Origin: a virus
DNA length: 34,935 nucleotides
IMG/VR virus record: IMGVR_UViG_3300029268_000068
Coordinates: 1-34,935 of that record
Reading direction: 5' to 3' (one strand)
Under the pieces are notes generated by a model. The model did no database searches, was not told the origin of the DNA, and saw nothing but the letters and a program-made list of their open reading frames with translations. The stretch's first letter is position 1. The number at the start of each line of letters is the position of its first letter. Made by a program: the position numbers and the translations under genes. Below are positions 1 through 34,935 of this stretch, piece by piece.

Positions 1-26
1 AGTTTTACCTCTTATTTATAATCGAC

Positions 27-47
27 AAAACGAATTGTGCTAAAAAA
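27..47 (+). repeat. Putative transposase end-binding site R1
   Basis: This is a 21-bp copy of AAAACGAATTGTGCTAAAAAA and is identical to the copy 23 bp further in. The core AAAACGAATTGT recurs at the other end of the prophage in inverted orientation. The pairing of two close sites here with more widely spaced sites at the far end resembles Mu attR/attL. It is inferred to be the outermost MuA-binding site of the fibre-gene end. No TG terminus is visible outside it, so the exact end may lie just outside the window. Confidence 0.7.
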
Positions 48-49
48 GT

Positions 50-70
50 AAAACGAATTGTGCTAAAAAA
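50..70 (+). repeat. Putative transposase end-binding site R2
   Basis: This is a second, identical 21-bp copy of the R1 element in direct orientation, 23 bp from the first. That spacing is close to two helical turns, as for the adjoining R1 and R2 sites of Mu. It is followed by CACACA, as is the copy at 34048, so the conserved block may be longer than the 12-bp core. Confidence 0.7.
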
Positions 71-201
71 CACACAAGACCGGCTCAAATCTTCAAGTCG
101 AACGAGGAGTACCGATCGTTCTGTGGAACTCGCCTGATGAACCCACTTTGAATATTACTTAAACAACGTTCAAGCGTTCTTATAAGCGCAGGAAAAACCA
201 A
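71..201. other. Non-coding interval inside the fibre-gene end
   Basis: These 131 bases lie between the R2 site and the stop codon of the last tail gene. I see no convincing gene, tRNA or terminator. A mom/com-like DNA modification gene, found at this end of Mu, is absent. Confidence 0.5.
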
Positions 202-963
202 TTAGTAAGCCGTAAAGAAGGTAAGACAAACGTCGATATCAAGACCGTGGCCCTCATCCAGCGTGAAGTACGTCAAATTCCCATCCGTTCCGAGAATATA
301 TCTTACCGTTATTATATCGTCGGTTGATGTCTTAACTTGTAAATATCCGCCGGTAGCAAGTGTAGGACGGAAGCCTGCCGGTATGTTTAATACTATGAGT
401 CCTACGGGATCAATGGAAACGTGTATCTTTCCGTGGAGGGTGACTGTTTTAAGTGATTTTCCAAGTAATAAACCGCTACCTGTGACAATTGTGGTTCCAT
501 TCATCAGTGTGGGATCAGCCCAACCTACCTCTAAGAAAACGTCCTTTAGGTTCAGCACCTGGTCAGCAGAGATAGTGTATAAAGTACCTTCAGGATAGGA
601 ACCCGGTAAGCACAGAAGCGCATTTCTTACTTCATAGGTATTGTGTTGTATACCATCCTTGAACATTTTATTTCCATCAGGATCATGGGACACATAAAAA
701 GCCCAATTCGGCACATCCGGATAATCTACGGTATGTTGGTATACGTGCCAGATTTCTCCCTGGTAAAAAATAGCGCCTTCACTGACCTGGTAATTTTCTG
801 TTTCAAGCTCTACGATCTGACAGCCGAATATAACGACTGCCTGATCCCCCGCCAGACCTCTCATAATATCCCGGAGTGCGAGCCGAATGGCATCATCATT
901 AAACCTCAGATCATTCAGGTTAAGGGGGAAACCTCCGTTGTAATTGGTGTTTATACGGTTCAT
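202..963 (-). CDS. Distal tail/fibre-region structural protein
   Basis: This 253-residue protein is the last gene of the leftward late operon, next to the phage end, where Mu-like phages keep fibre and fibre-assembly genes. The N-terminus (about residues 1-60) starts with a polar segment followed by a helix-forming stretch (DDAIRLALRDIMRGLAG). The rest is rich in beta-forming residues, Gly, Thr and Asn, with no catalytic motif. Its start overlaps the end of the upstream gene by 4 bp, which suggests translational coupling. The structural assignment comes from position and composition. A role as baseplate-attached receptor-binding or adaptor protein is likely but unproven. Confidence 0.6.
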   Translation of the reverse strand: MNRINTNYNGGFPLNLNDLRFNDDAIRLALRDIMRGLAGDQAVVIFGCQIVELETENYQVSEGAIFYQGEIWHVYQHTVDYPDVPNWAFYVSHDPDGNKMFKDGIQHNTYEVRNALLCLPGSYPEGTLYTISADQVLNLKDVFLEVGWADPTLMNGTTIVTGSGLLLGKSLKTVTLHGKIHVSIDPVGLIVLNIPAGFRPTLATGGYLQVKTSTDDIITVRYILGTDGNLTYFTLDEGHGLDIDVCLTFFTAY

Positions 964-1448
964 TCTGTGTAAGTTTTAATGTCGAAAATCGGACCGGCAA
1001 TTTTGTACTTTGCAACAAGGCCGGTCATAAAATTGGTGTCGAAAACAAGGGTATCCGGTACCCAAACTGTAAAGTCGGTGGCCTCTCTTTCATCTGAGTT
1101 TGAGATATAGACCGGATCTTGCGCTTCTGAAAGGTTATACAGGTAAACCGGGTCCTGATTTTCCAGAAGGTTAAATAAATATATCCGTTCCTCAAGGTCA
1201 TTATCGGAAATGAAAATCTTGCGGAGGCTCCCATCGTCGTAAAACTCTGTGTTGAGCATGATCTCCAGCACGGCCACCTGGCCTGTTATGGATACTTCCC
1301 AACGCTTTATTTCCGTGAATTCAATGAACTGGTCATATAATGATACGATGGTCACTGAAAGCGCCTCAAGCCACCCTTTCATCACCGGTTTTCTGAAAAA
1401 CCAGGGGAGTAGATTATTGACCAGCTTTGCAAAATCAATGCTATACAT
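960..1448 (-). CDS. Baseplate/tail protein in the Mu gp48 position
   Basis: This 162-residue protein lies directly downstream of the baseplate J-like gene and overlaps it by 8 bp, the place occupied in Mu by gp48 (tail protein I-like). The N-terminal 60 residues are helical (FAKLVNNLLPWFFRKP, then WLEALSVTIVSLYDQF), as is usual for tail protein I-like proteins that contact the baseplate wedge. The middle contains an imperfect duplicated segment (LFNLLENQDPVYLYNL then LSEAQDPVYISN). I do not recognise a named domain, so the role is inferred from gene order. Confidence 0.55.
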   Translation of the reverse strand: MYSIDFAKLVNNLLPWFFRKPVMKGWLEALSVTIVSLYDQFIEFTEIKRWEVSITGQVAVLEIMLNTEFYDDGSLRKIFISDNDLEERIYLFNLLENQDPVYLYNLSEAQDPVYISNSDEREATDFTVWVPDTLVFDTNFMTGLVAKYKIAGPIFDIKTYTE

Positions 1449-2262
1449 GAGGCGTGTAGGTAAAGGAAGTAATCAAAGGATATTCAGGATCAACTTTAAA
1501 GTACCCTGATTCGGGAACGTGGCTCACAACAATGTCCTGGTAATCGTATTCCCCGTACCGGTGCCTGAGCGTAGTCAGGGAGACATCAAAAACACCTGGA
1601 ACGGCAAGTATTGCATCCGTTATTGCTGTTCTCTTCAGCCGGCCATCAAAAGGAAGCGCCCTCAGGTAGTCCTCAATGGCTGTATCTACCGGACGGGAAC
1701 CATCTGCCTTGGAGGTGCCATCTGCGTTGATCAGAAGCGGATCATAGTAAATGGTGCTGGCAAGCTGCAGTTTGTTGCCTTCGATATTAATCACCGTGGT
1801 GTGGGTGCCGGCAAATTTCACTTTCTGTATGAAGGCCTGGAATGAATTCTCCTGCTCGATTGAGAGCGGCTGAAGGCTCCCATCGACGTCTTTTGCCACC
1901 TTGATCACCAGCCCGTCGGCGGCCTCGCGAACAGAACACTGATCAATGATCCTGGCTTCTTCGTCCAGTGTTGCATATCCATACGTGCCACCGCTGAACA
2001 CCAGGCCGTAACCATATTGAAACCCCAGGCAAGCTGACCGATACCAGGGCAATGTCCCAGGAATCTTTGACGCGATGATGCCGTCAATTTCAGCCCTGAA
2101 CAGATCATGCATCGTCTCGACGGTAAACAGAATAGTAGCCGTGATCCATGCCCAAAGTTTCCAGATTGCCGTACCGGAGGTTGAGTCCAGTTCCTGAAGA
2201 TCAGAATTAGCCTCTTTGGCTGCAACGATCTCGTTGAATATGGTTGTGATTGTTCGTGCCAT
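1441..2262 (-). CDS. Baseplate J-like protein (Mu gp47-like)
   Basis: This 273-residue protein is probably the baseplate wedge protein that joins spike, tube and fibres. The N-terminus has the typical early helix (TIFNEIVAAKEANSDLQEL) followed by a short Trp-rich helix. The C-terminal half carries the J-family pattern of a polar domain followed by AIEDYLRALPFDGRLKRTAI and DAILAVPGVFDV. It is at the shorter end of the size range for this family. Genes for gp44-, gp45- and gp46-like proteins lie upstream and the gp48-position gene lies downstream, which supports the call. Confidence 0.72.
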   Translation of the reverse strand: MARTITTIFNEIVAAKEANSDLQELDSTSGTAIWKLWAWITATILFTVETMHDLFRAEIDGIIASKIPGTLPWYRSACLGFQYGYGLVFSGGTYGYATLDEEARIIDQCSVREAADGLVIKVAKDVDGSLQPLSIEQENSFQAFIQKVKFAGTHTTVINIEGNKLQLASTIYYDPLLINADGTSKADGSRPVDTAIEDYLRALPFDGRLKRTAITDAILAVPGVFDVSLTTLRHRYGEYDYQDIVVSHVPESGYFKVDPEYPLITSFTYTPHV

Positions 2263-2271
2263 GGTATGGTG

Positions 2272-2856
2272 TTATTCGGATGATATTTCTGCAAACAGTT
2301 CATCCCAACGGGCCTGCTGTTCTGTGGTCATCTCCCTGATCAAAGGGGCGACAGCGTCAAACTGCTCTTTTTTATCCGGCGCGTAAGCAAGCGGAATAAT
2401 ATAGAACTTGATCTCTTCTTCGCATTCCTTATTCAGAAATTGATTATACTCATCGATCTCTTTCTGATACTCGCGTATAACCTCATCGTACTTCTTGTCA
2501 AGTGCTACCCTGCCTGCGATGACTACGGGGTCTTTAAAGTCAACATCCAACTGCTCCACCGGCGTACCGTCAGGTGCAAAAACTGTTTTCAACTTTTTAA
2601 TACCATCCTGGGTTGTGACGGATTTTTCGTAGAATTCCCTGAGCTCACGCTGGTATTTTTGAAACTCTGAGGGCATAGGTATCAGTTCTTCCTGGGAAAA
2701 TGCCTCAACAACCGGTTTTAGCCAGTTCACCGTGCGGTTAATGGCATAAACCAACTTTATGCCTTGTACGCCTTTCAGGCTTTTCAAAGCGTTATAAAGC
2801 TGCAGTACTTCAATATTCCTTAGCTTTCTGTCTTTTTTAACTTGTGGTTTTTTCAT
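2272..2856 (-). CDS. DUF1617-like tail-region protein
   Basis: This 194-residue, charged, mainly helical protein starts with a lysine-rich segment. A pattern then follows resembling DUF1617 phage proteins: repeated helices around LQLYNALKSLKGVQGIKLVYAINRT and a long central helix with many Lys and Glu. The C-terminus is acidic. It sits between the baseplate J-like gene and the fibre genes, which is unusual compared with Mu. A chaperone or adaptor for fibre attachment is plausible, but the function is unknown. Confidence 0.5.
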   Translation of the reverse strand: MKKPQVKKDRKLRNIEVLQLYNALKSLKGVQGIKLVYAINRTVNWLKPVVEAFSQEELIPMPSEFQKYQRELREFYEKSVTTQDGIKKLKTVFAPDGTPVEQLDVDFKDPVVIAGRVALDKKYDEVIREYQKEIDEYNQFLNKECEEEIKFYIIPLAYAPDKKEQFDAVAPLIREMTTEQQARWDELFAEISSE

Positions 2857-2862
2857 GTTTGA

Positions 2863-3768
2863 TTAGTTTATCTGATTCCAGGAGGTTCCATTGCTTTGAA
2901 TGATCACTGAGCTACGTTCTGTGACAGAAGTGACAGATGAGTCTGTCAAATTATAATAGGCGCTGATGGTAATCGCGGCAGAATGCTTGTTGGCAATTAC
3001 ATAAATTCTGCCTGTTGCACCGGAAGCGCTTGGTAAGGTTATGGTGTGGGCGCCTTTGACGATCACCGAGAAATGTGCCGCGGTTAAAGTGAGATCGCCT
3101 GAAGTTGACGTTATCGCAGCGCCAATTGAACCTGCTGATTGCAATACGCTCACCGGATCATCAGAAACCGAACCGGCGATAAGGCCTCCATAAATTCTTG
3201 TAAGACCGGCTCCGCTGATCAGATGGCGCACGGCAAAACTACCGACGTCATCAGCTGTATGGGTTTTTAAAGTGTATTGTGTCCCTCTTCGAGATTCCGT
3301 AAAATCTTGTGTAGAAGTAAATTTGATCTCGCCGACATCTACCCCTGCGCTGCTGGAAACCCTTCCATTCACCTTGATCGCTAATAGATCACAGCTTGAG
3401 TAAATTGCTTGGCCATCATCAGAACGGTAGCAGTCAATGATGTTAGCCTGGGCTGAATGGGTTGACTGGCAATGAAGCCTGAAAACAGTATCTTTATCAT
3501 TGTTGAAAGCTCCTATAGACAACACATAATTGTCAGGATCATAACCAAATGACGTTGAGGTTATGATAGCTTTTGTATCATCAAAAAAAGCTATAAGGCC
3601 TTCTTGTGGAGTGCCTTTCACTACAAGCACCAAATTTTCCGTTGCTCCTGGCATTTTAGCATAAAGGCCGTCTGATTTGGCACAGAGTCCCACCTGATCG
3701 GTCAGTACCGTATCGACGGTTGACTTGGCGTATAAATTGATTTGGGCGTAAAATGCAGAGGTAGCCAT
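2863..3768 (-). CDS. Tail fibre-like protein, distal
   Basis: This 301-residue protein has the low-complexity Ser/Thr/Gly/Ala composition of phage fibres. The C-terminal 90 residues (DLTLTAAHFSVIVKGAHTITLPS, then GRIYVIANKHSAAITI and SVIIQSNGTSWNQIN) match the repeating beta pattern at fibre tips in many Bacteroidota phages. It starts 2 bp downstream of the larger fibre gene's stop, so both are probably made together. Fibre function is clear from composition and context; the receptor is not predictable. Confidence 0.65.
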   Translation of the reverse strand: MATSAFYAQINLYAKSTVDTVLTDQVGLCAKSDGLYAKMPGATENLVLVVKGTPQEGLIAFFDDTKAIITSTSFGYDPDNYVLSIGAFNNDKDTVFRLHCQSTHSAQANIIDCYRSDDGQAIYSSCDLLAIKVNGRVSSSAGVDVGEIKFTSTQDFTESRRGTQYTLKTHTADDVGSFAVRHLISGAGLTRIYGGLIAGSVSDDPVSVLQSAGSIGAAITSTSGDLTLTAAHFSVIVKGAHTITLPSASGATGRIYVIANKHSAAITISAYYNLTDSSVTSVTERSSVIIQSNGTSWNQIN

Positions 3769-3769
3769 G

Positions 3770-5131
3770 TTATGAGCCTATGATGATTACTAATCCTTTT
3801 TGCGCGATATCGGTATTCACCGTGACATCGCCTGTCGACTGGCTGATGATGATCTCGGCGGTGGCAACACGGTAATCGGTAACGCCGTTCGTCTCGACAA
3901 ACTGCACCATGGGCTTGAGGCCGCATCCGTGTGTCGCTGCCGTGATGGTCATGGTTGTAATACCTGAACCGCCGCTCTCATAGCTGGCCACGTAATATTT
4001 GGCAACGTTAGCAGGCAAGTCTCCGGCAGCGAGAATTCTCCACGACGGATTGTTATTCGTTCCGGAGTTGCTCAGGAAACTATTCGCTGTGGTCGATTTC
4101 GTTAGAGCTGACCAGCCATTACCAACTGAAGCATATAGAATATCTCCCTGGGAGCATCCCGAAGGTAATGTGAAAGCGCTCCAGCCAAAAGCTGATGAAT
4201 TGATCGCTCTGATCACTTTTCCGGTTGTACCGCCACTGAGCGTATGGTCAGAACCCACTAAAGCATGCGACTGGTTATGCAATTGAGCATGTGTATGATT
4301 ACCCCAGGCCACGTTATTGGCAGAAGTTCCAAAAGGTATATTGACAATATTTCCTTCCAGACGTCCGGGAACACAGTTTACATTCACAGCAAAGGAAGAA
4401 GGAACGTCACTGCGATTAGTAGCGTTAGCAAGAATAGCATTGGCATTAATGTACGCCAATGATACGGTGAGCTCTTGGCCGTTTAAACCTAATGTTTCAG
4501 TAAGGGCGATACCGCTGCCATTGAGGTGTTGTATTTTCTTGCCACTGGTGACGTTATAGACTTGTCCTGAATTTACCTGCCAACCCCAACTGTCATAATG
4601 TGTGTGTGTTGCCCAGGTAACCACACCCCCGACCATAGTTAGTACGGTGCCGTTAGCCCCTTTGGCAAGGCTGTTGAACGAGGAAGTGGTATCTGCTACC
4701 AATAGATCGCCAACCGCAGGCATAATTGCTTTTCCCGTGCCTCCTTTGGAAGTAGGCAGAATATCGACATTATACTGGATGATGTTCCAGTCTTTTCCAA
4801 CAGTGGCATTGTCACCAGCCGGCGATCCGTCGGCAGTGCAAAACAGGGTATCACCGTTATCGACATTCAGACCATCTCCACCCCCTATCTTACCCGGCAC
4901 CGAAACCACATAAACGTGGCCACAATCTGCCGCCGGGTAGTCAGGATTTATGCTGCAGTCGATTGCTCCCTTGTAGACAAAAGAGCCACTGCCTCCTATG
5001 CGTATTTTGTCGCCATTAACATTTGTGCTATACAATTGCCCGGCATCTTGTGCCCATAGCAGCTCGGCATTCAAACCCGGATAGGTTTCAAGATCCTGTA
5101 ATAAACCGTGCTTAATCTGTAATATTCCCAT
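3770..5131 (-). CDS. Tail fibre protein, proximal
   Basis: This 453-residue fibre begins with the common adaptor pattern MGILQIKHGLLQDLETYPGL followed by GQLYSTNVNGDKIRIGG, found where fibres attach to baseplates. Several Gly/Ser/Asn/Thr-rich repeats follow, with recurrent THTH or NHTHAQLHNQSHALVGSDH segments. Such His-rich repeats resemble the metal-binding HxH motifs of long tail fibres. The last 90 residues form a compact C-terminal domain ending QKGLVIIIGS. It lies immediately upstream of the second fibre gene and downstream of a LysM-like small protein. Confidence 0.72.
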   Translation of the reverse strand: MGILQIKHGLLQDLETYPGLNAELLWAQDAGQLYSTNVNGDKIRIGGSGSFVYKGAIDCSINPDYPAADCGHVYVVSVPGKIGGGDGLNVDNGDTLFCTADGSPAGDNATVGKDWNIIQYNVDILPTSKGGTGKAIMPAVGDLLVADTTSSFNSLAKGANGTVLTMVGGVVTWATHTHYDSWGWQVNSGQVYNVTSGKKIQHLNGSGIALTETLGLNGQELTVSLAYINANAILANATNRSDVPSSFAVNVNCVPGRLEGNIVNIPFGTSANNVAWGNHTHAQLHNQSHALVGSDHTLSGGTTGKVIRAINSSAFGWSAFTLPSGCSQGDILYASVGNGWSALTKSTTANSFLSNSGTNNNPSWRILAAGDLPANVAKYYVASYESGGSGITTMTITAATHGCGLKPMVQFVETNGVTDYRVATAEIIISQSTGDVTVNTDIAQKGLVIIIGS

Positions 5132-5133
5132 GT

Positions 5134-5598
5134 TTAAAAACTGCCTAAATCAATAACCCCGTCATTGATAAAAATCCCTTCTACGTCAACCCCGTCATCC
5201 TCGCCAAAACCGCGAACCTCATTTGCCCGGACCGGATCAAGGAATGACTTGATGCCGTCAACCACTTCATTTCCCCTGATGTGAACATAATCGCTGTCAA
5301 TAAGGCCGCTGCCGGTTCCACCGGCGCCTATGCCCCCGATCATGATGATCCACTGCATGAGGATAGGCAGGTAGGGCGTAAGGCTTTCTTCGTTTTTTAC
5401 GACATCTTCTAAAACCTGTACCGGCCAGATCTTGAGCGTATCGCCGGGAGTAAGATCCTGGGTGATGCTGGTGATCTTGTCCAGGTTGGCCATCATGACC
5501 GTGAAAGCACCCTCGGCTGTTCCATATTCCTGGATAGCGATGTCGAACAGGGATTGAAAAGCCTTGACCATGATCGTTTTTATCTTGTAGGAGCTCAT
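5134..5598 (-). CDS. LysM-like/tail protein X-like baseplate protein
   Basis: In this 154-residue protein, residues 10-65 resemble a LysM or tail-protein-X unit: AFQSLFDIAIQEYGTAEGAF, a helix with ANLDKITSI, then LTPGDTLKIWPV. Such domains sit in tail tubes and baseplates. Residues 80-105 are hydrophobic and Gly-rich, and the C-terminus is acidic. The gene overlaps its upstream neighbour (gp46-like) by 4 bp. A link between the spike/wedge and the fibres is inferred from position. Confidence 0.55.
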   Translation of the reverse strand: MSSYKIKTIMVKAFQSLFDIAIQEYGTAEGAFTVMMANLDKITSITQDLTPGDTLKIWPVQVLEDVVKNEESLTPYLPILMQWIIMIGGIGAGGTGSGLIDSDYVHIRGNEVVDGIKSFLDPVRANEVRGFGEDDGVDVEGIFINDGVIDLGSF

Positions 5599-5876
5599 TT
5601 GTATCGGGCTTCAATTTCTATTTGTGATCCGTTGATGTGTAAAGAGGTCACCTTCATGCCGTCTTTTTCAAATTGCGATCGTATCTCGGTCACCATATCG
5701 TCGCGCTCATCGTTCAGGAAAGTCTGGATGCCTACGCCTGTGTCAGGGTATTGCATGATGTCGCCGGGTTGGGCAAGTAGCAATAATTTTTGGTGCTGAG
5801 GGGTGGATTCGGCAGCCACGAAATCGCCATTGGCGATCATCAGGTCAAGAGATCCGGTGAGGGCAATATCAAGCAT
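5595..5876 (-). CDS. Baseplate wedge protein, gp25/Mu gp46-like
   Basis: This 93-residue protein shows the gp25/W fold pattern: a beta start (ALTGSLDLMIANGDFVAAE), a helix with Gln-rich sequence, then QPGDIMQYPDTGVGIQTFLND and a C-terminal beta segment after the helix MVTEIRSQFEKDGMKV. The length suits small gp25-like wedge proteins. It starts immediately downstream of the gp45-like stop codon and overlaps the next gene by 4 bp. Order gp44-gp45-gp46 is the same as in Mu. Confidence 0.65.
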   Translation of the reverse strand: MLDIALTGSLDLMIANGDFVAAESTPQHQKLLLLAQPGDIMQYPDTGVGIQTFLNDERDDMVTEIRSQFEKDGMKVTSLHINGSQIEIEARYK

Positions 5877-6425
5877 TTAGTGTTTGATCTTATCGTTCTC
5901 GATACCCGAAAAGTCCTCCTTATTGGTGATCATGGCCAGCAGTGGTGTCAGGCTGGCTTTTGTAATACCACCGTAAGCGTCAATAGTTGTCTGGTTGAGC
6001 GCGTTAAGCAGATCGTCCACCCGTTTTGTAAGTTTGTTGAGCTCGCTTTTCAGGATATCGGCATTGGCCGTGGTGTGCTGGCCTTCGTTGTATACGAACC
6101 CGGCTTCGGTAACCTCCAGTTTCATATCGCCGATATGGCACAGTACCTTATCGACCACTCCTACAGCCTGGACGTACATCTCGTTGCTGTGGCCGATGCG
6201 ACCAATCAGCACTGTTGAATCCACGGCCGGATAAACCACTACCCGGTTGCCCTGGGAGTCGATGATCGACCTCAGACGGATCGAAGAAAGCTCCAGCCCA
6301 TTAACCTGGATTTCCACCGTGTCAAGATTTTCATCGACGCTCACCACGTCGGCCACGAACACCTGGTCGCCCGAGCTGCAATGCTGCCTGAGCGCGCGTA
6401 ACAATTCTTCGTTTTCACGTCCCAT
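5877..6425 (-). CDS. Baseplate assembly/spike protein (Mu gp45-like)
   Basis: This 182-residue protein is the probable central spike. Residues 20-100 form the OB-like domain of gpV/gp45 proteins (VFVADVVSVDENLDTVEIQVNGLELSSIRL, then VVVYPAVDSTVLIGRIG). The C-terminal helical stretch (NADILKSELNKLTKRVDDLLNAL) may trimerise. A His-rich metal-binding needle tip, seen in some spikes, is not obvious. It follows the gp44-like gene by one base. Confidence 0.68.
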   Translation of the reverse strand: MGRENEELLRALRQHCSSGDQVFVADVVSVDENLDTVEIQVNGLELSSIRLRSIIDSQGNRVVVYPAVDSTVLIGRIGHSNEMYVQAVGVVDKVLCHIGDMKLEVTEAGFVYNEGQHTTANADILKSELNKLTKRVDDLLNALNQTTIDAYGGITKASLTPLLAMITNKEDFSGIENDKIKH

Positions 6426-6426
6426 A

Positions 6427-7407
6427 TCAAGATAGTTTTATACCGAGGGTGATCTTGCGCCTGGCTCCGGAGAGCCCGTACTTCACCTCGGTGGATTCTA
6501 CAAAATAACTGCCCGACCGCTCCGGAAACTGAACATCGCTCAGGATGGCCGTCATGGTCGGCTCGGCGTAAGGCCAGAGAAAGCAGTTAACCGAGCCACG
6601 GTAGCCGGTGTATTTATACTTGCCGATCTCAGCTTCGGCCAATTTTTCAAGCTGCGCGCGATTATGCACATCGTAGAAATACAGCGTCCGGATCTCGCCG
6701 TCTTCATCGCCCAGTTCCGCTTCGATCCGGCTGCCGTTGCGTTCCATGCTCACGGCCTTGATCTTGAGCTTGACATCATCGGCATTGACCCACTTGAGAT
6801 CATCGCTTTTGATCACGTTGCGGCCGGTCGTAAGTTTCACCTCGCCGGAGGAGCGCGTGTAGGCCAGGCCGGCATAAAGCTTTCCGTCCTGGGTAAAGTA
6901 TAACGTAAGGCCATAGGTGTCTTTTATCTTTTGCAAAGCCCATAAGGCAGTCTGGTTATTCACCAGGAAATTGGTGATGGTAACATCCACCGTACCGTCT
7001 AACAGTTCAAAGCCTGCCTGTGTGCCGATATATTCAAGGATTTGTTTCAGCGTAGCCGATTTCCAGGACTGCTTAATGTTGACCGTACGCAGTGGCCAGG
7101 TGTAGTCTTCACATTCGATCTCCAGGGGCATCTTCAGGTTCAACCGGCGCACGTATCCGATAAATTCAATATTCAGCAGGCCGTTATATCCCAGGGATAT
7201 CTCCACTTTGTCGCCAACTTTGAACTTATCGCTGGTCCGGACCTTTTCAAGCTGCTGTGTTGTGGCATTGCGCATATAAGCGCTCAGGGGAAGCTTTATC
7301 GTTGCCGTATCGCCGATGGCAAAGATCGTGCGCTTGATCGTCACCTCGTTGACCGAGTCAAAGCGGATGTTTCCTATTTTGATATTGCTCTCCAGGGTGA
7401 ACGACAT
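6427..7407 (-). CDS. Baseplate hub protein (Mu gp44/gpD-like)
   Basis: This 326-residue protein fits the hub family (late control gene D, Mu gp44). It has an N-terminal beta domain with VGDKVEISLGYNGLLNIEFIGYVRRLNLKMPLEIECEDY, then a central domain with TLKQILEYIGTQAGFEL and VNNQTALWALQKIKDTYGLTLYFTQDGKLY. The C-terminus has the ATEDGE-like acidic turn and ends in ARRKITLGIKL. Hubs connect the tail tube to the spike. It lies between a tail protein of the DUF6046 type and the gp45-like spike, as expected. Confidence 0.7.
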   Translation of the reverse strand: MSFTLESNIKIGNIRFDSVNEVTIKRTIFAIGDTATIKLPLSAYMRNATTQQLEKVRTSDKFKVGDKVEISLGYNGLLNIEFIGYVRRLNLKMPLEIECEDYTWPLRTVNIKQSWKSATLKQILEYIGTQAGFELLDGTVDVTITNFLVNNQTALWALQKIKDTYGLTLYFTQDGKLYAGLAYTRSSGEVKLTTGRNVIKSDDLKWVNADDVKLKIKAVSMERNGSRIEAELGDEDGEIRTLYFYDVHNRAQLEKLAEAEIGKYKYTGYRGSVNCFLWPYAEPTMTAILSDVQFPERSGSYFVESTEVKYGLSGARRKITLGIKLS

Positions 7408-7412
7408 GGCCT

Positions 7413-7994
7413 TTATATTTCAAGTTCAAAATAGGTATCGCTGACCATGTTCAACTCAAATACCTGGGCATTTTCGATGCCCATCATATCAGGCAAGCTG
7501 ATCGAGGTGATTACCACGTTGTCTTTGGCCTGCAGGAAAATGTCCGTAAGAGGGCACTGCAGGGTAAGGGTTTTGTTTTCGCGGTAGAGCCGGTTGATCG
7601 TGTGCAGGGTGTTTTCAGGCCAGGTATTATCCGGGTAGATCTCGGTGCAGATGATCTTGATCCTGTAATCCTGTAGGTTGATGATCTCCTTGACCGAACC
7701 GTCGGCGCCCACCATGGGGGTTTCGACGATGGTTTTCTGGCCGGTGATGGTCACCAGGGAATTGGGAAGGGCGATGTTCTCAAGGGTAGCCGGCAAAAAT
7801 TCCGGCCGTCCGAGGACATTATCGCGATAAAGAGGCTTATCGAAAAAGGAACGGTCTTTTTTTACGACTGTTTGTGTTTCACTGAAGGCTTCGGCTACCG
7901 GGTTGCCGTTAAACCCCGAAGGCATCGCCGGGAAAGGCAATCCGATTTTTCCGTACACCGTGGCCAGGATATAATTGATATCGAGCGTGATCAT
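7413..7994 (-). CDS. DUF6046-like tail protein
   Basis: This 193-residue protein occupies the place between tape measure and hub, where Mu has a DNA-circulation-type protein (gp43). The sequence resembles a Bacteroidota-specific family (DUF6046): an N-terminal polar linker, FLPATLENIALPNSLVTITGQKTIVETPM, KEIINLQDYRIKIICTEI and a C-terminal beta segment ending in NAQVFELNMVSDTYFELEI. The start overlaps the tape measure stop by 4 bp. A role in tail terminus or hub assembly is inferred. Confidence 0.6.
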   Translation of the reverse strand: MITLDINYILATVYGKIGLPFPAMPSGFNGNPVAEAFSETQTVVKKDRSFFDKPLYRDNVLGRPEFLPATLENIALPNSLVTITGQKTIVETPMVGADGSVKEIINLQDYRIKIICTEIYPDNTWPENTLHTINRLYRENKTLTLQCPLTDIFLQAKDNVVITSISLPDMMGIENAQVFELNMVSDTYFELEI

Positions 7995-9817
7995 CCTGCT
8001 ACGGCATTACCTGAGTTAAGAACACGGAGCATCGCTTCGGTAACGATCTTTTCCATCTCGTCAACCCCTTCCTTCAGTGTAGCCGAGTGGATGATGATAT
8101 TGTCATGAAGCTTGCCCAGGTTAAGGGTGATGTTGGTGGGCCTGGAACCGCCGGAGGTGATGTTCTCCGAAATATCGTTGGTGATATCACCACCGCCGCC
8201 AGTGCCGGTTGATTTGCCGGCATTGGCCGGGTTAAGGGCATCGAGTTTTTTCTGGAGCTTGTCGGCATCGAAACTATTAATGCCGGCATCCATCCCTTTC
8301 GCCCAGGCTTTAGACAATCGCTCACCTGCTTTAAAGGCATTTTTTAACCGGGAGGTGTCACCGGTTGTCATGGCTTCCCATACACCGGCAAAGAAGTCAT
8401 AGATGATGCTTCCAAGCTCTTTGATCGATTCCCACAATGCCCAGATAAATCCCCTGACTTTATCCACTTTCATATACAGGATGATCAATGCTACAACCAT
8501 TGCAATAACAGCTGCAATGACCCAGGTGAGCGGGTTGGCCCACATGGCCGCGTTGAAAAGCCACTGGACAGCCGTGGCTCTCATGGTGGCAACTATCCAG
8601 GCATAATATTTTATAGTCCAGAGCCCGAAAGCGATCGCGTTCCAGTTTGCCCAGATGCCCACGGCTGCCAGGATAGGCGAAAGGGCTAATAGCGTCATAC
8701 CTATAGCTTCAGCAAATGGCCGGATGGCCTGAAACAATTTCTTTAGATGTTCGAATCCTTTGATGATCATCTGCAGCCCCTGGGTTGCTAATTCACGCAG
8801 CTTATTGTTAATCGGGGTGAAAGTCTCAGCCCAGGCAAGCCTGGTCTTTATTTGCATGTTGTTGAGATCATCCATTTTTGCTCGGGTGGATTCCAGCGCT
8901 TCAGGAACTCCTTTTTCATAAGTCCTGCGCATTTCTTCAGCAAACCTTGGCAGAAAGTCTTCGGCCATCAGTTTGCCTTCAGCCATCATTTTCATGAGTT
9001 CGGATTTGCTCACACCCATAGCCCTAGCGGAAATGTTCAACGCGCCTGGAAGCCGCTCGCCAAGTTGCTGGTTCATTTCTTCTGCATTGATCTTGCCTTT
9101 GCTCATCATCTGGCCCAGGGCAATAAACGTTCCATGCACATCAGCAGCGCTAAGGCCCATCACCCTGGCACCCATGGATACGCTCTCGAATATGTCCCTG
9201 GCTCCCTGTCCCTGGAGTTTGGTGCCCATCATAGCCCCGCTCAGGGTTTTAAAGCCTTCGTAGGTTTCCATCATCGGCATTTTCATTTTGCCGATAATGT
9301 TATCCTTCAAAAAACTCATATTTTGGGTGAAGTCATCCGTATCTTTAGAGGAAAACCGGATGGCATTGGTCATGCTTTCAACATTAGCAGCCGTTTCAAT
9401 TGCCTGGTTATTGTAATTGACAAGACCGGCAACACCGGCTGCAGCTCCGACCATTGGCAACATTTTTCCAAGACCGCTTTTCATCTTGGTTATCCTGGCA
9501 AAAAAGCCGTCGGGGGGAAGGTTTTCTAAACGTAGTAACTCTTTCTGGGTGTCTTTGATGGCCGCGTTATACCGCTTGATATCGATCTCATCGAAAGCGG
9601 CATTTCGCCGGGATACAAGCAGGGTTAGCCGCTGATTTAGCCCGTCGATATTTCGGCCGGCTATGCCGATGGAACCGCTGACTTTGTTGACCAGGCTGGC
9701 TGTATGACCAAAATCCTGCATTTTTTTTGTAATTCTATCCACCCCGGTGTAGAATTTTCCAAAAACGGCATTAAATTTGTCATGTAAATTGATCGTGTAG
9801 TCAACAACGTGTCCCAT
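7991..9817 (-). CDS. Tail tape measure protein
   Basis: This 608-residue protein is the largest tail protein here. Residues 1-110 are helical and polar. A tape-measure core domain follows (about 130-330) with VESMTNAIRFSSKDTDDF, LSAADVHGTFIALGQMMSKG and EEMNQQLGERLPGALNISARAMGVS. Two strongly hydrophobic helices sit around residues 370-460 (MTLLALSPILAAVGIWANW; LTWVIAAVIAMVVALIILYM), typical of membrane-inserting tape measures. The short length suggests a short contractile tail. Its start codon is 2 bp from the start of a gene on the opposite strand. Confidence 0.82.
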   Translation of the reverse strand: MGHVVDYTINLHDKFNAVFGKFYTGVDRITKKMQDFGHTASLVNKVSGSIGIAGRNIDGLNQRLTLLVSRRNAAFDEIDIKRYNAAIKDTQKELLRLENLPPDGFFARITKMKSGLGKMLPMVGAAAGVAGLVNYNNQAIETAANVESMTNAIRFSSKDTDDFTQNMSFLKDNIIGKMKMPMMETYEGFKTLSGAMMGTKLQGQGARDIFESVSMGARVMGLSAADVHGTFIALGQMMSKGKINAEEMNQQLGERLPGALNISARAMGVSKSELMKMMAEGKLMAEDFLPRFAEEMRRTYEKGVPEALESTRAKMDDLNNMQIKTRLAWAETFTPINNKLRELATQGLQMIIKGFEHLKKLFQAIRPFAEAIGMTLLALSPILAAVGIWANWNAIAFGLWTIKYYAWIVATMRATAVQWLFNAAMWANPLTWVIAAVIAMVVALIILYMKVDKVRGFIWALWESIKELGSIIYDFFAGVWEAMTTGDTSRLKNAFKAGERLSKAWAKGMDAGINSFDADKLQKKLDALNPANAGKSTGTGGGGDITNDISENITSGGSRPTNITLNLGKLHDNIIIHSATLKEGVDEMEKIVTEAMLRVLNSGNAVAG

Positions 9818-9819
9818 AA

Positions 9820-10137
9820 ATGGAAATATTAAATGTCATAAGCTGGATTTGCGCTACAGCGCTTGTAATCCTTATCGCCTGGTTTTTACTGTCATTCTTG
9901 TTTAGAACTGGTGTATGGTTTATCGCCGCGCCGTCGGCTTTTTTCCTTCAGCTCTTCAAATACAGGGGTGTCCTTCTTACTTTCCTTGCCTTCGGCTTAC
10001 CTGTCTGGTTGTTCCTGGATTATCTTTCCACCGGACAACTTTCAACCGGCCTCATGATCCTGCTCACTTTCCTGATCTCCCTGGTTCCGGCTTTGCTGGC
10101 AAGGGCTCTGATCGCTTTCAGGCTCCGGAAGCTTTAG
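9820..10137 (+). CDS. Small integral membrane protein on the opposite strand of the tail operon
   Basis: This 105-residue, strongly hydrophobic protein has three or four predicted membrane helices: about 5-28, 32-48, 52-70 and 76-98. It has a positive C-terminus (ALIAFRLRKL). It runs opposite to all neighbouring tail genes. Its start is 2 bp from the tape measure start codon, and its end overlaps the end of the frameshifted chaperone reading frame by about 20 bp. The minus strand of this interval is stop-rich, so this is not a shadow of a tail gene. Holin, superinfection exclusion or another lysogenic function is possible. No family was recognised and no promoter is obvious, since the upstream DNA is tape measure coding sequence. 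Confidence 0.6.
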   Translation: MEILNVISWICATALVILIAWFLLSFLFRTGVWFIAAPSAFFLQLFKYRGVLLTFLAFGLPVWLFLDYLSTGQLSTGLMILLTFLISLVPALLARALIAFRLRKL

Positions 10138-10587
10138 CCTCTTCTTTTCTTATTCGTTCCAGGATTCGCAGCTGCAGAGCCCACTCCTCGTCAGAGAGTT
10201 CTTCCGGATTTGCTATGTGCATGTAATGCCGAAGCTGTCCGTCAGCCAGGTTGATCCAGTTGATCCGGCCGGACGCCTCGGCTATAACTTTTTTATCTCA
10301 GAACTGGCAAATTCAATCATCTGGTCCAGTTGCTGCATCGCGCCAAAGAACAGTCTGTCATCGTCGATGATCTGCCGGTCGCCGTCGATCCAGCAGTTGT
10401 TAAGGATGATCTCCCCGAATTTGATCGGATCGTTTTTTCCGGTGCTCAGGGCCATGGACATTACTTTTCTGGAGGGTTTTTTCAGGTAGGCTACATGTCC
10501 TTCCACATCAAGGGAGAACACTTCACCGAATTGTTTTTTCCATAATTCGATCTGCTCGGTGGTGGCGGTCGATACTTTTTTTTCAGT
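10118..10587 (-). CDS. Tail assembly chaperone, -1 frameshift fusion (gpGT-like)
   Basis: The codons ATA AAA AAG contain the canonical -1 slippery heptamer A_AAA_AAG at 10294-10288, two codons before the zero-frame stop. Slipping back one base opens a 56-codon extension that begins VIAEASGRINWINLADGQL, continues RHYMHIANPEELSDEEWALQ and ends in KEEAKASGA at the TGA at 10118-10120. The fused product is 156 residues. Lambda and Mu make their G/GT-type chaperones the same way, with the extension recruiting tape measure and tube. The extension is protein-like and in the correct -1 frame. Efficiency of slippage is not known. Confidence 0.8.
10282..10587 (-). CDS. Tail assembly chaperone, short form (gpG-like)
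   Basis: This is the zero-frame product of the tail chaperone gene, 101 residues, starting at MTEKKVSTATTEQ. An upstream in-frame start at 10692 would overlap the previous gene and add a sequence that does not resemble protein, so the 10587 start is preferred. The protein contains the compact helical pattern of tail chaperones (EQIELWKKQFGEVFSLDV, KVMSMALSTGKNDPIKFGEIIL, FFGAMQQLDQMIEFASSEIKKL). It ends just after a slippery A AAA AAG site. It lies between the secreted-type protein and the tape measure, where chaperones are found in all long-tailed phages. Confidence 0.75.
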   Translation of the reverse strand, partial: TEKKVSTATTEQIELWKKQFGEVFSLDVEGHVAYLKKPSRKVMSMALSTGKNDPIKFGEIILNNCWIDGDRQIIDDDRLFFGAMQQLDQMIEFASSEIKKL

Positions 10588-10651
10588 CATGTTCGAAACG
10601 GTTTTAAATACTTGTTTATGTGATCTGTTGCTTACGGTTACCGGACACCTG

Positions 10652-11116
10652 CTAAGGTGCCCCGAAGTATTCCTTGATTTCCAACTTGTCAAGTCTGGAT
10701 TTTTGTGCGGTTGCCGTAGTTGTAAGTCGCATCTTATATTCCCGGTACCGGTTATCCGTCGCGTTGCTGATCAGCGCTGTCGTATCCGTAGTCGTCGCAT
10801 ACCAGGTCACCGTTGATCCGATCTGTACCCATGCTGAAGTGGTGAATTTTCGACCCCAAAAGCTGAACGCCACCCTGGGTGAGCCGCTTATCTTTGTCAA
10901 TTTCACCAGGACGTCCTGTGTAGCCGGCCAGTCTTTATTGGATTTGGTCAGCGTCCAGATCGTATCGGTGGATTTGAGCGTGTCGGCCGCGGTGCAGGGA
11001 ACGTTTACGTATGTCGCTCCTGCCGTAAGACTCACCGTGGTCTTGTCCTGAGCTATTGTTGTTGCAGTGATCAGAAAACTGATCGTGAGTAAACAGAAAA
11101 ATAAAATCTTTTTCAT
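10652..11116 (-). CDS. Secreted protein with Sec signal peptide inside the tail operon
   Basis: This 154-residue protein has a clear signal peptide: Lys-Lys at positions 2-3, a hydrophobic core (about 4-20) and a probable cleavage near TIAQ-D (about residue 23). The mature part is rich in Thr, Ala, Ser and beta segments (TVSLTAGATYVNVPCTAADTL; VAFSFWGRKFTTSAWVQIG), like a beta-sandwich. An exported protein between tail tube and tail chaperone is unexpected. It could be a periplasmic or outer-membrane factor for lysis or exclusion, or a virion decoration protein with a signal-like N-terminus. No family was recognised. Confidence 0.62.
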   Translation of the reverse strand: MKKILFFCLLTISFLITATTIAQDKTTVSLTAGATYVNVPCTAADTLKSTDTIWTLTKSNKDWPATQDVLVKLTKISGSPRVAFSFWGRKFTTSAWVQIGSTVTWYATTTDTTALISNATDNRYREYKMRLTTTATAQKSRLDKLEIKEYFGAP

Positions 11117-11154
11117 CTTTGTTGTTTGTTTAAGGGGTTTGTTACTTGATTGTT

Positions 11155-11577
11155 TTATACGTTATACTGGATCGCCAGGCATTTGAACGGGAGAGATATC
11201 TCCATGTCGCTGTCGCCCTGCTTCATGCCTTTTTCGAACTCCTGCAGCTTGACGCCCACCAGGACGTCTCTGCGCAACGCGCCTGCCTTTTCGTAGGCAA
11301 TCGAGATGTTGAACTGGGGCAGGTCTGTCGGATCGCTTCCTGGAACCAGCAGCTGGGCTTTGGTGATCAGCGACTCGAGTTCGCTCTGGCCAATTTTGAT
11401 CTCGCCTTCGTACTTCTTGTTGCCTTCCTGGATGCCGAGCGGGTTATTCCCGCGGCCGTAGATTTCCTTGGTTTCCCTGGTCACTTTGTATTTGACCTCG
11501 AGTAAGCGGGCCAGTACCCTTCCGAGCATCACCACTTCCAGGTCGCCCCAGGCAAATTCGGCTGAATTGAATTCCAT
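11155..11577 (-). CDS. Tail tube protein
   Basis: This 140-residue protein directly follows the sheath gene, the standard place for the tail tube subunit in Mu-like and P2-like phages. It has the tube pattern of an N-terminal beta hairpin (SAEFAWGDLEVVMLGRVLARL), a loop with GRGNNPLGIQEGNKKYEGEIKI (the 'I-G-x-x-x-Y-x-G' type segment), a helix (SELESLITKAQ) and C-terminal beta strands. The start overlaps the sheath stop codon by one base. Confident by context and pattern. Confidence 0.75.
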   Translation of the reverse strand: MEFNSAEFAWGDLEVVMLGRVLARLLEVKYKVTRETKEIYGRGNNPLGIQEGNKKYEGEIKIGQSELESLITKAQLLVPGSDPTDLPQFNISIAYEKAGALRRDVLVGVKLQEFEKGMKQGDSDMEISLPFKCLAIQYNV

Positions 11578-12758
11578 TATTGGGAGGTATTATAAGGGTT
11601 TGACAATCCGAGAGTGATCTCGATGAATTTCGCGTAGCCCACCGGAAGAATGCTGATCGTCGCGTAGATCGTGTCGGTGGAAAGAACATTCTGGTTGGGA
11701 TCGATGTAGCATTCAGCTTTCACGATCTCCTTTTTGGCCGTCATGTTGATGCCCAGCGCCTGTTCGATGTTGGTCTTCCAGGCCGCGATCAGCGCAGGGG
11801 CCACCATGCCGGTGTCGGGCTTGACGGGGATCTCCTCGTTAAGCTCCTCGACGAAGGTCTGGTAAGCGATCACCAGGGCTTTGTCAATGACGCGTCCGCG
11901 TGCTATGGCGCTGAAGTCGTCCGTGTCGGCGGTGGCTGTCGGGTCGTCTGTAAAGAAGAACCCGCTTTTGCCGTATATCCTCCGGAAGAAGATATAACCC
12001 TTGTCATGGACGGAATCCCAGTTGGCTTCCAGATCGGCTGTCGGGGTGCCATCCGGGAAATAAGCTGCTGTCAGGCCCACGTCGCCGTCTTTCACCCTGG
12101 CTATGTTGCGCTGTACCGGGTTGGCTGCCAGACGGCCCAGCGTCAGGCCGATGGCTACACTGTCTTCGGTGTCCGATCCAAGAACGATGGCTACATGGTT
12201 GTCGTTGCCACCCTTGAGGTCTCTTAATACACTAATTTTACCGATGGTAAATGCAAGACCGGGAAGCAGCGCCCTGAATGGCTTGTAGGCTTCGCCGTAA
12301 TGGCCTGCCATGGTTTCCAGATTAGCCATCCCGTCAAATACGTCTGCGTCCACGCACTCAGTGTCATCAGGAGTATAACCCCCTACTGGTATGCGGTTGA
12401 TGCCCAGGATCCGGATCCTGCCCGATGCTGCATCGAGCAGCTTTTTGGCGTATGCTTCTGTTTCGTCGCATATATCAGCAAACAGGACAGCATCGCTTAC
12501 CAGCATGAGCCATAGTTCGGCTCCTTCGCCGGCCTGGTCATAAAAAGCTTTCGCATCCTTGTACGCCAGCGGGTTATTTACTAGGGTCACGCCCAGGTCG
12601 GTCAACTGTTTGAACGAGAAGAGCTGTACCGGGGCTGAGAGGGCAAGATCGACAGTGGCGGTTCCTGATAAAAGCAGGCCGGCAACACCGTCGTCTGTGG
12701 CGGCGACCCTGCCGAGTTGCCCGTTGGCTATGGTGATATTTACATTGGGTAGTGGCAT
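11577..12758 (-). CDS. Contractile tail sheath protein (DUF2586-like)
   Basis: This 393-residue protein has sheath features of the Bacteroidota DUF2586 type. An N-terminal domain has VNITIANGQLGRVAATDDGVAGLLLSG and LFSFKQLTDLGVTLVNNPLAYKDAKAFYDQAGEGAELWLML. The middle contains GFFFTDDPTATADTDDFSAIARGRVIDKALVIAYQTFVEEL. The C-terminal domain (EIVKAECYIDPNQNVLSTD onward) forms the inner layer that contacts the tube. The presence of a sheath shows a myovirus morphology, as in Mu. It is encoded immediately upstream of the tube gene. Confidence 0.8.
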   Translation of the reverse strand: MPLPNVNITIANGQLGRVAATDDGVAGLLLSGTATVDLALSAPVQLFSFKQLTDLGVTLVNNPLAYKDAKAFYDQAGEGAELWLMLVSDAVLFADICDETEAYAKKLLDAASGRIRILGINRIPVGGYTPDDTECVDADVFDGMANLETMAGHYGEAYKPFRALLPGLAFTIGKISVLRDLKGGNDNHVAIVLGSDTEDSVAIGLTLGRLAANPVQRNIARVKDGDVGLTAAYFPDGTPTADLEANWDSVHDKGYIFFRRIYGKSGFFFTDDPTATADTDDFSAIARGRVIDKALVIAYQTFVEELNEEIPVKPDTGMVAPALIAAWKTNIEQALGINMTAKKEIVKAECYIDPNQNVLSTDTIYATISILPVGYAKFIEITLGLSNPYNTSQ

Positions 12759-12761
12759 GGC

Positions 12762-13037
12762 CTAACGGTTTATGATGATTACTTGTAATGAGGCATCGAC
12801 GGTCTTTTGATGCTCCCTTGCCCATTGCTGTTCGAAGAACGGCTGGCCGTCGCTTGTAACGAAGAACTTGTCGGTAGCGGGATGAACATCAAAGTAAGGC
12901 TGCAGCTTCTTTCTCAGAAGCTCCTTCTTTGTATCAACGGCTTCAGGTGTTTTTGCCTGGTCTGCATCCGTTGCAGCTGAAGTAATTTCTGCTTCAGCTT
13001 TTTCGGAATTGACTTTGTCTTTAGCTTTCTTTGTCAT
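12762..13037 (-). CDS. Small hypothetical protein upstream of the sheath gene
   Basis: In this 91-residue protein, residues 1-40 are Lys/Ala/Glu-rich and probably disordered. Residues 41-91 form a small domain (KLQPYFDVHPATDKFFVTSDGQPFF) ending in SLQVIIINR. This second half resembles small phage proteins in Bacteroidota placed before the sheath. It lies 3 bp upstream of the sheath start. It may be a tail completion or neck protein; the function is unknown. Confidence 0.55.
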   Translation of the reverse strand: MTKKAKDKVNSEKAEAEITSAATDADQAKTPEAVDTKKELLRKKLQPYFDVHPATDKFFVTSDGQPFFEQQWAREHQKTVDASLQVIIINR

Positions 13038-13038
13038 A

Positions 13039-13560
13039 TCAAATGATTGAAAAGAGTTTTTTTAACTTAAAAATGAAGTAACCGGCTGCAATGAGAATTT
13101 CTGCAAGAAATAAAAAGCCGGCCGTATGAAGGGCTCTGTGAAAGAACCCATTTTTGCCTCCCCAGGCTCTGCCTCCGGGAGCGGGTATGATCTCAACCCG
13201 GGATGTCGTATCAGCTGAACTTGTAAAAAACCTTGAATATCTCTTGTAAACTTCTGCCGAATCTACACGACACGTCAGATAGATAAAATTGTCTTTGATG
13301 CGGATCTCAGGTTTCACATTTTTACCTGGTGAATAATCCAGAATGTTTTTAACGATCACATTGCCGTTGGCATCACTGCCCAGTTCGACGGTGATCTTAC
13401 CGCTGTCTGCCTGCGTATAGGACTCAACGGATACTTCACTGACCGAGTCAGTCTCTACCCGGCCGCTTGTCACCTGGGCGACAGGATTGGGCAGCCTGGA
13501 GGTTCTGCAGGAAGTAAAACTCAGTACCAGGAATGCAAATATGACCAGCTTAAGTTTCAT
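13039..13560 (-). CDS. Lipoprotein with C-terminal membrane helix, u-spanin-like candidate
   Basis: This 173-residue protein has a lipoprotein signal: Lys-rich N-terminus, hydrophobic core and LSFTSC lipobox, with Cys at about residue 18. The periplasmic part is rich in beta-forming and charged residues. A single membrane helix lies near the C-terminus (about 145-168: AGFLFLAEILIAAGYFIF followed by KLKK). An outer-membrane lipid anchor at one end and an inner-membrane helix at the other is the plan of unimolecular spanins such as T1 gp11. It overlaps the gene of a coiled-coil membrane protein by 11 bp. Spanin function is inferred from topology. Confidence 0.6.
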   Translation of the reverse strand: MKLKLVIFAFLVLSFTSCRTSRLPNPVAQVTSGRVETDSVSEVSVESYTQADSGKITVELGSDANGNVIVKNILDYSPGKNVKPEIRIKDNFIYLTCRVDSAEVYKRYSRFFTSSADTTSRVEIIPAPGGRAWGGKNGFFHRALHTAGFLFLAEILIAAGYFIFKLKKLFSII

Positions 13561-13882
13561 TTTCCGTGATCCTTATGTTGTTTTTTTTGAGTTCAACCAT
13601 GAGACGTTTGTTTTCTGCCCTTGTGCAGATAAGTTCTTTGCGGAGCTCTTCCATCTGCTTTCCAAGCATTTCGTTTTCATTTACCACCACGATGATCTTT
13701 TCCCGCAGATTTTCGAGTTCCTTCTTAAGATCCAGGATCATATCACGGTAAATGTCAAGCGCATTCTGGACATTGTCCAGCTCTAAAGCCTGGCTCTGCG
13801 CCCGGTACTTGCGGCGCGATAATAACCAGGTTATAATATTGGTGACAATCGCCGGGATGATGATAAAAAGAACCTGTTCCAT
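13550..13882 (-). CDS. N-anchored coiled-coil protein, lysis or spanin-like candidate
   Basis: This 110-residue protein has one N-terminal membrane helix (residues 3-22: QVLFIIIPAIVTNIITWLL) followed by RRK. Residues 30-105 are a long heptad-type coiled coil with many Leu, Glu and Lys. That is the form of an inner-membrane spanin or of a holin-associated protein. Its stop codon overlaps the start of the lipoprotein gene downstream, as embedded or overlapping i-spanin/o-spanin genes often do. It could instead be a head-tail accessory protein. Confidence 0.6.
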   Translation of the reverse strand: MEQVLFIIIPAIVTNIITWLLSRRKYRAQSQALELDNVQNALDIYRDMILDLKKELENLREKIIVVVNENEMLGKQMEELRKELICTRAENKRLMVELKKNNIRITENET

Positions 13883-13954
13883 AGTCGTTGATTTGTTTTG
13901 TAAATACGACCCCTACTCACCTGAAGCTTTCGGGGCCGTTTCACACATCACGGG

Positions 13955-14977
13955 TTATTGATTTGCTTCTTCAGATGCGCTGTACAAAGCGGCGATCATC
14001 TTTGAGCGTTTGGGCAGGGCAATGCCGCGCATCTGGAAGTTGATGATATCGCCTTTTTGTTCAGGATCCTTCAGGCGTTCGAACATGTCGAACGTGCCTT
14101 GGGCGCGCATGACTTCACTGTTACAGAAAGCCACTGAGGCCATCGTGTCGGTAGTGGGTGCCGATGCGGCGCCAAAGGCGACTTTTACACCGGTAGTTTT
14201 GTTGTATTTTGGCGTCTTGGAAAAGGTGTAAATCTGGAAGCCGAACAGCTTTTCGCCACCTTGCATGATAGCCTTCATGAGTACCAGATCCTGCTTGGCA
14301 AGCTGGTTGAAATGTGCGGGAGCCAGAACCAGGGTTCTGTCCTCTGGAGCGTCCAGGTCGTCAAACCTGGTTTTCAGATCCAGGATGTCTTCGAATTTGA
14401 TTAACTTGAATCCACCGGCGTTTCCACCGGTTGTGGCCAGTACTGGCGTGTAGGTGGCGTCAGACGCCGGGGCATAGGCATGTATGGCCTTCTGGGAGAA
14501 CTTGTTCAGCAGGGCATTCTTATGCCCTGCCAGGACACTCGACCGCTTGTCATACGCCAGCTCGATCAGCTCTGCATTTCGCAAAACGGTACCTTCAGTA
14601 TCATATACATCCAGTACAAGTTCCAGCGGCGTATCCGATCTTTCTGCGAATGGTACCGGATAGGTCGTGTTGTTGATCAGCACGGAAGGGTCAACGCCCG
14701 CTTCTGCCAGGTTTATCTTATCGTTATCTACAAACTGATCCATGTTGCTAGCTGCCGCAAGAAAGGACCACTTAGGGATAAAGGCCTCCATGATATCCGC
14801 CAGCCAGATCTGTTTATATAGTGTGATCGATACCACCCCGGCCGCCTGGGGAATGAAGGAGACTGCATTGGCTACGATGATGCCGGACTCGGGTGAAAAC
14901 CCTGCCGCGACGGCCACCGAGGCCCCGACAAGGGTATTGAGCAGGATGATGAACAAAAGTGAAATAATCTTGAACAT
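13955..14977 (-). CDS. Major capsid protein (Mu gpT-like) with hydrophobic N-terminus
   Basis: This 340-residue protein lies directly downstream of the protease-scaffold gene. It has the HK97-fold pattern of Bacteroidota Mu-like capsids: DIMEAFIPKWSFLAAASNMDQFVDNDKINLAEAGVDPSV, TYPVPFAERSDTPLELVLDVYDTEGT, then DRTLVLAPAHFNQLAKQDLV and INFQMRGIALPKRSK. The first 25 residues resemble a Sec signal peptide (hydrophobic 5-20, then VAVAAG). This is odd for a cytoplasmic capsid protein and may be a segment removed by the prohead protease. The start could also be internal, but no better start is seen. Confidence 0.75.
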   Translation of the reverse strand: MFKIISLLFIILLNTLVGASVAVAAGFSPESGIIVANAVSFIPQAAGVVSITLYKQIWLADIMEAFIPKWSFLAAASNMDQFVDNDKINLAEAGVDPSVLINNTTYPVPFAERSDTPLELVLDVYDTEGTVLRNAELIELAYDKRSSVLAGHKNALLNKFSQKAIHAYAPASDATYTPVLATTGGNAGGFKLIKFEDILDLKTRFDDLDAPEDRTLVLAPAHFNQLAKQDLVLMKAIMQGGEKLFGFQIYTFSKTPKYNKTTGVKVAFGAASAPTTDTMASVAFCNSEVMRAQGTFDMFERLKDPEQKGDIINFQMRGIALPKRSKMIAALYSASEEANQ

Positions 14978-15036
14978 AGTTTTATGGGTTTTAAATTGTT
15001 TTCAAAATATCATTGAACGGCATTTGATACGACCGG

Positions 15037-15984
15037 TCACGTCTTCCGCTGCTTCCTGGCAGTGTGATCGTCCACCAGTTTCTGGAACTTGGCCGGGTCT
15101 GTCCGCCTGAGGTTCACCAGCTTGGCCGGGTCGTTTTTCTGAAGGTAATCGAACGATTCGGTATCGATCTCATTCTTATTGTCCTTTGTACGGGAAAGAG
15201 ACTGTTTCAACAATTCCGACACGGTCATCTTCTCTTCCTTTTCCGGGGTATCCGTCGTTTCTGCCGGCGGCTGTTTGCGGCCCAGCTTGAGCACGCGGAT
15301 GGCGTTTTCCGGATCTTTCTCCTTCAGGCTGTCGTAGGCTTCTTTGGCCTCGGTATCCAGATCGGCGGCCTGGGCGTCGACGAATTTTTTAAGAACCACG
15401 TGGTTCTTTTCGGTAGAGAGCAGACCTTCGACCTTTGCGATGATCTGATCCTCGGTGGCCTCTTCAGCCAGGCCAAGCTTTAAAGCAATTTTTTTCATTT
15501 TGTGAGTGGGTTTGATTTCTGGTAAGATCATGTCGATGGCTTCTGTGCTCTTGTTGGACGACAACTGCAGGCCGCCCCGGCGAAGGGTAAGGCAATCGGT
15601 ATTGTTTGGCAACGGGGTGATCGAGCCTTCATAGACTTCGTATTCCGTGACGGTCGGCCTCCTCTGGCCATGCTTGAGCATCAGCGGATCTTCGCTTAAG
15701 GTGATGATGTCCACTCCCAGGCTGCCGCCGTTAATGTCGCCATTCTCCCATTTGCGCTTGACCTGTTTTGCTTCTTCATCCTTTTCATCAAAAACCGGAT
15801 CGGCAATGATCCTGGCATTCTCCACCCGGATGTTCTCCCAGTGTCCGATAGGCATCTTGTAGGTGTTGTGATCGTAGAACATCACCGGGTTCTTTCTGAA
15901 ATTCTCCAACCGGGCGCCCGATACCGGCAGCCAGGTTCCGTAATGGTTCAGGTTTTCCGTTGACAGCACGATAGATTTTGGCAT
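15037..15984 (-). CDS. Prohead protease-scaffold fusion (Mu gpI/gpZ-like)
   Basis: This protein of 315 residues starts at MPKSIVLSTENLNHYG. A start 81 bp upstream would put the promoter inside the gene, so it is not used. Residues 1-160 form an HK97/S78-type protease: FYDHNTYKMPIGHW with the candidate catalytic His, then GGSLGVDI and YEGSITPLPNN with candidate Ser residues. Residues 162-315 are charged and helical and resemble a scaffold. An in-frame ATG at 15498 (MKKIALKLGLAEEATED) could produce a free scaffold, as gene Z does within Mu gene I. It is the first gene of the leftward late operon. Confidence 0.72.
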   Translation of the reverse strand: MPKSIVLSTENLNHYGTWLPVSGARLENFRKNPVMFYDHNTYKMPIGHWENIRVENARIIADPVFDEKDEEAKQVKRKWENGDINGGSLGVDIITLSEDPLMLKHGQRRPTVTEYEVYEGSITPLPNNTDCLTLRRGGLQLSSNKSTEAIDMILPEIKPTHKMKKIALKLGLAEEATEDQIIAKVEGLLSTEKNHVVLKKFVDAQAADLDTEAKEAYDSLKEKDPENAIRVLKLGRKQPPAETTDTPEKEEKMTVSELLKQSLSRTKDNKNEIDTESFDYLQKNDPAKLVNLRRTDPAKFQKLVDDHTARKQRKT

Positions 15985-16016
15985 AAAAGCAATCGTTTTT
16001 TTCGTCGTTTGAATCG

Positions 16017-16048
16017 CAAAGATGTATAAGGAAAATTCATTTATCAAA
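16017..16048 (-). promoter_or_regulatory. Leftward late promoter candidate
   Basis: On the minus strand TTTG (16048-16045) is separated by 20 bp from CATCTTTG (16024-16017), close to the Bacteroidota pattern TTTG-N19-20-TAnnTTTG. The predicted start near 16010 is about 25 nt before the protease gene start at 15984. The same CATCTTTG element occurs in the opposite promoter, so both may share a late activator. Confidence 0.55.
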
Positions 16049-16116
16049 TTAAGAATGAATGACAACGTAAATACCGGATATCATTACAGCATAAAGCGCA
16101 ACGATATATATCCAAT

Positions 16117-16147
16117 TTTGATAACGAGCAGTCCCGTGTCATCTTTG
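16117..16147 (+). promoter_or_regulatory. Rightward late promoter candidate
   Basis: TTTG at 16117-16120, a 19-bp spacer, and CATCTTTG at 16140-16147 fit the Bacteroidota promoter model apart from the first -7 base. The start would fall near 16155, about 13 nt before the terminase small subunit gene. It is back-to-back with the leftward late promoter and shares TTTGATAA at the -33 region with it. Confidence 0.55.
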
Positions 16148-16167
16148 TAAGATCATTTTAATAGAAC

Positions 16168-16620
16168 ATGGCTAAAAAATCAGAGAAACTCTTAGCACGG
16201 GAACTGTACCTGAACACCTCGATGACACAGAAAGAGATCGCCGACCGGCTGAACGTCACCGTGAAAACCATCGGCGACTGGAAGGATGAAGGCAATTGGG
16301 AAGCCCTCAGGGCGGCCAAGAAAGTCACCAAGGCGGCGCTGATCTCCAACTACTATACCATCCTGTACACGATGCAGGAGCAGATCGCCTCCCGAAGTGT
16401 ACCTGACAACATGCCTACCAGCAAAGAGGCCGACATTATGGCCAAGATCGGCAGCCAGATTGAAAAGATCGACAAGCAAAGCAGCCTGCAGGACTATATC
16501 CTGGCATTCGAGGAGTTCCTGGAGTTCATGCTCGAGCGCGATCCGGAGCTGGCCCGCAAGATAGCGCCCTACCAGTATGAGTTCCTTCAGGTCAAGGCTG
16601 TAAAAGCGACAGGAAGATGA
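16168..16620 (+). CDS. Terminase small subunit-like DNA-binding protein
   Basis: This 150-residue protein has an N-terminal helix-turn-helix (residues 12-45: ELYLNTSMTQKEIADRLNV, then TVKTIGDWKDEGNW), as in small terminase subunits of the DUF1804/gp27 type. The rest is helical, with EADIMAKIGSQIEKID and a probable oligomerisation region. It overlaps the large subunit start by 4 bp. Small subunits recognise phage DNA at the start of packaging. In Mu-like phages packaging starts at the genome end and proceeds into host DNA. Confidence 0.72.
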   Translation: MAKKSEKLLARELYLNTSMTQKEIADRLNVTVKTIGDWKDEGNWEALRAAKKVTKAALISNYYTILYTMQEQIASRSVPDNMPTSKEADIMAKIGSQIEKIDKQSSLQDYILAFEEFLEFMLERDPELARKIAPYQYEFLQVKAVKATGR

Positions 16621-18140
16621 AACCGGTAACCAAAAGCGATAACCTGGCCCTGGAGCGTTTCAACCAGCTCAAGGATCGCATCATGCGGGCCACCGCCGAC
16701 AGACCGCTTGAATCTGCCCTGCAAAAAACCGAACGCATCGCCCGCGACCGCAAGCATTACCAGTACTTCGTCCAGGATTATTTCCCGCTTTATGCCACCT
16801 CAGCCTGCGGCTGGTTCCATATCGCGGCTGCCAAGCTGATCCTCAAATATCCCTATATCAAATTGCTGGCCATGTGGGCCAGGGCTCACGCCAAAAGCAC
16901 CCACTTCAACCTGATGATCCCCATGTGGCTCATGATCCAGCAGCCGGCGAGGCTGCACGTGATGGTGCTGGTGGGAAAAAGTGAAAAGAATGCCCGTACC
17001 CTGCTCTCAGACCTACAGGCGGAACTGGAGAGCAACCAGTACTACATCGATGACTTTGGCGTACAGATGCAGATGGGAAGCTGGGAAGACGGCTGGTTTA
17101 TCACCCGTAACGACTGTGCTTTCTATGCCCTCGGGCGTGGACAATCGCCCAGGGGGCTTCGCCACCGCCAGCACAGGCCTGACTATATCGTCATGGACGA
17201 CGTGGATGACGACGAACTGTGCCGCAATCCCGACCGGGTCAACAAGATGTACGACTGGTCAAAGGAAGCCCTGCTGATGAGTTCGGATATGGGCAAGTGC
17301 CGGTTTATCGTGGTAGGGAATAAGATCGGCAAGGACAGCCTGGTGTCGCGCTTTGAACAGAACCCGGACTTCAGGGTGATGAAAGTGTGTGCCCTGGATA
17401 AAAAAGGCAACCCGGAGTGGAAAGAGAAATATACCAAGGCCGATATCGAAGGGATGATCAAGACCCTGGGGTACCGCTCTGCTCAGAAAGAATTATTCCA
17501 TAATCCGATCGCTGAAGGAAGCGTGTTTAAAAATGAGTGGATCCGTGTTAAAGAGCCGCTCCCCTGGTCAAAATATGAATATGTGGTCTCCTATTGCGAC
17601 CCCTCCTTTAAAAATAGCCCCACAAGCGATTTTAAGGCCGTTATGACCGTCGGCAAGACCGATCAGGAGTTCCACATCCTCTCCACCTTCGTGCGCAAGT
17701 GTTCGGTATCGGAATTGGTCAGGTACTGGTACGACTTTCACGAAAGTCTCCGCGGACGGCAGATCGTCGATTATTTCATGGAGGCTAACTTTATCCAGGA
17801 CATGATCTTAGACGAGTTCATCAGGGAAGGCCGGCTGAGAGGTTACCAGCTCCCACTTCGCAAAGACCTGCGTAAGAAACCCGACAAGTTTGCCAGGATC
17901 GAGTCCATGAGCCCGTTTTTTGAAAACGGCTTCATCTTCTTAAGCCGCGACATTAAAGACACCGAAGATACCCGCCTTTTCATCGACCAGTTGCTGGCCT
18001 TTGAAAAAGGAAGCCATTCACACGACGATGCGCCCGATGCACTGGAGGGCGCCGTATACATTTTGAATCAACGTACAAAAAGAATCGCCGGCGGCATGCG
18101 TACCGGAAAATATCAATCAAACAATACCAGGAGGATCTGA
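16617..18140 (+). CDS. Terminase large subunit
   Basis: This 507-residue protein is the packaging motor and nuclease. The ATPase domain carries a Walker A-like ARAHAKST at about residues 88-96 and a Walker B DYIVMDDVDDDEL at about 188-200. The C-terminal RNase H-like nuclease has YCDPSFKNSPTSDFKAV (first Asp), DYFMEANFIQDM, and HDDAPDALEGAV (last acidic pair). All key acidic residues appear present and the length is normal. It is placed between the small subunit and a gp36-like gene, with the portal downstream. Confidence 0.88.
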   Translation: MKPVTKSDNLALERFNQLKDRIMRATADRPLESALQKTERIARDRKHYQYFVQDYFPLYATSACGWFHIAAAKLILKYPYIKLLAMWARAHAKSTHFNLMIPMWLMIQQPARLHVMVLVGKSEKNARTLLSDLQAELESNQYYIDDFGVQMQMGSWEDGWFITRNDCAFYALGRGQSPRGLRHRQHRPDYIVMDDVDDDELCRNPDRVNKMYDWSKEALLMSSDMGKCRFIVVGNKIGKDSLVSRFEQNPDFRVMKVCALDKKGNPEWKEKYTKADIEGMIKTLGYRSAQKELFHNPIAEGSVFKNEWIRVKEPLPWSKYEYVVSYCDPSFKNSPTSDFKAVMTVGKTDQEFHILSTFVRKCSVSELVRYWYDFHESLRGRQIVDYFMEANFIQDMILDEFIREGRLRGYQLPLRKDLRKKPDKFARIESMSPFFENGFIFLSRDIKDTEDTRLFIDQLLAFEKGSHSHDDAPDALEGAVYILNQRTKRIAGGMRTGKYQSNNTRRI

Positions 18141-18142
18141 TC

Positions 18143-18565
18143 ATGTATATTCAGCCAAACGACTACAAAGGAAGGATTTCAGCCGATCTGCTCGACATGG
18201 CGACCGAAGAGGACGAAAGCATACTGGAATACTGCGGCAAGACGGCACAGGACAGTATAAAAGGCTACATAGGCCACATGTACGACATCGACACCGAGCT
18301 GGCCAAAACAGACCTTAATCGCAACTACCAGCTGTTGAGCTGGGCGCTGTCGATTGCCGTCTATCATATCTTCCTGCGCCTTCCGGACGTGGATATGCCC
18401 GAGAAAGTGAAGACCGATTACGACGAGTGCCTGGGCGACCTGGAGAGTATCTCCAAAGGCAAGTTCACCATCAACCTGCCGGCGCTTGCAGATGAAGAAC
18501 CCGAAGGAGAGGGCGAAGGCCTTCGCCGGATGGGCAGTGTTGCACCGCGCAGCCACCGTATTTAG
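18143..18565 (+). CDS. Head-tail connector protein (Mu gp36-like, DUF1320)
   Basis: This 140-residue protein matches the gp36/DUF1320 pattern: DLLDMATEEDESILEYCGKTAQDSIKGYI, YDIDTELAKTDLNRNYQLLSWALSIAVYHIFLRL, then KVKTDYDECLGDLESISKGKFTINLP. The family forms small adaptors in the neck of Mu-like phages. Here it lies between terminase and portal, whereas in Mu it lies after the capsid. The C-terminus (RRMGSVAPRSHRI) is polar. Confidence 0.7.
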   Translation: MYIQPNDYKGRISADLLDMATEEDESILEYCGKTAQDSIKGYIGHMYDIDTELAKTDLNRNYQLLSWALSIAVYHIFLRLPDVDMPEKVKTDYDECLGDLESISKGKFTINLPALADEEPEGEGEGLRRMGSVAPRSHRI

Positions 18566-18599
18566 AAACCTGTCGAATAACCGTATAAGATAAGCCATA

Positions 18600-20909
18600 A
18601 TGAAACTCTTTTCCTTTACGATACCAAAGCTCAGCCTAACAAAAAAAACAAAGCCCGAGGCTGTGAAAACGGTCAACAAGCTGGTCGAAACCAAGACCCG
18701 TGCAAGCTATGCCGTAAAACCGCCGCCGGTCAGGTCGATCAGCTACGAGATAGGCGATATCAAAACAGCTTTGACGATGGCCTTATACTACGACAGGCCC
18801 GACAGGGCAAAGCTGCTGGCCATCTACGACTATATCATGCAGGACTCCCACCTGTCAAGCCAGGTGATGATCGCCATCAACAAGGTGATCTGTGAGCAGT
18901 TCGGTCTTTATAAAGGTGAGACACTGGATAAAGAAGCCACGCGGTTCATTAATAGCGCCTGGTTCGAGCAGGTGGTTACCTGGTTGCTTGAAGCCGAGTT
19001 TTACGGTTACAGCCTGGTGGAGTTTGACCTGGATCCCGGGAACAAGCAAGTAGAATCACTGCTGATCTGGCGCAACTGCGTGCAGCCTGACCTGAAGCTG
19101 CTGCTTCTGGATGGAACGATGCACGGTGCATCAATCCCTTATGGCGACTATATGGAGGATTTGAACCTGCTGCAGTTCGGAATGAAAAACGATCTGGGCT
19201 TGCTACAGAAAGCTGCCTACAACGTGCTGTGGAAGTTCTACGCCAGGAGCGACTGGAGCCGGGCATCGGAAAAGTTCGGCATGCCGGTGCTTCATATCAA
19301 AGCCAACACGAACGTGGAATCAGAGCTTGACCGTATCGAGCAGAAAGCGGCTAACTTCGGAAGCGACGGGTACATCGTCACCCAGGCCGGCGACGAGGTG
19401 GAAATAAAAGAGCGTACCGGCCAGGACATTCATAAGATTTACCTGGAGAATATCAATTACTGCGATGGTCAGATCTCCAAGCTGATCAACGGCCAGACGT
19501 CCACCTCCGACGAGAAAGCCTGGACCGGAGCAGCCAACGTCCAGGAAAGGGTGATGGAAGATATCTCCTTTGCCCGTATGCGCAGGGTAAAATATGCCGT
19601 AAACAATCAGCTCATTCCTTACCTGGTGGACAAAGGGTTTACCTTCCTGAACGGCCTTGAGTTCGACTATGTGGCCATCAAGGAGCCCAAAGCAGCCACC
19701 GCACCGACACCAGAACCGCCGAAGCCCCCAGAGCCGCCGGCAAAAAAAAAACTCAACCGCGGTCTGACGCCTGGTGATTTCACCACTTCAGTACTCCATG
19801 ACCTGTATTTCGGACGGCATTCGCAGGAATGCGACTGCCATCAGCACCACACTGCAGCCTTCCGCCTTACCTTAAACCGTAAAGCGACCGTCGACAAAGC
19901 TATCGCGGCCATTACCTCCGGAGATAAGGCAGATGTGAACGCCGACCTGTTCAATCTTTATTTTAAAGGTTATGAGAAAGCCGTCAACCAGGTATTCCCG
20001 GAAGGGATAAATCCTGAACTGGCCAACAGGTTCAAACTGAACGTGGCCAAATTTGCCGCGCATAAGACCTACCAGGTTACCAGCCTGATCAAAGAGGCAG
20101 GCCAGGATAAGAAAGCGGCACAGGATCACGTGGCCAGGTATAACCGTTACCACCAGGCAGAACTGACCAGCATAACCGCCAGGGCACGGAGCGCCAGGCA
20201 GTGGGAACGGTTCGAACAAGAGAAGCACCTGTTCCCGAACCTGACCTGGATCAGGACCCGGTCAGCTTCACCCAGGGAACTGCATCTGGGCTACGTGGGT
20301 ATCACCCTTCCCATGAATCATGAGTTCTGGAATAACAACCAGCCGGGCAACCTGTGGAACTGCAAGTGCGACTGGAAAACAACCGATGCACCGGCGAGCG
20401 CGGAACCAGGAAAAATTGTACCGCCGGCAAAGGGACTGGATGGTAACCCGTATTATACCGGAGAGCTGGTGACACAGAAGCACCCGTATTTTAACATCTC
20501 AAAAAATAAAGAGAATACGGTTAAAAAGTTTGTCACCAAATATATACGAGATACTTCAATTAAAAAAGCGTTGGAAGAATTAAGAGATGTTACTATATCA
20601 AAAGTTATCCAAATTCAAGGTAATGAAAAGACTGTTAATGTAGGATTTAACCGTGTTGGCATTATTCATTTTGCAAGAGATTTTCATTATAATCAAGATT
20701 ATAAAAACCTTCTGGTAACTGAACTTGATACATTAATGGAATCATCCGTGTATGTATTAAGTGCAGAGAATATTGATAAATCCAATCCAATGGTTATTAA
20801 TTATCACTATTTCCGGGTATTAATATTAGAAAAACCATGGTTTCTGAATGTGCGGGAGATGTTTGATGGGAAGTGTTTTCTTTATGCTTTGACAGAAAAA
20901 CTAAAATAG
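18600..20909 (+). CDS. Portal protein fused to MuF and a C-terminal toxin-like domain
   Basis: This 769-residue protein has at least three parts. Residues 1-365 are a DUF935 portal (Mu gp29) with PDRAKLLAIYDYIMQDSHLSSQV, LLEAEFYGYSLVEFDL and FARMRRVKYAVNNQLIPYLVDKG. A Pro-rich linker follows (about 365-385: PTPEPPKPPEPPAKKK). Residues 415-610 are MuF/gp30-like, with WIRTRSASPRELHLGYVGIT and NLWNCKCDW. The last 135 residues are coded by visibly AT-richer DNA and contain VGIIHFARDFHYNQDYKNLL and MVINYHYFRVLILEKP, resembling small nuclease/toxin domains of the PBECR type attached to MuF proteins. The portal and MuF calls are firm. The toxin assignment is inference. Confidence 0.82.
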   Translation: MKLFSFTIPKLSLTKKTKPEAVKTVNKLVETKTRASYAVKPPPVRSISYEIGDIKTALTMALYYDRPDRAKLLAIYDYIMQDSHLSSQVMIAINKVICEQFGLYKGETLDKEATRFINSAWFEQVVTWLLEAEFYGYSLVEFDLDPGNKQVESLLIWRNCVQPDLKLLLLDGTMHGASIPYGDYMEDLNLLQFGMKNDLGLLQKAAYNVLWKFYARSDWSRASEKFGMPVLHIKANTNVESELDRIEQKAANFGSDGYIVTQAGDEVEIKERTGQDIHKIYLENINYCDGQISKLINGQTSTSDEKAWTGAANVQERVMEDISFARMRRVKYAVNNQLIPYLVDKGFTFLNGLEFDYVAIKEPKAATAPTPEPPKPPEPPAKKKLNRGLTPGDFTTSVLHDLYFGRHSQECDCHQHHTAAFRLTLNRKATVDKAIAAITSGDKADVNADLFNLYFKGYEKAVNQVFPEGINPELANRFKLNVAKFAAHKTYQVTSLIKEAGQDKKAAQDHVARYNRYHQAELTSITARARSARQWERFEQEKHLFPNLTWIRTRSASPRELHLGYVGITLPMNHEFWNNNQPGNLWNCKCDWKTTDAPASAEPGKIVPPAKGLDGNPYYTGELVTQKHPYFNISKNKENTVKKFVTKYIRDTSIKKALEELRDVTISKVIQIQGNEKTVNVGFNRVGIIHFARDFHYNQDYKNLLVTELDTLMESSVYVLSAENIDKSNPMVINYHYFRVLILEKPWFLNVREMFDGKCFLYALTEKLK

Positions 20910-20964
20910 CGTTTAGGCCATCACACAAAGCTTACCAGGCAGAGGCTGATCCCAAACGCTATTT
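20904..20964. repeat. 11-bp inverted repeat after the portal fusion gene
   Basis: AAATAGCGTTT at 20904-20914 is the exact reverse complement of AAACGCTATTT at 20954-20964, with 39 bp between. The left arm covers the portal stop codon. It may be a long-looped transcriptional hairpin, but no T-run follows. It may instead mark the edge of an inserted segment, since the AT-rich DNA ends here. Confidence 0.55.
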
Positions 20965-21020
20965 CAATTGCAAATATACAACAAAAAAACACAAATGCAA
21001 CAAAATCAACAAAAATATTT

Positions 21021-21048
21021 AACCAATAACCAATAACCAATAACCAAT
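21021..21048 (+). repeat. Four tandem AACCAAT heptamers
   Basis: Four perfect copies of the 7-bp unit AACCAAT lie immediately before the holin-like gene start at 21056. A related array with the same end (AACCAATACCCA) precedes the next gene. Slippage could change the leader length. Confidence 0.8.
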
Positions 21049-21055
21049 ACCCAAC

Positions 21056-21316
21056 ATGAAAACTAAAACAAAAGAATTATTCCAGTACCTGATCGGCGCG
21101 CTGATCGTGGCAGGCACCTTTGTTTTGATCGCCATGCTTATAGTAACAGTCATAAAGCATCCGGAGTCGCCGTTGAAAGATGTTCTTGTGCTGTCCGTCG
21201 GCACGCTTTTAGCCGCGTTCGGGTCTGTGGTAGGTTACTTCTACGGAAGCTCCAAAGGCAGCGCCGATAAAGGCGACATCATCAACCAGAATCAAAAAAA
21301 ACCAAATGACCAATAA
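21056..21316 (+). CDS. Holin-like membrane protein
   Basis: This 86-residue protein has two membrane helices, about residues 10-32 (YLIGALIVAGTFVLIAMLIVTVI) and 42-64 (DVLVLSVGTLLAAFGSVVGYFYG), and a hydrophilic, Asn/Lys-rich C-terminus. Size and form fit a class II holin. Its C-terminal codons run into a tandem repeat array. It lies between portal and gpG genes, not next to the spanin-like genes. A holin role is inferred from topology alone. Confidence 0.6.
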   Translation: MKTKTKELFQYLIGALIVAGTFVLIAMLIVTVIKHPESPLKDVLVLSVGTLLAAFGSVVGYFYGSSKGSADKGDIINQNQKKPNDQ

Positions 21317-21370
21317 CCATTGACCATTGACCATTGACCATTGACCAGTACCCAATAACCAATAACCAAT
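21309..21370 (+). repeat. Tandem heptamer arrays before gpG
   Basis: Four copies of TTGACCA at 21320-21347 are followed by two copies of AATAACC from 21354. The array begins within the last codons of the holin-like gene and ends just before the gpG start at 21378. The last part repeats the leader before the holin-like gene, so both genes have the same translation start context. Confidence 0.75.
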
Positions 21371-21377
21371 ACCCACC

Positions 21378-21827
21378 ATGACCCCCGAACAATTCTCCAT
21401 CCTGCTCAAATCCCAGCAAGCCAAACTTGCCCAGGCCATCAACACCGATCTGCCTATGGCCATCGGCAAAAAGGCCGTGGATCTGTTTACCGAGAACTTC
21501 CAGAAAGAAGGCTTCCAGGATAACGGCCCCAAGCCCTGGAAGGAAGTTCAGCGCCGTACCAGGAATGTACGTGGAGCTGCCGGCAGCAGGAAGATTCTTA
21601 CCGGCAAGACCGGCGACCTGGGCCGGAGCATCAAATATGAAGTTTCACCAGGCAAAGTGACCATCTATAGCGACGTGATCTATGCCGATGTGCACAACGA
21701 GGGACTCAAGGCTGGCCGCGGAGCCGGCTTCACCATGCCCAAACGCCAGTTCATCGGCGACTCGGCCGATCTGGACAAGATCATTGACGACGAGATCGAA
21801 AAGACATTGAACAACATCTTAAAATAA
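21378..21827 (+). CDS. Virion morphogenesis protein (Mu gpG-like)
   Basis: This 149-residue protein matches phage virion morphogenesis/gpG (tail completion S-like): AVDLFTENFQKEGFQDNGPKPWKEVQRRT, then SRKILTGKTGDLGRSIKYEVSPGKVTIYSDVIYADVHNEG, and FTMPKRQFIGDSADLDKIIDDEI. The family helps join heads and tails. It lies downstream of the MuF portion, as gene G follows F in Mu. Confidence 0.8.
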   Translation: MTPEQFSILLKSQQAKLAQAINTDLPMAIGKKAVDLFTENFQKEGFQDNGPKPWKEVQRRTRNVRGAAGSRKILTGKTGDLGRSIKYEVSPGKVTIYSDVIYADVHNEGLKAGRGAGFTMPKRQFIGDSADLDKIIDDEIEKTLNNILK

Positions 21828-21833
21828 ATCATA

Positions 21834-22313
21834 ATGGATACCTACAACATTTATAAACTGCTCAAAGAGGAGTTGAAGAGTATTACAACAGTATTTTACT
21901 ACACCGGCCAGTACCTCAGGGATAAGAACAAGACCGTTTATAAGGTCCCGGTGATCTACATCGAAATGCCGGCCGATATCCCCATCGATTACTATGGCCG
22001 CGTGCGTTGTGGCCGGCACGCGATCATCCGCCTCCATTATCTCAGCCAGGCGCCATTCGGCAGTGTGGAGAACGCGGTACAGGACTCGGCCGTAAAAGCC
22101 CATGCCTCGCAGGTGATGGAGATCATCAACACCATCCAGGGCGCCGAGCTGAAGGATGAAGCCGGCCGGCTGATCTGCGGGCAGTGTATCGTTACCGGCA
22201 TCGAGTCGGTTACCTATACCGAAACGTTTGCCCGCTCGGTTATCCGCGTGATGGCTGACCTGTATGATTATTCGGGGGTGACCAGAGTGATGGCGGCCGT
22301 GCAGGGAGATTAA
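21834..22313 (+). CDS. Mu gp37-like (DUF1834-type) tail terminator candidate
   Basis: This 159-residue protein follows gpG by 6 bp and has the pattern of gp37-like neck proteins: an N-terminal helix (YNIYKLLKEELKSIT), a beta region (VPVIYIEMPADIPIDYYGRVRCGRHAIIRLHYL) and a C-terminal beta segment (VTYTETFARSVIRVMADLYDYSGV). Such proteins cap or join the tail end. It is the last gene of the rightward operon and is followed by a terminator. Confidence 0.65.
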   Translation: MDTYNIYKLLKEELKSITTVFYYTGQYLRDKNKTVYKVPVIYIEMPADIPIDYYGRVRCGRHAIIRLHYLSQAPFGSVENAVQDSAVKAHASQVMEIINTIQGAELKDEAGRLICGQCIVTGIESVTYTETFARSVIRVMADLYDYSGVTRVMAAVQGD

Positions 22314-22321
22314 ACAAAAAA

Positions 22322-22344
22322 GGCCGTCATTTCTGGCGGTCTTT
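22322..22344. terminator. Terminator between converging operons
   Basis: An 8-bp stem (GGCCGTCA pairing with TGGCGGTC, two G-U pairs) with a 4-nt loop is followed by TTT and preceded by AAAAAA. It lies between the end of the rightward head operon and the end of the leftward early operon, so it can serve both directions. Confidence 0.65.
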
Positions 22345-22403
22345 GCATTTGAAAGAAAGGAGTGGGCATTTATCAACACCCATGAACGTTTTTTACTATC
22401 AAC

Positions 22404-23246
22404 TCATAAGCGGCCACCTCCCTGCTTCAGCATTTCAACTACTTCCTGGACTCTCTGGGGGTTACCTTTAAAATTGTTAACCTCAGTGATGACGCGGTAT
22501 ACTTCCTCCAGGGTAAAGTGGTGAGTGAACACCGCCCCCTGGTGTGACGCTTCAAAAAGGCTCACGCCCCATATATCCATGGCCACCTCGTTGCATAACC
22601 TGAAATCAGGCTTGGATAAAGCTTTGGATAAATAGTTCTTGAACGCCTGGAAATTTCCATACTGGATAGGCTGCTTATTAGTGGTTACCTCGATGAAATT
22701 CTCTTCGCCGAGCTTTTCACGTAAATTCCTTGACATCCCGCTCTGGCTTCCAAGATATGTCAATAACAGTGAAAACTGGGTATAAACCACCCCGCCGGTA
22801 TAGTAGCAGTTGGTCATCTTGCTGCCCATTTTACACGGGTAAACCATTTTTTCAACCTTACCGGCATGCTGTGGAAGCGCCTTCAGGTCACGCTCACGTA
22901 TTTCACCCTCCATCTCATTGAACCGTTTTATATACATTTCCTTAAACTTCATTGCCTTTTCGCCGATATAGCCAAAGGCAAGCATCGTAAAGCCGTCTTT
23001 TGTGACGTGATATTCAGGTCGTGGCTTACCTTGCCGGTCATAAAATTCGGCCAATCCAAAGTTGGATTGGCTAAATTCATCGGAACATCCTAAGTTTTGG
23101 AGATCTCTTAAAACATGCGCATGTTGTTTCCCGAATGTTTTGGCTATTAGCCTGGAAGTTGTGATTGGCCTGTCATTTTCGATTACGACTAGTTGCTCAG
23201 TTTTAGCCGTAGCTTGGCTTTCGTTGAATTTAGTTAATGTATTCAT
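22404..23246 (-). CDS. Rha-family phage regulatory protein, probable antirepressor
   Basis: This 280-residue protein has an N-terminal Rha domain (residues 17-115): VVIENDRPITTSRLIAKTFG, then HAHVLRDLQNLGCSDEF, and EYHVTKDGFTMLAFGYIGEKA followed by KFKEMYIKRFNEM. Rha proteins interfere with host or phage repressors. The C-terminal 160 residues are not recognised and may bind a partner. The start overlaps the stop of the preceding short ORF as ATGA, with a strong AAAGGAG site inside that ORF, so translation is probably coupled. It lies downstream of a C4-type antisense RNA, the same order as c4-icd-ant in phage P1. Confidence 0.85.
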   Translation of the reverse strand: MNTLTKFNESQATAKTEQLVVIENDRPITTSRLIAKTFGKQHAHVLRDLQNLGCSDEFSQSNFGLAEFYDRQGKPRPEYHVTKDGFTMLAFGYIGEKAMKFKEMYIKRFNEMEGEIRERDLKALPQHAGKVEKMVYPCKMGSKMTNCYYTGGVVYTQFSLLLTYLGSQSGMSRNLREKLGEENFIEVTTNKQPIQYGNFQAFKNYLSKALSKPDFRLCNEVAMDIWGVSLFEASHQGAVFTHHFTLEEVYRVITEVNNFKGNPQRVQEVVEMLKQGGGRL

Positions 23247-23497
23247 TGTTTACTCCTTTCCATTTGATAAATTTCAATTCTTTTGATGTGTTCACGTAAT
23301 TCCACATAAGTGGTAATGATCCCGTTTTTGAAGTCGGGTGCAATGCTATCGTAATCCCGCACGAAGGATAGGAACATCTCGTGAAGGTTCTCGGAGAAAT
23401 AGGCCATTTCGGCCACAGACAGTAAATCTTTGATGATCAGTTCAGCCGTGATCGGCCGGTGCTCGCATAGAGCGCATTTGTCCATTGGTTCAAGCAT
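23243..23497 (-). CDS. Leader ORF coupled to Rha, target of the C4-like RNA (icd analogue)
   Basis: This 84-residue protein starts at MLEPMDKCALCEHRP. A second ATG lies four codons later. A start at 23689 would read through the structured RNA and is rejected. The protein has a CxxC pair near the N-terminus and is otherwise helical (TAELIIKDLLSVAEMAYFSE; TTYVELREHIKRIEIYQMER). The start codon region contains GCUUGAACCA, exactly complementary to a single-stranded part of the upstream RNA. It ends with an ATGA overlap with Rha. By analogy with P1 icd, its translation probably opens the Rha start. Whether the protein has its own activity is unknown. Confidence 0.75.
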   Translation of the reverse strand: MLEPMDKCALCEHRPITAELIIKDLLSVAEMAYFSENLHEMFLSFVRDYDSIAPDFKNGIITTYVELREHIKRIEIYQMERSKQ

Positions 23498-23527
23498 AGT
23501 TTTAATGGATTTGAAATTAAACAAATA

Positions 23528-23600
23528 GGGACGGTCACCGCTTGAACCATCAAAGCAAGGCTTTGTAAGGACTGCCGGACTTTCACCGGTTTGCCGCCCC
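23528..23600 (-). ncRNA. C4-type antisense RNA
   Basis: This 73-nt core folds as a closed unit on the minus strand. The outer stem pairs GGGGCGG (23600-23594) with CCGUCCC (23534-23528). Inside lie a CCGG/CCGG hairpin with a UGAAAGU loop (23589-23575) and a 6-bp CAAAGC/GCUUUG hairpin with a 3-nt loop (23565-23551). The segment UGGUUCAAGC (23549-23540) is unpaired in this fold and perfectly complementary to the start of the downstream ORF (23495-23486). CCGGUG (23589-23584) is complementary to CACCGG at 23461-23456. Two short complementary regions, size near 77 nt and position before an antirepressor are the hallmarks of P1/P7 C4 RNA. Confidence 0.8.
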
Positions 23601-23667
23601 GTAACTGTTTCAGTCTTAGTGTTTGTGATAGATGCCTCACAATAATAATTTGATGATTCAAGCACCA

Positions 23668-23675
23668 CAAACGTA
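23668..23675 (-). promoter_or_regulatory. Possible promoter -7 element for the C4-like RNA
   Basis: TACGTTTG on the minus strand matches the Bacteroidota -7 consensus TAnnTTTG. The start would be near 23661, about 60 nt before the C4-like fold. I see no good -33 TTTG at the usual distance, so activity is uncertain and the RNA may instead be cut from the early transcript. Confidence 0.4.
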
Positions 23676-23710
23676 TAAAGAAAAATCATAATACCCGTGA
23701 TTTTTTTGGA

Positions 23711-23836
23711 TTATTTTTTCCGTTTTCTTCTTATCTTCCTGAAAATCTGATGATATCCGGCCAAGAATATGAGAATGCCGATAATAAAGGACCAGATCCA
23801 GCAAATTATGGTCATAGCATCTATAGTGTACATCAT
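23711..23836 (-). CDS. 41-residue membrane protein
   Basis: This short gene starts 1 bp after the preceding stop codon. The protein has one membrane helix (about residues 8-27, IICWIWSFIIGILIFLAGY) and a strongly basic tail (IFRKIRRKRKK). It has good form for a single-pass inner-membrane protein and is co-transcribed with the two genes upstream. A second ATG lies one codon later. No family was recognised; a lysis or exclusion role is possible. Confidence 0.6.
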   Translation of the reverse strand: MMYTIDAMTIICWIWSFIIGILIFLAGYHQIFRKIRRKRKK

Positions 23837-23837
23837 A

Positions 23838-24302
23838 TTACCCGATCTTCATAGCTTGAATGCCCGTTACCTTCTTCACCAGGGTTTCGTCAGTAACATC
23901 GGCGCAAACCACCGCGGTCTGGTAATTGATGCCTGATACTTTGGCGTAAACGGTCACCGGTTGCTCTGTAGCGATGCCTGCGAAACAATGTAGCGTTATC
24001 CCGTTGTAACCATTATCCGCGTTAAGCAGCAATCTTCCAATGGCAAGCGTTCCACCCGCGGTGGCAATTTTAACCGCACAGGCCAGCGAGTAGGTTATGA
24101 TTTCCCGCAATTGAACCCGGGCAGTTATTGAATACACCCCGGGTTGAAGTGTCAGTGCAATCACGTGAAACCACACCCCATTCAGCGAGTTGGTAATATC
24201 CTCCTGCAGCCAGCTTTCATACCTGGGCAGAACCGGGCTTACAGAAACCTGCACGGTTACATTCTCGACTATTTCTGTTACGTTTACCGTTATCTGGTCC
24301 AT
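23838..24302 (-). CDS. Beta-rich protein paired with the BppU-like gene
   Basis: This 154-residue protein has an N-terminal beta strand (QITVNVTEIVENVTVQVSV) followed by a beta-sandwich-like domain (FHVIALTLQPGVYSITARVQL; GGTLAIGRLLLNADNGYNGITL; PVTVYAKVSG). This is typical of virion appendage proteins in Bacteroidota phages and often follows a BppU-like protein. It starts 4 bp after that gene. Its place in the early operon, away from the tail genes, is unexpected. Confidence 0.55.
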   Translation of the reverse strand: MDQITVNVTEIVENVTVQVSVSPVLPRYESWLQEDITNSLNGVWFHVIALTLQPGVYSITARVQLREIITYSLACAVKIATAGGTLAIGRLLLNADNGYNGITLHCFAGIATEQPVTVYAKVSGINYQTAVVCADVTDETLVKKVTGIQAMKIG

Positions 24303-24306
24303 AGTC

Positions 24307-24636
24307 TTAGCGTGTTATGTCGTTAATAATACTCCACTGACCCGAAATCCAGGTCTTAACATAGCCGTCTTTTGAGAATTCAATGTCATAAAAATACGTG
24401 CCTGGTTTCAGGGTTATGACTTGTGGGATGATGTTGAACCGGCCGGCAGGGCCATCGGTGACATTAATGTCTTCTTCCGTGGAAAGAGTAAGTGCCGCAC
24501 CGGATACCTGCGATTTTTTTACCTCCATCTTGATGGTGAAACCGGTGAGGTCCTTCGGTTCACCGTTCACGTTCACCTGGAATTCTATACCGTTGAACGT
24601 GTCGCCTGAAACGTGATCTGGAAAATTGTAATTCAT
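24307..24636 (-). CDS. BppU N-terminal domain-like protein
   Basis: This 109-residue protein matches the BppU/DUF2479 N-terminal fold: FNGIEFQVNVNGEPKDLTGFTIKMEVKKS, then GRFNIIPQVITLKPGTYFYDIEF and a final strand GQWSIINDITR. In lactococcal phages this domain anchors receptor-binding proteins to the baseplate. Here it is a stand-alone domain with a beta-rich partner. Function as a virion appendage is inferred, but its location in the early operon leaves open another role. Confidence 0.65.
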   Translation of the reverse strand: MNYNFPDHVSGDTFNGIEFQVNVNGEPKDLTGFTIKMEVKKSQVSGAALTLSTEEDINVTDGPAGRFNIIPQVITLKPGTYFYDIEFSKDGYVKTWISGQWSIINDITR

Positions 24637-24655
24637 CGTGTTAAAGTTTAATTTA

Positions 24656-24961
24656 TTAAAATAGTCTCATTTGCTTTTTGTCGTAACCAAACCTGGTATT
24701 CGGCCTCCAGTTCCATTCCGGATACGCCATAGAAAGTTGCGTTATTGTTACCTTGTTGCGGATCAGTTCCTGGAGGAATTCATCATGATGTAACAACTCA
24801 CGCATGATCGTGGCCTCGGTGATGAAAAATTCCTGTTTCGACAGAATATCTAAAACACTGTCAAACCTACGTTCACAGATTACGCTCCAATAATAGTATC
24901 TTGCTAAAAGAGCCTCATTTCTTAAGGCTACAAGACCGGCGTTGCGTCCTTTTTTTGCCAT
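24656..24961 (-). CDS. Conserved small protein, late regulator candidate
   Basis: This 101-residue basic, helical protein contains RNEALLARYYYWSVICERRFDSVLDILS followed by QEFFITEATIMRELLHHDEF. The second segment could be a helix-turn-helix (EFFITEATI) and the protein ends with basic and aromatic residues. It is placed late in the early operon, where Mu has the late activator genes Mor and C. No sequence similarity to Mor or C is visible. Regulator function is a positional guess; it may be a Bacteroidota mobile-element protein of unknown role. Confidence 0.5.
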   Translation of the reverse strand: MAKKGRNAGLVALRNEALLARYYYWSVICERRFDSVLDILSKQEFFITEATIMRELLHHDEFLQELIRNKVTITQLSMAYPEWNWRPNTRFGYDKKQMRLF

Positions 24962-24976
24962 AGGTTCAGCCGTATT

Positions 24977-25396
24977 TTAGTTATTCCACGTTTCAGCGTT
25001 TAAGTAAGTTTCCGCGTATTTCTTGGCCACTCCTGCCGGACGGGTGGCCTCGTACGTCGAAATATGCCGGAAGGACTTCACCCGGTTGGCCGTGGTCATC
25101 CGGTCCCAGATCCGCTGCGCCTTCTTCCGGGAAGAACGCACCTTGTCGTCGTAGCGGTTCCAGAAGGTCTCGAAAGTGATCTCCTCTTTGATCTCGGTAA
25201 GCTTCGCCGTCTGCGTTTTGGCAATCAGCGCCTTCAACTCTGCCAGCTCTACCGGCATCCGTTTTAAAAACCACAGATGCTGCTGCTCGCTTAGTACCGC
25301 TCTGGAAAGATCGCAGGTGATCAGCAGATCGGATTCATTAAAATGGATCTCGATCTCGCCCTGCCATGCCGTGGATGTCAACAGGAATACCTTCAT
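24977..25396 (-). CDS. Replication-associated protein with DnaT/DnaD-type C-terminal segment
   Basis: This 139-residue protein has a beta N-terminus (KVFLLTSTAWQGEIEIHF) and a central helix. The C-terminus has the pattern of phage replication proteins (TFETFWNRYDDKVRSSRKKAQRIWDRM, then a short helix and KYAETYLNAETWNN). In other phages this end segment, F-W-x-x-Y ... A-x-x-x-W ... YLN-x-x-x-W, follows replisome-loading domains. The DNA-binding part is absent or replaced, and may be provided by the GemA fusion immediately upstream, whose stop overlaps this start by 4 bp. Confidence 0.55.
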   Translation of the reverse strand: MKVFLLTSTAWQGEIEIHFNESDLLITCDLSRAVLSEQQHLWFLKRMPVELAELKALIAKTQTAKLTEIKEEITFETFWNRYDDKVRSSRKKAQRIWDRMTTANRVKSFRHISTYEATRPAGVAKKYAETYLNAETWNN

Positions 25397-26223
25397 GATT
25401 TTTGGGATTTATTTTCGTACAGGCTGCGCATCATATTTTCCACCTGGGTGACCAGCGTGGGAAGCTCCAGATAAGTGTAATCGTCCAGCGGTTTGTGCAG
25501 GTAGCCATATTTCAGCAGCCAGGCCTCCAGCCTTTCATAATCGGCCACATGCCTGTGCAATGCCGGATCAAACAGTGTCCAGCCCATAGAATAACACATG
25601 CTCAGGATCCGCTTGCGCATGCGGTCGGCGCTTTGAATACTTTTCTTGTGCGGTGCAACATCCCTCCTGGCGCCTTTTAGCTTTTCTTCAAGATGGTTGA
25701 TAAGATCACCGTATTCTTTTCGCCTGAGCTCTCTTACGCTTTCCGTTCTGCCGGCAGATGCATCGGCCACCAGATCATTTTTCAGTGAACGGATGCCCAG
25801 TGAGTCCAGCAAAAGATACATATAGCGTATCTGCCCATTGCTTACTTCCTGTTGAATTTCCATATCGAGTTGATTTAGCCAGTTAATGTAAAATGCAATG
25901 ACGTGGATATCCAGCCTGCATGAGTGGTATAATTGATGCCACCCCTCAATTGTTTTGCGCGAGTTACTGACGGTTGCATGATCTTTCCCGGTGAAATCAC
26001 CAATAGCATTCATGGAAAGCGATTCATTCAATGTCAGAAAGTAGTGAACAAAATGCCTGGCCTGTACAATTTCCTTCTTTCTGGTAACATTTCCGATTAC
26101 ATCAACCGGTCTCTGGTCAAAATAAAAGCACACCGCTTCTAATACTATTTCCGGGAGGCATTTCCCGGTGTCCAGGTCTAAGCCTGTTGGTCTTATTGTT
26201 GGTCTTCTTTCTACAGTGAACAT
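25393..26223 (-). CDS. DnaA domain IV-like and GemA-like fusion protein
   Basis: In this 276-residue protein, residues 46-95 resemble the DnaA-box binding domain: TRKKEIVQARHFVHYFLTL then LSMNAIGDFTGKDHATVSNSRKTI, in which GKDHATV replaces the GGRDHTTV signature. Residues 200-270 fit the Mu GemA/gp16 (DUF1018) C-terminal pattern: SADRMRKRILSMCYSMGW, RLEAWLLKYGYL and YLELPTLVTQVENM. GemA alters host gyrase activity and replication genes in Mu. The combination suggests recruitment to DnaA-box-like DNA. It follows the tRNA-like element by 18 bp. Both halves are recognised by pattern only. Confidence 0.65.
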   Translation of the reverse strand: MFTVERRPTIRPTGLDLDTGKCLPEIVLEAVCFYFDQRPVDVIGNVTRKKEIVQARHFVHYFLTLNESLSMNAIGDFTGKDHATVSNSRKTIEGWHQLYHSCRLDIHVIAFYINWLNQLDMEIQQEVSNGQIRYMYLLLDSLGIRSLKNDLVADASAGRTESVRELRRKEYGDLINHLEEKLKGARRDVAPHKKSIQSADRMRKRILSMCYSMGWTLFDPALHRHVADYERLEAWLLKYGYLHKPLDDYTYLELPTLVTQVENMMRSLYENKSQKS

Positions 26224-26241
26224 GACTATGATATTTCTATG

Positions 26242-26334
26242 CTGCCCGGCCGGGAATCGAACCCGGCTTTAACCGCAGATGTGAGACATGCGCTACCCAT
26301 GAGCTTACAATCTTTCTCAGCGCCATCCCGGGCA
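26242..26334 (-). tRNA. tRNA-like element with unusual D and anticodon arms
   Basis: This 93-nt element on the minus strand has a perfect 7-bp acceptor stem (TGCCCGG with CCGGGCA) and a perfect T arm (CCGGG-TTCGATT-CCCGG), followed by a G discriminator and no CCA. The D region is too long: GCGC/GCGC encloses a small TGAG/CTCA hairpin and then TGGGTA. Removing about 17-20 nt would give a normal length. No clean anticodon stem forms. GCATG/TCTGC with a mismatch leaves TCTCACA as the loop, giving TCA or CAC as possible triplets. It lies 8 nt after the Gam stop. It may be a decayed or non-canonical tRNA or a structured mRNA element. Confidence 0.5.
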
Positions 26335-26342
26335 TGCCAGCC

Positions 26343-26873
26343 TTACGGCCTTTGGGCAAATTCTTCTTTCTTCAGCTCCACGAAAAAGGTCTCGTCCTGG
26401 ACGACTTCGCAGCCCACCCCTTCGCGGTTGAAGTACTTTTTCACCTCTTCCTTTTCCCGGTCGGCCAGCAGCTTATCTTTGGCCGGCTCGTCAACCGTGC
26501 GCACGTACTCCGGAAGGAACTGTTTCAATAAGTTGGTAATGGCCGGCCAGGTGAATCCCTTGATGGTCTTCAGCTTCGGCGTACCGGTGCGGAAACCGAT
26601 CACACCGTGGGCCATCTCTATCGACTTTTTCTTGTCGAAGAGCTGCTTGTTGGTCTCGGCGAACAGCTGAAGCTGCGTGAGCCTCTCGGTGCGCTTATCC
26701 CCCAGGCTTTGCAGTGCCTCGGCGTGAAGTTCCCTGATCTCGGTGATCTTCTGATCCATCTTCGAGGTGATCTCGCTCACCCGGGCGTCCAGCATCGCAT
26801 AGTCGCTCATGATCTGCTCGGCCTGTTCTAAACTCACCGGCGAAATGACCGGCTTTTTTTCTCTTTTTGCCAT
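26343..26873 (-). CDS. gam: Gam-like DNA end-protecting protein
   Basis: This 176-residue protein is a good match to Mu Gam, the Ku-like protein that binds double-strand ends and blocks exonucleases. It has an N-terminal long coiled helix (EQAEQIMSDYAMLDARVSEITSKMD) and second helix (LTQLQLFAETNKQLFDKKKSIEM), then the central beta motif AHGVIGFRTGTPKLKTIKGFTW and the C-terminal KYFNREGVGCEVVQDETFFVEL. All family parts are present. It lies in the early operon downstream of MuA and MuB, as in Mu. Confidence 0.88.
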   Translation of the reverse strand: MAKREKKPVISPVSLEQAEQIMSDYAMLDARVSEITSKMDQKITEIRELHAEALQSLGDKRTERLTQLQLFAETNKQLFDKKKSIEMAHGVIGFRTGTPKLKTIKGFTWPAITNLLKQFLPEYVRTVDEPAKDKLLADREKEEVKKYFNREGVGCEVVQDETFFVELKKEEFAQRP

Positions 26874-26883
26874 TGTGTCGTTT

Positions 26884-27105
26884 TTAGGTTGTTATTGATT
26901 TGTAAGGTTCTATTTTTACTGAAATCTCTTTGCGTATGAACACCCGGCCTGATCCGTCGCATACAGGGCAGGTCAGCAGGGCCCCGGAATGGGTATAACA
27001 GCTTAAGTTATCCACCGTGCCCACGCCCCTGCAGTTGCGGCATACGTCTACGTATTGCGTTACGTACCGGCCGTCTCCCAGCCTTTCTGTCTTATTCATA
27101 CTCAT
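26884..27105 (-). CDS. Small DnaJ-type zinc-ribbon protein
   Basis: This 73-residue protein has two CxxCxGxG motifs, CRNCRGVG at about residues 18-25 and CPVCDGSG at about 42-49. Together they can bind one zinc ion, as in the DnaJ cysteine-rich domain. The rest is short and charged. It overlaps the upstream gene by 14 bp. A DNA- or protein-binding adaptor role in the early operon is possible, but no specific function is known. Confidence 0.6.
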   Translation of the reverse strand: MSMNKTERLGDGRYVTQYVDVCRNCRGVGTVDNLSCYTHSGALLTCPVCDGSGRVFIRKEISVKIEPYKSITT

Positions 27106-27511
27106 GGCCTGTAGGTATTTCCGTTCGGTTCTTCGCGATAACCTCCTGGCTCATCCGCTGGTAAGCCGAGTGGATCTTGTCCCAGACCACCGCGTCGGGA
27201 TACACGTCGATATCCTCGTGAAACCGCCTGTAAACCTTGCGCCGGTCTTCATGGGTCAGGTGGCCGGTCATGTTGATGAACACCTCGTCCATCAAATGCC
27301 ATTGCTGTCGCCACCAGGCCCAGTACAGCGGCTCCCGCAGGAAGGCTTTGGAGATGCTCTCCCCGCCCGCGATATGCTCGATATATTGAGCGCCCATTTC
27401 GAACATCAGGGCCGTCACCTGTTCACGGGTCAATCCGGTTACCGCGGCGACCTGGTCGGTCATATCCTTGTGCATGGCCCGCATGGCCTGTATTAAAGTT
27501 TCTTTGCTCAT
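27092..27511 (-). CDS. Conserved early protein, unknown function
   Basis: This 139-residue helical protein has an N-terminal TLIQAMRAMHKDMTDQVAAV and a Trp-rich central segment (REPLYWAWWRQQWHLMDEVFI), then a charged region with HLTHEDRRKVYRRFHEDID. No known domain was recognised. The start overlaps the stop of the ATPase gene by 4 bp and its end overlaps the zinc-ribbon gene, so it belongs to a tightly packed early unit. Confidence 0.55.
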   Translation of the reverse strand: MSKETLIQAMRAMHKDMTDQVAAVTGLTREQVTALMFEMGAQYIEHIAGGESISKAFLREPLYWAWWRQQWHLMDEVFINMTGHLTHEDRRKVYRRFHEDIDVYPDAVVWDKIHSAYQRMSQEVIAKNRTEIPTGHEYE

Positions 27512-28137
27512 ACATTTTTTCCTTTCCAGTATTTTTCAGCCCCTTCCTCCCAGATCATGTAAGGCGCTCCGCCGCCATACCTGGACATCGGGAAAGCCTT
27601 GTAACCTTCAACCCAGATCTTGATGAACGAGTCGAAATGGATCTGTTTGGCTATCCTGCCTTCAGGACGTTTTCCATCCGAGTGACTTACCAGGATGAAA
27701 AGTTTATTTTTGAATTTTTCTATTAGTTTGGTGTACTGAGAATAATTCAATCCCATGTACTGTAGTGAATCGATGATAATAATATCGGGGGAGCGGCGCT
27801 TTTCAAGCAGGGCCATCAGGTCGTTATAACGCAATTTGTCCAGGATGATCATCCTACCGTCAACCTCCTGCATGTTTTCGGCCTTGAAGGCCCGTTGAAG
27901 GCTCAGCCCGATCCCTTCTTCAAGGCTGTTATATGCAACCCTTCCGAATTGTGTCAGGTATTTGGAAAGCTGTATGGCAAAGCGGCTTTTACCGTTTCCG
28001 GGAGCTCCCCATATAATCCAGCTTCCGGTAAGAAAAGGATGTCCCAGGGATGCTTCCCAGCTATCCTCGAAAGGCAAACCTTCTATGCTCATATTTATCA
28101 TGTTTCCCACGGATATATTCTTCCTTTTTACCTTCAT
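27508..28137 (-). CDS. RecA/AAA-type ATPase
   Basis: This 209-residue protein has a Walker A motif WGAPGNGKS at about residues 44-52, a Walker B IIIIDSLQY at about 116-124 and a likely sensor segment LFILVSHSDGK. This is the compact form of RecA/DnaB-like or KaiC-like ATPases. It has no helicase loader N-domain. It lies immediately after MuB and may help replication, recombination or the transposition complex. Its C-terminus ends with MIWEEGAEKYWKGKNV. Confidence 0.68.
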   Translation of the reverse strand: MKVKRKNISVGNMINMSIEGLPFEDSWEASLGHPFLTGSWIIWGAPGNGKSRFAIQLSKYLTQFGRVAYNSLEEGIGLSLQRAFKAENMQEVDGRMIILDKLRYNDLMALLEKRRSPDIIIIDSLQYMGLNYSQYTKLIEKFKNKLFILVSHSDGKRPEGRIAKQIHFDSFIKIWVEGYKAFPMSRYGGGAPYMIWEEGAEKYWKGKNV

Positions 28138-28158
28138 ATAATACCTTTTAAAAGCCTT

Positions 28159-29001
28159 TTAAGCTGCTTTTAAAGCGTGGATTCTGCGACGAACTCTTCT
28201 AAGATCTCCTTCAGCGTCTTCAATGACCTGTTTGATATCCCCCTTGTCAGCAACTCCGTTGGCTATGCAGATGGCCGTGATGTCGCTCGGGGAAGCGCCA
28301 TGCAGCTCGATGAACCGGCGGGCGATACGGGAATAGATCTCCTTGTATCCTTTCCTGTTCAGCTTCAGACCGCGCCTGATCCGCTTGGCCAGGTGATCGG
28401 TGGCCAGCAGCACGATCCCGCAGTGATCCTCCAGGTGGTTGTAAAGGGTGATGAAGAAGTAAAGCACCTGGTCGGTCAGCTTGTCGGCCTCATCCAGGAT
28501 GATCAGCGGCCGATCCTGCACTTTCAGCGCGCGCACCACCTCGTACATCATCTCGGCCACGTTAAACCCGGAATAGTCGCGCCCCATGGCTGTGAGTAAC
28601 TCTTGCAGGAATACCTTCCGGTTCCAGAACTCGGCGCACTGCAGGGTGTATACCCTTTTATTGCTTTCCGTGTAGCCTTTTACGGTGAATGACTTCCCGG
28701 TGCCGGCCTCGCCGACCACGGCAAAGACGTTGCTGTTGGTCTGGGCATCCGAGAGCAGCTTGATCAGCAGCTTGTAATCCCTGGTTTCCACGGCCGTCCA
28801 TTCAATGGATGAATAACCGGTTTGGGCCGCGATGCTGCGCCACATCTCGTCGGCAATGAGCTCCCAGTTGTTATTCAGGATCTGACTGACGGTTGACGTG
28901 GAGACCTTCAGGGCGTTGGCCGCTTTGTTCTGGCTGCCGATGCGCTCGACGTAGTCTTTGAGCCGCTCGGTGATCTGTGTTTTTTGAGTTTCCGTGATCA
29001 T
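28159..29001 (-). CDS. MuB-like transposition ATPase
   Basis: This 280-residue protein is the AAA+ target-selection and transposase-activating protein. The N-terminus has a helix-turn-helix (NKAANALKVSTSTVSQILNN) that fits the MuB N-domain. The ATPase carries Walker A VVGEAGTGKSFT at about 96-106, Walker B RPLIILDEADKLTDQ at about 164-178 and a sensor motif (GIVLLATDHL). The C-terminal helix bundle has GVADKGDIKQVIEDAEGDLRRVRRRI. It directly follows the transposase gene, as B follows A in Mu. All key residues are present. Confidence 0.88.
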   Translation of the reverse strand: MITETQKTQITERLKDYVERIGSQNKAANALKVSTSTVSQILNNNWELIADEMWRSIAAQTGYSSIEWTAVETRDYKLLIKLLSDAQTNSNVFAVVGEAGTGKSFTVKGYTESNKRVYTLQCAEFWNRKVFLQELLTAMGRDYSGFNVAEMMYEVVRALKVQDRPLIILDEADKLTDQVLYFFITLYNHLEDHCGIVLLATDHLAKRIRRGLKLNRKGYKEIYSRIARRFIELHGASPSDITAICIANGVADKGDIKQVIEDAEGDLRRVRRRIHALKAA

Positions 29002-29025
29002 GTGATTTTGAATTTTTGTGGATTA

Positions 29026-31032
29026 TTACATTAAGTCATAGATATTTTTTTCCTCATCGTCGTCATCAAAGGGGGTCAGGTTGGAGATGGCCTTTTGAAC
29101 GCGGCCGATGCCGGAGGCCTTTCCTTTGGTTTTCGTAATTCCCGGAATACCAGGCATGCGGTGACCCCACTTTTCGGGATGCATATCGAACTCCCGGAAC
29201 ACCTCTTCAATCGTGTCGACCGATTTGATGATCTCGATCTTGTTCGCTTTGTCAGTAGATGCGATCAGGGCAGCTTCGATTTTGGTTTGTTCCTGCTTGC
29301 CGCGGCTTACGGTCACCTTAATCATGGCTTCCGTCACGAAGCGAAGCCTGCCGGAAGAGTCCTGGTCATAAAGCATGATCAGGCTCATGTCTTCCGGATC
29401 GAATTTGATCCAGAATTTCTTGTCGATGTTCTTGCGGTGCCATTCCACATCCGGCATCCCGTCGCGGTAAACCAGGTAATCATATTTAACCTTCTTTTCG
29501 GTAAAGCTGAGCCCGTAAGCAGAAAGCATGACCGGATCAGGGCGCTGAATCCAGAAGATATCGACCAGATCCCACGTGTTGACTTTAACGGCTCGCGGGT
29601 TTTTGCTTTCCTGGTACATCTCGATCCTGGGTTTGCCTGTGGCCGGGTGCGCACCGTGGTTCCACTGATCGCGCCGGGTGGCGTAAACGCGTTTTACTTC
29701 CTCCAGGTTGGGAAGCCGGCCTTTATTGGCCTGGATATATTCGCGGTTCGGGTGGCTTTCCAGCGTTTTAGCGGTGATATTCTGACCGGTGAAGAACCAG
29801 TCCTGTTTCATGACCTGCGACTGGAACCGGCCGAAAGCGCTCTCAATAGACTTGGATTTACCGTTATAAGGCTGTGCCTTGATAGACAGGTGGGCTATCT
29901 TATTGAGGAAATTGCCATTCTCAAGCTTCTTATGCCCTCCCTGGTTGTCATAACCGATCTGGTATGGCTTGTGACCGGCAATCTGGATGGCCATCTTGTA
30001 AGCCTGGTATTGCGCCTGGTAATCTTCGGTCTTCGAAATGTGATATCCCAGGAGAACTTCGCTGTATGCGTCCATCACCTCGTACACCGAGCATGTCTCG
30101 GTTTTGCCCTCGTCGTTCAGGTAGAAATAGTTCAGCTTGGTACCGTCGGAGTACCACAACGAGTCGCGCATGGAGGGCAGGCGGGTTGAGTTCTGAAGGG
30201 CAAACTTGTTTTTAGCGTTGATCTGGCCATACCGGATTCCCCACCACAAGTGCTTCACCTGGGGATCGAACAGGAAGTTGCGGATCGTCGATACGCTATG
30301 GAGCTGCTTCCACTCCCGGGCGATGGCCTCACGGTTATAAAGCTCGAACAGGTGCTCCACCGAGGTGGCTTTCTCCACCATGTTCGACCAGCGGGCCAGC
30401 AGCCACCGGCGCGATTCATCAGACAGCTTTTCAGCCACCCGGTTTCCATAACCGCGGTGGATCAGGCTCTGTGGCCCCCCTTTCAGGTAGTGGTTCAGTT
30501 TCTCGCGCAGGCGGACTGGATTAGTCGGAAGGCTATGGGGATATTGCGACCGGTCGAGGGTGGTAAGTTCCCGGGCCAGTTCATCCCACATACCGTGGGT
30601 ATTGCCTCCCCGCGCGCGCCTGGTACCGCGGATGCGGTTGGCCATCTCATGCAGGGTGTTTAAAAGGTCGGCATTGGTGCTGTACTCCTCGATGGCTCCA
30701 AAGGGAAGGCTCTCCCCGTTGGGAAGCCGGCAGGAATTGTAAAACTCCCGGGCCTTGTCGTCGCGCTCCAGGGAAGATGAAATACAGTTCTCCTGGATTT
30801 TCTCCCGGGGGTCATGCCCCAGGCGGTCGATGATCTGCTCCCGGTACCTCGCCGGCAGGCTGTCGAATTCGATCAGGGCTGGGGTGTTGCGGCAGCCGCG
30901 GCGAAGTACCTTTATTTTATTCCTCTTTTGTAATAACTTGTAATAAGCCTGTGTCATGAACCCGTCCGGGTTTTCCGGGCCCTGGATCAATTCGCTCCCG
31001 CTGATGCACCATTTGCCTTTGTAGAGTTCCAT
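29026..31032 (-). CDS. MuA-like DDE transposase
   Basis: This 668-residue protein catalyses cutting and joining of the phage ends. The N-terminus has MuA-type DNA-binding segments (about 25-70, MTQAYYKLLQKRNKIKVLRRG). The catalytic triad appears to be Asp near 296 (LWYSDGTKLN), Asp near 362 (QIGYDNQGG) and Glu near 397 (KSKSIESAFGRF), with about 35 residues between the last two. The C-terminal beta-barrel and tail follow, with a basic end before an acidic tail (DDDDEEKN). The length equals Mu A (663). The ends with AAAACGAATTGT motifs are likely its binding sites. The start overlaps the HD gene stop by 1 bp. Confidence 0.92.
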   Translation of the reverse strand: MELYKGKWCISGSELIQGPENPDGFMTQAYYKLLQKRNKIKVLRRGCRNTPALIEFDSLPARYREQIIDRLGHDPREKIQENCISSSLERDDKAREFYNSCRLPNGESLPFGAIEEYSTNADLLNTLHEMANRIRGTRRARGGNTHGMWDELARELTTLDRSQYPHSLPTNPVRLREKLNHYLKGGPQSLIHRGYGNRVAEKLSDESRRWLLARWSNMVEKATSVEHLFELYNREAIAREWKQLHSVSTIRNFLFDPQVKHLWWGIRYGQINAKNKFALQNSTRLPSMRDSLWYSDGTKLNYFYLNDEGKTETCSVYEVMDAYSEVLLGYHISKTEDYQAQYQAYKMAIQIAGHKPYQIGYDNQGGHKKLENGNFLNKIAHLSIKAQPYNGKSKSIESAFGRFQSQVMKQDWFFTGQNITAKTLESHPNREYIQANKGRLPNLEEVKRVYATRRDQWNHGAHPATGKPRIEMYQESKNPRAVKVNTWDLVDIFWIQRPDPVMLSAYGLSFTEKKVKYDYLVYRDGMPDVEWHRKNIDKKFWIKFDPEDMSLIMLYDQDSSGRLRFVTEAMIKVTVSRGKQEQTKIEAALIASTDKANKIEIIKSVDTIEEVFREFDMHPEKWGHRMPGIPGITKTKGKASGIGRVQKAISNLTPFDDDDEEKNIYDLM

Positions 31033-31535
31033 CAGCGTATCATTAGCAGTTTGTAATAATCTGAAAACATCATCCCTGCCATAGTGGGATCCCAGCAGTC
31101 GGAATTCTTTTTATCCCTGCCCGTCATCAACTGCTTCCACTCCCTCTTCAGCATCATTTTGTCGATCTCAACAACACGTTTTGCAAGCGGGTATTCAAAC
31201 CCGAATTTTTTGGCGATGATCTGCATGAGCCTGTCTTCCATTTCCTGGTAAACCGGCAAAAATTGCTTGATCGGCGAGGGAACGTCCACCAGGTAAGCTT
31301 CCGAGGCATCGTGCAGAAGCGCGGTGAGCTTCAGCGGTTCGGGGGCATGGGTGGCGCACAGGAAAGAATGCTGGGCTACCGAGTAAAAACGGCGTGTGTG
31401 TCCGCCAAACCGGCACAGGTTGCTCAGCGCGTGGGCAATGTCCTCGATACAGATCAGATCCGGGTCCGGATTGAGCACGTCGAATATCTTCCCGGTATAG
31501 GTGCGTATGCATGTTATTGGATAGAGCAGTGGCAT
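31032..31535 (-). CDS. YfdR-like HD phosphohydrolase (5'-deoxynucleotidase)
   Basis: This 167-residue protein resembles YfdR from an E. coli prophage and other HD nucleotidases. It has DIAHALSNLCRFGGHTRRFYSVAQHSFLC, then the HD motif LLHDASEAYLVDVPSPIKQFL, followed by MEDRLMQIIAKKFG and IDKMMLKREW. The metal ligands His (in VAQH), His-Asp and the final Asp are present. Such enzymes dephosphorylate deoxynucleoside monophosphates. It lies immediately upstream of the transposase gene, overlapping by 1 bp, and probably alters nucleotide pools in infection. Confidence 0.78.
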   Translation of the reverse strand: MPLLYPITCIRTYTGKIFDVLNPDPDLICIEDIAHALSNLCRFGGHTRRFYSVAQHSFLCATHAPEPLKLTALLHDASEAYLVDVPSPIKQFLPVYQEMEDRLMQIIAKKFGFEYPLAKRVVEIDKMMLKREWKQLMTGRDKKNSDCWDPTMAGMMFSDYYKLLMIR

Positions 31536-31546
31536 GGCCGGAGGGG

Positions 31547-32302
31547 TTAGTAGATTCTTCTTCTTTTTGAATTTTTGAAATTGAAAAGGTCTTCCAGGTG
31601 CTGCAGGTAGTCTTTATGCGACGACCTGTTCTCGATCACCAGGCTATGCAGCTTCAGCTTGTCCAGCATTTCCTGGTGACGGTATTCCGGGCTGTCGAGC
31701 AACACCTCCACCGCCTGTATGAAGTTGCGGCTGTTGTAGCCTTCGCAGTAACCGGAAAAGTCGGCCACCTTATCCATCAGCCTGACCGCCTGGTCATAAT
31801 AGTTCACCTTGAACAGGCCATCGCGGAAATTATCTCTTCCGCCCCCGCCTCTTACCTTGCCGTAATCCAGAAGACTGGAGGCGATGCCGATGTTCACCTG
31901 GTAAGTTTCGATGAATCCGGCCAGAACTTTGTAATGCTCGATGCCCACGTCGATATAGCAGTTCAGGTAGTCCTTATCTTTCCACTTGCTCGCGTTGTTG
32001 TTCATCTCGGCAACCTGGCGCAGGGTGAAGTCGGGCACGATCACGTAATAGACATTCAGGCCGAGCTTCTTGCACACGTAGAACCGGTGCTGGCCGTCGA
32101 TCACAAAGGCGTCCTTACTGACCATGATCGGGCAGTACCTGAAAAACTCCAGTCCATCCTCCACCGAGCGCATGATGCGTTTGATCTTTCCCTCGTTCAG
32201 GTCGCGGTTGCCCTTGAGGAACCGGAACATGCCGTAGTCCTTCGTCCAGAAGATCTGTACCGAGGCCGGCGTTCCGTTAGCTAATGTGTTTTGTTCTTCC
32301 AT
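31547..32302 (-). CDS. ParB/Srx-fold DNA-binding-type protein
   Basis: In this 251-residue protein, residues 25-95 resemble the ParB N-terminal/sulfiredoxin fold: NRDLNEGKIKRIMRSVEDGLEF, PIMVSKDAFVIDGQHRFYVCKKLGLNVYYVIV. The segment DGQHR replaces the usual GERR phosphate/CTP-binding motif. Residues 100-250 are helical and may be a separate partner-binding domain. It does not have a recognisable ParB helix-turn-helix. The start is about 20 bp from the first 91-bp repeat. It is probably part of the early host-takeover set; function unknown. Confidence 0.6.
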   Translation of the reverse strand: MEEQNTLANGTPASVQIFWTKDYGMFRFLKGNRDLNEGKIKRIMRSVEDGLEFFRYCPIMVSKDAFVIDGQHRFYVCKKLGLNVYYVIVPDFTLRQVAEMNNNASKWKDKDYLNCYIDVGIEHYKVLAGFIETYQVNIGIASSLLDYGKVRGGGGRDNFRDGLFKVNYYDQAVRLMDKVADFSGYCEGYNSRNFIQAVEVLLDSPEYRHQEMLDKLKLHSLVIENRSSHKDYLQHLEDLFNFKNSKRRRIY

Positions 32303-32321
32303 ACTTGTAATTATTACTATC

Positions 32322-32412
32322 TGCTCCCGGAGGCCGATTCGATCCAGCCGCTCACGCTTTTCTCCGGGAATTCGCTACCTTTGTTCTCAACCAAAAAACA
32401 TGTAGCTATGAA
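32322..32412 (+). repeat. Duplicated 91-bp promoter/leader cassette, copy 1
   Basis: This 91-bp segment is repeated at 32774-32864 with only two differences (TT versus GA). It contains an inverted repeat, TCCCGGAG ... CTCCGGGA, a Bacteroidota -7-like element TACCTTTG at 32376-32383, and a leader ending in the ATG of a plus-strand ORF. Its other side lies 20 bp from the ParB-like gene start on the minus strand. It may be a divergent control element or a mobile promoter unit. Confidence 0.88.
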
Positions 32413-32734
32413 AAAAGATTTTTTACAATGGCTCCGGGAACGGACTGGCCGGGAATTCATGTTAAATGAATTTTTTAACGCTTGCCTGGATGAAGTAATT
32501 GAAGAAACCATCGGTTCGCAAAAGATTAATGATCGGAATCTTGCTGATCTATCTCATGAAGAGCTAATGCTGTCGCTTCATAAGCGACTTTCAACAACCG
32601 TTGAATACTTTTTGACGCTAAAGCCTCAGCCAACTCAATTTGTTTTTCGAGGGATTCCTTTGAGGTATTACCTTCTTCACCGGGAAGAACAGTTATCTCT
32701 ATTTTCCCGACTAACTTCTCCAGGTGAAGGTTGA
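32408..32734 (+). CDS. Antisense small gene driven by repeat cassette 1
   Basis: This 108-residue protein starts at MKKDFLQWLRERTGREF, the ATG being the last part of the repeat leader. The N-terminal 75 residues look like a helical protein (NEFFNACLDEVIEETIG; LSHEELMLSLHKRL). The rest overlaps a minus-strand ORF (32526-32753) and looks less protein-like, so the true end is less certain. It runs opposite to the early operon, so it is probably expressed in the lysogen. Function unknown; a moron-type immunity or exclusion gene is possible. Confidence 0.5.
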   Translation: MKKDFLQWLRERTGREFMLNEFFNACLDEVIEETIGSQKINDRNLADLSHEELMLSLHKRLSTTVEYFLTLKPQPTQFVFRGIPLRYYLLHREEQLSLFSRLTSPGEG

Positions 32735-32753
32735 TTTCTATTTTATGTTCCAT
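32526..32753 (-). CDS. Small early protein, unknown function
   Basis: This 75-residue protein begins MEHKIEINLHLEKLVGKIEITVL, an alternating beta segment, followed by a helix (ESLEKQIELAEALASKSIQRLL). Its leader resembles that of the gene starting at 33214 (both have TACCT and TATATG- or AAATATG-like ends after a CTTAA segment). That supports translation. It overlaps the antisense plus-strand ORF at 32408-32734, so at least one of the two must be weak or differently used. Confidence 0.5.
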   Translation of the reverse strand: MEHKIEINLHLEKLVGKIEITVLPGEEGNTSKESLEKQIELAEALASKSIQRLLKVAYEATALALHEIDQQDSDH

Positions 32754-32773
32754 ATTTTAGGTATTTAAGGGTT

Positions 32774-32864
32774 TGCTCCCGGAGGCCGATTCGATCCAGC
32801 CGCTCACGCTTGACTCCGGGAATTCGCTACCTTTGTTCTCAACCAAAAAACATGTAGCTATGAA
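32774..32864 (+). repeat. Duplicated 91-bp promoter/leader cassette, copy 2
   Basis: This is the second copy of the 91-bp cassette, with TACCTTTG at 32828-32835 and TTGAC in place of TTTTC upstream. The last bases are the ATG of a different plus-strand ORF. On its other side the small minus-strand gene starts about 20 bp away (32753), the same distance as ParB from copy 1. The shared 20-bp spacing suggests the unit includes control of both strands. Confidence 0.88.
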
Positions 32865-33090
32865 TGAAAAAGAAAGAAAGATGCTTGACATCGCTTTTGA
32901 AAATGCAATACAGGCACACCTGTTCACACAGGCATTAGTTGATTTGCTTACGCCTGAGCAGAAAAAGCAATTTAATATCCTATTGGAGAAACACGTTGTC
33001 ATCCTTGCTGAGAGCATAAAGCCGCCGCTTGGCGACGGGCATCTTCAAGTGATTTATGAACGAGTTCTCGAGTCCTACAGAAAGATATAA
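32860..33090 (+). CDS. Antisense small gene driven by repeat cassette 2
   Basis: This 76-residue helical protein starts at MNEKERKMLDIAFENAIQ, the ATG at the end of the repeated leader. It continues FTQALVDLLTPEQKKQF and ends with YERVLESYRKI. It is different in sequence from the product of cassette 1 although the leader is nearly identical. It overlaps the end of the minus-strand gene at 32999-33214 by 92 bp, tail to tail. Probably expressed separately from the early operon; function unknown. Confidence 0.55.
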   Translation: MNEKERKMLDIAFENAIQAHLFTQALVDLLTPEQKKQFNILLEKHVVILAESIKPPLGDGHLQVIYERVLESYRKI

Positions 33091-33214
33091 GTTCCTCCAA
33101 GGCCTTCAGATGTTCAAGTCGCTTTTCCTCTTCAGCCTTTCGCTGATCGAGGATCTGGTTGACCTCCTTCGCGAGATCTTCCCTGGTGATGTAATTTTTT
33201 CTTTTTAGCCGCAT
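32999..33214 (-). CDS. Small basic early protein
   Basis: This 71-residue protein has an N-terminus rich in Lys/Arg (MRLKRKNYITREDLAKEV) and a coiled helix (DQRKAEEEKRLEHLKALEELISF). It follows the Ner-like gene by 18 bp. Size and form fit a small nucleic-acid or protein-binding early protein, but no family was recognised. Its 3' part overlaps the antisense ORF of cassette 2. Confidence 0.5.
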   Translation of the reverse strand: MRLKRKNYITREDLAKEVNQILDQRKAEEEKRLEHLKALEELISFCRTRELVHKSLEDARRQAAALCSQQG

Positions 33215-33232
33215 ATTATAAGGTATTAAGGT

Positions 33233-33472
33233 TTATTCATTTCCAACCACTTCATTCAGCTGGCGCCTCAGCGCCTCTTTCTCCTTCACAAACTCCAGGA
33301 GCTCCTTCTGAAATTCCGTCGTGGCCCGGCAGCGACCCGAAATAATCATGTAAACTGATGAAACAGTACGACCGCCAATCTCTGCCAGCCTCTTAACGTC
33401 TCCCCGCTTAATGACCTTCCTAAATCTCTGATTTTCCGGGTATTTTACATTCGTCTCTTGACTTTTCCGCAT
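33233..33472 (-). CDS. Ner/Cro-like early regulator
   Basis: This 79-residue protein starts at MRKSQETNVKYPENQRF. An upstream in-frame start at 33565 would run across the promoter and is rejected. Residues 25-55 form a helix-turn-helix (KRGDVKRLAEIGGRTVSSVYMIISG), then a charged helix with KEKEALRRQL. It is the first gene of the leftward early operon and faces the repressor gene. By position it should be the functional equivalent of Mu Ner. Confidence 0.7.
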   Translation of the reverse strand: MRKSQETNVKYPENQRFRKVIKRGDVKRLAEIGGRTVSSVYMIISGRCRATTEFQKELLEFVKEKEALRRQLNEVVGNE

Positions 33473-33487
33473 GATGTTGTATATTTG
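33458..33487 (+). promoter_or_regulatory. Repressor promoter (rightward)
   Basis: TTG at 33458-33460, a 19-bp spacer and TATATTTG at 33480-33487 match the Bacteroidota consensus. Transcription would start near 33495 and reach the repressor at 33539. The -33 part lies inside the first codons of the Ner-like gene, so the two promoters overlap. Confidence 0.7.
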
Positions 33488-33501
33488 TTTTATATTTAAT
33501 G

Positions 33502-33531
33502 CAAATATAAATACTATTTTACGAAAGTCAA
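33502..33531 (-). promoter_or_regulatory. Early operon promoter (leftward)
   Basis: On the minus strand TTG (33531-33529), a 19-bp spacer and TATATTTG (33509-33502) match the consensus. The start would be near 33495 and about 23 nt before the Ner-like gene. Both promoters have the same spacing and share TTGACTTT, so the region forms one large inverted repeat and simultaneous polymerase binding is unlikely. Confidence 0.7.
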
Positions 33532-33538
33532 GTAAAAA

Positions 33539-33973
33539 ATGGAATATTTTACGAAGTCCATACAAAGATTAGCTTATTTTATTGAAACAAAAGGACTTAG
33601 TCTGAACAAATTATCAATGCAGATAGGTGTTTCAAACAGTTATTTTAGTAAAATGGTAAGAAATAATGCCTCTATTGGATCAGATATACTTGAGAAAATA
33701 TTACGAACTTTTCCTGACTTAAATGCCGAATGGCTTTTAACCGGTGCCGGTGAAATGACTAATGATCTTTTAAAGGTTGGCGAAATAGATCAGAAATTAC
33801 TGAAAGTCACAAAAGAGGAGCTTCCACGAGGGCCATGCCAGCAATGTGAAGTTAAAGATCGGATGATTGATGCGCTTCGGGATACTATTGAAGCATTAAA
33901 AGAAACCAACCGGTTGCTCAAGTCTCGTGAAACCCAGGAGTCTGCCGGGCAAAAAAGAAAGAAGGCAGGTTGA
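33539..33973 (+). CDS. CI-like phage repressor
   Basis: This 144-residue protein has an N-terminal helix-turn-helix (residues 20-48: LSLNKLSMQIGVSNSYFSKM) followed by a conserved segment ILRTFPDLNAEWLLTGAGEM, as in many Bacteroidota phage repressors. The C-terminus has a CxxC pair (PCQQCEVKDRM) and a coiled coil (IDALRDTIEALKETNRLL) that likely allows dimerisation. No protease domain for self-cleavage is present. It stands alone, transcribed away from the early operon, and probably binds the symmetrical promoter region before it. It may be the target of the Rha antirepressor. Confidence 0.78.
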   Translation: MEYFTKSIQRLAYFIETKGLSLNKLSMQIGVSNSYFSKMVRNNASIGSDILEKILRTFPDLNAEWLLTGAGEMTNDLLKVGEIDQKLLKVTKEELPRGPCQQCEVKDRMIDALRDTIEALKETNRLLKSRETQESAGQKRKKAG

Positions 33974-34047
33974 TACAATTTTACATACCGGTATAGGCCC
34001 GTTGTCTGCGGGACTGATCATTGTTTCCGGCATAAAATCCTTTAAAC

Positions 34048-34059
34048 AAAACGAATTGT
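34048..34059 (+). repeat. Putative transposase binding site, internal
   Basis: AAAACGAATTGT occurs in the same orientation as the left-edge copies and is followed by an A-run and CACACA, as R2 is. It lies 75 bp downstream of the repressor stop, and about 490 bp from the next copy, so it may be an internal or enhancer-type site. Confidence 0.6.
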
Positions 34060-34070
34060 AAAAAAAACAC

Positions 34071-34092
34071 ACACGTTTTGAGCGTGTTTTTT
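34071..34092 (+). terminator. Weak terminator after the repressor
   Basis: A short ACACG/CGTGT stem with a 7-nt loop is followed by TTTTTT. An A-run lies on the other side. It is 98 bp downstream of the repressor stop codon. The stem is only 5 bp, so the call is weak. Confidence 0.35.
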
Positions 34093-34262
34093 CATTATAG
34101 AATGGTGTAAGCTATTGATATCTGATAACTTAAACACTTATTTAGACCGTTTCCAACTGTACACTTTTATGCCATATGGGGGGGGTATAACGTCATTTTT
34201 TGCCAGTTACGGTTATTTTTTATGCCAAAACAACCGTTTTCAGCCCCTTTTTTTGCCATGAT

Positions 34263-34298
34263 TTGACCACCCAATTGACCACCCAATTGACCACCCAA
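34263..34298 (+). repeat. Three tandem 12-bp repeats
   Basis: Three perfect copies of TTGACCACCCAA lie head to tail in the non-coding region between the internal and outer transposase sites. They could be a protein-binding array. There is no spacer, so it is not a CRISPR. Confidence 0.85.
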
Positions 34299-34534
34299 TC
34301 AAAAACCTCATCATTTTAGACAAATAGTGACTTGTCCAGGATAATCAAACATCCAGGGCAAAAAGCGGCATTTTAAAGCCACGTTCAATCTCCGGAGGTC
34401 TTAGAACACCGCAAGAAGCATAATATTGCCTTAAAATGAACCTTATATAGTAATTAATGGTAGAAAAGAAGTAATTTTAAGCTTTTAATGCCGGCAAAAT
34501 GGTAGTTAAATAGTAGAAAAGTAGTAGAAAAAGC

Positions 34535-34546
34535 ACAATTCGTTTT
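34535..34546 (-). repeat. Putative transposase end-binding site L2
   Basis: ACAATTCGTTTT is the inverse of the left-edge motif, and on the minus strand reads ACAAAACGAATTGTGC, sharing 16 bases with R1. It points inward and lies 92 bp from the outer copy, like the wide L1-L2 gap of Mu. Confidence 0.68.
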
Positions 34547-34626
34547 GTGGAAGAAAAACCGCTAAACCTCCGTAAACCCGCAATATTAAAGGAAAACCCG
34601 GCTTTTTTGGTTTTAATCAATAAGAT

Positions 34627-34638
34627 ACAATTCGTTTT
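34627..34638 (-). repeat. Putative transposase end-binding site L1
   Basis: This is the outermost inverted copy of the 12-bp motif at the repressor end. On the minus strand it reads TAAAACGAATTGTATC, close to R2. The phage end should be just to its right. A CA dinucleotide at 34679-34680 is a possible terminus, but this cannot be confirmed here. Confidence 0.68.
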
Positions 34639-34935
34639 ACGCCCCCTATATGTTATCCTTAGGTTAATCCGATTCGTTCACTGATAAATGCATACACTGG
34701 ATAAATTTACAATTCTTTGGCGGAATGTTAAATCCACATTATATGCTTGAGAATGAATCTAATAAATCTACTAATCATAATTAACACTGGGTGGTCAGAA
34801 AATCCAGTCTGTACGAAATAAGGCCGATTTATAATTTGTGGAAGGAATTAAATTACCCAAACTTCGGTAGCAATTACCACCAATTTTCCTCAAAACCTGG
34901 CGTAAACTTGGCGTAAAACAAAAAACCACTTACAT

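Follow-up and report, generated by a model that had tools for sequence, protein, structure and literature searches.

C4 is a classic phage immunity RNA; it is processed to ∼77 nt by RNase P, and Icd is a cell-division inhibitor. In phage P1, C4 is cut from a precursor by this enzyme and blocks icd/ant translation (PMC5320573). The P1 annotation lists a1, c4, a2, icd, and ant1 in this order, icd and ant1 overlapping by 4 nt, and the P1 a1b1 region is RF03163 in Rfam. According to a 2010 survey, the range of C4 is Proteobacteria and phages (PMC2864571), and this survey was the only paper with C4 antisense RNA together with "Bacteroid" in the literature searched, which did not cover subscription papers. 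C4-like RNAs have also been described as the Group 1 sRNAs of Acinetobacter baumannii, recognized as a C4 motif by Rfam structural search (PMC5320573). The P22 sar RNA, a 68/69-nt RNA pairing with ant mRNA, is like the system proposed below in that an antirepressor is under antisense control at translation initiation (PMC12197685). Here we analyzed a 34.9-kb virus sequence (IMG/VR record IMGVR_UViG_3300029268_000068, 34,935 nt; hereafter the window). A 73-nt element on its minus strand is, in our judgment very probably, the core of a Bacteroidota antisense RNA that works like P1/P7 C4, blocking a small ORF and, by coupling, the antirepressor Rha.

On the minus strand, the order of elements is a -7 box, a1, the RNA core, a2 at the ORF start, the ORF, and rha. 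The 73-nt core (23528-23600), delimited by covariance models and covariation, consists of a 7-bp outer stem (GGGGCGG at 23600-23594 with CCGUCCC at 23534-23528), a UGAAAGU-loop hairpin (CCGG-UGAAAGU-CCGG, 23575-23589), which is the most conserved element of the class in the alignments, a second hairpin (CAAAGC-CUU-GCUUUG, 23551-23565), and an antisense linker. In a relative, L242 (same place as L149), CAAAGC-AUC-GCUUUG is found at the position of the second hairpin. The antisense segment UGGUUCAAGC (23540-23549) lies unpaired ahead of the outer stem's 3' strand and is complementary at 10 of 10 nt to the target a2, GCUUGAACCA (23486-23495), which covers the G of the AUG (at 23497) and codons 2-4 of an 84-codon ORF. 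An upstream target copy, a1 (GCUUGAAUCA, 23654-23663), can form 10 bp with the same segment, including one G.U pair. It is preceded by the -7 box TACGTTTG (23668-23675), which resembles the Bacteroidota-type TAnnTTTG and whose promoter function is inferred; no clear copy of the -33 TTTG was found in the window upstream of the RNA. Taken from the window sequence alone, the 10-nt pairing has a shuffle p of ∼0.007. The single-sequence fold of the window RNA is unremarkable (z -1.5), so the case for the RNA rests on its relatives. The plain MFE fold, which differs from the three-stem form, was set aside in favor of the covarying structure, and Rfam matches near the element to MIR5291, IS102, and SNORD97 were below the gathering score and taken as chance.

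By pattern scan and covariance models, ∼60 relatives were found in Bacteroidota genomes and virus contigs (60 members aligned, 58 distinct; the host is undetermined for some virus-contig members). Viral contigs were scanned for the conserved 15-mer hairpin, and the matches, mostly due to chance, were sorted by eye and then by the models. A gapped pattern run against 84,980 species genomes gave 59 genome matches with only six clear members (at least 63 bits; the next at 28). All six are from Bacteroidota (Pedobacter, Sphingobacterium, Mucilaginibacter, and a Bacteroidales MAG) and are seeds or near-copies of seeds. Sequenced hosts with the module include Pedobacter ginsenosidimutans KACC 14530 (L154) and Sphingobacterium cellulitidis R-53603 (L183). 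Model R1, made from 12 seeds, matched 27 of 301 genomes that share a family with the Sphingobacterium genome, 5 of 393 that share an order with the Bacteroidales MAG, and 3 of 395 from the phylum; model R2 matched none of 249 genomes from the same phylum as a Marinobacter genome. These large genome searches were run with strict filters. The window core scored 63.9 bits with R1 and 53.6 bits with R2. The held-out model R3, built without the window, returned exactly 23600-23528 at 57.1 bits (E 9.2e-12), its next-best match in the window reaching 12.9 bits. No occurrence of an exact 18-mer of the window RNA was found. On this sequence evidence, the window RNA is included in a Bacteroidota C4-like class defined by models R1-R3.

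All 15 base pairs of the structure have changes on both sides (compensatory) in the 58 distinct sequences, and covariation is present in the outer stem and both hairpins. Cells were paired at 93.6%, compared to 71.8% after shuffling; the covariation score was 0.577 vs. 0.166 shuffled, and at most 0.12 when the partner was slid by one column. The alignment was fitted to the structure and the pair counts are thus biased in its favor; the seed alignment was plain MAFFT, however, and the values are far from those of the controls. The initial annotation had drawn a three-stem RNA at 23600-23528 from the window and had named stem covariation as a check; the sequence is as it described, and the held-out model and the covariation agree with it.

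We compared the 19 nt immediately 5' of the outer stem's 3' strand with the following 90 nt. A Watson-Crick run of at least 8 contiguous pairs (mostly 10-11) is present in 48 of 58 members, and the match overlaps an ATG in 45 members. The mean antisense:a2 run is 9.4, vs. 5.0 in dinucleotide shuffles and 5.2 when targets were swapped between members. The Bacteroidales relatives L242, the nearest one, and L239 differ in their antisense letters, each with a matching target: CGGAUCUUGC faces AUGCAAGAUCCG in L242, and UUGUUACGC faces AUGCGUAACAA in L239. The perfect 10-nt pairing with the ORF start, pointed out from the window at the outset, is reproduced across the class, and its co-variation, also named as a check, was found, with antisense and target changing together in the 48 members. 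A second pairing (CCGGUG/CACCGG) claimed along with it can be seen in the window and is not conserved across the class; it occurs in 6 of 48 members vs. 8.9% of shuffles, i.e., at chance level, and was rejected.

The upstream copy a1 was found in 47 of 48 members with clear a2, located 45-67 nt before the RNA; in the sequence logo of the class, a1 is preceded within a few bases by a TTT-containing box resembling the Bacteroidota -7 element. Among 32 differences between a1 and a2, 26 keep the pairing as G.U. The expected G.U-keeping share is 0.45 at a transition bias of 4 (p 3e-5) and 0.56 at a bias of 10 (p 0.003); these p values are optimistic because the members are not all independent. The cassette of RNA and target as annotated earlier was borne out, a1 and the -7 box having been missed. 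In many Sphingobacteriaceae-type members (e.g., L039, L247, L018) a hairpin of the GUUGGAGnAAUCCAAC type directly follows a1; this hairpin is absent from the window and L242.

The 84-codon leading ORF (23243-23497, minus strand) is in the position of icd, and its stop overlaps the start of rha as ATGA. The rha gene (22404-23246, minus strand) encodes a Rha-family antirepressor (Pfam PF09669, E 1.3e-28; phrog_518 Rha-like, E 4.4e-42). A strong inverted repeat, CCAATCCAACTTTGGATTGG, lies within it at window positions 23039-23081 (minus strand). Family searches, a related-loci search, and tblastn in phages left the 84-aa ORF without a family or homologue, and no close homologues of the window rha came from the related-loci search. 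The early genes are Mu-like by PHROGs (transposase phrog_310, transposition protein phrog_296, and Gam phrog_491). Transposase matches among named phages were to Bacteroidota phages (Bacteroides, Porphyromonas, Winogradskyella, Elizabethkingia) or unnamed, the best named-phage matches being Bacteroides hankyphage-type records with ∼39% identity. The earlier description of a Mu-like Bacteroidota phage with Rha is supported by PF09669 and these PHROGs. The nearest phage, L002, with 75% transposase identity, is without the RNA and rha at that place and carries unrelated genes (L002:9558-10516) at the site of the RNA-ORF-rha cassette; the cassette is therefore exchangeable, and same-phage homologues could not be used for comparison. 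Nine named phage records, including hankyphage p00, Peternella_1, a Flavobacterium phage, and Bacteroides fragilis Rha phages, gave no match, so that a cultured phage model was not found.

Antirepressors follow only a minority of the class members. Rha is next in the window, L054, L039, and L239, AntA in L061, AntA and KilAC in L082, and KilA-N in L242 and L252. Elsewhere the next gene is a SymE-like ORF (PF08845; L227, L228, L229, L236, L237, L255), a RadC-JAB ORF (L232, L240, L243, L257), a HEPN protein (L251), or a BT4734-like primase (L224, L225). Antisense control of an antirepressor, as proposed, is supported by sequence in the window, and the class as a whole is not antirepressor-specific. 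RadC-like JAB proteins are apparent RNA targets in L232, L240, L243, L244, and L257. In the SymE/SymR type I toxin-antitoxin system, SymR is transcribed from the strand opposite SymE. The several members preceding SymE-like ORFs are like this system, with the antisense mostly over the start codon, and unlike it in that a structured leader RNA on the same strand carries the antisense as a short segment. A same-strand RNA antitoxin is possible for the SymE-like ORFs behind a C4-like RNA.

The window shares several features with P1/P7 C4 (RF01695): the RNA has three stems and belongs to the leader of the operon that it targets, it is antisense to a small ORF around its start, target copies lie both upstream and downstream, and the leading ORF overlaps the antirepressor gene by 4 nt. 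The order and logic of c4-icd-ant read into the locus by the initial annotation are supported in this respect, an RNA before a coupled ORF and rha with covariation in both stems and pairing. The motif is different while the architecture is shared: the outer stem has ∼17 bp in P1 vs. 7 bp in the Bacteroidota class, the UGAAAGU hairpin conserved in the class is absent in P1, loops and conserved letters differ, P1 has two antisense/target boxes vs. one conserved box, and the position of the class antisense in the 3' junction linker was counted as a further difference. The genomic setting is Proteobacteria and Ant for P1 vs. Bacteroidota and Rha for the window. A search with the Rfam C4 model, suggested earlier as a check, found no match in the window at gathering, nor nearby at E ≤ 5, and none in the relatives tested, though it finds P1 at 68.8 bits as a positive control. 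We therefore call the class C4-like and do not regard it as a member of RF01695 as modeled. The A. baumannii Group 1 sRNAs are comparable as C4-derived RNAs that occur in multiple copies in bacterial genomes and seem to arise by processing of longer transcripts (PMC5320573), but the Rfam C4 model does not match the Bacteroidota RNAs tested and most class members keep an adjacent target ORF.

In the mechanism that we favor, the RNA would have a promoter of its own and form the leader of the transcript that carries the ORF and rha. The linker UGGUUCAAGC would bind the first codons of the 84-codon ORF and block its translation, and the ATGA overlap would couple this block to rha, giving less Rha and favoring the prophage state. 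The a1 copy, which would lie at the transcript's 5' end or close to it, could pair with the same segment, so that a1 and a2 would compete. Sequence comparison establishes the class, with its stems, gene order, a1, and an antisense segment that co-varies with its target; that the RNA is transcribed and excised, that it represses, that the block reaches rha by coupling, and that lysogeny is affected are inferences. By nested folding the RNA alone folds closed (outer stem P 0.97). With the leader present a1 takes the antisense segment (mean P 0.95), and with the leader absent a2 does (P 0.82); for the full window leader with the ORF start, antisense:a2 is favored (P 0.87). In nested folding, a1 pairing and the outer stem cannot coexist, and the apparent exclusivity is partly an effect of the method; since the two cannot be shown together in this way, the three-way switch stays a hypothesis. 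Against the favored mechanism, the lack of homologues leaves translation of the 84-codon ORF without comparative support, antirepressor targets are in the minority, there is one box instead of two, the -33 element is not evident, and expression is without data.

A purely cis-acting leader switch, in which the a1, antisense, and a2 helices are mutually exclusive and no free trans-acting small RNA is made, would accommodate the presence of all three segments on one short leader and the folding probabilities with and without the leader (0.95 and 0.82), but that exclusivity is partly built into the calculation, the conserved self-contained three-stem core suggests a separate stable RNA as in P1, and some orphan copies without an adjacent target ORF match targets elsewhere. 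We consider the cis-only switch unlikely. Even less credible, and hardly to be entertained, is that a 148-codon protein gene (ATG 23689) begins here and the RNA features are coincidental: the frame of the 84-codon ORF is indeed open through the RNA in the window, but it is open in only 15 of 45 members, and both the compensatory change in all 15 pairs and the antisense/target co-variation speak against it.

It is also possible, though doubtful, that the RNA descends from the P1 C4 family, as a true but diverged member and not an independent invention, with the same mechanism as in the C4-like reading preferred here. The common three-stem plan, the a1-RNA-a2-ORF-antirepressor order, and the overlap fit such descent; against it, R1 does not detect P1 just as the Rfam model does not detect the class members tested, the outer stem is short, the antisense lies in the 3' linker, and the UGAAAGU hairpin is absent in P1. 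On a further reading, likewise only tentative, the RNAs may form an unnamed Bacteroidota-centered class that evolved separately from P1 C4, acting as a general off-switch for antirepressors, SymE-like, RadC, and HEPN genes, in which a1 would hold the antisense until it is removed and tandem orphans would silence modules of other elements in trans.

The relatives point to a family of RNA off-switches, little known so far, that would act on phage and toxin-like genes. With a widespread Bacteroidota counterpart of C4 outside Rfam, the control of prophages in this phylum would become directly testable. The a1/antisense/a2 layout in dozens of modules and the G.U-preserving drift of a1 make the role of a1 testable by comparison, and the occurrence of the RNA before toxin-like genes connects phage immunity RNAs with RNA antitoxins. 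Tandem RNA copies ∼150-320 nt apart, some without a target ORF, were observed in L229 (3355-3577), L230 (1981-2046), L224, L225, and L232. Two of the L229 orphan copies have 11-nt matches to start sites of other genomes, at L227:6689 and L256:1571.
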